From positions 1 to 64,000 of the forward strand of contig CAJQRC010000028.1 in assembly GCA_905480645.1 (NCBI GenBank): a DNA stretch of 64,000 nucleotides, in the 5' to 3' direction. Positions 1-64,000 of this stretch are shown here, in pieces. A model generated the notes under the pieces. The model made no database searches. It was given only the letters and a program-made list of their open reading frames with translations, and was not told where the DNA came from. The position numbers were made by a program, and so were the translations under genes. The number at the start of each line of letters is the position of its first letter. Positions within the stretch are counted from its first letter, which is position 1. Origin of the DNA: an uncultured Tateyamaria sp. Lineage in GTDB: Bacteria; Pseudomonadota; Alphaproteobacteria; Rhodobacterales; Rhodobacteraceae.

Positions 1-595
1 TTTCTTTTTGCATAGTTTGGGCTAGTGCCGCTCCGGCGACATTAGTGCACATTATGATGATAGCATCTGGTTGAGCGACGGCAACGGTTCGTATCATGTG
101 GGCTATAGTCTGTTGTGGAATAGACGCAAAATCATTACTAAATTCTCCATTGTCATGAGCCGTTGCTACGACCTGGAACCCTAAACTTTTGTAGTTCCGA
201 GTAATCTGATTGGTGACGTCTGCGGTGTATGGAGTAACTATTCCTAAACGTCGTGCTCCCAGTGCTGCAAGTTGGCGGTTTATTTCCAAAACGCAACTAC
301 CGGCGGAAATACCAGTTTGTTTGTGTAACTCCTTAATAAAACGCAAATCAGTTCCAATCCCTAACCAACTCGCTGATGTGCCCCCCCAAATAATTACGTT
401 CACCTTAGCATCGCTTAAAAGTCTAGCTGCGCTCACCTGTTTTTTTAATTCGAATTGTCCCCGCGAGGTATTGTCCATTTTAACATCAAGAACTTCTAAC
501 CGTGAAATATGAATTGTACCCTTGTCTTTGACTTTTTGGGCTAAAGGCTCAAGAACTACGTTGGATGAAGGTATCAGCAGGCCAAAGCGTTTCAT
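1..595 (-). CDS. Asp/Glu racemase-superfamily protein (maleate isomerase / arylmalonate decarboxylase type), C-terminus beyond window
   Basis: Reading the minus strand from an ATG at 595 gives about 198 open codons that run off the left edge. The N-terminus (MKRFGLLIPSSNVVLEP) is typical of maleate cis-trans isomerases and arylmalonate decarboxylases. Around residue 70 the protein reads IIWGGTSASWLG. Isomerases and racemases of this superfamily carry the first catalytic Cys just before the TS pair, but here it is Gly. The second Cys is present near residue 187 (IIMCTNVAGA). Gly plus a single Cys is the arrangement of bacterial arylmalonate decarboxylase, so a decarboxylase or other non-racemising activity is possible; that is inference. 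The start overlaps the SDR stop (ATGA), so the two genes are probably translationally coupled. Family assignment is firm, substrate unknown. Confidence 0.8.
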   Translation of the reverse strand, partial: MKRFGLLIPSSNVVLEPLAQKVKDKGTIHISRLEVLDVKMDNTSRGQFELKKQVSAARLLSDAKVNVIIWGGTSASWLGIGTDLRFIKELHKQTGISAGSCVLEINRQLAALGARRLGIVTPYTADVTNQITRNYKSLGFQVVATAHDNGEFSNDFASIPQQTIAHMIRTVAVAQPDAIIIMCTNVAGAALAQTMQKE

Positions 596-1374
596 ACAAT
601 TGATGTTCGAGCTGAGATCCCACCGTCGACAGTAAAGACAGTACCCGTAATGTATCCCGCGCGATAAGATGCCAAAAATGCCACTAAATCTGAAATTTCG
701 CGGCAATGAGCAGGCCGGCCTAATGGATAGTTGGAAGCTAACTCTTTGTATCTACTAGCATCGCCAAGATCTTTTTCAGCCCATTTTTTCAGCATTTTGT
801 ATATGCGATCGGTATTTACTGGACCTGGATTTATCCCCACTACACGTATGTTGTCGTCTAAAGCATAGCCACCAAGTGCGCGGGTGAAGCCCATAAGGCT
901 CACATTACCTGAAGCACCAGCGATGTATTTACTATCCAGCACTTCACCACCATTGCCTATAATATTGATGATAACGCCACCACCATCATCTTTCATCTTT
1001 CGATAAAATTGACGACACATGTTGATATAACCAAAAACTTTCAGGTCAAACCCTGCACGCCATGCGGTTTCATCCACGTCAAACAAATCACCACTTGGAA
1101 TTGCGCCGGCATTATTGACTAGAATATCAATATTGTCGGTCATTTGGGCAAGTCGTTCTGATGCGCCTTTGCTTGTCAAATCTAATGGATGGAGCGTCAC
1201 TGAGATATTTGATGATTCAGTTATTTGTGCCTTTAATATTTCAAGTTTATCCTCACTACGCGCTGTAAGGTGTAAATGGACTCCCTCATTGGCAAGAGTT
1301 CTGGCGATATGCTCACCAATACCCATTGAAGCGCCCGTGATTAGTGCGGTTTTCCCATCGAGTTTAAGATCCAT
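592..1374 (-). CDS. Short-chain dehydrogenase/reductase (SDR), atypical active site
   Basis: This 260-residue Rossmann-fold oxidoreductase has the NAD(P)-binding TGASMGIG motif at residues 13-20 and NNAG at 87-90. The active-site Tyr150 is present (YIAGASGN), but the Lys of the usual YxxxK motif is replaced by Ala154, and the canonical Ser region reads INIIGNGG. As I recall, a known SDR subgroup carries this Y-I-A-G-x-x-G-N pattern with the LMGFTRALGG stretch that follows. So it is probably functional but not a textbook SDR. It starts 2 nt after the alcohol dehydrogenase stop and overlaps the racemase-family start by 4 nt, which places it in the middle of a three-gene catabolic operon. It probably oxidises a hydroxy-acid or hydroxyacyl intermediate, but the substrate cannot be read from the sequence. 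Confidence 0.85.
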   Translation of the reverse strand: MDLKLDGKTALITGASMGIGEHIARTLANEGVHLHLTARSEDKLEILKAQITESSNISVTLHPLDLTSKGASERLAQMTDNIDILVNNAGAIPSGDLFDVDETAWRAGFDLKVFGYINMCRQFYRKMKDDGGGVIINIIGNGGEVLDSKYIAGASGNVSLMGFTRALGGYALDDNIRVVGINPGPVNTDRIYKMLKKWAEKDLGDASRYKELASNYPLGRPAHCREISDLVAFLASYRAGYITGTVFTVDGGISARTSIV

Positions 1375-1376
1375 TT

Positions 1377-2408
1377 TTAATTTGTGCCTTCCATTTTTAA
1401 AACAGTGCGTCCTTTGACACGACCCTCGGTTAGGGCAGTGAGGGCAGCGTTGATATCTTTAAAGGCCACCTCATTGATCACTCCCTTGACTTTGCCGCCT
1501 GCAGCTAAGGCTAAAAGTTCGTTCATCTCCTGCCGGTTTGAGGCGGAGCTGCCGGCTACGGTTAAGCCTCGTTCTACAACTTGATAGGTGTAAAAAGCCA
1601 TTTCGCCAGCGGGTACGCCGGTCAATACAATTCGTGCACGTGGATTGCAGGCTTCCAGCATTATGGGCCAAGTCTCGGTTACTGGTGCAAAGTTTACGCA
1701 TCCATGCGCACCACCTAAAGCTGTGATGTTTTCACCGGCCTGATCATTAGCGATCACTCTTTCATCTGCACCAAGACTTTCTGCGGTGGCAAGCTTATTT
1801 GTGGATATATCCACGGCGATGACCCTTAAACCCATAAGTTTCGCGATTTGAACTGCATACTGTCCAAGTCCACCCATACCGAAAATTGCAACAGTATCAC
1901 CAGTTTGGACGCCAGTTTTTTTAATTGAGGCGTAGGCTGCAGCACCTGCACACATTAAGGGTGCTGCTTCAATTGGGGTAATCTCATTAGGAATTTTATT
2001 GGCCCATTGATCACGTAGGCAGACATATTCAGCAAAGCAACCCTGAACTGAATACCCTGTCGCGTCAAAATCAGGGCAGTAGTTCTCCCCACCTGTAAGG
2101 CAATCTCGGCAGTGACCGCAGGCCGCATATACATAGCCGATCCCAACTCGGTCTCCAATCTTAAGCCGAGATGCGTTTGGCCCCAATGCCACAACTCGCC
2201 CGACTCCTTCGTGACCCATAATTAGAGGTAGGCTGGGAGGGGCGTGTTCGCCCTTCCAGATGTGTACATCTGTGAAGCACAAGCCACTTGCCTCAATTTT
2301 AATAAGTACTTCGTCATTTGTAGGTTGTGGTATAGGTATATTTACTAATTCTAACGGCTTGTAAAACTCTTGTAGAACGGCCGCAATCATAGTTTTTGGA
2401 GTTGGCAT
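1377..2408 (-). CDS. Zinc-dependent alcohol dehydrogenase (MDR family)
   Basis: A 343-residue medium-chain dehydrogenase oxidising an alcohol to an aldehyde with NAD(P). Catalytic zinc ligands are visible as Cys44 and His66-Glu67 (GHEGVG). The structural zinc lobe is Cys97, Cys100, Cys103 and Cys111. A Rossmann GMGGLG motif lies near the middle. The start at 2408 (MPTPKTM) is preferred over an in-frame ATG at 2426. It has an AGAGGA ribosome-binding site at good spacing, and the upstream ATG lies against a palindromic operator. First gene of the minus-strand operon with the SDR and the racemase-family gene, divergent from the aldehyde dehydrogenase. A paired alcohol and aldehyde dehydrogenase suggests stepwise oxidation of a primary alcohol to an acid that the nearby ligase could activate. 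Confidence 0.9.
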   Translation of the reverse strand: MPTPKTMIAAVLQEFYKPLELVNIPIPQPTNDEVLIKIEASGLCFTDVHIWKGEHAPPSLPLIMGHEGVGRVVALGPNASRLKIGDRVGIGYVYAACGHCRDCLTGGENYCPDFDATGYSVQGCFAEYVCLRDQWANKIPNEITPIEAAPLMCAGAAAYASIKKTGVQTGDTVAIFGMGGLGQYAVQIAKLMGLRVIAVDISTNKLATAESLGADERVIANDQAGENITALGGAHGCVNFAPVTETWPIMLEACNPRARIVLTGVPAGEMAFYTYQVVERGLTVAGSSASNRQEMNELLALAAGGKVKGVINEVAFKDINAALTALTEGRVKGRTVLKMEGTN

Positions 2409-2427
2409 TGTCTTTCCTCTGGTCATT

Positions 2428-2439
2428 TTGGTATACCAA
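2428..2439. promoter_or_regulatory. Putative GntR/FCD operator, copy 1
   Basis: A perfect 12-bp palindrome, TTGGTATACCAA, lies about 20 bp upstream of the alcohol dehydrogenase start. Operators of FadR/FCD-type GntR regulators are commonly palindromes built on a GT-N-AC core, and such a regulator is encoded at 4081-4725. An identical copy sits 110 bp away at 2538. The role as operator is inferred from symmetry, duplication and position. Confidence 0.65.
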
Positions 2440-2537
2440 CTGACAGCATTTAATAAATGTCAATATCTATAAAAACATTATATTTATTATAAAATTGATA
2501 AAATTTTAATTGTACCATGAATTTTCTAATTGCATAT

Positions 2538-2549
2538 TTGGTATACCAA
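2538..2549. promoter_or_regulatory. Putative GntR/FCD operator, copy 2
   Basis: Second copy of TTGGTATACCAA; symmetry extends to 14 bp (2537-2550). It directly abuts the ribosome-binding site (TGGAGG, 2551-2556) of the aldehyde dehydrogenase start at 2563, so a bound repressor would block transcription or early elongation. Together the two copies bracket the whole divergent promoter region. Confidence 0.65.
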
Positions 2550-2562
2550 ATGGAGGCTCGAC

Positions 2563-4077
2563 ATGTCTGAGATTGCTGATTTATTTTTTAAGCCTAAAAT
2601 AAATAGGGGTTTTTTTTATGGGGGGGGCTTTCAAAACCCTACTTGTGAAGAGACTATTGAAGTTCATAATCCGGCAACCGCGGAGCTTTTTACGCATGTT
2701 TCTGTTGCAGGCAAAGATGATGTGACCGCGGCCGTGCGTGCTGCGCGTGCAGGCTTTGAAATTTGGTCAAAAATTGACCCTATTGATCGTGCTCGTCATT
2801 TGCGAAAGTTTGCTGATGTGATCGAAAAAAACATTCCGAATCTAGCGCTTTTGGAGACAGAAGTGACTGGGCGATCTATTAAGGAGATGCATGCGCAAAT
2901 GGCTCGTATTCCTGAATGGGTTGAATATTTTGCAGGAATCGCAATGGGACTAGAGGGTGAAAGTAACGTGGTTAAGGGGGGGTATGTTACGATGACCCAC
3001 TACGAACCTCTTGGTCCTGTCGCTTTGCTGACACCTTGGAACCACCCAGTACTTATTTTGGTAAAAAAAATGGCAGCAGCTTTGGCTGCGGGCAATACCT
3101 GTGTGATAAAACCGTCAGAACTCGCCCCAGTTTCGTCTTTAGTTCTTGCTGCACTTGCTACGGAGGCGGGATTGCCAGCTGGTGTTGTGAACGTTGTGAC
3201 AGGCGGGCCAGTTACTGGTATGGAGCTTTGTGGGGCAGAGGATATTCATTACATCGATTTAACTGGAGGCACTGCAACTGGGCGTAAGGTGGCGGCGCAA
3301 GCTGGGGAGCGCCTGATCCGTTCAACAATGGAGCTAGGTGGCAAGACTTCTATCATCATTTGTGAGGATGCGGATTTTGATGGTGCAATTGCGGGAGCTT
3401 TGTTTTCTGCTTTCGTGGCATCGGGCCAGACCTGTGTCTCGGGTTCTCGGTTTATCGTGCATAGGTCTATTTATGATCGCTTTACTGATGCTCTGGCAGT
3501 TCGAGCAGACGCAATCGTAATTGGGGATCCAATGGCAGAAATCACACAGATGGGGCCGGTTATTTCTAAAGCCAGTCAGGTCAGGTGTCTCCGCATGATT
3601 GGAAAGGCTAAAGCCGATGGAGCGGTTCAGATTGCAGGTCTAACTTCACCAGATTTAACAGCGCCGTTTGATAAGGGATTTTATATCCGTCCGACTATAT
3701 TTAAAGATGTTCAATCAGATCATGAATTATTTTTGGAAGAGGTTTTCGGACCTGTAATCTCCATGACACCGTACACAACTGAGGCAGAGGCCTTAGAATT
3801 AGCTAACACAGGTAATTTTGGACTGGGCCTTTCTATCTGGTCGCGTGATATTGCCCGCGCACATCGTCTGTCACTAGGTGTCCGTGGTGGAGTTGTTTGG
3901 TTGAACGACCACCATCGCAATGATCCTCGCTCTGTGTGGGGCGGTGTGCGAGACAGTGGCTTTGGTAAAGAAAACGGTTGGGATGCGCTTAAAGCTTACA
4001 CGACCAAGAAATCAGTAGTTGTCCGAACTGCACCGGGGTATGATGACTGGTTTGCAGGATCTACGCGGTATGGATGA
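2563..4077 (+). CDS. NAD(P)-dependent aldehyde dehydrogenase
   Basis: A 504-residue ALDH-superfamily enzyme oxidising an aldehyde to a carboxylic acid. Visible catalytic elements are Asn160 (PWNHP), Lys183 (IKPSE), general base Glu258 (ELGGK) and nucleophile Cys291 (SGQTCVSG). Length is normal. The start at 2563 has a TGGAGG site 6 nt upstream; a longer frame beginning with TTG at 2530 would run through the operator and is rejected. Codons near residues 15-23 contain a run of eight T (2610-2617) and one of eight G (2620-2627), unusual for coding DNA and a possible slippage site. It is followed after 3 nt by the GntR gene, so regulator and enzyme are probably co-transcribed. Exact aldehyde unknown. 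Confidence 0.9.
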   Translation: MSEIADLFFKPKINRGFFYGGGFQNPTCEETIEVHNPATAELFTHVSVAGKDDVTAAVRAARAGFEIWSKIDPIDRARHLRKFADVIEKNIPNLALLETEVTGRSIKEMHAQMARIPEWVEYFAGIAMGLEGESNVVKGGYVTMTHYEPLGPVALLTPWNHPVLILVKKMAAALAAGNTCVIKPSELAPVSSLVLAALATEAGLPAGVVNVVTGGPVTGMELCGAEDIHYIDLTGGTATGRKVAAQAGERLIRSTMELGGKTSIIICEDADFDGAIAGALFSAFVASGQTCVSGSRFIVHRSIYDRFTDALAVRADAIVIGDPMAEITQMGPVISKASQVRCLRMIGKAKADGAVQIAGLTSPDLTAPFDKGFYIRPTIFKDVQSDHELFLEEVFGPVISMTPYTTEAEALELANTGNFGLGLSIWSRDIARAHRLSLGVRGGVVWLNDHHRNDPRSVWGGVRDSGFGKENGWDALKAYTTKKSVVVRTAPGYDDWFAGSTRYG

Positions 4078-4080
4078 TCC

Positions 4081-4725
4081 ATGTCTATAAAGCGAAAGGC
4101 AGATATCGTTGCTGAAAAGCTGAAGTCTGAAATCATCAATGGCACCCGTCCACTAGGTACGCGTTTGGATGAACGTGGACTTGCTGTGCAATTTAATGTT
4201 TCCCGAACTCCAGTAAGAGAGGCTATCCGCCAGCTTGCTTCGATTGGGTTACTTAATGATTTTGGACGCTCCGGCATAGAAGTTGTACGACCAGACGCAG
4301 CTGCAATTCTTGACTCATTTTTGATTGTATCCGAATTGGAAGGTATTGCTGCGCGACTTGCTGCACAACGCATGACGATCGATCAGTTGCGAAAAGCAAA
4401 ACGCGCTAATGATGCCTGTAGCAATGCTTTATCTGTTGCGGACTTTAATTCTGCCAATATGGAATTTCATAATACTATAATCTCTGGGTCCCATAATAAA
4501 ATGTTGCAAGAACAGTTGAAAATAGCACGGCCAATAACTTTTCCTTACCGACATCACCTGACTTATGTTCCAGGCTATACTAAGAAGTCTATTGTGGAGC
4601 ATACGGAGATCATTGCCTTTATTGAAAAAGGAGATTCAAAGGCCGCTAAAGCTGCAATGTGCGATCACGTAAATCTTCAGGGAGAGGAGATCATCAGTAT
4701 TTTGCAGGCGCTTGATCACGCTTAG
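4081..4725 (+). CDS. GntR-family transcriptional regulator, FCD (FadR-like) domain
   Basis: A 214-residue regulator. The winged helix-turn-helix spans about residues 8-70 (core RTPVREAIRQLASIGLL). An all-helical FCD ligand domain follows at about 80-205. His and acidic residues in segments such as NMEFHNTI, VEHTEI and CDHVNLQG fit the metal site common in FCD proteins. It begins 3 nt after the aldehyde dehydrogenase stop. It most likely binds the two TTGGTATACCAA palindromes between the divergent alcohol and aldehyde dehydrogenase genes and responds to a pathway acid; this is inference from context. Confidence 0.9.
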   Translation: MSIKRKADIVAEKLKSEIINGTRPLGTRLDERGLAVQFNVSRTPVREAIRQLASIGLLNDFGRSGIEVVRPDAAAILDSFLIVSELEGIAARLAAQRMTIDQLRKAKRANDACSNALSVADFNSANMEFHNTIISGSHNKMLQEQLKIARPITFPYRHHLTYVPGYTKKSIVEHTEIIAFIEKGDSKAAKAAMCDHVNLQGEEIISILQALDHA

Positions 4726-4775
4726 ATACTTTCAATTTCAGATTTCAGAGTTTGTAATGCAAGGTAAAATATTTT

Positions 4776-6650
4776 TTAGGTGCTGTCTTTTTCTACTTGC
4801 ACAGAAGAATCAAATTGAAATGCATCAAGAGCCTCTGTGACTAATGAAATTGACAGTTGATCTTTGGCTGAGAGCACCACGTCAACCTTGAGTCCGCGTG
4901 CGCCTCCTGCGACAATATCGACATGCGCGTTTGGTAGGCCTAATTCGTCGTGCAGTAATTTAAAAACTATTAGTTTGGCTGCTTCACAACGTAAGCTTGG
5001 CTTAAATATTTTTCCAACAGAAGTTAGTGGAATTGCATCAACGATTTGTATTATCTTTGGCCAAGCTGGACGCTCATCTATATTTTTTTGCGCGTAATCC
5101 ATCAGTTCGTCGAGGCTAATGACAACACCTTCATGAATTTGAATAAAACACATTGGCAGTTCACCAGCGTATGGGTCAGGCATCCCCACTGCGGCTGCTA
5201 ACGCCACAGCAGGGTGTGTGCTCATAGCATTTTCAATCATTGTGGGGTCAATGTTGTGACCACTTCTGATTATTAGGTCTTTTGAGCGACCTGCAACGTA
5301 CAGACAGCCCTCGGCATCTTTATACCCTAGATCCCCTGAATTCAGCATATTTTTTATAAAAACGCCATTATTATGAAGCTCGTCATTGTAGCCTGGGGAT
5401 AAGTGATCGCCACAAATTATGATGACCCCAATTTCTCCAGTGCTGCAAACTTCTCCAATAGTTTCATCTGAGTTAAGTTTATGGACTTCGACTTGTGTGT
5501 AAGGCAGAGCCCATCCAACAGATCCCGTTCTGCCTTGACCAAAAGGAGGGTCAATGCTGACCAATCCAGAGGCTTCTGTCATACCGAGGATCTCAAAAAG
5601 GACACATCCTGTCGTATCTTTGAACTTTTGCCCAACAGATGGTGGTAATAGCGAAGCACCAGTTAGACCGGCGCGAACAGTACTAATGTTTTGGTTGCCT
5701 AAAGGTGTCTGTAAAACTGCTCCAATCGCTGTTGGAACGCCTGCTATCAAAGTGACTTTATGGTTTGAAACCAGCTGCCAAAAGTTTGCAACTACTGAGG
5801 GATTGCGTAGTCCTGCAGGGGTCATAACAAGCAGTTGAATTCCTGCCATGAATCCACTTAGGCCGGCAACTATAGTTCCTGCTACATGAAATAGTGGAAA
5901 GGTAGCCGTTAAAATGTCATCAGGTTTATAGCCACACATTGTGGCCCCTCCAAAGGCAGCAACTAGCTGACTTCGATGGGTATGGGCAACAAGTTTTGGT
6001 ACTCCAGTTGTGCCGCCAGTATGAAAGTACGCAGCGACATCAGCACCTCCCCGCACTTGATCAAATATCAGATGAGTTTCAGGTTGCGCCATTAAGGCGG
6101 AATCAAAATCAATTACACTTTTCACTGGTGGGGTGCCTGGAGGCGAAATGCGCAATAATAAAAGACCAGGAATGTTTTCTCTTATCGTAACAGCCTTTTC
6201 CCAAATATCCAGTTGCGGATGCGGCCCCAAAGCAACTAGTATTTTTGCGTCAGATGCTCTGATTAGCTCTGCAATACTTTCCGGTTGCAACAGAAAATTA
6301 ATAGGTACTGCGTAACCTGCGGTCTCTGCACCCCATAAGGTTACGTGCGTCTCTATCAACGCGGGTAACATAAAAGCGACGCCTGGCCCTGTGCCAGCTA
6401 TGTCTGTAAAGAGATTAGCCGCCCGCCGGATTTGCCCTAATAAATCTTTATAGCTGATGTTGCGTGGATTTTCGCCAGTTTTTCCCGTCATTAACATACT
6501 TATTGCTGTGGCGTCGGGGGTTCTTTCAGCGGTATTAATGAAAACATCTAAGATACTATGTTCTGGTAAGCGCTCTTGAAGGGTCAATTCACTTTCAAAG
6601 CGCTTAAGGTCACTTTTGTTCTGAATTGGCGGGTTACCCAGATTGGCCAT
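4776..6650 (-). CDS. AMP-binding acyl-CoA synthetase/ligase
   Basis: A 624-residue member of the acyl-adenylate-forming superfamily, which activates a carboxylate with ATP and transfers it to CoA. The P-loop-like A3 motif reads HTGGTTGVPK, and GMTEASG and TGEIGVI segments follow. The C-terminal A10 lysine motif is TSVGKIFKP. The start at 6650 (MANLGN) has a GGAG site about 9 nt upstream; an in-frame TTG at 6665 is less likely. It converges on the GntR gene with about 50 bp between them. It presumably activates the acid formed by the alcohol and aldehyde dehydrogenases or an imported acid. The length exceeds many fatty-acid ligases (about 540-560) because of a long N-terminus and an extended tail past the A10 motif. 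Confidence 0.88.
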   Translation of the reverse strand: MANLGNPPIQNKSDLKRFESELTLQERLPEHSILDVFINTAERTPDATAISMLMTGKTGENPRNISYKDLLGQIRRAANLFTDIAGTGPGVAFMLPALIETHVTLWGAETAGYAVPINFLLQPESIAELIRASDAKILVALGPHPQLDIWEKAVTIRENIPGLLLLRISPPGTPPVKSVIDFDSALMAQPETHLIFDQVRGGADVAAYFHTGGTTGVPKLVAHTHRSQLVAAFGGATMCGYKPDDILTATFPLFHVAGTIVAGLSGFMAGIQLLVMTPAGLRNPSVVANFWQLVSNHKVTLIAGVPTAIGAVLQTPLGNQNISTVRAGLTGASLLPPSVGQKFKDTTGCVLFEILGMTEASGLVSIDPPFGQGRTGSVGWALPYTQVEVHKLNSDETIGEVCSTGEIGVIIICGDHLSPGYNDELHNNGVFIKNMLNSGDLGYKDAEGCLYVAGRSKDLIIRSGHNIDPTMIENAMSTHPAVALAAAVGMPDPYAGELPMCFIQIHEGVVISLDELMDYAQKNIDERPAWPKIIQIVDAIPLTSVGKIFKPSLRCEAAKLIVFKLLHDELGLPNAHVDIVAGGARGLKVDVVLSAKDQLSISLVTEALDAFQFDSSVQVEKDST

Positions 6651-7040
6651 GAATTTTATCTCCAATCTCGATTCTTAACTATCCTACTTTTTACCAGCCA
6701 CGCAAAATTGGCAAGTATTTCGCCCAACCTATTTATTCATAAACCGTTCATTTCGTATTAGTTTACAAGAGGACGATTTTGCCAATGGCAAAATGCAGGA
6801 CGTATCTAATACATAAAAACATTTTCGTTGTGAATAATGAAATTTTTACCATGTCCTGTGACATGCAATTTTGACATCGCCTATCTGTCATTAGATGATA
6901 TTGCAATGTTGCTTAATTTAATCAAATTAAACGTAAATTATATAAAATATCTATTTCAGTTTTTGGCTTACTTCAGTACCACGCACTCTCTTGTAATTTG
7001 GCAATGTGACCTTCTTGATGACTTTCATTTACTGAATTTG
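6651..7040. other. AT-rich intergenic stretch with a 19-bp palindrome
   Basis: No convincing gene is seen here. A perfect inverted repeat, arms ATTTTGCCA and TGGCAAAAT around one base, lies at 6776-6794, about 130 bp upstream of the ligase start, and could be an operator. A plus-strand open frame at 6837-7238 is Leu/Ile-rich, has no ribosome-binding site and is antisense to a better-looking minus-strand stretch, so it is not called. Confidence 0.4.
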
Positions 7041-7277
7041 TCAAATGTGGTCAAAACCCAAATAGACCATTACAAAATAACCGTCTGGTCCAGCTTTACT
7101 GTCTTGCGGCTTAAAGAGCGCATCAAGCTCTGTTGTATATTTTCCAAAGTGCCCGATAGGACTGTTTTTATCTTCAAAGTAAAAAGCTTGCAAAGTGTGG
7201 TCAGACAGGCTGGAATTGTGACACGAATAGCGAATTAGATACCAGCCTATCTTTTTATTATATAAGTTTGAAAGTAT
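7041..7277 (-). pseudogene. Start-less coding-like remnant, unrecognised
   Basis: The minus strand is open for 78 codons before a TGA at 7041-7043, and the translation looks protein-like (for example FYFEDKNSPIGHFGKYTTEL and GYFVMVYLGF) with G-rich first codon positions. There is no ATG, GTG or TTG near its beginning. An in-frame TAA at 7278-7280 precedes it. It lies just downstream of the small lipoprotein gene on the same strand. It may be the 3' remnant of a lost gene or chance. I do not recognise the family. Confidence 0.3.
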
Positions 7278-7313
7278 TTAATCTTTCTACTCTGCTAGGT
7301 AATTTTTTAATTT

Positions 7314-7631
7314 TTATAGTGTACAACCTTTACTTTCTCCGATTGATACCAGCCGTTTCTTTCGATTTTCCGCTGCGTCAATCGCTTCCTCCGCATTGCT
7401 GTAAGTTACCAACATAGCTGGCCAGAAGAAGACTGCTGCAGCAACATTAGTTCCTGTTACGCCTTTTTCTTTTCGCGCTTGTTTTTCAAAATTTTCAGCT
7501 TCTGCAATTTCTTGTTTGATCTGACTACAAGACAAATTTTCGTCACCTAATTCTCTCTCATCAACTACTTCTGGGCTTGCGCAGGCCGACAATAGTGTGA
7601 GTAACACAATACTTGATGATAATTTTTGCAT
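7314..7631 (-). CDS. Small putative lipoprotein
   Basis: A 105-residue protein with a lipoprotein signal peptide. A short basic start and hydrophobic core end in the lipobox LLSAC, giving a lipidated Cys17. The mature part is acidic then helical (about residues 33-60 rich in Glu, Lys and Ala). A short hydrophobic segment, NVAAAVFFWPAMLV, lies at about 62-75, and a second helical stretch ends in a Cys near the C-terminus. Two Cys in the mature part could form a disulfide. A GGGGGTG site precedes the ATG. Similar small lipoproteins occur in marine alphaproteobacteria, but no function is known to me. It probably sits in the inner or outer membrane facing the periplasm. Confidence 0.8.
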   Translation of the reverse strand: MQKLSSSIVLLTLLSACASPEVVDERELGDENLSCSQIKQEIAEAENFEKQARKEKGVTGTNVAAAVFFWPAMLVTYSNAEEAIDAAENRKKRLVSIGESKGCTL

Positions 7632-7783
7632 AAGACACCCCCAAATTTTTTATGATGATTGTGCGATAACAGGTTTTTTGCATTTGTCGATTTAAAAATT
7701 TTCGACTGTTTATAGGAATTATCAGTCACATTATATATTGATGAATATTTGGACTACTGGTCTGAATACAGTATTTACTGAAG

Positions 7784-7858
7784 TGGTGCTGTGAGAGAGG
7801 ATTGAACTCTCGACCTCACCCTTACCAAGGGTGTGCTCTACCACTGAGCTACCACAGC
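7784..7858 (-). tRNA. tRNA-Thr(GGU)
   Basis: Read on the minus strand, a 75-nt tRNA is complete. The acceptor stem is GCTGTGG paired with TCACAGC, with one G-T pair, discriminator A and an encoded CCA at 7784-7786. The D-arm contains the AGCTCAGTGGTAGAGC consensus. The anticodon stem CACCC/GGGTG encloses the loop TTGGTAA (anticodon GGT). The T-arm GAGAG-TTCAATC-CTCTC is intact. It lies divergent to the murA operon. Confidence 0.97.
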
Positions 7859-7881
7859 GTGTGGCGGGTGATTAAACTCAA

Positions 7882-7909
7882 TTGACACAGCGCGCAAGCC
7901 CATTCTAGA
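7882..7909 (+). promoter_or_regulatory. Putative sigma-70 promoter of the murA operon
   Basis: A perfect TTGACA at 7882-7887 is followed after 16 bp by TCTAGA at 7904-7909, a weak -10 match. It lies about 30 bp upstream of the 49-codon ORF. The consensus -35 and the position between the divergent tRNA and the operon support it; the -10 is only a partial match. Confidence 0.45.
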
Positions 7910-7939
7910 CGTCCAATCTTGCCTGCGGTACAGAGGTTT

Positions 7940-8089
7940 ATGAATGATAAAAAAACTTACGTATCCAAATTGTCTAAAGAAAAAGAAGTCCGCCTAAAGG
8001 CGGCGCTTAAATCGAACCTTGCTCGGCGTAAAGCGCAAGCAAAAGCGCGTGATCGCATAAATAAAACCGAGGAGAAAGATGATGGATAG
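7940..8089 (+). CDS. Small basic protein (49 aa) upstream of and overlapping murA
   Basis: ATG at 7940, preceded by AGAGG, opens 49 codons ending in TAG at 8087-8089. The product is almost entirely charged and predicted helical (core [20 protein letters not shown]), with no membrane segment or Cys. Its end overlaps the murA start by about 11 nt in another frame, so murA translation is likely coupled to it. From memory, similar short Lys/Arg-rich ORFs with an RLKAALKxN motif precede murA in other Rhodobacterales, which argues that it is real. It could bind RNA or the ribosome, but no function is established. Confidence 0.65.
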
Positions 8090-9353
8090 TATTGTGGTAC
8101 GAGGTGGCTCGCAATTAAATGGTGAAATCTTGATCACTGGGGCTAAAAATGCATGCCTGACACTTATGCCCGCCACTTTGCTGAGCGATGAACCACTTAC
8201 GTTGACTAATGCTCCACGTCTTTCGGATATTCGTTCTATGACGCAATTGTTGCAGTCACTTGGCGTTGAAGTAACCTCATTACAGGACGGACAGGTCATT
8301 GCGATGTCAACTCATGGTGTTGTCAATACCCGAGCAGAATATGATATTGTTCGTAAAATGCGGGCTTCTAATCTTGTGCTAGGTCCACTTTTGGCGCGTG
8401 AAGGGCATGCAGAGGTCTCCCTGCCAGGTGGCTGTGCAATTGGAGCACGTCCAATGGATATCCATACTGACGGATTAGCCAAGATGGGTGCGGAAATAGA
8501 TTTAAGAGAGGGCTATCTTCATGCCAAAGCCATTGGTGGAAAACTCAAGGGCGCAGTTATAGAGTTTCCTTTTGCCAGTGTTGGCGCCACAGAAAACATT
8601 ATGATGGCTGCTACTTTAGCTAAGGGTTCGACCGTTATCAAAAATGCAGCATGCGAACCTGAGATAGTTGATCTTGCCAAATGCTTGCGGGCAATGGGTG
8701 CCCAAATTGAAGGTGATGGTACTTCAACCATTGTAATTCAGGGCGTAGACCGTCTCCATGGTGCTACTCACCGCGTGGTAACTGACCGAATTGAATTAGG
8801 AACATACATGCTCGCTCCAGCGATTTGTGGTGGGGAGGTGGAATTACTAGGTGGACGAATTGATTTGGTTAATGCGTTTTGTGAAAAATTAGACTCGGCT
8901 GGCATAAGTGTCACTGAAACGGCAAACGGCTTGAAAGTAACTTGTAAGAGCAGGCGGGTTCAGGCTGTCAATGTCACAACAGCGCCCTTCCCTGGTTTTC
9001 CAACCGACTTACAAGCTCAAATGATGGCTCTGCTATGCACTGCTGAGGGTATATCTACGCTGGAGGAAAAAATATTTGAAAATAGGTTTATGCATGCGCC
9101 TGAATTAATTCGCATGGGTGCCAAAATTGATGTGACTGGTGGCACTGCAAAGGTCATTGGTGTGGATAAGTTAAAGGGAGCACCTGTTATGGCAACGGAT
9201 TTACGTGCTAGTGTGAGTCTCATTCTTGCAGGACTTGCTGCAGAAGGTGAAACTTGCATCGCTCGTGTTTATCACCTTGATAGGGGATATGAAAATGTTG
9301 TCCAAAAGTTTTCAGGGGTTGGGGCTGACATAAAACGGGTACAGGGTGAATGA
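8079..9353 (+). CDS. murA: UDP-N-acetylglucosamine 1-carboxyvinyltransferase (MurA)
   Basis: This 424-residue enzyme transfers enolpyruvate from PEP to UDP-GlcNAc, the first committed step of peptidoglycan synthesis, in the cytoplasm. The N-terminal GAKNACL motif supplies the conserved Lys-Asn pair. The catalytic Cys is present in [10 protein letters not shown], the site alkylated by fosfomycin, so the enzyme should be the sensitive Cys form. The fold repeats and length match the family. Two adjacent ATGs (8079 and 8082) share the GGAG site at 8071-8074; the second has the better 7-nt spacing and gives the usual MDSI start. It overlaps the 49-codon ORF upstream and, by ATGA, the DUF2948 gene downstream. 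Confidence 0.97.
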
Positions 9354-9820
9354 CCATTGATGCAAAATTTGAAGACGGCAGTGAAAAACCACTTAATATT
9401 GGTGCATTTGATGTTGACGATTTAAAAATTTTTTCTTCTTTGGTACAGGATAGCATTTTTCCAATTACAGAAATGCAATGGGATACTAAAGCACATCGTT
9501 TCGGTCTTTTGTTGAACCGTTTTCGATGGGAGGGTGTTAATAATGAACGCTTTGCTCCGGAACGGGTTCAAACACTGTTGGTATTTAATTGTGTTCTTTC
9601 GGTATCCAGCCGGGCCATTGATATAAATTATAAAAAAACGATCTGTTCGCTTTTATCAGTTAGCTTTGAAATGAAAAAGTACGGTGCTGGGGACGTATTA
9701 CTTACACTGTCAGGAGACGGCAGTATACGTCTGAGTGTTGAAACTATTGAGGCCACGCTTAAAGATGTAACTCGTCCCTATTCAGCTCCATCTAAGGCTA
9801 TCCCGCACCATGACGACTAA
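9350..9820 (+). CDS. DUF2948 family protein
   Basis: A 156-residue cytoplasmic protein matching the alphaproteobacterial DUF2948 family. Characteristic segments are [37 protein letters not shown] and [14 protein letters not shown]. It has no signal peptide or membrane segment. Its ATG overlaps the murA stop (ATGA), and the pair is a conserved neighbourhood in Rhodobacterales, where hisD normally comes next. Here hisD lies 28 kb away on the other strand, so the cluster has been split. Function unknown; co-translation with murA hints at a link to cell-envelope growth. Confidence 0.88.
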
Positions 9821-9973
9821 GCGGTGTATTTACTGAGCATCTTAGTGATTAGAAACTAATTGTTACTATTTGAGTATAAATTAATTAGACGCAATTCTGA
9901 TGATGTGCCTTTGTCAGAAAAGAACAGAATTTCAAGGTAATGAAGCGTTAGACTTGTTCCTGATAACTAACAG

Positions 9974-11287
9974 TTACCTTGCCACTGGTAGTCCACTTGG
10001 AATTATTTGGGGTATGCCTAACGCGCCACGAACACTTTGTGGATCTGTAAGTGCTTTCAGGAACATGATGATGTCTGCAACTTGGTTGTCTGATAAATCA
10101 ACTGGCATGAGGCTGTTAGCTGCTGCTATTAAATCTAACTCTACTGGATCGGAAATAATCCGTAGGTCATCAGCTTCAAAACCTGGCATGACTATTTGTG
10201 TTGGGTCGTAATTTTCTAAGCTTTCTACTGGATTAAGGTGGTGGCGGACAATGCCCTCAAGGGTCGCGTAAGCACCACTGTGGCCGTATGGAGCAGTATG
10301 TTCAATATTTCGTAATGTTGGTGTTCGAAAGGCGTAGGCGTCTTCAATTCGGCCTGTTACACGCATCCGGCCCGTATCACGTGCATGACTTTCAAACCGC
10401 GCTCCTTTACCAGGACCAATTTGAGGTATTGCGATGGCGTGAAAGTCATGGTCGGTCTGAAATCGGCCTGAGTGGCATGAGCTGCAACCGGCATCACCAT
10501 AAAAAAGCTCCATTCCACGCATAGCCGCATCGTTCATTGGCAAGTCATTGCGCAGATATAAGTCAAAAGGGCTGGCTACGCCGCGCCATTCAAAATCTAC
10601 AAATGCGGCTATTGCATCTGAAATATCAGTGAACTTAATCGGTTCTGGCCCAATGATTACATCAAAGCGTTCGCGGTATTCAGCAATACTCTCAACCCTT
10701 TGGGATAAAAGGCTCCACGCACCATCTGGTCCTGTGATTAAGCCCTGCCGTACGGCTTGAGCTATATCATTTTCCGCATAATGCCCTGCCATTTCATCTG
10801 GAGAAAGAACGGGAAACATAGACTGAGCTGATAAAGCTGATGCAAACCCCAATTCCATTTCGGAGCCTAAAGGTGTGCGAATACCTGAAAGACGTCCTTC
10901 GTCTTCTTCAAGCCGTCCATCATGAAAGAACACTTTGAACTCATTTGCACCAATATTAAACAGCGCCGGTGCATTACGTGGTATTCTTTGTTCTGGCATG
11001 TTGGTTGTATCTGCTTTGCGATCTGGTCCGAGACCGATAGCTCCATCACCCAAGCCCAACGAAACTCCATCTCCAGTTGCAAAGCGTGGGTGGTGACAAG
11101 TTGCACAAGATATTGTTTTTGACCCTGACAAGACTGGATCGTAAAATAGTAACTGGCCAAGCTCGACTAATGTGTTATCCACAATGGGATACACAGGTTC
11201 ATCGTATGGCAATGACCCGGCTAAAGAAGGTGTTGCTAATAGGGCAAGGAAACAGGCTTTATACAAAGCGTGATACATAGTTTTCAA
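9974..11287 (-). CDS. Di-heme cytochrome c peroxidase / MauG-family protein
   Basis: A 437-residue periplasmic protein with a signal peptide (core [14 protein letters not shown]) and two haem c sites, CATCH at residues 61-65 and CSSCH at 268-272, the pattern of bacterial di-haem peroxidases and MauG-like oxidases. The C-terminus (IPSGLPV) is typical of this group. The likely start is a TTG at 11287 with AGGA 5 nt upstream; the ATG at 11278 is too far from it. Either start lies inside the 3' end of xylA, so the genes overlap by 20-29 nt and are probably coupled. It may reduce peroxide or modify a periplasmic partner; a link to xylose use is not obvious. Confidence 0.9.
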
Positions 11288-12566
11288 TTATTTCCTGCCG
11301 CCCAGATTGTGGCTGAGGGTCGTGGCCGCGTGCTAAAAACTTTTCAGAAATTGATGTAAAGTCACTGTCTAACATCGCCTTTGCTTCTGGTGAGTCCCAG
11401 CCGGCGTAACGCTTTGTCAGCATATCTTCGAGCCCACCGTCTTCGATCATAGCTGCAGCAGTTTTAAGACCTCGTGCGCAGATGTCCATTGCGCCAATAT
11501 GAGCGGCGATCAGATCCTGTGCATCAATTGACTGACGGCGTAATTTAGCGTCAAAGTTTGTTCCGCCTTGTACCAAACCGCCAGCTTTAAGAATATGGTA
11601 ATAGCAAAGAGCAACTTCTGGCACATTGTTAGGAAATTGGTCGGTATCCCAACCGGATTGATAGTCATTTCTGTTCATATCAATCGACCCCAGCATGCCA
11701 TTTGTAGCGGCTACAGCGATTTCGTGTTCAAATGAATGTCCAGCTAAAATGGCGTGACCTTGTTCGAGATTTAATTTGATCTCGTTCTCTAACCCATATT
11801 TGCGTAGGAACCCAATGCAGGTCGCCGCGTCATAATCATATTGATGTTTAGACGGTTCCTGTGGCTTTGGTTCAACAAGGATTTGTCCTTTGTAACCAAT
11901 CTTATGTTTGTATTCTACCACCATGTGCAAAAAGCGGCCCATATGGTCCAGCTCTCGGCCCATATTGGTGTTTAGCAATGTTTCATATCCCTCTCGCCCG
12001 CCCCACAACACATAGTTTTGCCCACCCATTTTGAGTGTAGCATCCATGCAAGATTTCACTGTTGCGACAGCATAGGCGAAGATTTCAGGATCTGGATTCG
12101 TCGACGCGCCGGACATCCAGCGACGATGACTAAACATGTTAGCTGTTCCCCATAAAAGGCCAACATCACGGTTTTCCATTTTTGACATGAAATAGTCTGT
12201 AATTTCATCCAAACGCGAGATGCTTTGAGCCAGAGTATCACCTTCAGGCCGCACATCTGCGTCATGCCAACAAAAAAAAGGATTTTGCAGCAGATCAAAC
12301 ATTTCAAAAGCAACATCGGCTTTCATTTTGGCTCGACCCATCTCATCTTGTGGATGCCATGGGCGCTCAAACGTTGGTCCACCAAAGGGGTCTCCGCCTT
12401 CCCAAGCGAAAGAGTGCCAATAAGCGACGGCAAAACGTAGATGTTCTTTCATTGATTTGCCAAGAATTATTTCGTCCGAGTTGTAATGATGAAACGCCAT
12501 AGGATCATTACTGTAGGCGCCTTCAAATTTGGCGGGCTTAAGGCCCTCAAAAAAACCAGTATTCAT
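11259..12566 (-). CDS. xylA: Xylose isomerase
   Basis: A 435-residue enzyme interconverting D-xylose and D-xylulose, metal dependent. The signature segments [14 protein letters not shown] and [16 protein letters not shown] carry the active-site His and metal-binding carboxylates. Length fits the longer (class II) isomerases. The start overlaps the xylB stop by 4 nt (ATGA), and the end overlaps the peroxidase start. The matching transporter and ROK regulator are at 41-46 kb in this window, so the xylose genes are split into two loci about 27 kb apart. Confidence 0.97.
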
Positions 12567-14011
12567 GGCATCACTTTCAAAGTTTTGTATGCGGCTGCAA
12601 AGCCGCGATAGGCGTTGTCATATTCAGCGGTAAAATTTTGATCAGGTTCAATGGTATCTTTAATTTTGGGTTTAATCATTACATTTTCTGGCTTAACCCC
12701 CAGAACACCACAAATCGCAATACGCGCGGCTCCCAAAGCGGCCCCAAAAGTACCAGCCTCAGGGCGTTCCAGTGGAATATTGAGTGTAGTAGCCAGAATA
12801 CGGGTCCAACGATCAGATTGGCTGCCGCCACCAATTGCAAGTGCTGTTTCTAGTTTTGCCCCAGTTGATCGGAGTGCCTCTAAGCTGTCACGCATTGCAA
12901 AGCTGACGCCTTCCATTACAGATTGGGCTAATTCTTGTGAGCCGGTGGCTATATCAAGGCCAGTAAATCCTGCTCGCACTTGTGCATCGTTATGGGGCGT
13001 TCGTTCACCAGATAGATAGGGGTAAAACTTGCTTGGGCATACCGGACCCAATGAATCATCTAGGGATCCTGACAACTCACTTGGACTTTTACCAGTCAGC
13101 TGTGATAACCAATTTAAGCTGTCTGTGGCTGCCAAAACTACCCCCATTTGGTACCAACGTCCCGGCACTGCATGGCAAAAAGTATGAATGGCACTTTCAG
13201 CGCTTGGGGCGTAGGAATCGCGTCCTGCTAGAACAACTCCAGAGGTTCCTAAAGAAACAAATCCGTCCCCTTCACCCAAGGCGCCAACACCACAAGCCGC
13301 TACTGCATTGTCAGCGCCACCGGCAATTACTAGTACTCCTGCTGGAAAACCTAAATCAGAGCGATCGGGCTGGAGTGGTCCAACTATATCGGTTCCTTCT
13401 AGCAGGTCGGGCATCTGATCAATGCTCATATTCCCAGCTTCTAGCAGAAAATCTGACCATATCCGCTTTTCAACATTTAGCCAAGCAGTGCCTGCGGCAT
13501 CAGACATTTCAGTAGTGAATTGCCCTGTTAACCACCATAATACATAGTCTTTTGGTAGCATCACTTTAGCTACTCGAGCAAAAATCTCTGGTTCATGGAT
13601 CGCAACCCAAGATAGTTTTGGAGCAGTGAAGCCTGGAAAAACGATGTTGCCACTTAAATCCCGCACACGCGGTGTGGCATCTAAAACCATTGCTTCTTTG
13701 TGACTGCGCGTATCGTTCCACAAAATGCAGTCTCGCAAAACATTTCCATGCATGTCGACCAGTACGGCGCCGTGCATGTGGCCGGAAATGGCAAGGCCTT
13801 TTAACGCATTATATTCTTTTGAATGGTTTTTTTTTAAAGATAAGAGTGCTTTTGAAACGCCAGTAATCCACGCAGTTGGGTTTTGCTCGCTCCAACCTGG
13901 CGCAGGATTGGTTCCTTCATAAGTTGCGTCTGCGCTGCCAACCGTTTTACCGTTGCTGTCAACTAACAGCGCTTTAACGCCTGATGTGCCCAAATCAATA
14001 CCAATAAACAA
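12563..14011 (-). CDS. xylB: Xylulokinase
   Basis: A 482-residue FGGY-family kinase phosphorylating D-xylulose to D-xylulose 5-phosphate. The N-terminal phosphate motif reads [15 protein letters not shown], followed by [10 protein letters not shown]. The nucleotide-binding C-terminal half has [13 protein letters not shown] and a GAALGAAR segment. It is first of the xylB-xylA-peroxidase operon. A short inverted repeat about 36-53 bp upstream (14047-14064) could be a ROK-type operator. The product feeds directly into Rpe, whose gene is at 15.2 kb. Confidence 0.95.
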
Positions 14012-14046
14012 AGAACGACCCCCACTACTTCAATTAAAGCTTGTAA

Positions 14047-14064
14047 TTTATTTTTCAAAATAAA
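14047..14064. promoter_or_regulatory. Inverted repeat upstream of xylB, possible XylR/ROK operator
   Basis: Arms TTTATTTT and AAAATAAA are separated by TC. AT-rich symmetric sites are typical for ROK repressors (NagC, Mlc, XylR). It lies between xylB and the divergent epimerase gene. Such AT-rich symmetry can arise by chance, so this is tentative. Confidence 0.35.
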
Positions 14065-14128
14065 CAACGCGTCACTAGCAGTTTTACAAATACTTATGCA
14101 CAAGAAGACAGTACTGATAGGAGTTGTT

Positions 14129-15127
14129 ATGCGAACAGCACTAGTAACAGGATCTGCCGGGTTCATTGGTTTTTTCACTGCTCAGGCTCTTATGCGGGCT
14201 GGTTGGCGTGTGGTCGGGCTGGATGCAATGACCGATTATTATGATGTGACTTTGAAAGAACGCCGGCGTGCGATGTTGAGGCAGGCTCCAGACTATATTG
14301 ATATTGAAGCTCGGCTCGAGACATCAGGCACTTTGCTAGATCTTTTTCGCACTCATCGCTTTGAAGCCGTCATCCACCTTGCTGCACAAGCTGGCGTACG
14401 CCATTCTATTGAAGCACCACGATCTTACATGAAAGCTAATCTTGTTGGAACGTTAGAGCTTCTTGAAGCTGCACGAGCATTTCCTCCCTTGCACATGCTG
14501 TTGGCATCAACGTCTTCCGCTTATGGTGCGAACACTGTGATGCCCTATGTGGAGACAGACAAAACTGACCACCAAATGTCCTTTTATGCAGCCACAAAGA
14601 AGGCAATGGAAAATATGGCGCACAGCTATTCGCATCTCTATGGCCTGCCGATCACAATGTTTCGCTTTTTTACAGTGTACGGACCGTGGGGCAGGCCAGA
14701 CATGGCGCATTTTAAATTTACTAAATCAATTCTGAATGGCGACCCCATTGATGTTTATAACCACGGGCAAATGCAACGTGATTTTACCTACATCAATGAC
14801 CTGACTGCCGCTATCTTAGAGCTTGTTGATGTTGCGCCTGGCGAAACACCAGTTGAGGGAGATAGTCTGTCGCCTGTTGCACCACATCGAATAGTTAACA
14901 TTGGAAATGGAGCGCCTGTCCAATTGATGGATTTTATATCGGCGATTGAAACAGCTTGCGACCGCGAAGCGATCAAAAATTTTCATGATATGCAGCCTGG
15001 CGATGTTCCGTCTACTTATGCAGATGTTAGTTTGCTGAACCGGCTTATTGGGCAAAGGCCTAATACTCCTATTCAAGAGGGAATAAATGCATTTGTTAAA
15101 TGGTATCGTGACTATCATCGTTTGTGA
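14129..15127 (+). CDS. NAD-dependent nucleotide-sugar epimerase (UDP-glucuronate epimerase type)
   Basis: A 332-residue extended SDR acting on nucleotide sugars. The N-terminus has GSAGFIG for NAD binding. The segment VVGLDAMTDYYDVTLKERR resembles UDP-glucuronate 4/5-epimerases (LpsL/Cap1J type). The active site has STSSAYG and YAATK (YxxxK), and FFTVYGPWGRPDMA is a typical epimerase stretch. The start at 14129 has an AGGAG site 6 nt upstream; an earlier in-frame ATG lacks one. It would supply an epimerised uronic acid for LPS or capsule. It is divergent from xylB and followed 88 bp later by rpe. Confidence 0.88.
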   Translation: MRTALVTGSAGFIGFFTAQALMRAGWRVVGLDAMTDYYDVTLKERRRAMLRQAPDYIDIEARLETSGTLLDLFRTHRFEAVIHLAAQAGVRHSIEAPRSYMKANLVGTLELLEAARAFPPLHMLLASTSSAYGANTVMPYVETDKTDHQMSFYAATKKAMENMAHSYSHLYGLPITMFRFFTVYGPWGRPDMAHFKFTKSILNGDPIDVYNHGQMQRDFTYINDLTAAILELVDVAPGETPVEGDSLSPVAPHRIVNIGNGAPVQLMDFISAIETACDREAIKNFHDMQPGDVPSTYADVSLLNRLIGQRPNTPIQEGINAFVKWYRDYHRL

Positions 15128-15215
15128 TTTACAATTTAAATAACACTCTGCAATGGGTCTGTTTCCATATGGAAAAAGGCTATATACTCTCACATAGTTC
15201 ATACAGGAGCTCATA

Positions 15216-15905
15216 ATGTCATTTGATCGTGCGATTAAAATCGCTCCATCCATTCTAGCTGCAGATTTTGCCAATTTTGGGGCAGAATGTGCTGCTGTGG
15301 AGCGCGAAGGAGCAGACTGGGTTCATGTGGATGTGATGGATGGGCATTTCGTGCCCAATATTTCCTTTGGCCCAGCTACCTGTGCAGCTATTCGTCCATA
15401 TATAAAAGGTGTAATGGACGTTCACTTGATGATTAATCCTGTTGGTCCTTACATTGATGCTTTTGCACAGGCTGGTGCAGATGTATTAACGGCTCACTTG
15501 GAGGCTGGGCCTCATATCCACCGAACTCTGCAGGCAATTCGAGGCAATGATATAAAAGCCGGTGTTGCGTTGAATCCAGGCACACCTGCTGCCGCAGTAT
15601 CTGAATTATTGGACATGGTCGATTTAATCTGCGTAATGACAGTGAATCCTGGATTTGGCGGGCAAAAATTTATCGATATGAGCGCTAAAATTAAAGCTCT
15701 GAGATCGCTTATTGGTGATCGACCTATTCATATTGAAATTGACGGGGGTATTGATCCAACGACTGCTCCTTTAGTCGTTAGTGCCGGTGCCAATGTTCTG
15801 GTCGCAGGCTCATCAGTATTTCGGCATGGTTCAGCAAATAACTCTAGTCCCTATGGCGAAAATATTCGTGCAATTAGATCTGCAGCTGAGGGTGTTTGGG
15901 CGTAA
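15216..15905 (+). CDS. rpe: Ribulose-phosphate 3-epimerase
   Basis: A 229-residue TIM-barrel enzyme interconverting D-ribulose 5-phosphate and D-xylulose 5-phosphate. Family motifs are IAPSILAADFANFG, HVDVMDGHFVPNISFG and CVMTVNPGFGGQKF. Catalytic Asp and metal-binding His residues are in place, and the length is standard. The ATG has AGGAG 7 nt upstream. It connects the XylA/XylB product with the pentose phosphate pathway, which may explain its place near xylAB. Confidence 0.96.
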   Translation: MSFDRAIKIAPSILAADFANFGAECAAVEREGADWVHVDVMDGHFVPNISFGPATCAAIRPYIKGVMDVHLMINPVGPYIDAFAQAGADVLTAHLEAGPHIHRTLQAIRGNDIKAGVALNPGTPAAAVSELLDMVDLICVMTVNPGFGGQKFIDMSAKIKALRSLIGDRPIHIEIDGGIDPTTAPLVVSAGANVLVAGSSVFRHGSANNSSPYGENIRAIRSAAEGVWA

Positions 15906-15991
15906 TTATTTTGTAGCTTAAACGCGGCCAACAATTCTGGTGTATTTTAAATATGCAAATAACTGGGCAAATGTATCTAAAAACCTGTATT

Positions 15992-16243
15992 TTAAAGTTT
16001 TTCCAATAGCTGCGCGAGCATGGGTAACCCAAAAGGTACGATGCGGGGCGTATGTGCGACTGCTGCTTTCTGTTCAAAGATGTGGTGCTGGACCGTGTTC
16101 CACTCTGCACTTCTAAATACCGTTGACCAATTTGGGGCCAACCATCCCTGTATTTTCAGGATTGTGTGCAAACATTCAATATCGGCTTTGTTTAACTCAC
16201 CTTCATGGCTGATCTTGTTTGCAAGCTTAAGGGATAAATTACC
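15992..16243 (-). pseudogene. Start-less coding-like remnant, unrecognised
   Basis: Between rpe and the convergent fad gene, the minus strand is open for 83 codons ending in TAA at 15992-15994. The translation looks like real protein, with segments such as ELNKADIECLHTILKIQGW, VFRSAEWNTV and TPRIVPFGLPMLAQLLEKL. A TAG at 16244-16246 closes the frame upstream and there is no usable start codon near the front. It is probably the C-terminal piece of a decayed gene or one cut by rearrangement. The plus-strand open frame at 16020-16325 is its antisense shadow. I do not recognise the family. Confidence 0.35.
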
Positions 16244-16307
16244 CTATAAAAATTGCGCACTTATTTGCAGAATGTTTTTCTTTAGTTGTAAAACTGAGAT
16301 CTACCGT

Positions 16308-18401
16308 TCAATTTGCTTTGTTTAAATCGTCAAAAACCCTACCCTCGGCGACCAACCGTTTTAACAATGGAGCCGTCTGCCAAAAGTAAGGGTCTTCCTG
16401 AGCATAGCACTCGATGTCGCGCAGTAAGCCCTCCAATCCAACAATATCAGCCCATTTCAAAGGGCCGCCCCAGTGCCTTGGAAATCCGTATCCAAAGAGT
16501 AAGGTCATATCCACGTCCAGCGGTCTGCGCGCAATGCCCTCACCAACGACTTTGGCTGCCTCATTTACCATAGCGGCTAAATAGCGGCGTACAATTTCGG
16601 TGTCACCAAATTTCCGAGGTTTTATTGCTTTTTCTTGGCGCTCTGCTTCGATTAACGGCATAACATCTGGATTTGGGAGCCTAGATTTTGCACCCGCTGT
16701 ATAGTCATAATAACCTTTACCAGTTTTCTGCCCAAAATGCCCATCTTCGCATAATTTATCTGCATAGCATGCGTCGCGTGTTCGTGGGTCAAGTCCTTCT
16801 GCTTCCTTGCGTTTGCGAACTGCCCAACTGATGTCTAGCCCAGCCAAATCAGCGACGGCGAAGGGGCCCATCGCAAAGCCAAATTCTTCAAGGGCTTTAT
16901 CGATCTCAAATGGTGAAGCTCCATCCAAAATCATATGATCTGCAGCTGCTCTATATGTTGATAAAATTCTGTTGCCAATAAAACCATCACAGACGCCTGC
17001 ACGAACGCTAATTTTACCCAGCGTTTTACCTAAAGCGAAGCCAGTTGCCGCGACATCAGGCGCTGTTGCGTCAGCGACTACGACCTCAAGCAGTTTCATT
17101 ACATGTGCAGGAGAAAAGAAATGCAGACCCAAAACATCTGCTGGGCGTGATGTGGACGCTGCAATTTCATTGATATCCAGATACGAAGTGTTGGATGCTA
17201 ATATTGTGCCTGGTTTGCATATGCGGTCTAATTCTTCAAATACCCGTTTTTTGACAGCCATCTCCTCGAATACAGCTTCAATTACGAGGTCCATATCACT
17301 TAACTTTCCATAATCAGTGACAAGCTTTAGAGAATGGTTGACTATTTTTTCGTATTGCTGTGAGTCGATCTTACCTCGTTTCTTGGCGCCTGAGAGGTTG
17401 TTCTCGATGCGATCAAAAGCTGCTTGAGTGGCATGTTTGTTCATTTCGAGTACAGTAACGTTCAGTCCTGATAAAAGAGCCGAGGTGGCAATGCCTGCGC
17501 CCATGGTGCCACCACCAATTAATGCTATGTTCTTCAGTGGGCGAGGGGTTATGCCTTTGAGCTCTGGAAGATTGCTTACAGCACGCTGGGAAAAGAATGC
17601 ATGGATCATTCCTTGGCGTTGTTCGGTTTGCATTAGATCGTAGAAAATTTGACGTTCGGCCTCGAGGCCCTCCTCAAAAGGTTTTTCAACTGATGCTTGT
17701 ACTGCACGTACACACCACGCAGGAGAAATCTGACCACGACCACTTTTTAATGCTTTTTCAAACGCTTCATCCCAATTGATTTTTTCTGGAGCAGGCATAT
17801 CGCTTACCGGGCGACGTGGTGTATTTTGATCTAGTAGCTTTTGGGTGTAGGCAATACCATTCAGATTTGGATCGCCATCCTGTATTTTGTCTATGATCCC
17901 TAGTTTGTGACCTTCTTCGGCGTCAACGTGCCGTCCAGTGGTCATTAATTCAAGAGCAGCGATCACACCGGCTAAACGGGGTAATCGCTGCGTCCCACCT
18001 GCTCCAGGCAAAAGGCCCAGATGTACTTCTGGAAGGCCGACACATGCTGTTGGCACAGCAATTCTATAGTGGCACCCGAGAGCGACCTCCAACCCCCCAC
18101 CCAGCGATACTCCATGCATTGAAGCGACTATCAGCAAAGGTGACGACTCTATCCGATTAATTAGATCAGGCAGATGTGGCTTTAAGGGAGGTTTCCCAAA
18201 TTCCGTTATGTCAGCTCCAGCAAAAAATGCACGCCCTTCACCAACAATCATAATGGCTCGAATGCCCTGCTCTGCTTCTGCGCGATCCATTCCATCCCAA
18301 AGACCCTGACGCACTGGCTGGCTTAACGCGTTAACAGGTGGATTTTGTACTGTCAGAATGGCAATGTCGCCGTGACAGGAATACGAAATTTTATCGCTCA
18401 T
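16308..18401 (-). CDS. Beta-oxidation multifunctional enzyme: enoyl-CoA hydratase / 3-hydroxyacyl-CoA dehydrogenase
   Basis: A 697-residue fusion (FadB/FadJ/peroxisomal MFE type) catalysing hydration of enoyl-CoA and oxidation of 3-hydroxyacyl-CoA. The crotonase domain is at about residues 1-190. Its oxyanion-hole segment is FAGADI, and the catalytic glutamates are Glu104 (GGGLE) and Glu125 ([17 protein letters not shown]). The NAD-binding domain starts with GGGTMGAGI at 296-304, and the first C-terminal dehydrogenase domain has GFIGNRIL. A second helical domain ends the protein. The acyl-CoA ligase at 4.8-6.7 kb could supply substrate. An inverted repeat 24 bp upstream of the start may be a regulatory site. 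Confidence 0.93.
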
Positions 18402-18707
18402 GTGGCCTCCGCTAATACTTTACGATACAAATGTTGTCATACTTTTGACGTTTGTATTAGCCTAAGGTTCATGGCAAAAAGGACAAGTCGTTAGGTGAAA
18501 AATCGCCACGTCACTGCGCATATGTAGAATTATTACAAAAGTATTTCCAATAAGTCACTGCATGCAGATCCCTATTTAAAAGTTCAAGGCTGCTTATGGT
18601 AGAAATAATTGTTAAATTCTTGATGCCTTTGTCAATAAAGCGTGTATGGACCATTGATGTGAAATTTGTTTCATTGGTTTTGACTAATAATTAAAAAAGG
18701 ATAGTGA
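18402..18707. promoter_or_regulatory. Divergent promoter region with inverted repeat (18425-18457)
   Basis: This 306-bp gap separates the divergent beta-oxidation gene and ABC-transporter operon. Arms ATACAAATGT and ACGTTTGTAT (one mismatch) frame a 13-bp centre (18425-18457) about 24 bp from the fad start, a plausible TetR- or FadR-type operator. Nothing else is recognised in the gap. Confidence 0.35.
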
Positions 18708-20477
18708 ATGTCACCGCTGCTCGAGGTACAGAACTTGTCCATTGGTTTTGGCGCTGAGCCACCCGTTGTTTCATCCGTCAATTTTACAGTGAATGCGGGA
18801 GGTACACTTGCTATTGTTGGCGAAAGCGGTTCTGGAAAAACTTTAACATGCCGTTCCATCCTTCGTATTTTACCCGCTGCGGCACAAATGCGCAGCGGTA
18901 TGATTAATTTCGGTGTAAATGCCTCTAAACAGGAACTCTTGGCCCTTTCTGCGAATGACATTCGAGATGTGCGTGGTAGTAAAATATCAATGATATTTCA
19001 AGAGCCTATGCGGTCTCTTTCTCCATTGCACCGCATCGGTAATCAGGTCAGTGAGGTTCTTACGCTACACCGCAACATGTCACTAGTCGAAGCGAAAAAA
19101 GATGTGCTTGCAATGTTTGAACGTGTTGGTTTTGCAGATGTCGACCGGGCCTATCGGTCTTATCCTTTTGAAATGTCTGGGGGAATGAGACAACGAGCAA
19201 TGATTGCAATGGCGATGGTAGCAAAGCCTGATTTGTTAATCGCAGATGAACCAACAACGGCTTTAGATGTTACTACTCAAGCGCAAGTGTTGGGTTTGAT
19301 GAAGGACTTACAATTCGATACCGGAATGGCGTTGATTTTGGTTACACATGACCTTGGCGTCGTTGCTAATATGGCTGACAATGTTGTGGTGATGAACAAA
19401 GGTCGCATTATGGAAAGTGGTCCAGCAGCAATTGTACTCGGATCGCCTGCCCATGGGTATACAAAAAGACTTTTTGCAGCAGCGCCTATGATTCCTGAGA
19501 TTGCGCAACCAGCTGATCCAATATTACAAGATGATCCAATTCTTAAGTTGAGTAATGTTTCGAAAACCTATGTGTTGCGCGCAGGTGGATGGCGGAAAAC
19601 AATTAAAGTTCATGCCTGCAAAGATGTGACCCTTTCTGTCCAGCGCGGGAAAACCCTAGCAGTAGTTGGTGAGAGTGGATCAGGAAAGACAACCTGTGCC
19701 CGAATAGCTTTGGGCGCGGAGCAGCCAGACGCTGGTTCTAAGATCATATTTCAAGAGGACAAAAGTGGAGTACCCGTCTCTGTTAATGAAATGTCACGGG
19801 CTGAGAAAATAGCTTTTCAACGTCAAGCACAGATGGTTTTTCAGGATCCTTATTCGTCGCTCAGCCCGCGGATGCGTGTTGAGCAGGCATTGATGGAACC
19901 GATGGAAATTCATGAGATTGGGACCAAGGCGTCGCGTTGGGATAAGGCTGCTGAGATGCTTCATTGGGTAGGCCTTAAACCAGATATGCTAAAACGCTAC
20001 CCTCATGCATTTTCCGGTGGGCAGCGTCAGCGACTGTCGATTGCCCGTGCACTAACACTGGACCCCGTGCTACTCGTTTGTGATGAACCAACATCGGCGC
20101 TGGACGTTTCAGTTCAAGAACAGATACTTAATTTGCTTGAGGATATTCGCGATGGCATGGGACTAAGTTATCTTTTTATCAGTCATGACTTGGCAGTAGT
20201 CGCGCGCATAGCCGATGAAGTGGCCGTGATGCGCCAAGGGGTTGTCGTTGAGCAGGCACCGCCTGAAACGCTTTTTTACAATCCACGTCACCCGTATACG
20301 AAGGCCCTTATAGCAGCTCAACCGGAACCTGATGTAAACCGCCCTATCGATCTTGATAAGGTTGCTATTGGCGCAGGATCTTCTGCATCATGGCCAGAAA
20401 AGTACCGTTATGAAGGTGCTAACGCACCTGACCTTATTCAGATTGAACCTGGACACAAGGTACGCTGCAATGTTTGA
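18708..20477 (+). CDS. Fused peptide-type ABC transporter ATP-binding protein (two ATPase domains)
   Basis: A 589-residue protein with two complete ABC ATPase domains, as in YejF or a DppD-DppF fusion. Domain 1 has Walker A GESGSGKT near residue 45, signature MSGGMRQR and Walker [13 protein letters not shown]. Domain 2 has [28 protein letters not shown] and [12 protein letters not shown]. Each domain is followed by an oligopeptide-type C-terminal extension ([24 protein letters not shown]). It powers the importer formed with the next three genes. Its stop overlaps the solute-binding protein start by 8 nt. Confidence 0.93.
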
Positions 20478-22392
20478 TAAGTTCACTGTTATTTTACTTA
20501 CGGGATTTATGGCTTGGCCTGCATCGGCGGAGCCATTTGTTAAAGAAAGTGCTTTTTGGGCAGTAGAAGTTGAAAACGGTGAGCTTGATCCAGCGCCACT
20601 GCGAATCCCGCAAACCCCACTGATAGTAGATTTAGAGGACAAAGGTAGGCAATTAGGTGAACAGGGCGGCACCTTGCGCACTATGGTCACACGATCCAAA
20701 GATGTTCGACAGATGGTAGTTTATGGCTATGCAAGGCTGATTGGATACGATCATGAATACACCTTGCAGCCAGATATCTTACGTAAAGTTGATGTTGAGG
20801 ATGGCCGCATTTTCAGCATGTATTTGCGTCCAGGCCACCGTTGGTCTGATGGAGCACATTTTACATCTGCAGATTTTGAATATTGGTGGGAGCATGTGGC
20901 TCAAAATGTTAAGCTGAGCCCTAACGGTCCGCCTGAGGTTATGCGATCTGGTGACGAGATCGCTACTATGTCTTTCCCTGATGCCTATACTGTTGTGGTC
21001 GAATTTCCGCGACCAAACCCAGAGTTTCTTCAGTTGCTTGCTGGAGCTAGTCCTCCATTCATTTATAGGCCTGCGCATTATCTCAAACAGTTCCATGTTG
21101 CGTTTAATACTGCTGAGGCGATGCAAGAAATGATTGATAAAAAGCGTGTGCGAGGATGGGCTCCTTTGCACAACAAACTCGATAATATGTATAAGTTTGA
21201 TAATCATGAATTGCCAACTTTGCAGCCATGGATGCCGGTAACAACAGGTGGTGTTTCGCGACAAACATTTGTGCGAAACCCCTATTTTCATCGAATTGAT
21301 GCGCGCGGAACGCAATTGCCCTATATCGATGTAGTTGAAATGGCTGTTGTGGGATCTGGGCTCGTAGCAGCCAAGTCAAATGCAGGCGAAAGTGATTTGC
21401 AAGCCAGAGGCCTTGATTTTCGTGACGTATCAATCCTTAAAAAGGGTGAAGTAGACGGCGCAGCTTACCGTACATTTTTATGGGCTAATGGTGCAGCAAG
21501 TCAGATCGCAATTTATCCCAATCTAAATTTTGCTGACCCAATGTGGCGTGATATCATGCGTGATGTTCGTTTCCGGCGTGCACTTTCGATGGGTATTGAT
21601 CGCCGAATGATCAATCGAGCTTTATATTTCGGGCTCGGCACGGAGGGTGGTATGACTGCGCTTGCCAGTAGTCCTTTATTTGATGCCAGTAATCTGTCTC
21701 GATGGACGCTGTACGACCTGAAAGCTGCAAATGTACTGCTGGATGAAATGGGATTATATCAGCGTGACAAATCAGGTGTTAGATTATTGCCAGATGGGCG
21801 GCCGATGGAATTTGTTATTGAGACCGCAGGAGAACGCCAAGAGGTTGAAAATGCGCTTGCAATAATAACAGATACATGGCGTGATTTAGGCATTAAGCTA
21901 ATTATGCGGCCGCTTGATCGGGATATTTTACGAAACCGAATTTTTTCTGGTCTTACAATGGCATCCGTATGGTTTGGATGGGATAACGGTAATCCACAGG
22001 CTAACACGCCACCGGCTTATCTAGCTCCAACAGATCAGGTATTTTTTGCCTGGCCGAAATGGGGCCAATACTATCAAACACACGGTGCTGCAGGTGAACC
22101 GGTGGATATGGTGCCCGCTAGACGCCTTTTGGAGTTAAACGAGGAATGGGGGCAAGCCACTACTGATTTGCAACGCACAAATATATGGATGGAGATGTTA
22201 AAAATACACTCGGAGCAGCAGTTTGGTATTGGTGTCTTATCAGAAGCGCCGCAGCCTGTAGTAGTCTCAAATATGTTGCGCAATGTACCAGAGTTTGGGG
22301 TATGGGCTTGGGATCCTGGCGCTCATTTTGGCCTCCATCGTATAGATGAATTCTTTTTTGTGGACCATGGATTAGCACAGGTGACCAAATGA
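20470..22392 (+). CDS. Periplasmic solute-binding protein, peptide/nickel family 5
   Basis: A 640-residue secreted binding protein. The ATG at 20470 gives a clean signal peptide (core VILLTGFMAWPASA). Earlier in-frame starts inside the ATPase gene are rejected. The mature protein has the family-5 features, including WSDGAHFTSADFEYWWE and RFRRALSMGIDRRMINRALY. At about 620 mature residues it is longer than typical DppA/OppA, in the range of YejA-like proteins that take microcin C-like or modified peptides. The ligand is unknown. Overlaps at both ends (8 nt and ATGA) show a compact operon. Confidence 0.9.
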   Translation: MFDKFTVILLTGFMAWPASAEPFVKESAFWAVEVENGELDPAPLRIPQTPLIVDLEDKGRQLGEQGGTLRTMVTRSKDVRQMVVYGYARLIGYDHEYTLQPDILRKVDVEDGRIFSMYLRPGHRWSDGAHFTSADFEYWWEHVAQNVKLSPNGPPEVMRSGDEIATMSFPDAYTVVVEFPRPNPEFLQLLAGASPPFIYRPAHYLKQFHVAFNTAEAMQEMIDKKRVRGWAPLHNKLDNMYKFDNHELPTLQPWMPVTTGGVSRQTFVRNPYFHRIDARGTQLPYIDVVEMAVVGSGLVAAKSNAGESDLQARGLDFRDVSILKKGEVDGAAYRTFLWANGAASQIAIYPNLNFADPMWRDIMRDVRFRRALSMGIDRRMINRALYFGLGTEGGMTALASSPLFDASNLSRWTLYDLKAANVLLDEMGLYQRDKSGVRLLPDGRPMEFVIETAGERQEVENALAIITDTWRDLGIKLIMRPLDRDILRNRIFSGLTMASVWFGWDNGNPQANTPPAYLAPTDQVFFAWPKWGQYYQTHGAAGEPVDMVPARRLLELNEEWGQATTDLQRTNIWMEMLKIHSEQQFGIGVLSEAPQPVVVSNMLRNVPEFGVWAWDPGAHFGLHRIDEFFFVDHGLAQVTK

Positions 22393-23417
22393 TGTTTTTG
22401 CGTTATGCTGGTTACCGGTTTCTTACAATGCTGCTGACGTTAGCTGTTGTTTCAGTCCTGATCTTCATTATTATCAATTTGCCTCCCGGAGATTATTTAT
22501 CAAACCAGATTGCGGAGCTACAGGCAACTGGCCAGGCTGAAGGGGTTGCGAAGGCAGAATTCCTGCGCAGAGAATATGCATTGGATCGACCTCTTTGGGA
22601 ACAATATCTTATATGGGTTGGAGCACTTCCTGGACCTCAAGGTTTTTCCGGATTGCTTCAGGGTGATTTTGGTTGGTCATTCGAATTCGATGCGCCCGTT
22701 GCCGATATTGTTGGTGACGCGTTATGGTTAACGGTCTTAGTAAATCTAGCTGCGGTTTTGTTTGTTTATATGGTGGCATTGCCGTTAGGGGTACTTGCCG
22801 CTGCGAGATCTGCCACATGGGTGGATTATAGCACTGCTTTTATTGGTTATCTTGGTTTGGCGACACCCAACTTTTTACTTGCTTTGATACTATTTTACTA
22901 TGGACACAAACATCTAGGGTTGCCGATTGGGGGACTAATGTCCCCTGAATTTGAAGGTGAGCCAATGTCCTTTGATAAAGTTAAGTCTATTTTAGTGCAC
23001 TTGATTATACCAACGTTTGTGATTGGCACGTCAGGGGCAGCTGGTATGATGCAAAGGTTGAGAGCTAATATGCTTGATGAACTGTCAAAACCATATGTTG
23101 AAACGGCAACGGCTAAGGGTCTCTCACCCACTCGCTTGCTCACAAAATATCCCTTAAGAATGGCCTTCAATCCCTTTGTTGCCGATATTGGCAACCTGTT
23201 ACCTGCAATGGTCTCGGGATCTGTCTTGGTTTCTGTGGTTCTAGGACTTCAAACAATCGGGCCTGCCTTGCTGACTGCCCTTAAATCCCAAGACCAGTTT
23301 CTTGCTGCTTTTGTGCTTATGTTTGTGGCTTTATTGACGCTGATAGGAACTATGATTTCCGATCTGTTGCTGGTCTTACTTGATCCACGCATTCGTTACG
23401 GCGCACGGGAAGGATAA
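22389..23417 (+). CDS. ABC transporter permease (DppB/YejB type)
   Basis: A 342-residue inner-membrane permease with an N-terminal helix (MLLTLAVVSVLIFIIINLPPG) and about five more membrane segments. The cytoplasmic coupling loop is ETATAKGLSPTRLL. Long periplasmic loops match the DppB/YejB class. The start overlaps the binding-protein stop (ATGA), and the next permease begins 5 nt after the stop. It forms the membrane channel with the second permease. Confidence 0.92.
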   Translation: MMFLRYAGYRFLTMLLTLAVVSVLIFIIINLPPGDYLSNQIAELQATGQAEGVAKAEFLRREYALDRPLWEQYLIWVGALPGPQGFSGLLQGDFGWSFEFDAPVADIVGDALWLTVLVNLAAVLFVYMVALPLGVLAAARSATWVDYSTAFIGYLGLATPNFLLALILFYYGHKHLGLPIGGLMSPEFEGEPMSFDKVKSILVHLIIPTFVIGTSGAAGMMQRLRANMLDELSKPYVETATAKGLSPTRLLTKYPLRMAFNPFVADIGNLLPAMVSGSVLVSVVLGLQTIGPALLTALKSQDQFLAAFVLMFVALLTLIGTMISDLLLVLLDPRIRYGAREG

Positions 23418-23422
23418 ATGAT

Positions 23423-24577
23423 ATGAGTATTCTTCCTGATGGCCGTTTTGTTGATGACGCACCCTACGACCCTAATGTTGACCTGTCCGCTGTTGATAGA
23501 TCAGATATGGACGCGTCTAATTGGTTATTAGTGTGGCGCAAGTTTCGTCGCCATCGGTTAGGGCTTGTTTCAGGAATTTTTTTGTTGGTTGCCTATTTAG
23601 CCATTCCATTTGCTGGCTTTTTCTCTCCATACACTCCGAATGAGCGCAGCGCAGAATATTTGTATCATCCTCCGCAGGCGATCAATCTATGGCATGAAAA
23701 TGAATTTATTGGTCCCTTTGTATATCCGACACAAGCCAAAGCGGATTTAGAGAATTTTCGTTGGAACTACACTGTCGATGAAACCCTGCCAATGCCACTG
23801 CATTTTTTCTGTACAGGGGCAGAATATAACCTTTTTGGTTTTGTACCAACCAAAATGCATTTGTTCTGTGCACCTGAGGGTGCCACAGTTTTTATTCTTG
23901 GTTCTGACCGTCTCGGGCGAGATATTTTTTCGCGTATTTCTTATGGTGCCCAGTTATCATTAACCGTTGGTCTGATTGGTATCACTGTTTCATTCCTGCT
24001 AGGCATTACCCTAGGGTCGGTTGCAGGCTATTTTGGAGGATCAACAGATTGGTTAGTTAACCGTGCTATAGAAATTTTGCGTTCTCTGCCAGAATTACCA
24101 CTTTGGTTGGCCCTGTCGGCAGCGGTACCATCTAATTGGGGACCAGTTTCAGTTTTTTTCATTATATCAATTATTCTTGGAATATTGGATTGGCCAGGTT
24201 TGGCGCGTGCAGTCAGAAGTAAATTTCTCTCATTGAGAGAGGAGGAGTATGTCCGAGCAGCAGAGATGATGGGGGCCAAGCCCAGCCGAGTAATCCGTCG
24301 CCATTTGCTTCCAAACTTCATGAGTCATTTAATTGCGTCAGCGACGCTTTCTATCCCTGCAATGATTCTTGGAGAGACAGCATTATCATTCTTGGGGCTG
24401 GGATTGCGTGCACCTGCTGTTTCTTGGGGGGTAATGCTAAATGACGCTCAAAACCTTGCCAGCATTGAAATTTACCCTTGGACGGCGATTCCCATGCTAC
24501 CAATCATAATAGTAGTTCTGGCCTTCAACTTTCTGGGTGATGGATTACGTGATAGCCTCGACCCTTACAAAGTTTAA
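23423..24577 (+). CDS. ABC transporter permease (DppC/YejE type)
   Basis: A 384-residue permease, partner of the preceding gene. The N-terminal segment LVWRKFRRHRLGLVSGIFLLV is the usual DppC-type start. The protein carries a long periplasmic insert (about residues 65-165) before the permease core, as in YejE-like proteins. The coupling loop reads EEYVRAAEMMGAKPSRVIRRH, then GETALSFLGLGL. It is the last gene of the operon and converges with the helicase gene with 25 bp between stops. Confidence 0.92.
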   Translation: MSILPDGRFVDDAPYDPNVDLSAVDRSDMDASNWLLVWRKFRRHRLGLVSGIFLLVAYLAIPFAGFFSPYTPNERSAEYLYHPPQAINLWHENEFIGPFVYPTQAKADLENFRWNYTVDETLPMPLHFFCTGAEYNLFGFVPTKMHLFCAPEGATVFILGSDRLGRDIFSRISYGAQLSLTVGLIGITVSFLLGITLGSVAGYFGGSTDWLVNRAIEILRSLPELPLWLALSAAVPSNWGPVSVFFIISIILGILDWPGLARAVRSKFLSLREEEYVRAAEMMGAKPSRVIRRHLLPNFMSHLIASATLSIPAMILGETALSFLGLGLRAPAVSWGVMLNDAQNLASIEIYPWTAIPMLPIIIVVLAFNFLGDGLRDSLDPYKV

Positions 24578-24602
24578 AGTGTGAGTTGTATTAGCACCCA
24601 AT

Positions 24603-26654
24603 TTATACTTTACGGCGTGGTGGCTGTGAGCCTTCAGAAGCTGCGGCGCGTCTTGCTTTGTTCTTCTTACTGTTTGGCTTGCCGACTTTTGGAGCCGCGT
24701 TACTATGTGTCCTGTTTTTATTTGTTTTATGACGTGGTTTTTTCAATTCCGAAACACTACCATCTTTGACCGCCTTTTCAAGTGTTGAGGGTCCTTTTGA
24801 GAAGCGTGATTTTCCTTTTGTTTTTGGGATTATTTTTGAACTAATTTTAGGTTTTTTAATTCGTGGAGCGGGTGCATCATCCCAATCTATTGGGCCAGCG
24901 GGCTTAGTGTTTTCCGTTTCAGAAGAATTTGTTTTCCACACCCGTTTGGAAGATGCAATTGCAGGTGTATCTTTATCGTTTGAATTCGCCTTTGGTCGGT
25001 TGCCACGGCTGTTTTTTGGGCTGTTGGAAACAGATTTTGTGTTTGATTTTGACTCAAATCGAGGTTTAGGCAAATTGCTAACCTCCGGGGCCTCTTTCAG
25101 TCTAGTTACAACGAAACTACCTTCAATTTTTCTATCTTTACCAAGTGCGCTGATGAAACCTTTTGCAGTGCTTTCCTGTATCTCAATGTAAGTGATGTCG
25201 TCTTGAATGCGAATCGCTCCTATATCGTCCTTGGTAATATTGCCTGCGTTGCAAACAATCGGCAAAAGGCGCCTAACTTCAACGCCTTGATTGCGTCCAC
25301 CATTAATGGAAAACCAAACACTTGGACCAAAGGGTGCGCGCTCTTTGTGGGTTTTTTCAGAAGTCACTGCAGATAAATGCTCAGGCGCAGAATGTCTCAA
25401 GTTGTACGTACGTAAGATGGCTGCAGCCAACTGAGTTGCATCGAATTTATTGGTGAGGCTGGCTATTATATCTACCTCTCCTTCAGTCACAGCATCTGTC
25501 CACATTGGATCGGATAGCAATCGAACTTCATCTTGTGCTCGGATTGAATCTGCAGAAGGTGCGTCGATCCATTCGGCATCTAGTTTCGCGCTCTTTAGGA
25601 TGCGGATTGCTTTGGAACGCACCTTTGACGTGATGATTAGGGCGGAGATCCCTTTGCGGCCTGCGCGGCCCGTTCGACCAGAGCGGTGTAGCAGAGTTTC
25701 GTGGTTTGAAGGTAGCTCTGCATTTATTACTAATTCGAGGTTCGGTAGGTCGATGCCGCGTGCTGCTACGTCAGTTGCCACACAGACACGTGCACGCCCA
25801 TCGCGCATTGCTTGCAGGGCGTTTGTTCTTTCTGATTGAGTTAACTCGCCTGACAGGGCTACAACCAAAAATCCACGGTTTGAGAGGCGAGTTGTGACCC
25901 GATTTACCATCGCCCGGGTGTTGCAAAATACAATAGCATTCGGGGCTTCATGAAATCTGAGCAAGTTTATAATGGCATTTTCGGCGTCATGATTTGCGAC
26001 GAACATTGCTTGGTACGTGATGTCAGCATGTTGGCTGCCACCGCTCTCTACAGCTAAACGAACTGCATTTTTTTGATAGGTTTTTGCCAGTCTGGCGATT
26101 TGTGCTGGTACTGTGGCCGAGAACATAAGGGTCCGACGGTCCTCGGGGCATTTTCCGAGAATGAATTCGAGGTCTTCACGAAAGCCAAGATCCAGCATTT
26201 CGTCCGCTTCATCCAGCACGACGCCCCTGATCGTGGAAAGATCAATCGAACCTCGCATAATATGGTCACGTAATCTGCCTGGGGTCGCGACGACTATATG
26301 AGCGCCTCGGGTCAAAGCGCGACGTTCATCACGCATATCCATTCCGCCAACACATGAGGCCATTACAACGCCTGTTTCGGCATAAAGCCATGCAAGCTCG
26401 CGTTTGACTTGGATAGCTAATTCGCGTGTTGGTGCTATTATCAATGCTAGCGGCGCACTTGCTGCCGCAAACCTATCTCTATTCCCCAATAATGTTGGTC
26501 CCAGCGCCAGACCAAACCCTACGGTTTTGCCTGATCCAGTCTGAGCTGATACGAGCATATCTGAATCAACCAAGGCTGTGTTAGTGACGGCGGTTTGGAC
26601 CGGGGTCAACTCGGTGAACCCGCGGGCAGTCAGCGCGGTCTGGAGCGGTATCAT
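24603..26654 (-). CDS. DEAD-box RNA helicase with DbpA-type RNA-binding domain
   Basis: A 683-residue ATP-dependent RNA helicase. The core (about residues 1-370) has a Q-motif (GFTELTPVQ), motif I AQTGSGKT, Ia PTRELA, II DEADEMLD, III SAT, V ARGIDLPN and VI HRSGRTGRAG. A DbpA-like RNA-binding domain lies at about 455-530. The last 140 residues are a Lys/Arg/Ser-rich disordered tail. It probably acts in ribosome assembly or mRNA decay in the cold. The start is ATG at 26654; a TTG immediately before it is also possible. Confidence 0.93.
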   Translation of the reverse strand: MIPLQTALTARGFTELTPVQTAVTNTALVDSDMLVSAQTGSGKTVGFGLALGPTLLGNRDRFAAASAPLALIIAPTRELAIQVKRELAWLYAETGVVMASCVGGMDMRDERRALTRGAHIVVATPGRLRDHIMRGSIDLSTIRGVVLDEADEMLDLGFREDLEFILGKCPEDRRTLMFSATVPAQIARLAKTYQKNAVRLAVESGGSQHADITYQAMFVANHDAENAIINLLRFHEAPNAIVFCNTRAMVNRVTTRLSNRGFLVVALSGELTQSERTNALQAMRDGRARVCVATDVAARGIDLPNLELVINAELPSNHETLLHRSGRTGRAGRKGISALIITSKVRSKAIRILKSAKLDAEWIDAPSADSIRAQDEVRLLSDPMWTDAVTEGEVDIIASLTNKFDATQLAAAILRTYNLRHSAPEHLSAVTSEKTHKERAPFGPSVWFSINGGRNQGVEVRRLLPIVCNAGNITKDDIGAIRIQDDITYIEIQESTAKGFISALGKDRKIEGSFVVTRLKEAPEVSNLPKPRFESKSNTKSVSNSPKNSRGNRPKANSNDKDTPAIASSKRVWKTNSSETENTKPAGPIDWDDAPAPRIKKPKISSKIIPKTKGKSRFSKGPSTLEKAVKDGSVSELKKPRHKTNKNRTHSNAAPKVGKPNSKKNKARRAAASEGSQPPRRKV

Positions 26655-27155
26655 CAAAGTAATGATCCTATCAAATCAAAAGAAACCGGTTCATACCAGT
26701 TGTCAGGCCTGCGCGCCTATGCCCTTTTCGACGCTATGTCGAGAGAATTATCTGGTCTTATCCTTTTATAGCGACTTAATCTAAATTCTTTTTTTCAATG
26801 GTCGCTACTTTGGGTCTTTATGACAATTATAGATTTGGTATTCTGGACTGGGTGGAATTTTAAATTTGAACCATAAAAACGCTAAATTTCTGGCTCACAA
26901 TTCTTTATGAAAGCAATGCTAGCGGTTGTGCCATTGCAAAAAATCTGCTGATGGCATTTTATTTTTGCAATGAGTTATAACCTTAAATAGGCCCTCGACA
27001 TTTTTGATTAATGAACGCACAAAGAAAATTTACTTCCATTTGTATCTGTTGGTTTTTTTGATGCAGCGGGAGGGCCTCGGGAAATAGATTGCTGTGAATT
27101 ATACAGATTTAAGTTTAATGTGTGCAGTAGAGATACTAATTTTGAAGTTTAGATA
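26655..27155. other. Intergenic region with long-loop inverted repeat (26933-26971)
   Basis: About 500 bp between the helicase gene and the divergent glycan operon. Arms ATTGCAAAAA and TTTTTGCAAT (10 bp, perfect) at 26933-26942 and 26962-26971 enclose a 19-nt loop; there is no GC-rich stem, so a terminator is unlikely. Promoters for both flanking transcripts must lie here, but none is clear. No gene remnant was found. Confidence 0.4.
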
Positions 27156-28391
27156 ATGGCAAAGTCTATGGTCCAATTTACACCCAAACCCCCAGTGCAA
27201 ACTGGGGCAAGCTCACGCCGCGTAGTTTTATACAGCCACGATACATTTGGTTTGGGCCATTTACGCCGTAGTCGTGCCCTAGCTACCGCACTAACTGAAA
27301 GTGGCGTTGCAGGATCTGCTATAATTCTCACGGGCAGTCCGATAGCTGGTCGTTTTACCTTTCCAAAGGCTGTTGACCATGTGCGGTTGCCCGGGGTAAA
27401 AAAGTTAAGTGACGGTTCCTATGTCAGTCAGGTAACCGGAATGAACATCGATGCCACCACTGATTTGCGTGTGGGATTGATTAAGTCGACGCTCCAGCAA
27501 TACCAGCCAGATCTCTTAATTGTTGATAAAGAACCCACTGGGTTCCGTGGAGAATTGTTGTCGAGCTTATCAATGTTGAGCCGTCTTGGTAAGACACGCA
27601 TTGTGCTGGGGTTACGTGATGTTCTTGATGAACCGAAAGTTTTAGCTGCTGAATGGAAACGAAAAGGTGCTGTTGAAGCTGTTGAAAAATTTTATCATGA
27701 AACTTGGGTTTATGGTGTGAAATCTATCTATGATCCAACACTAGGCCTGCCGTTGTCAGATGCATCACGACACCGGATGTTTTGGACGGGTTATTTGCGT
27801 CGTAAAATCATAGATCCAGTAAGTGTGCCTAACCAACCCTTTGTACTTATAACACCCGGTGGAGGTGGTGATGGGCAAGCTATGGTTGATTTGGTATTGC
27901 GGGCTTATGAACTGGATCGGACGCTTACCCCGAATGCACTGCTTGTTTATGGGCCTTTTCTGTCTGGTGATGCCCGAAATTCTTTTGAGAAAAGGGTCGC
28001 AGCATTGAATGGTCGTGTGTCGACTACGGGCTTTGAGAGTCAGATTGAGTCGCTTTTTTCTGAAGCGAAAGGCGTCGTGTCCATGGGAGGGTATAACACC
28101 TTTTGTGAAGTTCTTTCTTTTGATAAACGTGCCATAATCGTTCCAAGAACTAAACCAAGGCTTGAACAATGGATACGCGCAAATCGAGCTGAAGAAATTG
28201 GACTAGTCCGCAATCTTGACGAATTTCGCGATGGTTTAACGCCACAGAGTATGATTGCTGCAATTCGCGGTTTGCCAAGTCAGCGTTGTCCATCTGAAGC
28301 GGGAGCTGATGGTCTCCTTGACGGCCTCAACGTAGTAATCGAACGAGCTCAACGTCTAATGTCTACGAGTATCAGCGATGCAGCGGAATGA
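27156..28391 (+). CDS. MurG-like (GT-B) glycosyltransferase, first gene of glycan operon
   Basis: A 411-residue predicted glycosyltransferase of the COG4671/MurG-like type. The N-terminus carries the acceptor-side motif DTFGLGHLRRSRALA, and the C-terminal domain has GGYNTFCEVLSFDKRAI with a following PRTKPRLEQWIRANR donor-site stretch. No signal peptide or membrane helix, so it acts in the cytoplasm, probably at the membrane face. The start has no clear Shine-Dalgarno site. Its stop overlaps the next gene's start (ATGA). It resembles the fifth gene of the operon, so the operon carries two related enzymes. Confidence 0.82.
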   Translation: MAKSMVQFTPKPPVQTGASSRRVVLYSHDTFGLGHLRRSRALATALTESGVAGSAIILTGSPIAGRFTFPKAVDHVRLPGVKKLSDGSYVSQVTGMNIDATTDLRVGLIKSTLQQYQPDLLIVDKEPTGFRGELLSSLSMLSRLGKTRIVLGLRDVLDEPKVLAAEWKRKGAVEAVEKFYHETWVYGVKSIYDPTLGLPLSDASRHRMFWTGYLRRKIIDPVSVPNQPFVLITPGGGGDGQAMVDLVLRAYELDRTLTPNALLVYGPFLSGDARNSFEKRVAALNGRVSTTGFESQIESLFSEAKGVVSMGGYNTFCEVLSFDKRAIIVPRTKPRLEQWIRANRAEEIGLVRNLDEFRDGLTPQSMIAAIRGLPSQRCPSEAGADGLLDGLNVVIERAQRLMSTSISDAAE

Positions 28392-29629
28392 CGAAGCTGG
28401 AGCCTCAGCTTGCTATTGTTGTTAAAGGATGGCCACGATTATCGGAAACTTTCATTGCGCAAGAGTTGGTAGCGTTAGAGCGCTCCGGCTTAGATTTTGA
28501 AATCTGGTCTCTTCGTCATCCAACAGATAAAAAAACGCACCCTTTACATGACCAGTTGCTCGCAAAAGTAATTTATTTGCCTGAATATTTACATCAAGAG
28601 CCAAGACGCGTGCTTCTTGCCTTTATGACAGTTATGCTCCGCCCTAACTTTTTCAAAGTGTTTACTCATTTTTTACAAGATTGGCGCCGTGAAAAGACCC
28701 GCAATCGCGTGCGACGTTTTGGTCAGGCGTGTGTAATGGCGCGAGAAATGCCAAAAGGGACTGAGGCGATTTATGCGCATTTTTTGCATACACCGTCGTC
28801 AGTTGCCAGGTATGTATCTGGTCTTAATTGTGTTCCATGGTCGTTTTCTGCACATGCTAAGGATATCTGGACTTCGCCTGATTGGGAGTTGCGCGAGAAA
28901 TTAAATAGTAAAACAATCGGTGCTGCCTTTGGAGCCACGTGTACTGCTTTTGGTGCAGAACATTTAAATAGTTTAGCTAAGACTACGCCAGTTGACCTAG
29001 TCTACCACGGCTTGGACCTTAAACGGTTCCCATTATCACGCGACCGTACATTCCGCGCAGCAAACGAGTCCTTTCATATGATGTCCGTGGGACGTTCGGT
29101 TGAAAAAAAAGGTTTCGACCGACTTATTAGTGCCCTCGCATTATTGCCCAAAGAAATTGATTGGCATTGGACCCATATCGGGAGCGGTGCTTTGGACATA
29201 AAAATGCGAGCTCAGGCTGAGGCTTTGGGGCTCACCCCTCAGATTACGTGGCTTGGTGCTTGTGATCAAAATGAAGTGATTGACACGATGCAAGTGGCAG
29301 ATCTTTTTGTTCTTCCTAGTCGTGTTGCAGTTGACGGTGATCGTGATGGTCTGCCTAATGTGCTCATGGAAGCAGCTAGTCAGATGTTGCCAATTTTGTC
29401 TACGCCTGTATCTGCCATCCCTGAATTCATTGATGATGGTGTGCATGGAATTTTAAGTGATGACACACCAGAAGCTTTGGCTGCGAATATGGTTCGTTTG
29501 GCGCAAAATCCAGATTTTAGTGCTGATCTAGCTAAAGCAGCATATAAAAGACTGTATTCAGATTTTCAGATGCAGCCTGGAATCAATCATCTAATATCGC
29601 GTCTAAGAAGCGTAATGGGTGGAATTTAA
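28388..29629 (+). CDS. GT4-family glycosyltransferase
   Basis: A 413-residue GT-B glycosyltransferase. The N-terminal SETFIAQELVALERSGLDFE is typical of colanic-acid/exopolysaccharide transferases. The C-terminal domain has VGRSVEKKGFDRLI and the donor-binding EX7E region (GLPNVLMEAASQMLPIL). It starts with ATGA overlap to gene 1; the next gene follows after 5 nt. It probably adds a hexose to a lipid-linked or soluble acceptor; donor and acceptor are unknown. Confidence 0.87.
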   Translation: MTKLEPQLAIVVKGWPRLSETFIAQELVALERSGLDFEIWSLRHPTDKKTHPLHDQLLAKVIYLPEYLHQEPRRVLLAFMTVMLRPNFFKVFTHFLQDWRREKTRNRVRRFGQACVMAREMPKGTEAIYAHFLHTPSSVARYVSGLNCVPWSFSAHAKDIWTSPDWELREKLNSKTIGAAFGATCTAFGAEHLNSLAKTTPVDLVYHGLDLKRFPLSRDRTFRAANESFHMMSVGRSVEKKGFDRLISALALLPKEIDWHWTHIGSGALDIKMRAQAEALGLTPQITWLGACDQNEVIDTMQVADLFVLPSRVAVDGDRDGLPNVLMEAASQMLPILSTPVSAIPEFIDDGVHGILSDDTPEALAANMVRLAQNPDFSADLAKAAYKRLYSDFQMQPGINHLISRLRSVMGGI

Positions 29630-29634
29630 ATAGA

Positions 29635-30702
29635 ATGACACTAGCTTTTTTTGCTCCGCTTAAGTCGCCTAACCATCCGGTTCCATCGGGTGATAGAGCG
29701 ATGGCACGTGCGCTCATGGTGGCCCTGACAAAGGGAGGGTATAATGTCGAACTCGTTTCTGAATTACGCCTTTATGAAAAGTTAGGTAATAAAAAACTTC
29801 AGGCGGTACTGAGGGTTGCTGCGGAAACAGAAATTATTAGGCTCCTACAAAATTCTGCAGCGACTTCATGGAAGCTTTGGGTAACTTATCATAACTATTA
29901 CAAGGCCCCAGATTTAGTTGGGCCAGCAGTTAGCCAAGCTCTGGGTATACCTTATGTTCAAATCGAAAGCTCCCGAGCGCGCAAACGACTAATTGGGCCG
30001 TGGGCAGATTTCGAGGCTGCTGCAGAGTTTGCCAGTAACGCCGCTGACACTATCTTCTATTTTACTCAAAGAGACGCTAAAACTTTGTATCGTGATGCGC
30101 CAGAAGGTCAGAAACTAGTTCATCTAGCACCGTTTTTATCAAGGACTGACTTACCAAAAGAAAGTAGTCGGCAAGGTCCCTTTTTAAATGTTGGTATGAT
30201 GAGATACGGGGATAAACTGGACTCATATCAATTGGTTGCAGATGTGCTCGCTTTGTTGCCTGAAAGTCTTGATTGGCGATTAAATATAGTTGGTGATGGG
30301 CCAGCGCGATCAGAGGTTGAGCAAATGATGGCGCCTTATAAAACACGTGTTAAATTTTTGGGAATTCAGAGTGCATCTGCCTTAGCTGAACAATATGCGC
30401 ATTCGTCTTTATTTTTCTGGCCAGGAGTAAACGAGGCGTTTGGATTGGTATATCTTGAAGCTCAGGCTGCCGGTTTGCCCGTAGTTGCTCAAAATAGACC
30501 TGGGGTCCGTGATGTGGTTTTTGGTGCCCATCCTCTTCCTGGTGAAGGTGCAAAAGCTATGGCTAACCAAATCATGCATTTGATGACAGATCAGTCTGAA
30601 AGAGATATTATAGGGCAGTCTGCACGTGAAAAGGTTCAATCGTGCCACCTTTTAGATACTGCTGCTCAGACTTTAAACACTGCATTGGAGGTCTTGATGT
30701 GA
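29635..30702 (+). CDS. GT4-like glycosyltransferase
   Basis: A 355-residue GT-B enzyme. The N-terminus reads FFAPLKSPNHPVPSGDRAMA, a pattern seen in GT4 enzymes, and the C-terminal donor site has GVNEAFGLVYLEAQAAGLPV with the EX7E spacing. No membrane segment is evident. The stop overlaps the GTG start of the phosphatase gene (GTGA), pointing to coupled translation. Third transferase-type gene in the operon or partner of the GT4 gene before it. Confidence 0.85.
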   Translation: MTLAFFAPLKSPNHPVPSGDRAMARALMVALTKGGYNVELVSELRLYEKLGNKKLQAVLRVAAETEIIRLLQNSAATSWKLWVTYHNYYKAPDLVGPAVSQALGIPYVQIESSRARKRLIGPWADFEAAAEFASNAADTIFYFTQRDAKTLYRDAPEGQKLVHLAPFLSRTDLPKESSRQGPFLNVGMMRYGDKLDSYQLVADVLALLPESLDWRLNIVGDGPARSEVEQMMAPYKTRVKFLGIQSASALAEQYAHSSLFFWPGVNEAFGLVYLEAQAAGLPVVAQNRPGVRDVVFGAHPLPGEGAKAMANQIMHLMTDQSERDIIGQSAREKVQSCHLLDTAAQTLNTALEVLM

Positions 30703-31283
30703 TCCGTCTGGCATTGCTGCGTCACGGTCATACGGCATGGAATCGTGCTGGGCGTATACAAGGCCATACTGATGAACCACTCGATGATGAAGCACGTAAA
30801 CAGCTGTCGGATTTGAGCCTGCCAGATCAATGGTCGGAAGCTAATTTGGTATCGAGCCCACTTAGTAGAGCGGTAGAAACTGCAAATATTGTGACTGGGC
30901 GCTCACCTCATATTCAAAAAGACTTGATTGAAATGAACTGGGGGAAATGGGAGGGGTTGAAAGGCGTTGACCTTCGCGCAGACCCAAGCAATGGCTTTCG
31001 TGATATCGAAAGTTGGGGATGGAATTACTGTCCTCCAAATGGCGAAAGCCCTAGGCAATTGCGTAATCGGCTTGAACCTTGGATTTTGGGTTTGAAACAG
31101 GATACGGTTGCAGTCTGCCACATTGGAATTATGCGGGTGCTCATGGCGATGGCATATAACTGGGATTTTAAAGGTGTGGCACCATTTCAGATAAAACGAA
31201 ATCGCCTGTTTATTATTCAAATCTCCGATGCTGGAATACATGCTGAACCTAATTCCCTACGTTTAGTGCAAAAACTATCATGA
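30699..31283 (+). CDS. Histidine phosphatase family protein
   Basis: A 194-residue phosphatase of the phosphoglycerate-mutase-like superfamily. The phospho-accepting His is in LLRHGHTAWN near the N-terminus. The second active-site His is in AVCHIGIMRV. The start is GTG at 30699, with GGAGG 7 nt upstream and a 4-nt GTGA overlap with the transferase stop. In this operon it may hydrolyse a sugar phosphate or release a phosphorylated intermediate; CobC-like or mutase activity cannot be excluded. Confidence 0.88.
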   Translation: MIRLALLRHGHTAWNRAGRIQGHTDEPLDDEARKQLSDLSLPDQWSEANLVSSPLSRAVETANIVTGRSPHIQKDLIEMNWGKWEGLKGVDLRADPSNGFRDIESWGWNYCPPNGESPRQLRNRLEPWILGLKQDTVAVCHIGIMRVLMAMAYNWDFKGVAPFQIKRNRLFIIQISDAGIHAEPNSLRLVQKLS

Positions 31284-32407
31284 GGGTGATGATCGTTGTT
31301 ACTCATCTGCTGGGCACGGGTCACCTGGCCAGATCACTAATCCTTGCTAAATCCTTTGCGCAAAAAGGCGATGAGGTGACGTTGGTTACCGGTGGAACAG
31401 TTGTCGATCATTTTGAAAAAGCGGACGTTATCATTGAGCAATTAAGCCCTGTACGATCCGATGGCATTGAATTCCAAAATCTTTTGACCAGTGATGGGTT
31501 GCCGGTTGGAGCTGATCTGTTGGCTGGACGCAGGGAGCAGCTTTTGATTACTTTGGCTCACTTCCAACCAGATATATTAATTACAGAACTTTTCCCGTTT
31601 GGTCGACGTGTATTGCGCGATGAATTTACCGCCCTTTTGAGCGCAGCCGCCGCAATGCAGCCTCGCCCGCTAATTCTTGGATCTATCCGTGATATTCTAG
31701 CTCCACCCAATAAACCAAAAAAAATAACATTTGTAGAAAACATAATAACCAAGTTTTATGATGGTATATTAGTTCATTCTGATCCTGAAGTTGTGAAGCT
31801 GCAAGAAAGCTGGCCTGTCAGTGATGTTCTGGCTGCAAAGCTATATTATACAGGATTTGTAGCGCCTAAGCTCAAATCTTACGTTGAATGCCAAGATGAG
31901 CAGGTGCTGGTAAGCGTTGGAGGGGGGGACGTTGGAGAAGTTGTCTTCCTTGCGGCCTGCAATGCTGCGCTACTAATGCCTGAACTGCATTGGCGAATGT
32001 TCGTTGGTGGGACGAATGAACAGTTTGAAAAATTAGTAAAAATTGCGCCGTCCAATGTCACTATTGAACCCCCGACCTTGAAATTTCGTCAAATACTAAT
32101 GTCCGCTAAAGCGTCAGTTTCAATGGTTGGCTACAATACAGCTCTAGATGTACTACAAGCAGGAGTGCCTGCTGTCTTGATCCCCTTTGACAGTGGAGGA
32201 GAAATTGAGCAAAGCCTGCGAGCCAATGTTTTAAAAACACTACCTGCAATTGAGGTTATACAGCAGAAATCATTGAACGGTGCTAATTTAGTGGATAAAG
32301 TCAAAGCTGTGATCTTAGCAGGGCGCCGGCACCCGCGCACTAAAGGTATGGATGGCGCCGAAACTACTGTTCAAATAACCCACTATCTCCGTACTAAGGC
32401 AATATGA
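31280..32407 (+). CDS. MurG-like (GT-B) glycosyltransferase, second copy type
   Basis: A 375-residue predicted glycosyltransferase. The N-terminal THLLGTGHLARSLILAKSFA and the C-terminal GYNTALDVLQAGVPAVLIPF/EIEQSLRAN stretches match the architecture of the operon's first gene, so the two are distant paralogues. Central SVGGGDVGE is the usual GT-B linker turn. Start and stop overlap both neighbours by 4 nt. Cytoplasmic; substrate unknown. Confidence 0.82.
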   Translation: MRVMIVVTHLLGTGHLARSLILAKSFAQKGDEVTLVTGGTVVDHFEKADVIIEQLSPVRSDGIEFQNLLTSDGLPVGADLLAGRREQLLITLAHFQPDILITELFPFGRRVLRDEFTALLSAAAAMQPRPLILGSIRDILAPPNKPKKITFVENIITKFYDGILVHSDPEVVKLQESWPVSDVLAAKLYYTGFVAPKLKSYVECQDEQVLVSVGGGDVGEVVFLAACNAALLMPELHWRMFVGGTNEQFEKLVKIAPSNVTIEPPTLKFRQILMSAKASVSMVGYNTALDVLQAGVPAVLIPFDSGGEIEQSLRANVLKTLPAIEVIQQKSLNGANLVDKVKAVILAGRRHPRTKGMDGAETTVQITHYLRTKAI

Positions 32408-33150
32408 CTGTGTTGAATTGGAACCCATTGCGTAAGGCGTTGGCAATGTGCCGACACAAAAATGTTGCAGTTCCAATTTGGTGGCGTGATGATGACGCGG
32501 TTGCTATGACATCTCATCTTGCCAGATTGAACGAAACTTCGGTGCGTACAGGTATCCCAGTACATTTAGCTATTGTTCCTGCGAATGTTGACCCTTTGTT
32601 ACCATCATTGATTAATACCTCGCAGTTGTTGCCTGTCGTGCATGGTTGGGCTCACTTAGATCACAGCGATAGTAGGACAAAAAAAAACGAATTTCTCACT
32701 AAGCGATCGGGTGCGGCGCATGAAACGCTCAACGCGATAAAAGTTATGCAGACGCTCTTTGGGGCAGATATGCGGCGAATGTTTGTGCCGCCTTGGAACC
32801 GAATTAATGCGGAAATCAGTATGGTTTTGAAAAATCAGGGATACCGTGTTTTATCAACTTATGGTGCTCGTACTGCAACTTCGGCTGCTGGGTTAGATTT
32901 AGTGAATACTCACCTGGATCCAATTTTTTGGGGAGGAAGCCGTGACCTTATTGATCCAGATGTTTTGATAGCCAAAACCGCAGCTCATTTGCATTCTCGT
33001 ACTGAAGGCAGAGAGGATGCGTTTGAACCTTTTGGGCTCTTATCACATCATCTTGTACACACGGAGGCAATTTGGTCTTTTATCGAAGCATTTTTGAATG
33101 AAATGAGAATGGGTGGTGCCACTGTTTGGTCAATGGAGAATGACAAATGA
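32404..33150 (+). CDS. Polysaccharide deacetylase-like protein
   Basis: A 248-residue NodB-like carbohydrate esterase fold protein. The metal-binding acidic stretch is WWRDDDAVA near residue 22, the His pair sits in HGWAHLDHS near residue 81, and a conserved VPPWNRI segment follows at about 125. It has no signal peptide, so it would act on a cytoplasmic sugar intermediate, unlike secreted chitin or peptidoglycan deacetylases. ATGA overlaps with both neighbours fix its place in the operon. Confidence 0.82.
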   Translation: MTVLNWNPLRKALAMCRHKNVAVPIWWRDDDAVAMTSHLARLNETSVRTGIPVHLAIVPANVDPLLPSLINTSQLLPVVHGWAHLDHSDSRTKKNEFLTKRSGAAHETLNAIKVMQTLFGADMRRMFVPPWNRINAEISMVLKNQGYRVLSTYGARTATSAAGLDLVNTHLDPIFWGGSRDLIDPDVLIAKTAAHLHSRTEGREDAFEPFGLLSHHLVHTEAIWSFIEAFLNEMRMGGATVWSMENDK

Positions 33151-33626
33151 GTAGATTGGAATCAATGCGGCGGCGTTTGACTGCACAGATTGATGGGATT
33201 AATTGGGCCACCAATCAGATTAAAGCCGTTGATGGGGATGTTTTAGAGCTTGGCTTGGGCAATGGTCGAAGCTTTGATCATTTAAGGCAAGAAATTAAAG
33301 GTCGTCGTATTTGGGTCATAGACCGTATTTTGGAATGTCACCCCAGCTGCATTCCTCCAGCTGTAGATTTTTTGTGTGGTGAGGCTGAAGATATGCTCGG
33401 TAATATGGCTACAAATCATACTCGGATAGCTTTGGCTCATTATGATTTTGGTTTTGGTGTTAAAGATTTAGATGTTCAGGAAGGTGTTAAATTAAGTCCT
33501 TCAATTGCATCTGTTATGGTTCCGGGCGGGTTAGTGTTATCCCAACAACCTTTAGTTGGTTTTAATCAAATCAGTGGTCCAGATACGATTGACCCCGAAA
33601 GGTATTTTTTTTACCGTTCGATTTGA
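33147..33626 (+). CDS. Class I SAM-dependent methyltransferase, short form
   Basis: A 159-residue protein with the SAM-binding motif I DVLELGLGNGRSFDHL at about residues 30-45 and an acidic residue after the second strand (IWVIDRIL). It is shorter than most class I methyltransferases (200 or more residues). The C-terminal part retains ALAHYDFGFG and a VMVPGGLVLSQQPL strand, so it appears complete for its subgroup. It is last in the overlapping operon and may cap or decorate the glycan. Confidence 0.78.
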   Translation: MSRLESMRRRLTAQIDGINWATNQIKAVDGDVLELGLGNGRSFDHLRQEIKGRRIWVIDRILECHPSCIPPAVDFLCGEAEDMLGNMATNHTRIALAHYDFGFGVKDLDVQEGVKLSPSIASVMVPGGLVLSQQPLVGFNQISGPDTIDPERYFFYRSI

Positions 33627-33743
33627 ACGGGTTTCAAAATTTGAAAGTTTTTAAAGCAAGTCTTGTCTGTAAATTTTCTATCTTCTACTATATGCAGAGG
33701 CTACGATGCGCTCTAAGAGAGCCTATGGTGTAAGGAGTTCTTA

Positions 33744-34310
33744 ATGACACTTTTGAAGACGATGGTAGCTATTTTATTGATGACAATAATTACCACAACA
33801 GCTTTTGCTGATCCTCTTAAACTTAAACTGGCGAGCCCTCAGCCTTCTGATCTTAAATCTGGACTAGCTGTAAAATACGCTTATCCATTAGATGTTAAGA
33901 ACTTGAAACAAGCGACCCGTGCCTTGAAGTATGCTGAGCCAGGATCGCCACTAGCGGGACTAGATTATCGTGATACTGCAAATGGTGATTTAACCTTGAC
34001 CTCAACGCAGGCTCATAATGTGGTTGCGATTATTTCTGGATATGTGAATTTTGATGCTTCTGGTGTTTATACAATAGATTTTCTCACTAATGATGGGTTG
34101 GATGCTTCAATCGGTGGCCAGCAGGTAGGGTACTTCAATGGTCGACAATCGTGCAATGAAACTAAACCGGTTCAAGTGGAAGTACCAAAGGCAGGGTGGT
34201 ATGAATTGAAGGCCATTTACTTTCAGCGTGTTGGTTCGTCCTGTTTACACATGCGAGCGGGTAAAGGTTCACCTGATTGGATGCCCAACTCGGCTTTTGG
34301 CTACAATTAA
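33744..34310 (+). CDS. Secreted PA14-like domain protein
   Basis: A 188-residue exported protein. A signal peptide (core TMVAILLMTIITTTAFA) ends near residue 22. The mature part has PA14-type features: a GYVNFDASGVYTIDFLTNDG stretch, an internal IGGQQVGYF strand and a closing VPKAGWYELKAIYFQR strand. PA14 domains bind carbohydrate in many secreted proteins. Two Cys residues could form a disulfide. AAGGAG 7 nt upstream gives a strong start. It follows the glycan operon by 117 bp in the same direction and may bind its product. Confidence 0.75.
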   Translation: MTLLKTMVAILLMTIITTTAFADPLKLKLASPQPSDLKSGLAVKYAYPLDVKNLKQATRALKYAEPGSPLAGLDYRDTANGDLTLTSTQAHNVVAIISGYVNFDASGVYTIDFLTNDGLDASIGGQQVGYFNGRQSCNETKPVQVEVPKAGWYELKAIYFQRVGSSCLHMRAGKGSPDWMPNSAFGYN

Positions 34311-34584
34311 AGCATGCATTCTTATGCCTGACCCGCTAAATCGCTTGGTTGCGCAATATTTGGACAGTTAAATCGTTTAAATAAGAAATAATTAAAAATA
34401 ACCAAAATATGCTTGTGAGCCTTGATATTAAAGTGGACGTTAGTTTCTGGCATATGGGCATTTATATTTATTGATAACTTTTACTTTAAGCTTAAACCGT
34501 AGGGATAGTGCTTTATAAGGTGATAAAGGTTATCTATGCACAATCAAAATTATGCGTTATGTGGAACTGATTAAGGCTCGTTTT

Positions 34585-36381
34585 TCAGTTGTCCATTTTG
34601 AGAGCACTAATGAAAGCTTCTTGCGGGATATCTACTTTTCCAAATTGCCTCATCTTCTTTTTTCCTGCCTTTTGTTTGTCTAAAAGCTTTCGTTTGCGGG
34701 TTGCATCGCCACCGTAGCATTTAGCAGTCACGTCCTTGCGCATGGCTGATAGAGTTTCTCGCGCAATAACTTTACCCCCAATGGCAGCTTGTATTGGAAT
34801 TTTAAACATATGACGCGGGATCAGGTCCTTAAGCTTTTCAACCATGGCGCGGCCTCTCATCTCGGCTCTGTCACGGTGCACCATCATTGACAGAGCATCG
34901 ACGGGCTCATCGTTGACCAAGATCGACATTTTTACCAAGTTATCTTCGCGATAACCAGTCAGTTGATAGTCAAATGAAGCGTAGCCCTTGGTCACAGACT
35001 TAAGCCGATCGTAAAAATCAAAGACTACCTCGTTTAATGGTAAGTCATAAACGGTCATTGCCCTTGAGCCAGCATACGTTAAATCCAATTGGAGGCCTCG
35101 TCGCTCTTGACAAAGTTTCAGAACGTCGCCGAGGTATTCGTCTGGAACAAGTATTGTTGCTTTTATGCGTGGCTCTTGCAGATGGTCGACAGTAGAGAGG
35201 TCGGGCATGTCCGCAGGATTATGCAGTTCGATCATAGTGCCATCGCCCATAAATACTTGATATACCACCGAAGGAGCCGTAGTAATTAACTCGATGTTAT
35301 ATTCTCGTTCGACTCGATCGCGGATGACTTCAAGGTGTAGAAGTCCAAGAAAGCCACAGCGGAAGCCAAAACCAAGGGCAGCAGAGGTTTCCATCTCGAA
35401 AGTAAAAGAGGCATCGTTTAGCGCTAACTTGTCGATAGCTTCGCGGAGATCTTCGAATTCTGCCGAATCTACCGGAAAGAGGCCGCAAAAAACCACTGGT
35501 TGGGCTGGTTTAAAGCCAGGAAGTGGTTCAACCTCTTTGCGCTCGTGGGTGATGGTATCGCCGACCCTTGTGTCTCGGACTTGTTTAATTGATGCAGTGA
35601 GAAATCCAATTTCTCCAGGACCTAGGCTGTCAACCATATCCATTTGAGGGCGAAAAACACCTATTCTATCAACATGGTGGACCGTATTATTTGAGAGAAA
35701 ACGGACTTTTTCCCCCTTTTTCAAATGACCATCAATTACTCTTATAAGTACAATTACTCCCAAATAACTGTCATACCAGCTGTCGACGAGCATAGCTTTT
35801 AGTGGGGCCTCCGGGTTACCAATTGGTGCTGGTAATTGCTGGACAATTGCTTCCAGCGTTTCGTGGATGCCTACCCCGGTCTTTGCTGAGACCTGAATAG
35901 CGCCTGAAGCGTCAATTCCAATTACATCCTCAATCTGTTCGGCTACGCGATCACAATCGGCGGCAGGTAAATCAATCTTATTCAGTATTGGTACGATTTC
36001 ATGATCTGCATCAATGGCCTGATAAACATTGGCTAAAGTCTGCGCCTCAACTCCTTGAGTGCTGTCGACTACCAAGAGTGAGCCTTCAACAGCTCGCATG
36101 GATCTGCTTACCTCATAAGCAAAGTCTACATGGCCAGGCGTATCGATTAGATTAAGTACGTATGCTTCACCATCCTTGGCAGTATAGTCTATGCGGACAG
36201 TATTAGCTTTGATGGTTATGCCCCGCTCTCTTTCAATATCCATACTATCGAGCAATTGTTCCTTCATGTCTCTGTCGGCGACCGTGTTAGTTGTCTGAAT
36301 TAGTCGATCGGCAAGGGTGGATTTCCCGTGGTCGATGTGCGCGACTATGGAAAAATTACGGATATGTGAAAGTGGAGTCAT
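34585..36381 (-). CDS. lepA: Elongation factor 4 (LepA) GTPase
   Basis: A 598-residue translational GTPase that back-translocates or remodels stalled ribosomes. G1 is [10 protein letters not shown]3 is DTPGHVDF and G4 is NKIDLPAAD. The LepA-specific C-terminal domain ends in [18 protein letters not shown], with [17 protein letters not shown] just before it. Length and domain order are standard for the family. It is a single gene with no operon partner visible. Confidence 0.98.
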
Positions 36382-36685
36382 TATGCTGATATGTAGAGGA
36401 AATGCTGGCTGGTCAACTCCCCTCGATATCTGCGTTGTGTGATCATTGCTTGCTTTGCTAAGGCTTTAAGGAGGATATAATTTGAAATTGTAAAGTACCA
36501 GATTTTTGGCATAAGACAGAGTAAGGCTCCATACAGCATTTTTTTTAACTAAAGCCATTTTTTTCAGTGCTTACTTTCTCTTTGCACTGTTGAATTGCTC
36601 TTGTCCTAGCAATCATTCATAATGTTCAAAATGAGTAGTCCATAAGCAGTAAGGAAAACTGCTACATTACCCCAGAGGCCATTAA
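36382..36685. other. Divergent intergenic region lepA / small lipoprotein
   Basis: About 300 bp holding the promoters of lepA (minus) and the small lipoprotein (plus). I see no RNA gene, clear operator or remnant here. Confidence 0.4.
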
Positions 36686-37027
36686 ATGACGCGAGTTATT
36701 GTCTGCTTTGCAGCTCTTTTAATACTATTTTCCTGTGGATCTTCTAATTCTTCAAGATCGTCGGGATCAGTTAAGCTTTTTGCGAAAGGCCCAATTTATT
36801 CTGCTTGCAAAAGTGCTGGCCGTAAGAAGGCCACTAAACAACGCTGTGGCTGTGTGCAGGCGATTGCTAATAAATCGCTTACAGCAAATGATCAGCGCCG
36901 GGGAGCATCTTTTTTTAAGAATCCACAAAAGTCGCAAGAAGTTCGTCAGTCGAGCAGCAACAGGGACAAGCGATTTTGGAAAAGGTGGAAAGAATACAGT
37001 AACAACGCGGCAAGGAGTTGTTCTTGA
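36686..37027 (+). CDS. Small Cys-containing lipoprotein ('arginine transporter'-type, Rhodobacterales)
   Basis: A 113-residue protein with a lipoprotein-like N-terminus (LLILFSCGSS, Cys17 as probable lipidation site). A Ser-rich linker is followed by a basic domain (SACKSAGRKKATKQRCGCV, then SLTANDQRRGASFFKNPQ). It has four further Cys, including a CGC pair and one at the C-terminus, so periplasmic disulfides are likely. From memory, homologues in Rhodobacteraceae are often annotated as arginine transporter, but nothing here looks like a transporter. An AGAGG site precedes the ATG. It supports a Rhodobacterales origin. Confidence 0.75.
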   Translation: MTRVIVCFAALLILFSCGSSNSSRSSGSVKLFAKGPIYSACKSAGRKKATKQRCGCVQAIANKSLTANDQRRGASFFKNPQKSQEVRQSSSNRDKRFWKRWKEYSNNAARSCS

Positions 37028-37168
37028 GAAATTTAAGTTTCGGTACTTTTCATCCATGAACTGATGTTCTGAAAGGTACTGTTTGATATGTATCATGCCT
37101 TTATTTTAGGTGATGGTTCTATAGGAAAACACCATTATTCTGGCATTTTAAAACAATTGCTATACTGC

Positions 37169-37630
37169 TCAGAATTTTAATACGGGGTTACCCCAGCGTT
37201 CCGTTAAGCGATCAATGATTTGATCACGAGCTGCGCGATAGCTATCAAGCTTTGCCTCTCGGGTTTCACCTAAGCCAGTGGGATCCAAGATTGGCCAGTA
37301 TTCTACTTCAAGGTGATAAAAACGAGTTAGCTCCAATGCTCTTCTCTGGCTAGCTGGCGAAAGAGCGAGAACTAGGTCAAATGAGCTCAGGTCTTCACCC
37401 CATTGTTCCATCTCGTCGAAGCTGCGGGAACGATGACGGCTTAACTCCACTCCCAGCTCGGCACACACTGCTATAGAAAAGCCATCAATTTCCATGTCGT
37501 TAGTGACACCGACTGACTGCACATAGGTGCCGGCACCGTAAAACTTTTTCATCATACCTTCCGCTATAGGCGAACGTACGGCGTTGTGGTCACAACAAAA
37601 TAGCACAGACTGGGGGAGGACTTGTCTCAT
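37169..37630 (-). CDS. Low-molecular-weight phosphotyrosine phosphatase-like protein
   Basis: A 153-residue protein with the phosphate-binding loop CDHNAVRSP near the N-terminus (Cys-x5-Arg-Ser), as in LMW-PTP and arsenate reductase ArsC. The general-acid Asp region reads WPILDPT. It begins directly after the UPF0262 stop with no gap, so the two are co-translated. In Rhodobacterales this gene normally follows hisD and UPF0262 and precedes infA. Here no infA follows; a plus-strand lipoprotein gene lies beyond instead. Confidence 0.88.
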   Translation of the reverse strand: MRQVLPQSVLFCCDHNAVRSPIAEGMMKKFYGAGTYVQSVGVTNDMEIDGFSIAVCAELGVELSRHRSRSFDEMEQWGEDLSSFDLVLALSPASQRRALELTRFYHLEVEYWPILDPTGLGETREAKLDSYRAARDQIIDRLTERWGNPVLKF

Positions 37631-38110
37631 CTATCCGCCGAAATGAAGAACACAAATCAAAGTAAACAAACGGCGAGCAGTGTCTTTGTCTACTGTCACC
37701 TTGCCTTCTAATCGTTCTTGAAGCACTCGGCTGCCTTCATTGTGAATGCCACGGCGTGCCATATCTATTGTTTCGATTTGGCTTGGTGGTAATTTCTTGA
37801 CGGCATCAAAATAGCTTTCGCAGATTTGAAAATAGTCTTTCACGACCTGTCGAAATGGACCCAGTGATAAATGAAACTCTGCTGTGGGCCCACTTGATTC
37901 GGTTGAAACCTTGAAAACAAGCCGCTTTTCGCGGATTGATAGTCCAACGTGGTAGGGACCATCGGGAATTGAACGCTTTTCACTGTTGGGCAGGATAAAA
38001 ACATTGCGTTCCAGAAGATCAAAAACAGCAACCTGGCGTTCTTGATCAATCTCAGGGGTTGGCGGCGGTAAGTTAGCGTCGTCCAATGTAATATTAATGA
38101 TACGAGTCAT
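37631..38110 (-). CDS. UPF0262 family protein
   Basis: A 159-residue cytoplasmic protein matching UPF0262. Family segments include RIINITLDDANLPPPTPEI, SIPDGPYHVGLSIREKRL and the C-terminal ARRLFTLICVLHFGG. No catalytic motif is known. It lies between hisD (176 bp upstream) and the LMW phosphatase (0 bp), the standard alphaproteobacterial order. Function unknown. Confidence 0.9.
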   Translation of the reverse strand: MTRIINITLDDANLPPPTPEIDQERQVAVFDLLERNVFILPNSEKRSIPDGPYHVGLSIREKRLVFKVSTESSGPTAEFHLSLGPFRQVVKDYFQICESYFDAVKKLPPSQIETIDMARRGIHNEGSRVLQERLEGKVTVDKDTARRLFTLICVLHFGG

Positions 38111-38286
38111 TCATATGATACTTTTAGTCAATTGATCTGAGCGTGGGTATAGCAGCTTTGAGCTTGGAGCAATGCTCATGTTTTTTTATAACTATTCTGT
38201 ATTTATTTTGACGCTTCATTTATTTATTGTTGGTTCACCTAATCGAAATATTCTTAGAAGTGTCCTTTAGCCAATAAATCATAGTA

Positions 38287-39588
38287 TTATTCATTGAGCT
38301 TGTGTAGTCGTGCAGTGACAGAGAGGCAGTGTGCTTGCAGGCTTTCGGAAGTGGCTAAAATTTCGGCATTTTCCCCAATAGCGAGCAGGGCTTTTGGGGT
38401 CATTTGTGTGAGTGTGGTTCGTTTCACGAAATCCATGACAGACAGGCCTGACGAAAATCGTGCGGAGCGCGCGGTGGGTAGGACGTGATTGGTTCCGCCA
38501 ATATAGTCACCAATGGCCTCTGGGGTCCATTTTCCTAAAAAAATTGATCCTGCATGGGTGATTTTTTTAGATAATTCGTGTGGGTTAGTAACACAAAGTT
38601 CAAGGTGTTCTGGTGCAATTCTGTCTGTCAGACTTGCGGCTACTTTTAAGTTGGGAACAATAATTATAGCACCGTAGTTACTCCAGCTTTTACCGGCTAT
38701 TTCACGTCGCTCCAATTTTTTTAGTTGCGCATCGACCGCTGCAGCAACTTTTTCAGCAAGTGCAGCGTCTGTTGTGATCAAAAGCGATTGTGCGTTTTCA
38801 TCGTGTTCTGCCTGGCTGAGTAGGTCGAGTGCAATCCAGTCCGGATTATTGTCACTATCTGCAATTATCAAAATTTCTGATGGGCCGGCAATCATGTCAA
38901 TTCCAACCTTGCCAAAGACGCGTCGCTTAGCCGCCGCCACAAAGGCATTTCCAGGACCAGTGATTTTGTCGACAGGCGCAATGGTTTCGGTGCCATAAGC
39001 GAGTGCTGCGATAGCCTGCGCGCCACCAATACGGTAGATTTTGTCAACGCCGGAAAGTTTTGCGGCCAGTAAAACTAGCGGATTCAGTACACCATCTGGT
39101 GTAGGTACAGTTACCGTTAAGTGTTTGACACCCGCCACCTTGGCAGGAATTGCATTCATAAGGACTGACGATGGATAGCTTGCCAATCCACCTGGCACGT
39201 AAAGCCCCGCTTTTGAGATTGGCGTCCATCGCCAGCCTAATGAAGCGCCAACCTCATCAGTCCATTCTAAATCTTGGGGTATTTGGCGTTTGTGATACGA
39301 AGTGATGCGCTTTGCTGCTAATTCTATTGCCATGCGGTCTTTGGGTGCAACTTGTGAAATAGCTTTATCAACGTCTCTTGATGCAATTTGGATAGTTTCA
39401 GGTGTGAGCGTGACGCGGTCAAATTTTTGTGTCAATTCTATTAAAGCTGTATCACCCCTGCCACGCACGTCAGTTATGATATCTGCTACGATTGCGTCAA
39501 CGTCTGGGCTGTCTTCGCGCTTGGCTGTGAGCAGCGCGTGGAAGTGAGCCTCAAATTCTGGAGAATTGAAATTTAAAAATTGAGGCAT
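38287..39588 (-). CDS. hisD: Histidinol dehydrogenase
   Basis: A 433-residue zinc enzyme oxidising L-histidinol to L-histidine with NAD, the last two steps of histidine synthesis. The conserved GPSEILIIAD, AEHDENAQSLLIT and APEHLELCV segments carry zinc and substrate ligands. The start at 39588 (MPQFLNF) has AGGA 7 nt upstream; a longer in-frame start at 39612 is rejected. In relatives hisD follows murA-DUF2948; here it lies 28 kb away in inverted orientation. Confidence 0.96.
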   Translation of the reverse strand: MPQFLNFNSPEFEAHFHALLTAKREDSPDVDAIVADIITDVRGRGDTALIELTQKFDRVTLTPETIQIASRDVDKAISQVAPKDRMAIELAAKRITSYHKRQIPQDLEWTDEVGASLGWRWTPISKAGLYVPGGLASYPSSVLMNAIPAKVAGVKHLTVTVPTPDGVLNPLVLLAAKLSGVDKIYRIGGAQAIAALAYGTETIAPVDKITGPGNAFVAAAKRRVFGKVGIDMIAGPSEILIIADSDNNPDWIALDLLSQAEHDENAQSLLITTDAALAEKVAAAVDAQLKKLERREIAGKSWSNYGAIIIVPNLKVAASLTDRIAPEHLELCVTNPHELSKKITHAGSIFLGKWTPEAIGDYIGGTNHVLPTARSARFSSGLSVMDFVKRTTLTQMTPKALLAIGENAEILATSESLQAHCLSVTARLHKLNE

Positions 39589-39675
39589 ATTGTCGTCCTT
39601 TGATTTTTTCATCAGGGCATAATGGGCAGTGAAGCTGGCCTCAAGATTAAGCCGCCTTAGTATATCACTATTTCA

Positions 39676-41190
39676 TCATCTTGTGATTTTTAAGATTTGG
39701 TTGGAAGTAATGTGCTGCCACTTGCTCCATTTACTATGAGGCCATTTGATTCGCAGTCGGACAATTTTTTGGTCGCCTAATCCAAAATGCTGAGGTACCG
39801 CTGTGCCTCCTGCATGTCCTCCACCAACCGTGATTTCACGTGATTGTATGGACTTAGTATTATCTACTTCAATCCACGCCCCAACTGCTTGTGTGTTAGC
39901 TCCTTCCTGATGAAGCGATATACCTAGCCAGTTTTTGGAAGTTGGTGTAGTATTTTGCCAGATTTGAAGTGGCGCGCGACGATTTACCACCGCCAAATCC
40001 AGAAGGCCGTCATTATTTAGGTCGACTAATGCCGCACCGCGGCCGCGGTGGAATGAGGCGACCCCAGCCACATCGCCCCTTTCCACGAAACTGCCATCGA
40101 CTTGACCTATTAAAAGGTTGTTTGGGTCTTTTATGGCGTTACCGGGCATTTGCTGTACGTTGCCCTTTGCTATAAAAATATCATCGTATCCATCATTTTG
40201 GATGTCTCCAAAGGCAATATGCCAGCCCGTTGAGGGTCGTCCGTCATCTCCAATATAAGGACGTTGGGCTGCCGTACCACGCGCAAAAGGAACGTCTTTA
40301 TATGTTGGTCCTTCACCAACCTGTTCCATTAGTCGTTGATCTCCCATGGAACTAAGGAAGACCTCGTCCCTACCGTCTCGGTCCAGATCTCGCGTGGCAA
40401 TACCCATTCCCCAAAGCATATGGCGCTTCCAGCCTTCTGTTTCGCTATAAAGTTTAGGCGGGTTAGCCATTTTCCAAAGCTGTTCCTCTCCTTTGTGAAC
40501 ATAATAATGTCGATCATTGGAAATACGCAGGTCGGCCGAACCTTTACGTGCCCAGTCAGTGAAGAGCATTGATAACGCACAGTATCCTGGATTTAACTTA
40601 ATCAGGCTATAACCTGATGCGGTAGGTCTCATAATTATGTTTGTATCGCAAGCTTCGAAAGGACCTTCGGCGTTCGCTTGGTCAACGTAATGACCAAAAG
40701 CGAAAGTAGGTTTAATCTGGTTGGCTTCCCATGTCGCGGAAAAGGCAGTTGACCAATGGTCGCCAATTTCAAGGGGAGCAGGAGAAAAAGTGCAATCACC
40801 TGCACCGTGCAGTAAAATATCGGAACCGACACGCAGCACCATGAGATCGAGCAGGCCGTCATTGTTTGCATCTATTGGGTAGACACCTGTCGTTCCTTTT
40901 AAATCGAGATTTTTAGGTGTTGCTGCGACAAACGAAACTTCCCCAGCAACTCTGGAGGTATTGCGCAATAAAATCGGAAGATTTGTTCCACCGGCCGCTA
41001 CTAAATCAGGTTTTGAATCGCCATTGCAGTCGAAAACTGCAACGCCGCCACCAACAAAATGTTCCCATCCACCATCGTAAACATGATTTGGAACGTCTAC
41101 TGGTATAAATTGGGGAAGCTCTGCAAGTGCAGATTGTGCCAGCGATGAAGAGATCAAAAATACAGCGATTAATAACGATCTAACAAGCAT
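39676..41190 (-). CDS. CRTAC1 family secreted protein with FG-GAP/VCBS repeats and ASPIC/UnbV domain
   Basis: A 504-residue exported protein. The ATG at 41190 gives a signal peptide (core LLIAVFLISSSLAQSALA); an in-frame TTG at 41226 is less likely. At least five Ca-binding FG-GAP-like repeats are visible, each with a DxNxDGxxD-type loop (DCNGDSKPD, DANNDGLLD, DLDRDGRDE, DIQNDGYDD, DLNNDGLLD), suggesting a beta-propeller. An ASPIC/UnbV module follows (WIEVDNTKSIQSREITVGGG). It probably binds calcium and a surface ligand; function unknown. Confidence 0.87.
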   Translation of the reverse strand: MLVRSLLIAVFLISSSLAQSALAELPQFIPVDVPNHVYDGGWEHFVGGGVAVFDCNGDSKPDLVAAGGTNLPILLRNTSRVAGEVSFVAATPKNLDLKGTTGVYPIDANNDGLLDLMVLRVGSDILLHGAGDCTFSPAPLEIGDHWSTAFSATWEANQIKPTFAFGHYVDQANAEGPFEACDTNIIMRPTASGYSLIKLNPGYCALSMLFTDWARKGSADLRISNDRHYYVHKGEEQLWKMANPPKLYSETEGWKRHMLWGMGIATRDLDRDGRDEVFLSSMGDQRLMEQVGEGPTYKDVPFARGTAAQRPYIGDDGRPSTGWHIAFGDIQNDGYDDIFIAKGNVQQMPGNAIKDPNNLLIGQVDGSFVERGDVAGVASFHRGRGAALVDLNNDGLLDLAVVNRRAPLQIWQNTTPTSKNWLGISLHQEGANTQAVGAWIEVDNTKSIQSREITVGGGHAGGTAVPQHFGLGDQKIVRLRIKWPHSKWSKWQHITSNQILKITR

Positions 41191-41229
41191 TTTTTGGCTT
41201 TCATCTTTATGATGGATTGTTAGCAAAAT

Positions 41230-42441
41230 CTATATGCGTTTGGTACCTTCAAGAGCTTCAACTGCAGTATCTTGAACAAAGTTCAGAGCGTAGGCAGCAG
41301 CGCCGCGGGCCCACATTAAATTATCCCATTTGTGTACAACAACATCTGGTGCGGGTTTGTCGACTTTTACTATTGATTTTTGCATTTCGTCTATCACCGC
41401 ATCGGCGTATAAATGGTCAAATTGTATTTGTTCACCTGCTAGTATGATCAATTCTGGATCAAAAATATTGACCAGATTTGCTAGTCCCATTGCGAACACT
41501 CGACCAGCGCGTTCGATTACTGAATTTGCTGTTGTGTTTCCGGCGCGAGCGGCTTCTAAAATGGCAGTGACTGACTGTGATGTTGAAGAGTACAGGCTTA
41601 AATTAATAATGCTATTTGCTTCTCGTACAAGTGCATAATCTGCGACATAAGCTTCCAAACATCCGCGTTGACCACAGCGGCAAAGTGCTCCTTCCAGTTG
41701 AACCTTAATATGGCCAAACTCGGCTCCACAACCGCGCGTACCACGATAGATTTGTCCATCAAGAACTATGCCCATGCCAACACCACTCTCAATAGTGATT
41801 ACAATAAAATCTGAGTAATCTTTACCAATGCCAAATACCAATTCGGCCATTGCCACAAGGTTTGCATCGTTATCAACGTAAGTTGGCGTCCCCAGACATG
41901 TCGATAAAATTTCACCAAAGGGTACATTGCGCTGATTTAACGAAGGCGACCAATAGACTAGGCTATCATTGGCATCGACAACTCCAGATATTCCAACACC
42001 GACTCCTGAAATATCATCCAGTTTGCGGCCAAGATTTGATGCTAAGGCTTTCAATCCTATCGCAATCTCAGTGGCTAAAGCATCAGGCGTTTGGCAAGCA
42101 AATGGCATATTGCGTTCATGGTTGGCCATGTATGCCCCATTAAAGTCCATTAATACAAATGAAATTGATGAGTCAGAAACTTTAATACCAGCTATAAGGT
42201 GAGCGCTTCCAGCAATTCTTAAATCTATGCGGGGACGACCACGGGTAGGTCCATTTCGCTGAAATTCGTGGGGCACCTCTTCGATTAACCCGCCTTGTAA
42301 AAGATCGGCAGTTACAGATGTAACAGTCGCTCTACTGATTCCTGTCCGTTCCGCTAAATCAATGCGGGGTAGGGGGCCATGTTGTGAAATTTCTCGCAAC
42401 ATTAACCTCCTACTTTCCACCTTTTGGTGTCCGAAGGACAT
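41230..42441 (-). CDS. xylR: ROK-family repressor of xylose genes (XylR)
   Basis: A 403-residue ROK regulator. The N-terminal winged helix (LPRIDLAERTGISRATVTSV) binds DNA. The ROK sugar-binding domain has a GVGVGISG segment and the zinc motif CRCGQRGCLEAY. It is divergent from xylF. A 27-bp perfect inverted repeat in the 177 bp between them is the likely operator. Xylose or its phosphate would relieve repression; the name rests on family plus neighbourhood. Confidence 0.88.
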   Translation of the reverse strand: MSFGHQKVESRRLMLREISQHGPLPRIDLAERTGISRATVTSVTADLLQGGLIEEVPHEFQRNGPTRGRPRIDLRIAGSAHLIAGIKVSDSSISFVLMDFNGAYMANHERNMPFACQTPDALATEIAIGLKALASNLGRKLDDISGVGVGISGVVDANDSLVYWSPSLNQRNVPFGEILSTCLGTPTYVDNDANLVAMAELVFGIGKDYSDFIVITIESGVGMGIVLDGQIYRGTRGCGAEFGHIKVQLEGALCRCGQRGCLEAYVADYALVREANSIINLSLYSSTSQSVTAILEAARAGNTTANSVIERAGRVFAMGLANLVNIFDPELIILAGEQIQFDHLYADAVIDEMQKSIVKVDKPAPDVVVHKWDNLMWARGAAAYALNFVQDTAVEALEGTKRI

Positions 42442-42525
42442 GATATATCTCTCTTTTGTTCTTTAATTAGTATAATAATATTTACGCTACAATAAATGAA
42501 TTTTATGCGAATTTTACAATTGTTA

Positions 42526-42552
42526 TATTTAATTTACTTCTCAAATTAAATA
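42526..42552. promoter_or_regulatory. Putative XylR operator
   Basis: Perfect arms TATTTAATTT and AAATTAAATA flank a 7-bp spacer between divergent xylR and xylF, about 67 bp before the xylF start. Size, AT content and arm/spacer architecture fit ROK-type XylR operators. Assignment is by inference. Confidence 0.6.
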
Positions 42553-42618
42553 AGCTATCTCACTGGGACCGTAATAAAATCATTTAGAATACGGTTGGTA
42601 GTCTTTGGGAGGACACAC

Positions 42619-43644
42619 ATGAAACGACGCACTTTAATTGCAGCTCTGACAGCTGCGACAATATTTTCCACACCAGCTTTTGCAGATGGTGTTACCGTTG
42701 GCGTTAGTTGGTCTAACTTTCAAGAGGAGCGATGGAAAACTGATGAAGCGGCTATTAAAGCCAAGCTTGAAGAGCTAGGAGCAACATATATCTCATCTGA
42801 TGCGCAGGCTTCGGCATCAAAGCAACTTACTGATGTTGAGGCTCTAATCGCCCAAGGAGCTGACGCTCTAATTATTCTAGCTATGGATAAAGACGCTATT
42901 GGCCCTGCAGTGGATCAAGCTGAAGCGGAAGGTATTCCAGTGGTTGGTTATGATCGTTTAATAGAAGATAACCGTACGTTTTACCTAACTTTTGACAACA
43001 AAGGTGTTGGACGGATTATTGCACAGGCAGTGACTGCGGCGCAGCCAGAAGGTAATTTTGCTATTATCAAAGGTGACAAGGGCGACCCCAATGCAGGCTT
43101 TCTTCTAGAAGGAATGATGGAGGTAATCGGTGATGATGTTGAGTCAGGAAAAATCAAAATTGTTGGGGAAGCTTTTACTGACGGTTGGAAGCCAGACAAC
43201 GCTCAGAAAAATATGGAGCAGATTTTGACAGCTGCTAACAATAATATCGATGCTGTCTTAGCCCAGAATGATGGTATGGCGGGTGGCGCAATCGCAGCAT
43301 TGCAGGCTCAGGGACTGGCTGTTCCAGTAGGTGGGCAAGACGGTGACCATGCCGCTTTGAATCGTGTCGCACGTGGTGAGCAAACTGTATCGGTTTGGAA
43401 AAACTCTTTGGATTTGGGAAGCAAGGCGGCTGAGATTGCTGTCGCCCTGGCCAATGGTACGGCGTTAGCCGATATTGTCGATGCTGAGCAGTGGTCAGGT
43501 GGTGCAAATGGGGTAGAGATGAATGCAATTTTTCTCGACCCTACACCTGTAACTCAGGATAATATCAGTGCGGTTATCGATGCAGGTCACATTGCTAAAG
43601 AAAAAGTATGTGCGGGTGCCGCTGCCGGTGTAAAAGGCTGTTAA
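42619..43644 (+). CDS. xylF: D-xylose ABC transporter, periplasmic binding protein
   Basis: A 341-residue binding protein of the ribose/xylose family. A signal peptide of about 22 residues ends at STPAFA. The mature protein starts with GVTVGVSWSNFQEERWKTDE, a typical XylF opening. A QNDGMAGGAIAAL stretch forms the hinge/ligand region. The ATG at 42619 has GGGAGG 6 nt upstream; an in-frame GTG-like start at 42595 is rejected. It is followed by an intercistronic hairpin, then xylH. Confidence 0.94.
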   Translation: MKRRTLIAALTAATIFSTPAFADGVTVGVSWSNFQEERWKTDEAAIKAKLEELGATYISSDAQASASKQLTDVEALIAQGADALIILAMDKDAIGPAVDQAEAEGIPVVGYDRLIEDNRTFYLTFDNKGVGRIIAQAVTAAQPEGNFAIIKGDKGDPNAGFLLEGMMEVIGDDVESGKIKIVGEAFTDGWKPDNAQKNMEQILTAANNNIDAVLAQNDGMAGGAIAALQAQGLAVPVGGQDGDHAALNRVARGEQTVSVWKNSLDLGSKAAEIAVALANGTALADIVDAEQWSGGANGVEMNAIFLDPTPVTQDNISAVIDAGHIAKEKVCAGAAAGVKGC

Positions 43645-43662
43645 AACTATACTAATAATTTT

Positions 43663-43687
43663 GCACTGGCGACATTTTTGCCAGTGC
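43663..43687 (+). terminator. Intercistronic stem-loop after xylF
   Basis: Perfect 8-bp stem GCACTGGC / GCCAGTGC with a 9-nt loop lies 19 bp after the xylF stop, with no T-tract. It is more likely a partial terminator or an mRNA-stabilising hairpin that raises xylF message over the permease genes than a full stop. Confidence 0.7.
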
Positions 43688-43771
43688 CTTCTAAAGTTTC
43701 TCATATCACCTGTACAACCTTGTCCAAGATTTTCTTGCGGCCACTGTTGTCCTAATATTTGGGGTTCCGTG

Positions 43772-45094
43772 ATGACAAATACTTTGAACACTGGTGGTTC
43801 CGATGCTCCAGTAAAAAAAAGCCATATGAACCGTTTTATTCAATCGACTGAACTGGATACCCGACTTTTAGGAATGTTGGGAGCATTAGCTCTAATTTGG
43901 TTCGGATTTCATATTTATGGCGCTGTGGTGAACGGTTTTGGTGCCTTCTTGACGCCTCGTAACTTATGGAATCTTAGCGTTCAAACATCCTCAATAGGAA
44001 TTATGGCCTGCGGCATGGTTTTGGTGATTATTACCCGCCATATTGATCTTTCTGTTGGCTCAGTTCTGGGCTTTTGCGCTATCGTTATGGGGGTTACACA
44101 AGTTTGGATATTACCGGAACTCATAGGATTTGAACACTGGTCCATATGGATCATCACAGTAATTGTTGGACTAATTGCAGGTACTCTGATTGGTGGATTA
44201 CATGGGTATTTGATCGCGTATCATTCAATTCCAGCCTTCATAGTTACACTTGGCGGATTATTGGCGTGGCGAGGTGCAGCATTTTTAGTTGCGCGCGGTG
44301 AAACAATTTCTCCAGTCGATAGTACATTTCGTCTGTTGGGTGGTACAGCTGATGGTGCGATTGGCTCTACAGGTTCTTGGGTTGTCGGTTTAGTTGGCGT
44401 TACTACTGTGATTGTGTCGGTTTCATTGGATCGTCGTAAAAGAAAAACCCATGGTTTTGCGCTACGGCCTGTCTGGGCAGACTGGTTCATTGCTGTCGTT
44501 GGCTCTGCTGCACTTATCGGCGCAGTCATCTTAGTTAATTCATATTATTGGCCTCGTGGTATTGTGCGCAAATTCGCAGATGAGAATAATATTGTTATTC
44601 CGGATGCGGGTCTTTTTATTAGCTATGGGTTTGCCATACCTGTTCTTATTCTTGTCACAGTGGGAATAATCATGTCTCTAGTAATGTCGCGGACCCGTTT
44701 TGGCCGTTATGTTTACGCTATTGGTGGTAATCCTGAAGCGGCCGCGCTTGCGGGCATTAACACTAAGTGGATGACTGTGAAAATTTTTGGCTTAATGGGG
44801 CTTCTTACGGGCCTTTCCGCTGCTGTGGCCTCAGCGCGTTTAGGTTCGGCTACTAATGCGCTGGGTACGTTGGATGAACTTTATGTAATCGCTGCAGCAG
44901 TTATTGGTGGAACATCATTAGCGGGTGGTGTTGGCACGATTTATGGTGCCATACTTGGTGCCGTGGTTATGCAATCACTTCAGACTGGTATGGTTTTAAT
45001 TGGCTTTGATGCAGCAATTCAACAAATTGTGGTTGGCTCTGTACTCGTATTGGCTGTTTACCTAGATAATCTTTATCGGAGGACTGCAAAATGA
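43772..45094 (+). CDS. xylH: D-xylose ABC transporter permease
   Basis: A 440-residue inner-membrane permease of the ribose/xylose class, with about ten or more hydrophobic segments. The conserved [13 protein letters not shown] and [15 protein letters not shown] cytoplasmic motifs are present. Length over 400 residues and the extra central segments match XylH rather than the shorter RbsC. The ATG at 43772 replaces an earlier in-frame start that would overlap the hairpin region. The stop overlaps xylG (ATGA). Confidence 0.93.
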
Positions 45095-45864
45095 ATGATA
45101 AAGATAAGATTGATTGCGCGATAAAACCGCTTGTCGACATGCGTAACATCTGCATCTCATTTGGTGGCGTTCATGCTGTGGATCATGTGTCGGTTGACCT
45201 CTACCCTGGTGAAGTTGTGGGCCTTTTAGGTCATAATGGCGCGGGTAAATCTACTCTTATCAAAATTTTGTCGGGTGCATATGCTATGGATTCAGGCGAA
45301 ATTTATGTGAATGGTGAGAAAGCAAATATTAACAATCCACGCGATGCTAGGTCATATAATATTGAGACTATTTATCAGACTCTTGCTTTAGCTGACAACC
45401 TGGATGCAGCTTCAAATTTATTCTTGGGACGTGAATTGGTATCCCCAATTGGATTTGTTGACGATGATGCTATGGAAGCTGAAACTCGCAAAATTATGGG
45501 GCGCCTTAATCCAAATTTCCATAAGTTTAAAGATCCGGTAAGCGCGTTGTCCGGCGGGCAGCGTCAATCGGTTGCTATTGCCCGTGCGGTCTACTTTAAC
45601 GCAAGAATTCTGATAATGGATGAACCTACTGCTGCACTTGGCCCGCATGAGACCCAAATGGTTTCAGAATTAATTGCGCAATTAAAAGCGGAAGGTATTG
45701 GTATTTTTCTTATTAGCCATGATATTCATGACGTTATGGAATTATGTGATAGGGCGTCGGTTATGAAAAATGGTCAGTTAGTAGGAACGGTAGATATTGG
45801 TGATGTGACGGACGATGACCTGCTCGGCATGATTATTTTGGGCAAACACCCAGACGAGCAATAA
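45091..45864 (+). CDS. xylG: D-xylose ABC transporter ATP-binding protein, single domain
   Basis: A 257-residue ATPase with Walker [10 protein letters not shown], signature [15 protein letters not shown] and Walker [13 protein letters not shown]. Enterobacterial XylG has two ATPase domains (about 510 residues); here there is only one, as in FrcA-type ATPases, so it should act as a homodimer. It overlaps xylH by 4 nt, and glucokinase starts immediately after its stop. Confidence 0.92.
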
Positions 45865-46770
45865 ATGGTAGAAAGCTTGTATCTGGTCGCTGATGTAGGC
45901 GGAACTAACTGCCGCCTCGCATTAGCTGATGTTAATGGAGTGCGTACGGACACTATAAATCGTTTCCAAAACAAAAAATATGCAAGTTTTTCTGATATTG
46001 TACGTGTCTTTCTGTGTGATAAACCTAAAACTAATGCCGCGGTGGTTGCAATCGCCGGACCGGTAGATAGCGGTTGTGGGCAGTTAACTAATTGGGACTG
46101 GTATTTTAACGCTGAAGATCTTGCGCATGACTTGCTGTTAGATAAAGTGTATCTGCTGAATGACCTTGAAGCTTTGGGGTATGCAGTTTCTGTTTTGCCA
46201 AAGTCATCTTTGCGCTGTCTTAGCGGAAGTCCTAACGATAACGAATTTCAGGCTATCGTGATGGGTCTTGGGACTGGTTTTAATATTAGCTTGGCATGTA
46301 ACTCATCAAATACTGTTTTTGCTGCTGAGATGGGACACGCAGCGTTGCCGCAACCAGTCGTTACAATAATTCACAATGCAGTTGGCGAAGTCCATGCTTT
46401 TGAAACTGTAGAACATTTATTTTCTGGCAGGGGCTTGGCGAAGCTGCATGAGATACGGACTGGAAGTTTCTGTAAGCCCGAGGATGTAGAAAATTCTAAA
46501 AACGGCTCGCAGACATTAACAATAATGGCGTGCGCTCTGGGTGCCTTAGTGCGAGAAGTCGCTTATCTTTATTTGCCTGAAAATGGTATTTATTTTAATG
46601 GTAGTTTGGCTCATACCCTTTTGTCAGCGGCAACTACCGAATTTGTCTTGGCGCCTTTGAAAGTAGATGACAGATTTGGTGGCCGTATGGCACGAATTCC
46701 AATCTGTATACTGACGGATGACATATCAGCTTTATATGGTTGCGCGCATTATATCTCATTGCAGTCTTGA
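45865..46770 (+). CDS. glk: Glucokinase
   Basis: A 301-residue sugar kinase of the Glk (hexokinase-like) family phosphorylating glucose with ATP. The phosphate motif VADVGGTNCRLALAD opens the protein. VMGLGTGFNIS and FNGSLAHTLLSA occupy the conserved nucleotide-site positions. It begins at the base after the xylG stop, last in the xylF-H-G-glk operon, suggesting that the transporter also brings in glucose or that glucose kinase is co-regulated. Confidence 0.88.
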   Translation: MVESLYLVADVGGTNCRLALADVNGVRTDTINRFQNKKYASFSDIVRVFLCDKPKTNAAVVAIAGPVDSGCGQLTNWDWYFNAEDLAHDLLLDKVYLLNDLEALGYAVSVLPKSSLRCLSGSPNDNEFQAIVMGLGTGFNISLACNSSNTVFAAEMGHAALPQPVVTIIHNAVGEVHAFETVEHLFSGRGLAKLHEIRTGSFCKPEDVENSKNGSQTLTIMACALGALVREVAYLYLPENGIYFNGSLAHTLLSAATTEFVLAPLKVDDRFGGRMARIPICILTDDISALYGCAHYISLQS

Positions 46771-46921
46771 AAAGTTCCTGTCTTGAAAAGACTTAAAATG
46801 CCCAAAATCCGTTCGAGTAAAATGTGTGTGTTTTATCCCTAATCTGCAGTAATATCATTAAATTTTTTAAGGAATATTCTTAAGCATCAACCTACTGCTG
46901 ACGCAGGAATCTTTTCGGTAA

Positions 46922-47839
46922 TCACAACTCATTAGCCCATGGTGGGTTAGCACCCGTCCGTGACACCGTAACGGCCGCTGTGCGATTGGCTGTGGTAAGC
47001 ATTTTAGTGAGTTTTTCATAGCTAAGTGTTTCTAGAACGCTAGGGGCCAATGCGTCTTCAGCCCGTAGAGTAGCCAGGCACGCTGCATTAAACGTATCAC
47101 CAGCACCAACAGTATCAATAATCTCAACTTTAGTTGCTGCAACATGGACTGGTTTTCTGCCTTTTATTAACGCAGTAGCTCCTGAGCTACCTTGGGTTAG
47201 CAAAAGGAGTTTTGGTCCCATAGCGAGAACAGCATGCCCTTTTTCAACAAGTGAAGCGTTCCCTTCTATCAGCCAGTTTATATCGTCATCTGAGAGTTTT
47301 ACGATATCAGCACGTATCAGTAGGGATTTCAAACGGCTACTATACGCAGTTTTATCTGTAATAAAACTTGGGCGAATATTCGGATCAATCATCACAAGCT
47401 TGTCTGCGGGCTGTGCCAATGCTATTTCTACTAGAGTATCGGCGACAGGCGGATTACAGAGGCTAATACCACCAAAAAAGATGGCTTCTGTATCATCAGG
47501 TAATGTTTTTAAGTCGGCAGTTGTGATTTTCCGTGTAGCAGTGTTGTCATCATAAAACGAATAAGTTGCTTGGCCATTCTCAAGATGTACAAACGCTAAT
47601 GTTGTGTTGCGATCATTGTGTACCGCATGGGCCGTGCTAACTCGGCTTGCAGCAAGTGCCGTTTTGATCATTAAGCCAAAAGGGTCAGATGATAGCCCCG
47701 TGATTAAACTGGTAGGAACGCCTAAGCGTCCTAATGCAACTGCTGTGTTTAATACAGCTCCACCGACATGCGGAACAAAGGTTGCGCCGTCTGGCTCAGA
47801 AATCATATCAATAAGCGCTTCACCGCAGCAAATGATCAT
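46922..47839 (-). CDS. PfkB-family fructokinase
   Basis: A 305-residue ribokinase-family kinase. The N-terminus (GEALIDMISEPDGATFVPHVGG) is typical of fructokinases and the catalytic site DTVGAGDTFNAACLA near residue 245 contains the Asp base and anion hole. It overlaps the frcK stop by 4 nt (ATGA) and ends the frcB-C-A-K operon, so it most probably makes fructose 6-phosphate from imported fructose. Confidence 0.92.
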   Translation of the reverse strand: MIICCGEALIDMISEPDGATFVPHVGGAVLNTAVALGRLGVPTSLITGLSSDPFGLMIKTALAASRVSTAHAVHNDRNTTLAFVHLENGQATYSFYDDNTATRKITTADLKTLPDDTEAIFFGGISLCNPPVADTLVEIALAQPADKLVMIDPNIRPSFITDKTAYSSRLKSLLIRADIVKLSDDDINWLIEGNASLVEKGHAVLAMGPKLLLLTQGSSGATALIKGRKPVHVAATKVEIIDTVGAGDTFNAACLATLRAEDALAPSVLETLSYEKLTKMLTTANRTAAVTVSRTGANPPWANEL

Positions 47840-48471
47840 TTGGGATTTCTCGTGAGCTTAATATCGGCGAACTGTTCGTTAGTTATAATAAAGTCAGCAT
47901 TTCGCAAATCATTATCTATTGCACGGATCTCAGCATCTGCTTTGGTTAAGCCTTGATCTAGCCATCGCTTTATGAGCCTTTTTTTCAAAACATCGCGCGA
48001 TATCGCCAGAGAAATTGTAAGTGACCAATGTTTCGAAAGTCCTTGCCAAGGCTGGTTTTTTAGCAAAACGTAGTTGCCCTCAATTACAACTGTTTTAACG
48101 TCTACATTGACTCGACCTGCTCCCGCTATTGCAATGTCTTGGCCGCGATCAAAAAGAGGATAAATGACCGCCTCATCTGATTGTAGTGCTGCAACCAAAC
48201 GAACAAAACCAGTAGCGTCAAAAGTTTGTGGTGCGCCTTTTTTTTCGCGATTTCCATCTTCCTTTAATAGTCTATTATCGAGGTGGAACCCGTCCATTGG
48301 TACTACAGCTGTTTTTTCATCCTGAGCATTTAGCAGACCGGCTAAATGCTCAGCGGTTGTAGATTTTCCACTACCTGGTGGACCAGAAATTGCTATCAAC
48401 CGCCGATGAGGACCAAGCGGAGCTTGGATAATTCTTTCGCAGATTGCATTTAATGTCAGTTCAGGCTGCAC
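47836..48471 (-). CDS. frcK: FrcK-like P-loop kinase of the fructose ABC operon
   Basis: A 211-residue nucleotide/uridine-kinase-like P-loop protein with Walker A SGPPGSGKST near residue 29. The substrate-lid stretch has MDGFHLDNRLL, and a VIEGNYVLL strand follows. It matches FrcK of the rhizobial frcBCAK operon in position and type; the physiological substrate is uncertain. It overlaps frcA by 11 nt and the fructokinase by 4 nt. Confidence 0.85.
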   Translation of the reverse strand: MQPELTLNAICERIIQAPLGPHRRLIAISGPPGSGKSTTAEHLAGLLNAQDEKTAVVPMDGFHLDNRLLKEDGNREKKGAPQTFDATGFVRLVAALQSDEAVIYPLFDRGQDIAIAGAGRVNVDVKTVVIEGNYVLLKNQPWQGLSKHWSLTISLAISRDVLKKRLIKRWLDQGLTKADAEIRAIDNDLRNADFIITNEQFADIKLTRNPK

Positions 48472-49228
48472 GGTCAGGTTCAGCTGCGCCGGTCATATAA
48501 GAAACTGCATCAGACATTGAGTGATCTTTGGGATCAATCACTGTCAGTCTTTTACCAAGGCGATGAATGTGAATACGGTCAGCTACTTCGAATACATGGG
48601 GCATGTTGTGGCTAATCAAAATAATTGGGATACCACGTGATTTAACATCTTGGATTAGTTCCAGAACTCTACGGCTTTCTTTTACCCCTAGTGCAGCAGT
48701 AGGTTCATCTAAAATAATAACTTTAGAGCCAAATACAGCTGCACGTGCTACCGCGACGCCTTGGCGCTGCCCTCCGGAAAGCGTTTCAACCGCTTGTTTT
48801 ATATTTTGAATTGTCATGAGCCCAAGCTCAGATAGCTTGTCTCGGGCAAACTTCTCCATTGCCGGACGATCGAGCTGACGAAAAACCCTACCCCTAATTC
48901 CGGACCTTAGTATTTCACGGCCCATAAACATGTTGTCTGCAATGGATAGTGCTGGGGACATCGCCAGTGTCTGGTACACAGTTTCTATTCCATGTTCACG
49001 CGCTTGAATCGGTGAGGTGAAGTTAACCCTTTCTCCATCCAGATAAACTTCACCTTCATCAGGAATAACCGCTCCTGAAATAGCTTTTATTAATGTGGAT
49101 TTCCCAGCTCCATTGTCGCCAATTACACCTAGGATCTCGCCTGGATACAGCTCAAAGTCGCAATGGTCTAAAGCAGTTACGCGACCATAATGTTTAGTGA
49201 GACCAACAGCTTTTAAGATAGGTTCCAT
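48461..49228 (-). CDS. frcA: Fructose ABC transporter ATP-binding protein
   Basis: A 255-residue single-domain sugar ATPase with Walker A GDNGAGKST, signature LSGGQRQGVAVARA and Walker [13 protein letters not shown]. Its ATG shares one base with the frcC stop (TAATG), and its end overlaps frcK by 11 nt. It resembles the single-domain XylG of the xylose operon. Confidence 0.94.
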   Translation of the reverse strand: MEPILKAVGLTKHYGRVTALDHCDFELYPGEILGVIGDNGAGKSTLIKAISGAVIPDEGEVYLDGERVNFTSPIQAREHGIETVYQTLAMSPALSIADNMFMGREILRSGIRGRVFRQLDRPAMEKFARDKLSELGLMTIQNIKQAVETLSGGQRQGVAVARAAVFGSKVIILDEPTAALGVKESRRVLELIQDVKSRGIPIILISHNMPHVFEVADRIHIHRLGKRLTVIDPKDHSMSDAVSYMTGAAEPDRAA

Positions 49229-50307
49229 TATGCGGCTGCCTTTCTAATCCATTGGTCAACTGTAGTCGCTCCGATGATCAACACCCCAATTAATAAAAAA
49301 GTCCATTGCGGGTCGGCCCCATACATCCGTAGCCCCAATTCAAATACGCCGACAATAAGTGCCCCAAACAGTGCTCCAAGTATGGAGCCGCGTCCACCAA
49401 ATAGTGATATACCACCAATAACGACTGCCGTAATTGATTGTATGTTTCCTATAACACCTGTCGTTGCTGACGGAGAAACAGAACCAAACCTACCTATCAT
49501 TACCCATGCTGCAAAGCCACAAATTAGTCCGACAACGGCATACACAGAGATAATTGTTCCTTTAACGTTGACGCCTGCAAGTTCCGCGGCCTCTGGGTCA
49601 TCGCCAACTGCGTAGACGTGCCTGCCCCAAGCGGTATGGGTCAGTACATAGGTAAGTAGGGCAAATAATATCACCATGAAGATCACACCGAGAGTGAACG
49701 TTGCGCCGGCAAATTTCAAGGTATGTCCAAACATTTGCAACATTGGCGCTTGTGCTTCAATATCTTGAGATCGGATTGTTTCGTTCGCTGAATATATATA
49801 ATTTGCAGCAAGGACGATCTGCCACATCCCAAGCGTAACAATAAAAGGGGGTAGTTTTACCTTTGCCACAAGCCATCCACTGGCAGCTCCAATAGCTGTT
49901 CCAGCAACTAATCCAATAGGGATAGAAATAATGGCTGGAAATCCATAGCGAAAGGTAAATTGTCCCATAACTACAGAGCAAAGCACTGCGATTGCACCGA
50001 CACTTAAATCAATACCGGCTGTGAGGATTATAAGGCTTTGCGCGGCAGCGAGAACGCCAACGATCTGCACCTGCTGCAAAATTAATGTGAGTGCAAATGG
50101 GGAAAAAAACTTATTTCCTACCAAAATTGCGAAGACGCCCAATGACATAACCAATACGATTAATGGTACGAGTGCAGGGTTTTCATGCAATAAATGTTGC
50201 ACTTTATCCATGAAGCTGCGCTTGTTATTATCGAAATCTACAACATAATCAGCAGCTTCTGTCAGGTTGGATTCGTAATCCTGACTCTTTGGAGGTGTCT
50301 TTGACAT
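49228..50307 (-). CDS. frcC: Fructose ABC transporter permease
   Basis: A 359-residue permease of the ribose-type class, with about nine or ten hydrophobic segments. Conserved stretches are TAGIDLSVGAIAVL and YAVGDDPEAAELAGV. The start at 50307 (MSKTPPKS) has AGGA 9 nt upstream; a longer in-frame start at 50400 would lie in the intercistronic hairpin. The last base is shared with the frcA start (TAATG). Confidence 0.93.
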   Translation of the reverse strand: MSKTPPKSQDYESNLTEAADYVVDFDNNKRSFMDKVQHLLHENPALVPLIVLVMSLGVFAILVGNKFFSPFALTLILQQVQIVGVLAAAQSLIILTAGIDLSVGAIAVLCSVVMGQFTFRYGFPAIISIPIGLVAGTAIGAASGWLVAKVKLPPFIVTLGMWQIVLAANYIYSANETIRSQDIEAQAPMLQMFGHTLKFAGATFTLGVIFMVILFALLTYVLTHTAWGRHVYAVGDDPEAAELAGVNVKGTIISVYAVVGLICGFAAWVMIGRFGSVSPSATTGVIGNIQSITAVVIGGISLFGGRGSILGALFGALIVGVFELGLRMYGADPQWTFLLIGVLIIGATTVDQWIRKAAA

Positions 50308-50376
50308 GGACAGAGTTCCTAGACTGAGTAGGTGAAATAAATTTAGTTGTTTTGTGGTGATGAAATTTATTTGGGT

Positions 50377-50402
50377 GAATGGGCGGACGATGCCGCCCAT
50401 TC
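50377..50402 (-). terminator. Intercistronic stem-loop after frcB
   Basis: A perfect 10-bp stem GAATGGGCGG / CCGCCCATTC with a 6-nt loop lies about 20 bp past the frcB stop and 70 bp before frcC, without a T-tract. Like the xylF hairpin, it may give excess binding-protein mRNA over permease mRNA. Confidence 0.75.
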
Positions 50403-50421
50403 TTATTTCAACCTATCAGCG

Positions 50422-51441
50422 TTAGCCCCAGCAGCGTGATTTTCCTCTAGCTACTGAGATTGAATCCACGCCTTTGACTTCTTTGTCTGTGACCAGTGCA
50501 ACGCCTGTGTCAAAAAATGACTTACCAGGTGTGTTTTCTGGTTTTGTGCCATCCTTTGCCCATGCCGCAATTGCCTCGACGCCTAGTGAGGCCATCAATA
50601 GCGGATATTGCTGGCTAGTGGCACCGATTACGCCGGTTTCTACGTTTTTCACGCCTGGGCAACCGCCATCAACAGATACTATCAAGACGTCTTTCTCACG
50701 CCCAATCGATTTTAACGCTTCGTAGGCGCCAGCAGCAGCAGGTTCGTTGATTGTGTATACCACATTGATGCCAGGATCTATGGCTAGCAGGTTTTCCATA
50801 GCGCGACGGCCGCCTTCTTCATTGCCGGCAGTAACGTCATGACCGACAATCCGTGGGTCATCTTCATCACCCCATTTCCCTGGATCTTTGATGTCTATAC
50901 CAAATCCTGTCAGGAAGCCTTGATCACGTAGCACGCCGACGGATGGCTGGCTAATGGCAAGATCGAGCATGCCAATCTTAGCGTTTGCAGCATCTGCGCC
51001 AAGCTGGGCTGCAGCCCATTTACCACCGAGTTCGCCAGCGAGAAAATTATCAGTAGCAAAGGTTGCGTCTGCAGCATCAATGGGTTCGAGTGGGGTGTCT
51101 AAAGCAATGACCAGTAAACCGGCATCCCGTGCTTGTTTAACGGACGTAGTAATCGAAGATGTGTCGGACGCAGTTAACAGAATACCGTCGGCACCATCTG
51201 CAATACATGTTTCGATCGCCTGTACTTGGGTTTCGTGATCCCCATCAACTTTACCGGCATATGTTTTAAGTGTGATGTCGAGTTCTTTTGCTTTTTTTGT
51301 CGCGCCTTCTTTCATTTTTACAAAGAAAGGGTTTGTGTCTGTTTTTGTGATCAAGCAAGCAGAAATAGAGTGGCTGCCTGCTAAAGCCGCTCCTGCCATC
51401 GATGTGATGGCAAGTGTTGAGCTTAAAAGTAGTCTCTTCAT
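50422..51441 (-). CDS. frcB: Fructose ABC transporter, periplasmic binding protein
   Basis: A 339-residue binding protein of the ribose-type family. The signal peptide (core [18 protein letters not shown]) ends near residue 21. The mature part has [20 protein letters not shown], typical of Frc[25 protein letters not shown] lies in the ligand cleft region (quoted in part of the family's C-lobe: [17 protein letters not shown]). The start at 51441 has GGGAG 6 nt upstream. It is first in the frc operon and divergent from the broken ROK regulator. Confidence 0.93.
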
Positions 51442-51538
51442 TGTTTTCTCCCAAAAGGTTATAGTTTGCAACGCGTAATAGCACGAAGACTAACTGAAGT
51501 AAAAAAGACCCGATTCTCCGTTGAAGTCAATTATCAAA

Positions 51539-51564
51539 CTAGCTTGATTAATTGATTAAGCTAG
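51539..51564. promoter_or_regulatory. Inverted repeat between frcB and frcR pseudogene, possible operator
   Basis: Arms CTAGCTT and AAGCTAG flank a 12-bp AT-rich spacer (GATTAATTGATT). It lies about 100 bp upstream of frcB and 30 bp upstream of the old regulator start, where a ROK operator is expected. It may be a relic of the lost repressor or now be bound by another ROK protein. Confidence 0.5.
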
Positions 51565-51594
51565 GCATGCTACTGCAATGACGGAGGTAATGAA

Positions 51595-52803
51595 ATGACA
51601 TTGAAACGCGCATGCAATTTGTCTGGTGGTATTAATTCAGACAGGTTTGCGCGCTTATAATGAGCGATTATTGATATCTGTTTTACATCGAAATGGTGCG
51701 ATGGCCGGAGTAGAGCTTGCCCGGAGGACCGGTCTTTCTTTACAAACAACGTCAGTGATTTTGCGAAAATTGGAACGGGATGGTTTTTTGCGGCGCTGTG
51801 ATCCACTGAAAGGATCTGGTAAAGTTGGTATACCTTCTGTGCCGTTTGATTTTGATCCTGATGGTGTTCTTTCATGGGGTCTTAAAATTGGGCGTCGTAG
51901 TGCTGATTTGTTAGTACTCGATTTGAAGGGGGGCGTCTGAAAACAACTGCGGCAGAAATACAATTATCCGATGCCTGATAATATTTTTAGTTTTTTGGTG
52001 GATGGATACGCGACCTTGAAAGCAGAATTTCCTGACAAAACTTGGGCCCGACTTTGTGGGTTGGTAATAGCGGCGCCCTTCGAGCTATGGAACTGGCATG
52101 AATTAGCTGGTGTACCCGCTTCAGATTTTGCCGCATGGCGCAGGGTAAGTTTTCAGGATGAGGCTGCGCAAATTACCAACCTACCGGTTGATGTCGTGAA
52201 TGATGCTACAGCTGCCTGTCGCGCTGAGCATGTATTTGGTCGCGGACGTAATTTTCGTGATTATGTATACTTTTTTTATTGGGGCATTTGTTGGGGGGAA
52301 TTGTGCTTGACTACTCAGTTTTTGAAGTTGACCAAAGAAATGCAGGTGCTTTTGGACCGCTTCCCGTTGCGGATATCACGGGAAAGTAAGGCCAGTTAAC
52401 AGACCTAGGTTCGCTTCGGGGGCTTGAGTTTCGTCTTGCGAAAAGTGGTCTTGACCCCCAACAATTATGGAAAAGGCCTCAAAATTGGTCTGATTTTGAT
52501 GAATACGTACAGCCTTGGTTAGAACAAACTGCAGGCGCACTGGCTTACGCCAGTATTTCGTCGTGCTCTGTTATTGATTTTGAAGCAGTAATTATTGATG
52601 GGGCTATGCCGTGTTCTTTGCGAGAAAAATTAGTTGACATGATCCGCTTGCGCTTGGGCAACCAAGATACACGTGGTTTAGTCGGTCCCAATATTGTGGA
52701 AGGAACGGTGGGTGATAGAGCGCGGAAAATAGGCGCGGCAGTAGGGCCAATCGTAAGCCAGTTTCTTTTGGATCGAACATCCTCACTTTTTGACCAGCAT
52801 TAA
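51595..52803 (+). pseudogene. Degenerate ROK-family regulator of the fructose operon (frcR)
   Basis: A strong start (GGAGG at 51583-51587, ATG at 51595) opens the expected ROK N-terminus MTLKRACNLSGG. The frame is then broken by an extra T near 51637. It continues as a normal helix-turn-helix (VELARRTGLSLQTTSVILRK) in the next frame to a TGA at 51938-51940. After this stop the same frame resumes the ROK domain (NYPMPDNIFSFLVDG, VDVVNDATAACRAEHVFGRG). Extra bases in the T7 run (52271-52277) and the G6 run (52293-52298) shift it twice more. An in-frame TAA at 52387-52389 follows, and the last frame ends at 52803 (GAAVGPIVSQFLLDR). Three indels plus two stops show decay, unless the assembly is poor. 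Confidence 0.9.
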
Positions 52804-52867
52804 TAGAGAAAAATCCTAATAAGGATACCTTATTATGAGGTTGATAAGAGCGGATGTTCGATCCAAA
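52767..52867. repeat. 16-bp perfect inverted repeat around frcR 3' end, with inner palindrome
   Basis: TTTGGATCGAACATCC (52767-52782, inside the pseudogene end) recurs inverted at 52852-52867. Between them lies an 8-bp palindrome, TAATAAGG / CCTTATTA, at 52817-52835. The outer pair looks like an inverted duplication, for example by template switching, rather than a terminator (no T-tract). It lies between convergent genes. Confidence 0.7.
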
Positions 52868-52900
52868 CTAGACGTGAGGTGAGCTTGTGTTATAAGTCCG

Positions 52901-53722
52901 CTAAGACATCTTCTGGATTGTTAAAATATTAAACGGAATAGATATCCCATTTTTATCAAACGTCTCTTTGATTTTCTTAATCATGTCATACCTAACACCA
53001 CCATAATCAGATACATTACACCAAAGCCGGGCCGTCAAGTCGACTGAACTGTCTCCAAGATTTGTCACACGCACCCATGGTTCAGGATCCTTAAGGATAC
53101 GGTTGTCCTGACTGGCTAAATCGAGAATGATCTTCATTGCGAGATCGGCACTGTTGCTATAATCGATACCGATTACTAAGTCACATCTGCGAGTATCATG
53201 GGCGGAATAATTAGTGATGACTGTACCCCAAGCTTGTCCGTTGGGTATGACAACTTTTAAGTTTTGAGTGGTAGCCAGCTCTGTAAAAAATAGATTTATC
53301 TCGTTCACCGTCCCAGATGTACCCTGGATGGTAACAAACTGCCCCAACTTATAAGGCCTAAACAGAATTAACATGAAACCTGCTGCAAGATTACTAAGTG
53401 TCCCCTGCAGTGCCAATCCTATTGCCAGAGTAGTTGCGCCAAGCATTGCTACAAGGCTGGTAGTTTTGACACCAAACAGGCCTAATACTGTTATTAGGAC
53501 GACGGCAAGTATCACCCACTTGACGATATTAGCAACAAAGTAACCCAATGTATCGTCAATATGTGGGGCGGCGCTGACCCGACGACGGATGATTCTACTG
53601 CTTGTACCTGCAATAATCCATCCACCAATCAAAACGATAACAGCTTTAAAAAAGTGTATAAAAATTTCTTGAAAATGCCCAGCGAATAACTCGCTGTAGT
53701 GCCTGATTAGAGTATCGTCCAT
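52901..53722 (-). CDS. Small-conductance mechanosensitive channel (MscS family)
   Basis: A 273-residue inner-membrane channel protecting against osmotic downshock. Three membrane segments are visible at about residues 24-44, 60-82 and 88-118. The pore helix has TTLAIGLALQGTLSNLAAG, with the Gly/Ala packing pattern of MscS TM3. A beta domain (FVTIQGTSGTVNEINLF) and a C-terminal alpha/beta domain follow. Length matches E. coli MscS. No operon partner. Confidence 0.93.
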   Translation of the reverse strand: MDDTLIRHYSELFAGHFQEIFIHFFKAVIVLIGGWIIAGTSSRIIRRRVSAAPHIDDTLGYFVANIVKWVILAVVLITVLGLFGVKTTSLVAMLGATTLAIGLALQGTLSNLAAGFMLILFRPYKLGQFVTIQGTSGTVNEINLFFTELATTQNLKVVIPNGQAWGTVITNYSAHDTRRCDLVIGIDYSNSADLAMKIILDLASQDNRILKDPEPWVRVTNLGDSSVDLTARLWCNVSDYGGVRYDMIKKIKETFDKNGISIPFNILTIQKMS

Positions 53723-53929
53723 TTATAAATTCTCTTATTTTTTATATATAAATATTTTACTTTAAAGCCTAAGTCTGAGCCAGTCTATTTTTTAAATTTC
53801 AAAAATTCAGATAATAATTCAGTTGTAATTGTCACGTCAATTCTACCTGAATAAAACAATATCATCTGATTTCGTTGAAATAATTTTATTGATAAATTCT
53901 GCGACGGCTTTGTCCTCATTAATTTGCTT

Positions 53930-55054
53930 TTAAACGCTGAGGCAGGGCTGCATCCATTGCTCAGGGTTTACAGATTGACCTGTTCGAGCACTTTGTTGTG
54001 CAGCAAGTCCTATAGCTACAGCCGCCCATCCATCTGACAGGCTCACCTCCACTTTGTTAGTGTCTCCACGAACTAATGCAGCGAACTTTTGGTGCTGATA
54101 AAATGTTGCCCCATTATGATCACCTGCTTCCAATAATTTAGAATCTACCACAACTTTTCGAATTTCTGGCCCCTTTGGATTGCGTGGGCTTGTGACCAAT
54201 TTTGCCACAGGAGGTGTGCCAAGATGTTCAGGCCAAAACCGGCCTGGACCCGGGACATAGGCCTCGACTTTACCGCATGGTCCCACTGCAGATAATTCTT
54301 CTTGATATGTGCTGCCTTCTGCAAACATGCATAATTCTAACATCCCGCGTGCGCCATTATCAAAGTCTACTATAACATAACCATTATCGATAATATCTGG
54401 AGTTTCACCCGCGTAAGTTTCGCTCAGATGATTAACATCCTGGGAGGCGCTGGCCATTACTCGGACTGGCTCAGCATTCAATACAAACCGCATTAAATCA
54501 AAGAAATGACAACATTTCTCAACAAAGGTTCCCCCTGTAAAACGGTTAAAACGGTTCCAATCCCCCACTTTTTTTAAAAATGGAAATCTGTGTTCTCGAA
54601 TCGAAATCATTTTTATTCCACCTGTTGTTTTGTTGGCCTTTTCGAGGAAGTGGGAGATGACAGGCATGTAGCGATATTCCATTGCGACCCAAATAGGCGA
54701 AGGATAATTTCTACGAATTTCTGTGAGATGAGTAGTATTTTCTGGGCAAGTAAACAGTGGTTTCTCCACCATTAATGGAAGTGGCCGGGTTTCCATGATA
54801 GCCATTATTTGCTCAACATGGCGGAAATTGGGACTGATGATGAGCAGACAATCAAGATTTGGCTCTGCCAATAAAGCTTTGATAGTATCAGCTCTTTTTG
54901 CAGTTGGTGTAATTGCCTGTGCAAGACTTGCCATTTTTGGATCAGGGTCAAAAAAAATGGTGACACTGGCATTCGGCAACAAGGAAATATTACGCATGTG
55001 CTCTTGTCCCATCATGCCACATCCAATCAGGCCATAGTTAACGTGTTTTGCCAT
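53930..55054 (-). CDS. Gfo/Idh/MocA-family oxidoreductase, candidate NAD-dependent sulfoquinovosidase
   Basis: A 374-residue NAD(P)-dependent oxidoreductase. The Rossmann motif GCGMMG is at residues 11-16, the family EKP motif at 97-99 and a FTGGTFVEKCCHFFDLMR segment at about 172-189 supplies Lys180 and His183. The start at 55054 has GGGAGG 6 nt upstream; an earlier in-frame start lies in the GntR gene. It follows the GntR regulator by 11 nt. Members of this superfamily forming GH188 act as NAD-dependent sulfoquinovosidases. The neighbouring monooxygenase set makes that role attractive, but it is inference; sugar or inositol dehydrogenase is the alternative. Confidence 0.88.
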   Translation of the reverse strand: MAKHVNYGLIGCGMMGQEHMRNISLLPNASVTIFFDPDPKMASLAQAITPTAKRADTIKALLAEPNLDCLLIISPNFRHVEQIMAIMETRPLPLMVEKPLFTCPENTTHLTEIRRNYPSPIWVAMEYRYMPVISHFLEKANKTTGGIKMISIREHRFPFLKKVGDWNRFNRFTGGTFVEKCCHFFDLMRFVLNAEPVRVMASASQDVNHLSETYAGETPDIIDNGYVIVDFDNGARGMLELCMFAEGSTYQEELSAVGPCGKVEAYVPGPGRFWPEHLGTPPVAKLVTSPRNPKGPEIRKVVVDSKLLEAGDHNGATFYQHQKFAALVRGDTNKVEVSLSDGWAAVAIGLAAQQSARTGQSVNPEQWMQPCLSV

Positions 55055-55065
55055 GTGGAACCTCC

Positions 55066-55776
55066 CTACTTCAGCCGTTGCACATAAACAGCACGCTTGT
55101 GATCGAACCACGTGCGTGAAAATTCAATTGGGATGACTGAAGGCCCCCAACTAAGGCGTTCAATGTAACCAACAGTCTTTCCCGGAGCCTCTGGGAACGT
55201 CTTTGGGGCCCACTCAGGGATTTGCCCAAGACCTACACGGTCCTCAGCGCGCTGAATCCATATTCCAAGATCTTCGCGGTAGGTGACATATAACGATTCA
55301 GATATTTTGTTTTTTGATATAACTCCTGCATTTGCGTCTAACCAAATTTCTTCCAAGCCTACAATTGTTTTATTAAGGGAGCGAACTCGGCGAATTCGGG
55401 TGCCCTTGTCAGATGTTCCAAATGCTAAAAAATTTTGTGGTTTGGTAAGTATTCTAATATCGAGGACCTCTGCGTGAGGTAATCCGCCTCCCTCTAACAA
55501 TTCCAGACGAAACATAGCATAAATAGTGCCTGTATCACCGTCGGTACGAATATAGTTTCCAGAACCTTGAACACTTTCAATCAGGCCTTTTATGGCCATA
55601 TTCTTTAATGCCTTGCGCAATGTCCCGACTGATACTTTGAATTTAGATGCCATATCTCTTTCAGGCGGCAATCGTTCACCGTTGATGAGCCTTCCAGCGA
55701 CTATATCTCGCGTCAATAGTTCAGCGATCTGTACATAGATTGGCAAAGACTGGTGAGATTGATGTGACGAGGGCAT
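55066..55776 (-). CDS. GntR-family regulator with UTRA domain
   Basis: A 236-residue HutC-type regulator. The winged helix covers about residues 10-75 (RLPPERDMASKFKVSVGTLR). The ligand-binding UTRA domain follows to the end. It is divergent from the LLM monooxygenase across 100 bp that contains an ATTATTG / CAATAAT palindrome, and co-directional with the oxidoreductase. It probably senses a sugar or sugar derivative and controls both transcripts. Confidence 0.9.
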   Translation of the reverse strand: MPSSHQSHQSLPIYVQIAELLTRDIVAGRLINGERLPPERDMASKFKVSVGTLRKALKNMAIKGLIESVQGSGNYIRTDGDTGTIYAMFRLELLEGGGLPHAEVLDIRILTKPQNFLAFGTSDKGTRIRRVRSLNKTIVGLEEIWLDANAGVISKNKISESLYVTYREDLGIWIQRAEDRVGLGQIPEWAPKTFPEAPGKTVGYIERLSWGPSVIPIEFSRTWFDHKRAVYVQRLK

Positions 55777-55812
55777 GCGAATTTAAAAATTTTCATAATT
55801 GCAAATTGATAC

Positions 55813-55831
55813 ATTATTGATTTACAATAAT
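55813..55831. promoter_or_regulatory. Putative GntR operator between divergent transcripts
   Basis: Arms ATTATTG and CAATAAT flank the 5-bp spacer ATTTA, 37 bp upstream of the regulator start and 48 bp upstream of the monooxygenase start. A GATAC repeat flanks it on both sides. Position and symmetry suggest the binding site of the UTRA regulator. Confidence 0.5.
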
Positions 55832-55878
55832 CACAGTGATACGCAAGAGCAAGTTAATCGCTTTCAAAGGTTTTGAAT

Positions 55879-57033
55879 ATGACAGTTGTCCCTATTACTT
55901 CAGATGGCCTTGATGCTATTGAGGTATCATGGTTTTCTGCACTTTGCTCAGATGACTATGAGTTTTTAGGTGTACCAGATGGCGCTCTGCGCTCAAGCTG
56001 GATGCATTGCTCTGAAATCGTGAAAGAAGCTGAAGTGCAAGGGTTTCGAAATATTCTTTGCCCATCATCTTATCAAGTTGGGCAAGATACATTATCGTTT
56101 GTTGCTGGTTGTGCACCTATTACGAACAAAATTAATATGTTGGCTGCAGTTCGCTGTGGTGAAATGCAGCCTATCATGCTGGCTCGAACAATTGCGACAC
56201 TTGATCATATGTTAGAAGGGCGCTTGACGTTAAATGTTATTTCATCTGATTTTCCAGGAGAGGTTGCTGACAGCGAACTACGGTATCAGCGTTCACGCGA
56301 AGTAGTTGAGATACTCAAGCAGGCTTGGACGCAGGAAGAGATTAACTATCATGGCCAGATCTACAATTTTGATAATGTCTCGACAGATCCAGCAAGGCCC
56401 TATCAGTCTGGTGGTCCTTTGCTTTATTTTGGTGGTTACTCACGTCCAGCTTTAGAACTTTGTGGGCAACATTGTGACGTTTACCTAATGTGGCCAGAGC
56501 CGATAGAAAACCTCAAAAAAAGAATGCATGCCGTAAACAAGGTAGCCGAGAAGTATAAACGTACAATAGATTACGGTTTGCGAGTGCATACAATTGTCCG
56601 AGATACTGAAGTTGAGGCACGTGAATATGCAGACTATATCGTATCCAAGTTGGATGATGAACATGGCCAGATGATCCGCAATAGAGCTCACGACTCTATT
56701 TCTTTGGGGGTGGTGCACCAATCTAAAACGCGTGAAGAGGCAGATAAGTTTGGTTATGTCGAACCGAACCTCTGGACAGGAATTGGTCGAGCAAGATCTG
56801 GTTGTGGGGCGGCTTTGGTTGGTTCAGCCGATCAGGTTCTCAGTAAGATTGAAGAATATCGCAAGATGGGAATTCGCGCTTTTATTTTCTCTGGTTACCC
56901 TCACATTGACGAAGCTAAGCATTTTGGAAGTAAAGTTATGCCCTATTTGAAAACCTGCTCGTTTCCAAATGCTTATGGGCGGGTACCCACAAGTGCACCA
57001 GAAACCCCCCTCGCTGTGGGAGTGCGAAGCTAA
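55879..57033 (+). CDS. LLM-class flavin-dependent monooxygenase (SsuD/SmoC type)
   Basis: A 384-residue luciferase-like (LLM) monooxygenase that uses reduced FMN and oxygen. Segments such as EVSWFSALCSDDYEFLGVPD, LRSSWMHC, RCGEMQPIMLARTIATLDHM and the C-terminal IFSGYPHIDEAKHFG are typical of alkanesulfonate monooxygenases (SsuD) and their sulfoquinovose-specific relative SmoC. The ATG at 55879 has AAAGG 8 nt upstream, better than a TTG at 55873. Its stop shares a base with the aldo/keto reductase start (TAATG). It would cleave a C-S bond releasing sulfite, if the substrate is a sulfonate; the substrate is inferred from context. Confidence 0.88.
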   Translation: MTVVPITSDGLDAIEVSWFSALCSDDYEFLGVPDGALRSSWMHCSEIVKEAEVQGFRNILCPSSYQVGQDTLSFVAGCAPITNKINMLAAVRCGEMQPIMLARTIATLDHMLEGRLTLNVISSDFPGEVADSELRYQRSREVVEILKQAWTQEEINYHGQIYNFDNVSTDPARPYQSGGPLLYFGGYSRPALELCGQHCDVYLMWPEPIENLKKRMHAVNKVAEKYKRTIDYGLRVHTIVRDTEVEAREYADYIVSKLDDEHGQMIRNRAHDSISLGVVHQSKTREEADKFGYVEPNLWTGIGRARSGCGAALVGSADQVLSKIEEYRKMGIRAFIFSGYPHIDEAKHFGSKVMPYLKTCSFPNAYGRVPTSAPETPLAVGVRS

Positions 57034-57923
57034 TGGATCGTGTTCAAATTTCTGATGATCTAAACTTTTCGCGTCTTGTCTATGGCATGTGGCGGATAGG
57101 CGATGATACCAATACTTCGGTTGGTTATGTAAAAGCGAAAATCCATGCATGTCTAGATCAGGGGATCACTACGTTTGATCAGGCAGATATTTATGGTGGA
57201 TATAACGCAGAGTCATTACTCGGCGAGATACTAAAGGCAGATCATGGTCTGATAGGGAAAATGGAAATCGTCACTAAATGTGATATTGTTGCACCCGTGG
57301 GCCGCTATGCAGATGCTCCAATTAAATATTATGATACCAGCCGAGCTCACATTGAAAAATCAGTTGAAAATTCTCTGCGAGATATGGCAATTGAGCAGAT
57401 TGACTTATTGCTTATACATAGACCCGATCCTTTTATGGATCACTATGAAACTGGTGCAGTTCTGGACGATCTTGTTGCTTCTGGGAAAGTGCGTGGTGTT
57501 GGGGTTTCAAATTTCCGACCATGGGATTGGAAGCTGTTGCAGTCAGGTATGAAATCTCAACTTTTGACTAATCAAATAGAGATAAGCCTTGCTGAGATTA
57601 CACCTTTCACCAATGGAGATATTACCTTTCATCAGCAGCACAACCAAAGACCAATGGCATGGTCACCTTTAGGTGGTGGAAATTTAATTTTAGGTGATAG
57701 TAACTTGCATAAATTGATGGATGAAATAGCTGGAGCTTACAATGTAGATCGCGCTGCTGTTGCGGTTGCATTTTTGCTTGCACATCCTGCTGGAATTTTA
57801 CCGATTTTAGGTACCAATAATTTAGAGCGGATCAAAAAAATTAATGATGCTAATCGGGTGGAAATCGATCGTGTTATTTGGTTTCGATTGTACGAAGCAG
57901 CGCTGGGGCATGAAGTGGCTTAA
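57033..57923 (+). CDS. Aldo/keto reductase (SmoB-like candidate)
   Basis: A 296-residue NAD(P)H-dependent (alpha/beta)8 aldo/keto reductase of the YdhF-like type. The catalytic tetrad is visible as Asp49, Tyr54 (DQADIYGGY), Lys82 (VTKCD) and His129 (LLLIHRPDP). It overlaps the monooxygenase and flavin reductase genes by one base each. In the sulfo-SMO pathway the matching enzyme SmoB reduces the 6-oxo-glucose made by the monooxygenase to glucose; this role is inference. Confidence 0.88.
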   Translation: MDRVQISDDLNFSRLVYGMWRIGDDTNTSVGYVKAKIHACLDQGITTFDQADIYGGYNAESLLGEILKADHGLIGKMEIVTKCDIVAPVGRYADAPIKYYDTSRAHIEKSVENSLRDMAIEQIDLLLIHRPDPFMDHYETGAVLDDLVASGKVRGVGVSNFRPWDWKLLQSGMKSQLLTNQIEISLAEITPFTNGDITFHQQHNQRPMAWSPLGGGNLILGDSNLHKLMDEIAGAYNVDRAAVAVAFLLAHPAGILPILGTNNLERIKKINDANRVEIDRVIWFRLYEAALGHEVA

Positions 57924-58453
57924 TGACAATGCAGAGCTCAGATAAGCCATCTAATTTTCTAGCTGATAAATTAGGTGGTAGACATTTGCGTGATGTTTTT
58001 GGTCGTTTTGTGACTGGTATCACTGTAATTACTGCGCCAAGTTCTAGTGGCCCAATTAGCATAGTTGCTAACAGTTTTTCATCTGTATCACTAGATCCTG
58101 CTTTAGTGTTATGGTCTGCGGACCGGTTGGCAAAAAGATATAATTATTTTGAAGCGGCGGATCACTACGCTATTCACGTGTTGTCGGTAGAACAAAGCGG
58201 TCTTTGCAAACAAGTGTTGCGCAGTGCTTATGCTCTAAATGAATATCCACACCTTCTGAATGCTGATGGTGTCCCATTAATTGATCACTGCCTTGCACGG
58301 CTGGAATGCCGTAGAATAGCTGCTCATGACGCCGGTGATCACGTTATTATTGTGGGGCAGGTTCAAAGGACTGAAATACGTGATGGCGCACCACTTACAT
58401 TTTTTTCAGGGGATTATGGTACGTTTACTAGTCTGGAAGGGGAATTGGATTAA
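57923..58453 (+). CDS. Flavin reductase (FMN reductase partner of the monooxygenase)
   Basis: A 176-residue flavin-reductase-like domain protein. The N-terminus reads LRDVFGRFVTGITVITA. It is followed by NSFSSVSLDPALVLWS, the FMN-binding signature. The enzyme would use NAD(P)H to reduce FMN for the LLM protein encoded two genes upstream. Overlap of one base with the preceding gene shows tight co-expression. It resembles SmoA in size and type. Confidence 0.9.
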   Translation: MTMQSSDKPSNFLADKLGGRHLRDVFGRFVTGITVITAPSSSGPISIVANSFSSVSLDPALVLWSADRLAKRYNYFEAADHYAIHVLSVEQSGLCKQVLRSAYALNEYPHLLNADGVPLIDHCLARLECRRIAAHDAGDHVIIVGQVQRTEIRDGAPLTFFSGDYGTFTSLEGELD

Positions 58454-58558
58454 ACTTTAGTGGAATATTTATGCAGAAATTAAACATCGTAACAATTGGA
58501 AATACATTTAGCGCTATGCTGTTGAAGCCAGTTTTATATTGAGAAAAAAAGTGTTCAT

Positions 58559-59140
58559 ATGAGCGTGCTACTTATGGTTTTAAAAACAATCAGCATGATT
58601 AATTTGAAGTTGCTGAGATTGGGGTGTTGGGTAGGGATACTGGCTATGTCTGTAATGGTAGCAGCAATCTTAATTCAAGTTGTTGCGCGCTACCTTTTTA
58701 ATAATGCGTTGCCCTGGCCGGATGAAGCTGCGAGGTTTTGCATGTTGTGGATGACGGGTCTAATGGCACCAACTGCTTTTCGGCGTGGTAGCTTCGTTGC
58801 TCTTGATATAATAACTAGTTTTTTGTCTAAACAAATTGCAACAATTTTAAATTTGTTACTGCTTTTGACTTCATTGCTTATCTTGCTCATTGCTGTTCAG
58901 ATTGGCTGGAAAGAAGTCACAGGTTTTGGTGGGAAGTTTGCAACAGCTTCACTTTATTTGCCAAGCTTTGATGGATGGTTCCGGATTCCGCGGAGTTGGA
59001 TGATGCTGTCATTACCAGTTGGCATTGTTTTACTGATTAGCGTAAACATAGAGATGATAATTCGTAAAATTATCTTATTTATGGGTGGAGAGCAAGCACT
59101 GCTCGCACTTGATGTTGCTGAGACCAAAGGCGCTGACTGA
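58559..59140 (+). CDS. TRAP transporter small permease (DctQ)
   Basis: A 193-residue membrane protein with four hydrophobic segments, the small membrane subunit of a TRAP transporter. The conserved region around WPDEAARFCMLWMTGLMAP is typical of DctQ. It overlaps dctM by one base (TGATG). It starts 105 bp after the flavin reductase and is co-directional, so the TRAP system probably belongs to the same operon. Confidence 0.9.
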   Translation: MSVLLMVLKTISMINLKLLRLGCWVGILAMSVMVAAILIQVVARYLFNNALPWPDEAARFCMLWMTGLMAPTAFRRGSFVALDIITSFLSKQIATILNLLLLLTSLLILLIAVQIGWKEVTGFGGKFATASLYLPSFDGWFRIPRSWMMLSLPVGIVLLISVNIEMIIRKIILFMGGEQALLALDVAETKGAD

Positions 59141-60612
59141 TGCTCCTATGGTTTCTCCCACTTTTTTTGGTTTTCTTACTTGTCGGTTTACCAGTATTTT
59201 TTGGTTTGCTGGCTGCACCAGGCTTGTTGTTGTGGTTGAATGGACAGGAAAAAGATATCACGCTGCTTTATCGGAACGTTTACAATGGTATGGATAGCTT
59301 CCCATTGATGGCTATCCCGTTCTTTATGCTTGCTGGTGAATTGATGAATAAGGGTGGTATAACCATCCGTCTGGTCCAAATCTCACAGGCCTTGATGGGG
59401 CATTTACGGGGTGGTTTGGCTCAGGTTAATGTGCTGTCCTCCATTCTTTTTGCGGGCCTATCAGGTTCTGCGGTCGCGGACACGTCTGCGCTTGGTTCAA
59501 TGCTGATACCTGCTATGGAAAAAGAGGGCTATACTCGTCGCTTTGCTGCGGCCATTACTGCTGCTAGTTCAGTAATTGGACCAATCATTCCGCCTTCCGG
59601 GATTATGATTATCTATGCTTACGTAATGGGTGAAAGTGTAGCCGCACTGTTTCTAGCTGGTATTGTGCCGGGTATTCTCGTGGGTGTGGGCCTAATGGTT
59701 ATGGTTCGATTAACCGCCGATCATTACGATCTGCCTGAAGCTAAACGGGTCGCATTTGATGGTGTTGAACTTGGTAACTTGGAAAAATGGGTATCTTTTT
59801 TACTGATCCGGCTGAACCTTGGGCTTGTAATCTGGGCAATAATTCCAATGCCAAAAACAAGCGTCTTATTACTATGGGTTTCTTTTTTGGCATCGGTTGT
59901 AATTATACATGCGCTATTGCTCGCGTTGCGTACTCAAGTAAGTAATGAATTTCGAATGATCTGCAAAAGGGCAGTAGTACCACTGCAGACACCGGTACTT
60001 ATTTTGGGTGGTATTTTAGGCGGAATATTCACTCCGACTGAAGCTGCGGCGGTTGCAGTCGCCTACGCCATATTTGTAGCGTTTTTTGTCTTGCGAACCA
60101 TGTCATTAAAAGACTTACCTGACATTCTAAGTAGAGCCGGTCTGACGTCTGCTGTTGTTCTTTTGTTAGTTGGTGCAGCCATGGCGTTTAAGACCGTTGT
60201 TGCTCTCTCCTACGCACCACAGCTCTTAGCCGACTATATCCTTACACTTTCAGAAAATCCGTTGATACTTTTGTTTTTGATCAACTTGTTACTATTTTTC
60301 GTGGGAATGTTTCTTGATGCTGGGCCAGCCATAATTATCCTTGGCCCAATACTTGCTCCTATATTCACAGATCTGGGTGTTGACCCTATCCACTTTGCCA
60401 TAATTATGAGTGTGAATTTGACTGTTGGACTGGCGACGCCACCGATGGGGCTAGTTCTTTTTGTCGCAGCGGCGGTCAGCCAGGAGAAAGTTGAAACCAT
60501 ATCCAAGGCAATTTTGCCTTTCCTATTAGTTGAAATAGCGGTTATTTTTTTGATTACCTACGTTCCTGCAATTTCGATGACGATCCCCCGTTTGACGGGG
60601 TTTGCTAACTAA
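59140..60612 (+). CDS. TRAP transporter large permease (DctM)
   Basis: A 490-residue membrane subunit, larger than the usual 425-440. Twelve or more hydrophobic segments are visible, with the conserved VLSSILFAGLSGSAVADTSA and VIGPIIPPSGIMIIYAY regions. A longer central loop (about residues 195-280) accounts for the extra length. It forms the Na-coupled importer with DctQ and DctP. Confidence 0.93.
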   Translation: MLLWFLPLFLVFLLVGLPVFFGLLAAPGLLLWLNGQEKDITLLYRNVYNGMDSFPLMAIPFFMLAGELMNKGGITIRLVQISQALMGHLRGGLAQVNVLSSILFAGLSGSAVADTSALGSMLIPAMEKEGYTRRFAAAITAASSVIGPIIPPSGIMIIYAYVMGESVAALFLAGIVPGILVGVGLMVMVRLTADHYDLPEAKRVAFDGVELGNLEKWVSFLLIRLNLGLVIWAIIPMPKTSVLLLWVSFLASVVIIHALLLALRTQVSNEFRMICKRAVVPLQTPVLILGGILGGIFTPTEAAAVAVAYAIFVAFFVLRTMSLKDLPDILSRAGLTSAVVLLLVGAAMAFKTVVALSYAPQLLADYILTLSENPLILLFLINLLLFFVGMFLDAGPAIIILGPILAPIFTDLGVDPIHFAIIMSVNLTVGLATPPMGLVLFVAAAVSQEKVETISKAILPFLLVEIAVIFLITYVPAISMTIPRLTGFAN

Positions 60613-60645
60613 ACTTTAAATTATGTAACTGGAGGAAATGACATA

Positions 60646-61704
60646 ATGATCAAGACAACGATTAAAACACTGGCGGTGGCGGCTTTAGTTGCTGGTTCTG
60701 CTGTCATGGTGTCTGCGCAAGAGTATAAAATACGTGCAACCGCTAATTCGAACACAAACGATGAAGACTATGATGGTCTTGTGGTGTTTAAGAATTATGT
60801 CGAAGCATCGTCTAACGGCGCCATCGCAGTAGAACTGTTCATTGGAACACAGCTTTGTTCTAACGGTGCAGAGTGTCTGCAAGGTGTAGCAGATGGCTCA
60901 ATTGACGTTTATATCTCTACGTCGGGTGGTGCAGCGGGTATTTTCCCATATGTACAGGTATTAGATTTACCTTACTTGATGGCCGATGACCGGATAGCAG
61001 AACACGTTCTCTCGGGTGATTTTACACGTACCATGCGTGAAATGGCCCTTGAAGATTCTGATAATATGATCCGATTGATGACCATTGGTAACACTGGCGG
61101 TTGGCGAAATTTTGCAAATACTAAACGGCGTGTTGCGGAACCTAATGACATGGATGGCCTAAAAATTCGAACTGTTGTAGCTGATCTGCCTCAAGAATTA
61201 GTGAAAGCGCTCGGTGCTTCTCCGACTCCAATTCCTTGGCCAGAGCTGTTTACGTCGTTTCAGACTGGTGTCGTAGAAGGTTCCAAGAACGGCATCACCG
61301 ACATAATGGGTATGAAGTTTCCAGATGCTGGCCTACAATATGTCACTTTAGACGGTCACGCCTACATGGGTGCCTTATGGTGGATGTCAAATGCTAAATT
61401 TATGTCGATGCCAGAAGACATGCGGCGTGTTGTTGTAGATGGTTTCTACGCCCTACAGCAGGCTACTTTTGCATCACCTAAGCGTAAGTCGATTCAAGCT
61501 TATGAGGATTTTGTAGCCGGTGGTGGTGATCTTTATGTGCCAACTCCCGAGCAAAAGGCTGCATTCACTGAAGCAGCAGCCCCAGTTTATGATTGGTTTA
61601 AAATCAACGTTGCACGTGGACCAGAAATATTTGATGCACTGACTACAGCTGTTGCTGTGGCTGACACAGACGTAAACGCAGCTCGAGATGCAGACCTAAA
61701 ATAA
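60646..61704 (+). CDS. TRAP transporter substrate-binding protein (DctP family)
   Basis: A 352-residue periplasmic binding protein. The signal peptide (core TLAVAALVAGSAVMVSA) ends at about residue 24. A conserved GLKIRTV and an upstream NTGGWRNFANTKR stretch are typical of DctP, whose conserved Arg binds an acid group. GGAGG lies 10 nt upstream. A rho-independent terminator follows at 61729. In the sulfoquinovose hypothesis it would bind SQ or its glycoside. Confidence 0.93.
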   Translation: MIKTTIKTLAVAALVAGSAVMVSAQEYKIRATANSNTNDEDYDGLVVFKNYVEASSNGAIAVELFIGTQLCSNGAECLQGVADGSIDVYISTSGGAAGIFPYVQVLDLPYLMADDRIAEHVLSGDFTRTMREMALEDSDNMIRLMTIGNTGGWRNFANTKRRVAEPNDMDGLKIRTVVADLPQELVKALGASPTPIPWPELFTSFQTGVVEGSKNGITDIMGMKFPDAGLQYVTLDGHAYMGALWWMSNAKFMSMPEDMRRVVVDGFYALQQATFASPKRKSIQAYEDFVAGGGDLYVPTPEQKAAFTEAAAPVYDWFKINVARGPEIFDALTTAVAVADTDVNAARDADLK

Positions 61705-61728
61705 ATGATTTCTGCATTATAGAAAGTG

Positions 61729-61755
61729 AAGGCTGCCTTTAGTGAGGCGGCCTTT
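61729..61755 (+). terminator. Rho-independent terminator of the TRAP operon
   Basis: Stem AAGGCTGCC / GGCGGCCTT with one G-T pair and an 8-nt loop lies 25 bp after the dctP stop; a short T run and ATTTTG follow. It would end the operon from 55.9 kb. Confidence 0.8.
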
Positions 61756-61846
61756 GGTCATTTTGGGATTAATTATTTACGAGCAATCAGTTTAAAGTCC
61801 ATGATGCATTTCTGATGGCTTGATAAATTCTGTGCTACCTTATGTC

Positions 61847-62719
61847 TTAGGTAAATTTTCGGAATAATTTTGTTTGATCAAATATGGTTTCAAGTACCTC
61901 CATGCGATTCTTTGTTCTGCCCCATGTCAAATTTTGAACCTCTGAAATCATAGTTTCGAGTAATAAAAGTGGCGTCGCTGCTGAATCCCAAGCTGATGGA
62001 GCAATAATGCGACTACTTAAAATGATATCAGCCAACAGGTGTATTGGGGACCGCCATTGATCTGTAAATAAAATCAATTTTGCGCCCTTATCGTGTGCAA
62101 TCTCGGCTAGTTTAAGTGTATTATTCTCATACCGGCGCATATCAAAAATAATAAAAACATCATCCTCTTTTACATCCAGTAGGTACTGTGGCCATGTATT
62201 AGAAGTTGATTGAATATGAGTAATCTTCGATCGAATAACTTGCATATGCATAAAGAGATATTCGGCCAATGTATGGGTTACGCGGCCCCCAACAATATAC
62301 AGGTGGTTTTCGATATTGGCGCTCATAGAGCAGGCTTTATCGAAATCATCAGGATCAATTTGGTTTAGAGTGTGTCGAATGTTATTTATCACGGCATCAG
62401 TAAATCTGTTTAAAATATGCTCAGATGGAGCGCTTTCTGCCCAAATATTGTGCTTTGCAATGGGACTATTTGCCTTGGCCTTTAACTCTTCACGCAACTC
62501 TGTTTGAAATTCAGGATAGCCTTTGTAACCGAGTTTTTGAACCATTCGCGCAACTGTTGGTACAGAAACTGCAGCACCCTTTGCCAAAACGCTCAGGGAA
62601 CCCAAGCCTGATGCTGGGTAGTTTTCCAAGATTGAATGTGCCAACTGCCGCTCCGCTCGTGTGAGTTCATCCAGCTTGTTCTGAATGCGATCTGAGATCG
62701 TCAACGTTGCTTTTATCAT
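61847..62719 (-). CDS. MurR/RpiR-family regulator (HTH_6 + SIS domain)
   Basis: A 290-residue regulator. The N-terminal helix-turn-helix (LGSLSVLAKGAAVSVPTVARMV) covers about residues 40-80, and a SIS sugar-isomerase-like domain at about 125-260 binds phosphosugars. It converges on the terminator of the TRAP operon and is divergent from the amidohydrolase gene across about 118 bp, which it probably controls. Confidence 0.9.
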   Translation of the reverse strand: MIKATLTISDRIQNKLDELTRAERQLAHSILENYPASGLGSLSVLAKGAAVSVPTVARMVQKLGYKGYPEFQTELREELKAKANSPIAKHNIWAESAPSEHILNRFTDAVINNIRHTLNQIDPDDFDKACSMSANIENHLYIVGGRVTHTLAEYLFMHMQVIRSKITHIQSTSNTWPQYLLDVKEDDVFIIFDMRRYENNTLKLAEIAHDKGAKLILFTDQWRSPIHLLADIILSSRIIAPSAWDSAATPLLLLETMISEVQNLTWGRTKNRMEVLETIFDQTKLFRKFT

Positions 62720-62837
62720 CGGTGTACCTCGTCTTTGATAAAAATATAACAGCTGAAGGACAGGTGAAATTATTGATTACAAACATGTTGACAGTAAGTC
62801 GTTTTGGCAAGAGGCTAGTCGAATTGGAGGGGTGTTT

Positions 62838-63614
62838 TTGAGCGGCTTTGTTGATAAATTGGAACGCCATGCAATGGTAAAAAACACAAATGGGTCATCA
62901 TCCATAGTTATTGTATGTGAGCATGCCTCGTCTGATATTCCAGCTTCTTTTAATTCTTTGGGGGTTTCAAAAGAAGTGCGCAAAAGCCATGCAGCCTGGG
63001 ACCCAGGAGCTTTGGCTGTGTCTATACGGTTGTCAGAGCAACTAGATGCAGCATTGATCGCAGGCGCTGTGTCAAGATTGGTCTATGATTGCAATAGACC
63101 GCCAGATGCACCTGATGCAATGCCATCAAAAAGTGAAATTTTTGATATTCCAGGGAATGCACACCTGTCACAGTCTGAACGAGATTCGCGTGTAAAAACA
63201 TTTTACCGACCTTTTCAATTGGCAGTGAGACGTTTGATGGAACGTGTGAATGATCCAATTTTAGTAACTGTACATAGTTTTACACCTGTTTATCATGGTA
63301 AAAAGAGATCAGTGGAGATCGGTATTTTGCATGATAAAGATGCACGCTTTGCAGACGCGATGTTGGAAACAGCCAATGACCATACCAATGCTATTGTCCG
63401 ACGGAATAAACCTTATGGGCCTGAAGATGGGGTGACACATACTTTAAAAGAACATGGCATTAATGGTGGTTATTATAACGTCATGTTGGAAATTAGAAAT
63501 GATTTAATAAAGACTACTCAGCAACAGGATTCTATGGCAAAGGTTATTGCGGGATGGATCGTTGATACTTGCATGGCTTTGAAAGTTTCAGGAAGCATTC
63601 AATGTCAAGAATGA
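62838..63614 (+). CDS. N-formylglutamate amidohydrolase family protein
   Basis: A 258-residue FGase-family hydrolase. The signature IVCEHASSDIPASFNSLG lies near residue 25, and VTVHSFTPVYHGKKR and the EIRNDLI stretch follow. The best start is a TTG at 62838, 7 nt after GGAGG; a GTG at 62832 is too close to that site. It overlaps the next dctQ by 13 nt (or by ATGA if a later ATG is used). N-formylglutamate hydrolysis links to histidine degradation, but in TRAP operons these enzymes may act on other amides. Confidence 0.85.
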   Translation: MSGFVDKLERHAMVKNTNGSSSIVIVCEHASSDIPASFNSLGVSKEVRKSHAAWDPGALAVSIRLSEQLDAALIAGAVSRLVYDCNRPPDAPDAMPSKSEIFDIPGNAHLSQSERDSRVKTFYRPFQLAVRRLMERVNDPILVTVHSFTPVYHGKKRSVEIGILHDKDARFADAMLETANDHTNAIVRRNKPYGPEDGVTHTLKEHGINGGYYNVMLEIRNDLIKTTQQQDSMAKVIAGWIVDTCMALKVSGSIQCQE

Positions 63615-64000
63615 TCCGAGCTTATATAGTTTTGATTGATGCAGTGAACTATCGTGTTGGTCGCCTCATCATGTATTTCATTTTTGTTTTGATGGGCATT
63701 TTGTTATGGTCATCGATAAGCAAAACATTTTTCTTACCATCTCTTTGGACGCTTGAAATGGCGCAGTTTGTGATGGTTGCTTATTATGTATTGGGTGGTC
63801 CTTATTCTATTCAACTCGGTTCAAATGTACGGATGGATCTGCTGTATGGTGACTGGTCGCAAAGCAAAAAAGCTTGGTTTGATTTGTTTACAGTCTTGTT
63901 GTTAATTTTCTACTTATGTGTTTTGCTTTATGGTGCAGTCAGCTCGGCAGCCTACTCATTTGGATACTGGGGTACAGAACCATTTAGTTTTTTTCTCAGC
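63602..64000 (+). CDS. TRAP transporter small permease (DctQ), C-terminus beyond window
   Basis: 133 codons are visible before the right edge. Four hydrophobic stretches are present or begun, with an LGGPYSIQLGSNVRMDLLY core as in DctQ of mannitol/chloroaromatic-type TRAP systems. Two starts are possible: ATG at 63602 with AGGA 8 nt upstream, or ATG at 63611 overlapping the amidohydrolase stop by ATGA. A large permease is expected just outside the window. Confidence 0.88.
   Translation, partial: MSRMIRAYIVLIDAVNYRVGRLIMYFIFVLMGILLWSSISKTFFLPSLWTLEMAQFVMVAYYVLGGPYSIQLGSNVRMDLLYGDWSQSKKAWFDLFTVLLLIFYLCVLLYGAVSSAAYSFGYWGTEPFSFFLS

Follow-up and report, generated by a model that had tools for sequence, protein, structure and literature searches.

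A probable sulfo-SMO gene cluster for sulfoquinovose breakdown, with a GH188 sulfoquinovosidase and a TRAP importer, in a Roseobacter-type bacterium

The window analysed here, a stretch of 64,000 nucleotides from an uncultured Tateyamaria sp., probably carries the complete oxidative sulfoquinovose (SQ) cluster, or sulfo-SMO cluster, of a Roseobacter-type bacterium, including a TRAP importer; activity and ligand are predicted from the genes. SQ is an abundant sulfosugar of plants and algae, and the sulfo-SMO pathway is also named sulfo-ASMO (SquD/SquF) in Novosphingobium. The features of the cluster, with positions in the window and strand, are as follows.

53930..55054, minus strand: sqgA, predicted GH188 NAD-dependent sulfoquinovosidase of Gfo/Idh/MocA fold (structure-match bits and conserved residues)
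55066..55776, minus strand: gntR, GntR/UTRA regulator (PF00392, PF07702)
55805..55825, plus strand: candidate operator ATTGATACATTATTGATTTAC between gntR and smoC, two ATTGAT boxes 11 bases apart from start to start
55879..57033, plus strand: smoC, FMNH2-dependent sulfoquinovose monooxygenase (identity to 7oh2 and 7olf)
57033..57923, plus strand: smoB, aldo/keto reductase, 6-dehydroglucose to glucose (7bby match)
57923..58453, plus strand: smoA, NAD(P)H flavin reductase of the FerA/HpaC type (PF01613)
58559..59140, plus strand: DctQ, TRAP small permease (PF04290)
59140..60612, plus strand: DctM, TRAP large permease (PF06808)
60646..61704, plus strand: DctP, TRAP substrate-binding protein, proposed SQ/SQ-glycerol binder (PF03480; clamp R154, R175 and N215 plus W198)
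61727..61756, plus strand: terminator-like hairpin 3' of dctP, 13 pairs with a weak T tract (hairpin scan)

Pfam assignments were consistent for all eight genes, with the P, Q and M subunits of the TRAP transporter all present. The layout agrees with that described in an earlier note on this DNA: the SsuD-like LLM monooxygenase, the aldo/keto reductase and the flavin reductase overlap by one base each (as do DctQ and DctM), the TRAP Q-M-P genes lie downstream of the enzymes, and the genes for the GntR and Gfo/Idh/MocA proteins are divergent on the minus strand. The terminator placed after the TRAP genes stands as a hairpin, but the hairpin count of the region does not exceed that of shuffled sequence (7 found, mean 7.0 in shuffles). 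Two starts were adjusted. The smoC ORF is listed as 55873-57033 (plus strand), and the ATG at 55879 agrees with the solved homologues; the sqgA ORF is listed from a GTG (53930-55111), and alignment of homologues favours an in-frame ATG that gives 53930-55054 and 374 amino acids.

SmoC matched the solved SQ monooxygenases 7oh2 and 7olf with 678 and 668 bits (74.9% and 76.5% identity), whereas solved SsuD and MsuD reached 179-189 bits and dimethylsulfone monooxygenase 102. The protein therefore does not cluster with non-sulfonate LLM families, the outcome named beforehand as speaking against SQ chemistry. SmoB matched 7bby with 379 bits (60.5% identity), and the runner-up protein stood at 204 bits. 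The PF01613 flavin reductase assigned as SmoA lies within the operon; its nearest solved relatives belong to the FerA/HpaC type, and its structure matches included none recognised as a solved SmoA. A SmoC-type monooxygenase thus adjoins a SmoB-type 6-dehydroglucose reductase, and presence of SmoB and SmoC is what marks a genome as sulfo-SMO positive in the available text of a recent census (PMC13372026). The proposal of SmoABC-type chemistry made in the earlier note is supported by the likeness to the sulfo-SMO system of Agrobacterium tumefaciens, with the monooxygenase 75-77% and the aldo/keto reductase 60% identical to solved proteins and the flavin reductase next to them. The Agrobacterium ABC importer is SmoEFGH, and its sulfoquinovosidase belongs to GH31. 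The window differs in both respects, having a TRAP instead of an ABC importer and a GH188 instead of a GH31 sulfoquinovosidase; the accessible part of PMC9594981 describes an SQ-glycerol ABC transporter together with a sulfoquinovosidase in that Agrobacterium.

A sulfoquinovosidase had appeared to be missing. We rejected this reading on finding that the divergent gene previously taken for a plain Gfo/Idh/MocA protein encodes one of family GH188. Its product, SqgA, matched 8zn9 with 534 bits, FlSqgA (8qc2) with 342 bits and ArSqgA (8qc3) with 335 bits, and the next structure scored 52 bits. Eight of the nine residues named for ArSqgA are identical in SqgA, comprising the sulfonate contacts R166, L170 (backbone) and K172 plus Y136, H193, H321, K107 and E189; the ninth, E163 in the paper's numbering, lands on V176 of the chain, and a neighbouring E is conserved. 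By sequence membership, SqgA belongs to GH188, and it is predicted to be an NAD-dependent sulfoquinovosidase. It is probably cytoplasmic, since no signal peptide was seen by eye. An ordinary inositol-type dehydrogenase was also considered and dismissed, the IolG match of 95.6 bits being far under the cut-off of 355. The statement that no GH31 sulfoquinovosidase is seen holds genome-wide: PF01055 gave no match in the 3.07 Mb genome assembly, and six of 14 control genomes were matched.

Other substrates can be weighed against these enzymes. Were the monooxygenase an SsuD/MsuD-type desulfonase acting on alkanesulfonate or methanesulfonate, the cluster would process short sulfonates. Its best NCBIfam model is indeed alkanesulfonate monooxygenase (244 bits, under the cut-off of 518), and 7olf was deposited under the name 'Methanesulfonate sulfonatase'. 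We regard this reading as very unlikely, because solved SsuD and MsuD score far below the two SQ monooxygenases, which led us to discard an SsuD/MsuD function for the LLM protein, and because the partner genes are SmoB-like and GH188, the latter acting on SQ glycosides. That the cluster targets a different sulfosugar, for example glycosides of sulfofucose or sulforhamnose, is hardly credible: sulfofucose catabolism does occur in a Paracoccus, but the pathway, as set out in the available text, follows an ED-type route served by an ABC transporter and not a SmoC/SmoB/GH188 one (PMC12421959), and the eight GH188 residues for SQ contact or catalysis are retained here. The other sulfonate or halogenated compound that the earlier note had kept in view is likewise unlikely, since SQ is the substrate indicated by SmoC, SmoB and GH188 alike.

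In the proposed SQ pathway, the TRAP transporter would bring in SQ and/or SQ-glycerol, and cytoplasmic SqgA, using NAD+ catalytically, would release SQ from the glycoside. SmoA, the flavin reductase, would provide FMNH2 to SmoC, which with O2 would convert SQ to sulfite and 6-dehydroglucose, and SmoB would reduce the latter to glucose. A molybdopterin oxidoreductase of the sulfite-oxidase family, with a Mo-co dimerisation domain, is encoded elsewhere in the genome and may take care of the sulfite. The divergent GntR/UTRA protein is probably an SQ-responsive repressor: it is predicted to sit on the tandem ATTGAT operator in the gntR-smoC intergenic region and to be let go by SQ or a derivative.

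The cluster is a standard gene set of marine Roseobacter-type bacteria for SQ breakdown. SmoC is present in 166 of 394 genomes of the host's family. The full order sqgA-gntR / smoCBA-TRAP recurs in 56 of the 80 neighbourhoods examined in relatives, so the arrangement is not due to chance; in 78 of the 80, smoC has a gntR homologue no more than 10 kb away, and the full cluster, annotated gene by gene, is found on the megaplasmid of Ruegeria sp. TM1040. The pathway itself is already known, since a GH188 gene inside Roseobacter-clade sulfo-SMO clusters, near-universal there, has been published (Kaur et al., 2023, PMC10755693); judged by the accessible part of that paper, the cluster in the window is a further member, probably with no essential difference. 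The same source estimates annual SQ production at roughly 10 billion tons, and the available text of PMC13372026 counts Roseobacter bacteria among the active SQ degraders in water.

With up to two mismatches allowed, all 80 intergenic sequences carry the tandem operator 5' of smoC, the motif having been derived from the very sequences in which it was counted. ATTGATACATTATTGATTTAC at 55805..55825 is the sole exact site in the genome; around a 1-mismatch site elsewhere in that genome (L202), the cluster and ABC queries gave no match nearby. Among the 24 genomes with a TRAP-less smo cluster, 22 also have the operator 5' of smoC, the exceptions being G167 (no site) and G271 (site elsewhere). The operator precedes an unlinked gntR-sqgA in G271; in G112 it stands in front of the ABC binding protein as well as of a sqgA that is unlinked. 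Seven operator-like sites lie away from smoC in these 24 genomes: L226 faces sqgA, L231 the ABC binding protein, L211 gntR-sqgA, and L230 a sugar ABC binding protein of a different class; about 1.1 kb from L228 lies an ABC ATPase-like match with 36% identity; and for L227 and L229 the cluster and ABC queries found no match.

TRAP genes occupy the same place in 56 of the 80 neighbourhoods, with DctP 66-89% identical. A close relative of the window's DctP was found in none of the 24 TRAP-less genomes; instead, one kind of ABC sugar-binding protein (E <= 1e-60, the query being taken from a TRAP-less cluster) is present in 22 of the 24 and in only two of the 56 TRAP genomes (Fisher p 2.6e-15, a value that ignores the relatedness of the genomes). 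Two TRAP-less genomes lack this ABC protein. It is not within 12 kb of smoC in 12 of the 22 TRAP-less genomes carrying it, so some of these proteins may be paralogues of other function. The near mutual exclusion supports the suggestion that TRAP stands in place of the ABC importer and, together with the operator shared with the ABC binding protein, points to the TRAP transporter as the most likely importer of SQ or SQ-glycerol.

The DctP structure model (mean pLDDT 77.8, poor at 205-224) had as its top PDB match by E-value the isethionate-binding TRAP protein IseP (8t9t/8te9) at about 23% identity, with sialic acid and sugar-acid binders close behind and a higher TM-score for 4p47. The Arg/Arg/Asn sulfonate contacts and the Trp floor of IseP are invariant across 32 DctP rows, Arg156, Arg177, Asn217 and Trp200 corresponding to R154, R175, N215 and W198; Ser95, Asn98 and Tyr153 are replaced by T92, G95 and G151, as read by eye against the IseP residues given in the available text (PMC11668362). 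The proposed ligand is far larger than isethionate. The clamp does not single out SQ, since most carboxylate-binding TRAP proteins have it, according to the same text. This lends something to the alternative that the enzymes degrade SQ while the TRAP transporter, merely downstream, imports a C4-dicarboxylate or another sugar acid and SQ enters by another route; five further DctP-like matches in the genome also indicate that TRAP genes are common. We consider it unlikely, given the conserved DctP in the same position in 56 of the 80 neighbourhoods, the lack of a close relative in all 24 TRAP-less genomes and the presence of the ABC binding protein in 22 of those.

With TRAP as the SQ importer, we lean towards the view that it is the commonest Roseobacter uptake route for the sulfolipid head group, possibly the first TRAP system for a sulfosugar and possibly taking up intact SQ-glycerol, and that it is swappable with an ABC importer under one GntR operator. 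Such interchangeability would make the choice between ion-driven and ATP-driven import a modular swap between lineages. The searched literature, as far as its available text goes, yielded no characterised importer or operator for such clusters; the accessible part of PMC10755693 leaves importer and regulator aside, and its Figures 5c and S17 may show TRAP genes. In the accessible parts of PMC12421959, PMC11659671 and PMC11968277, 'Trap' refers to mass spectrometry or to columns. Two cheap, testable handles emerge, the exclusion between TRAP and ABC and the conserved operator, the latter usable for locating unlinked SQ genes.

ABC binding proteins of TRAP-less genomes resemble no solved binding protein closely in sequence, the two tested having best matches of 36 and 46 bits. 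Pfam searches with 10 of 185 downstream ORFs gave no match for the tested ORFs of L033 and L067 and for one ORF of L047, a di-haem peroxidase in L106, and ABC parts in L047, L050 and L098. In G176, which holds L047 and is without both the window-type TRAP and the L050-type binding protein, other ABC genes adjoin smoCBA.

A TRAP-linked cluster for the oxidative sulfoquinovose (SQ) pathway, sulfo-SMO, had been proposed from sequence alone at 53930-61704, and this reading proved right, with stronger support than it could have given by itself. In a search of solved structures, the LLM-type monooxygenase matched 7olf at 678 bits (76.5% identity) and 7oh2 at 668 bits (74.9% identity); we take these to be a Rhizobium SmoC and an Agrobacterium SmoC, and their PDB names are methanesulfonate sulfonatase and alkanesulfonate monooxygenase, respectively. 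Solved structures that are presumably SsuD and MsuD scored 179-189 bits. The aldo/keto reductase gave 379 bits (60.5% identity) to 7bby/7bbz, of which we take 7bby to be SmoB, and 204 bits to the next protein. The third enzyme gene encodes an ordinary PF01613 flavin reductase, as judged by Pfam and structure matches. ORF listing and Pfam assignments agreed with the gene list and coordinates of the earlier note, including the one-base overlaps among the three plus-strand enzyme genes, the downstream TRAP Q, M and P genes with a terminator-like hairpin behind them, and the GntR regulator and Gfo/Idh/MocA gene on the opposite strand. The cluster and its surroundings are as follows.

47836-51471, sugar ABC gene set
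51626-52399 (+), two short adjoining frames beside that set, one a winged-helix fragment and the other matching ROK weakly and in part; together they look like a broken ROK-family regulator
53930-61704, sulfo-SMO cluster with TRAP genes (enzyme and TRAP genes +, gntR and sqgA -)
60646-61704 (+), DctP, the TRAP substrate-binding protein
61847-64000, RpiR regulator, N-formylglutamate amidohydrolase-like protein and apparent start of a second TRAP operon
G000:C28:65699-66340, DctP-like match beyond the end of the window

The LLM frame was listed from a TTG at 55873, and an ATG at 55879 agrees with the start of the solved homologues in the alignment; the Gfo/Idh/MocA frame most likely starts at the ATG at 55054.

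The earlier note saw no GH31 sulfoquinovosidase, and a profile search of the window's genome likewise found no GH31 match; a sulfoquinovosidase is nevertheless present, the divergent Gfo/Idh/MocA protein being a GH188 enzyme (SqgA). It scored 534 bits to 8zn9, 342 to FlSqgA (8qc2) and 335 to ArSqgA (8qc3), the latter two as assigned in the available part of Kaur et al. (PMC10755693), and the next structure after these three fell to 52 bits. Eight SQ-contacting or catalytic residues given there (K107, Y136, R166, L170, K172, E189, H193 and H321) are all identical in the alignment. The paper-numbered E163 is a valine in the chain, without a match, and the following residue, a glutamate, is conserved. 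The same part of that paper describes GH188 as near-universal in marine Roseobacter sulfo-SMO clusters, and the GH188 component is therefore already known. The pathway as a whole is of a known kind and common among these bacteria; what is new, as judged from sequence comparison, would be the operator and the assignment of the importer. The literature searched yielded no report of SQ import by a TRAP system, and since that search was not exhaustive we do not claim that it is unpublished. Within the available portions, "trap" in PMC12421959, PMC11659671 and PMC11968277 is mass-spectrometry or column wording, and "TRAP" is absent from the review PMC12890257 and the 2026 survey PMC13372026.

SmoC was detected at E <= 1e-80 in 166 of 394 family genomes, the window's own included. 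We examined 80 of the 166 neighbourhoods, one per genome and up to 20 kb each, chosen by us from listed matches with contig room and not drawn at random (SmoC identity 73-83%). GH188, GntR and SmoB were each present in 78, SmoA in 75 and TRAP genes in 56; the whole set stood in canonical order in 56/80. Among 80 named contigs, a set that overlaps in part with these genomes and in which several neighbourhoods are cut short by contig ends, GH188 was found in 76, DctP in 54 and a TRAP permease in 57. The nearest of these by SmoC identity came from Tateyamaria (82-86%), then from other Roseobacter-type genera, very near records being possibly absent. Ruegeria sp. TM1040, annotated gene by gene, has the identical gene order.

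The remaining 24 of the 80 genomes carry no TRAP genes at the smo cluster, and a genome-wide search (E <= 1e-60) found no close relative of the window's DctP in any of them. An ABC binding protein from one TRAP-less cluster (L050), a query thus picked from a TRAP-less genome, had matches at E <= 1e-60 in 22/24 TRAP-less and 2/56 TRAP genomes (Fisher p 2.6e-15, counting genomes as independent and ignoring relatedness). In 10 of those 22 genomes the gene is found no more than 12 kb from smoC, and in the other 12 it is not. The strongest indication that the TRAP and ABC systems do one job is this near mutual exclusion.

By E-value, the top PDB match of the predicted DctP structure (mean pLDDT 77.8) was IseP, which binds isethionate (23% identity); sialic acid and sugar-acid binders ranked close behind. 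The IseP sulfonate contacts Arg156, Arg177 and Asn217 and the floor Trp200, as described in the available part of PMC11668362, correspond by eye to R154, R175, N215 and W198, which are unchanged in 32 DctP rows (of 51 available). These residues are compatible with a sulfonate ligand without proving one, because the Arg/Arg/Asn clamp also binds carboxylates in other TRAP proteins (same part of PMC11668362) and because IseP Ser95, Asn98 and Tyr153 are not kept. C71 and C77, which do not vary across these 32 smo-linked DctP sequences, could form a disulfide.

We infer the following roles. The TRAP system would bring in SQ or SQ-glycerol; as GH188 needs NAD+ and no signal peptide was seen by eye in the window's SqgA, SQ-glycerol would have to cross the membrane intact before cleavage by SqgA. 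SqgA, SmoA, SmoC and SmoB would together yield glycerol, sulfite and glucose, and the released sulfite could be oxidised by a molybdopterin oxidoreductase that carries a Mo-co dimerisation domain and is encoded at another place in the genome.

The gntR-smoC intergenic region holds a candidate operator, the tandem repeat ATTGATRYANNATTGATNNAY. In 80 sequences (the window and the 79 of the 80 named contigs that have a GntR match) it occurs with no mismatch in 74, one in 5 and two in 1, the motif having been derived from the very sequences in which it was counted; none of 1600 base-shuffled sequences held it at up to one mismatch. The window's genome has one exact site and, elsewhere, one single-mismatch site. 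One or more sites with no more than one mismatch were present in 23/24 TRAP-less genomes, upstream of smoC in 22, at 46-110 bases in 21 and 733 in one; the reversed pattern had no match in the 24 at the same threshold. The relative G167 has no operator-like site (<=1 mismatch), and those of G271 lie away from smoC.

G112 and G271, two relatives with dispersed genes, are independent tests of the putative motif. In G112, smoC has no nearby sqgA; on other contigs, one site (L226) immediately precedes an unlinked sqgA that shares 55% identity with the window's, and another (L231) immediately precedes an ABC binding protein with 57% identity to that of the L050 smo cluster. In G271, smoC has neither gntR nor sqgA nearby, and an exact site (L211) precedes an unlinked gntR-sqgA pair. 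The predicted SQ regulon is thus spread over separate contigs in both. Four extra sites appear less telling: the one-mismatch site L230 (G112) precedes a sugar ABC binding protein (PF13407) whose class differs from that of the L050 protein, the one-mismatch site L228 (G271) lies 1.1 kb from an ABC ATPase-like match, and L227 and L229 have no match nearby to the cluster or ABC queries. L230 and L228 may mark further regulon members or be chance occurrences. A second conserved block, TGcTAcGCAAG, seen in the intergenic region 55777-55878 and in relatives, starts about 11 bases past the tandem boxes towards smoC and is possibly a promoter or half-site.
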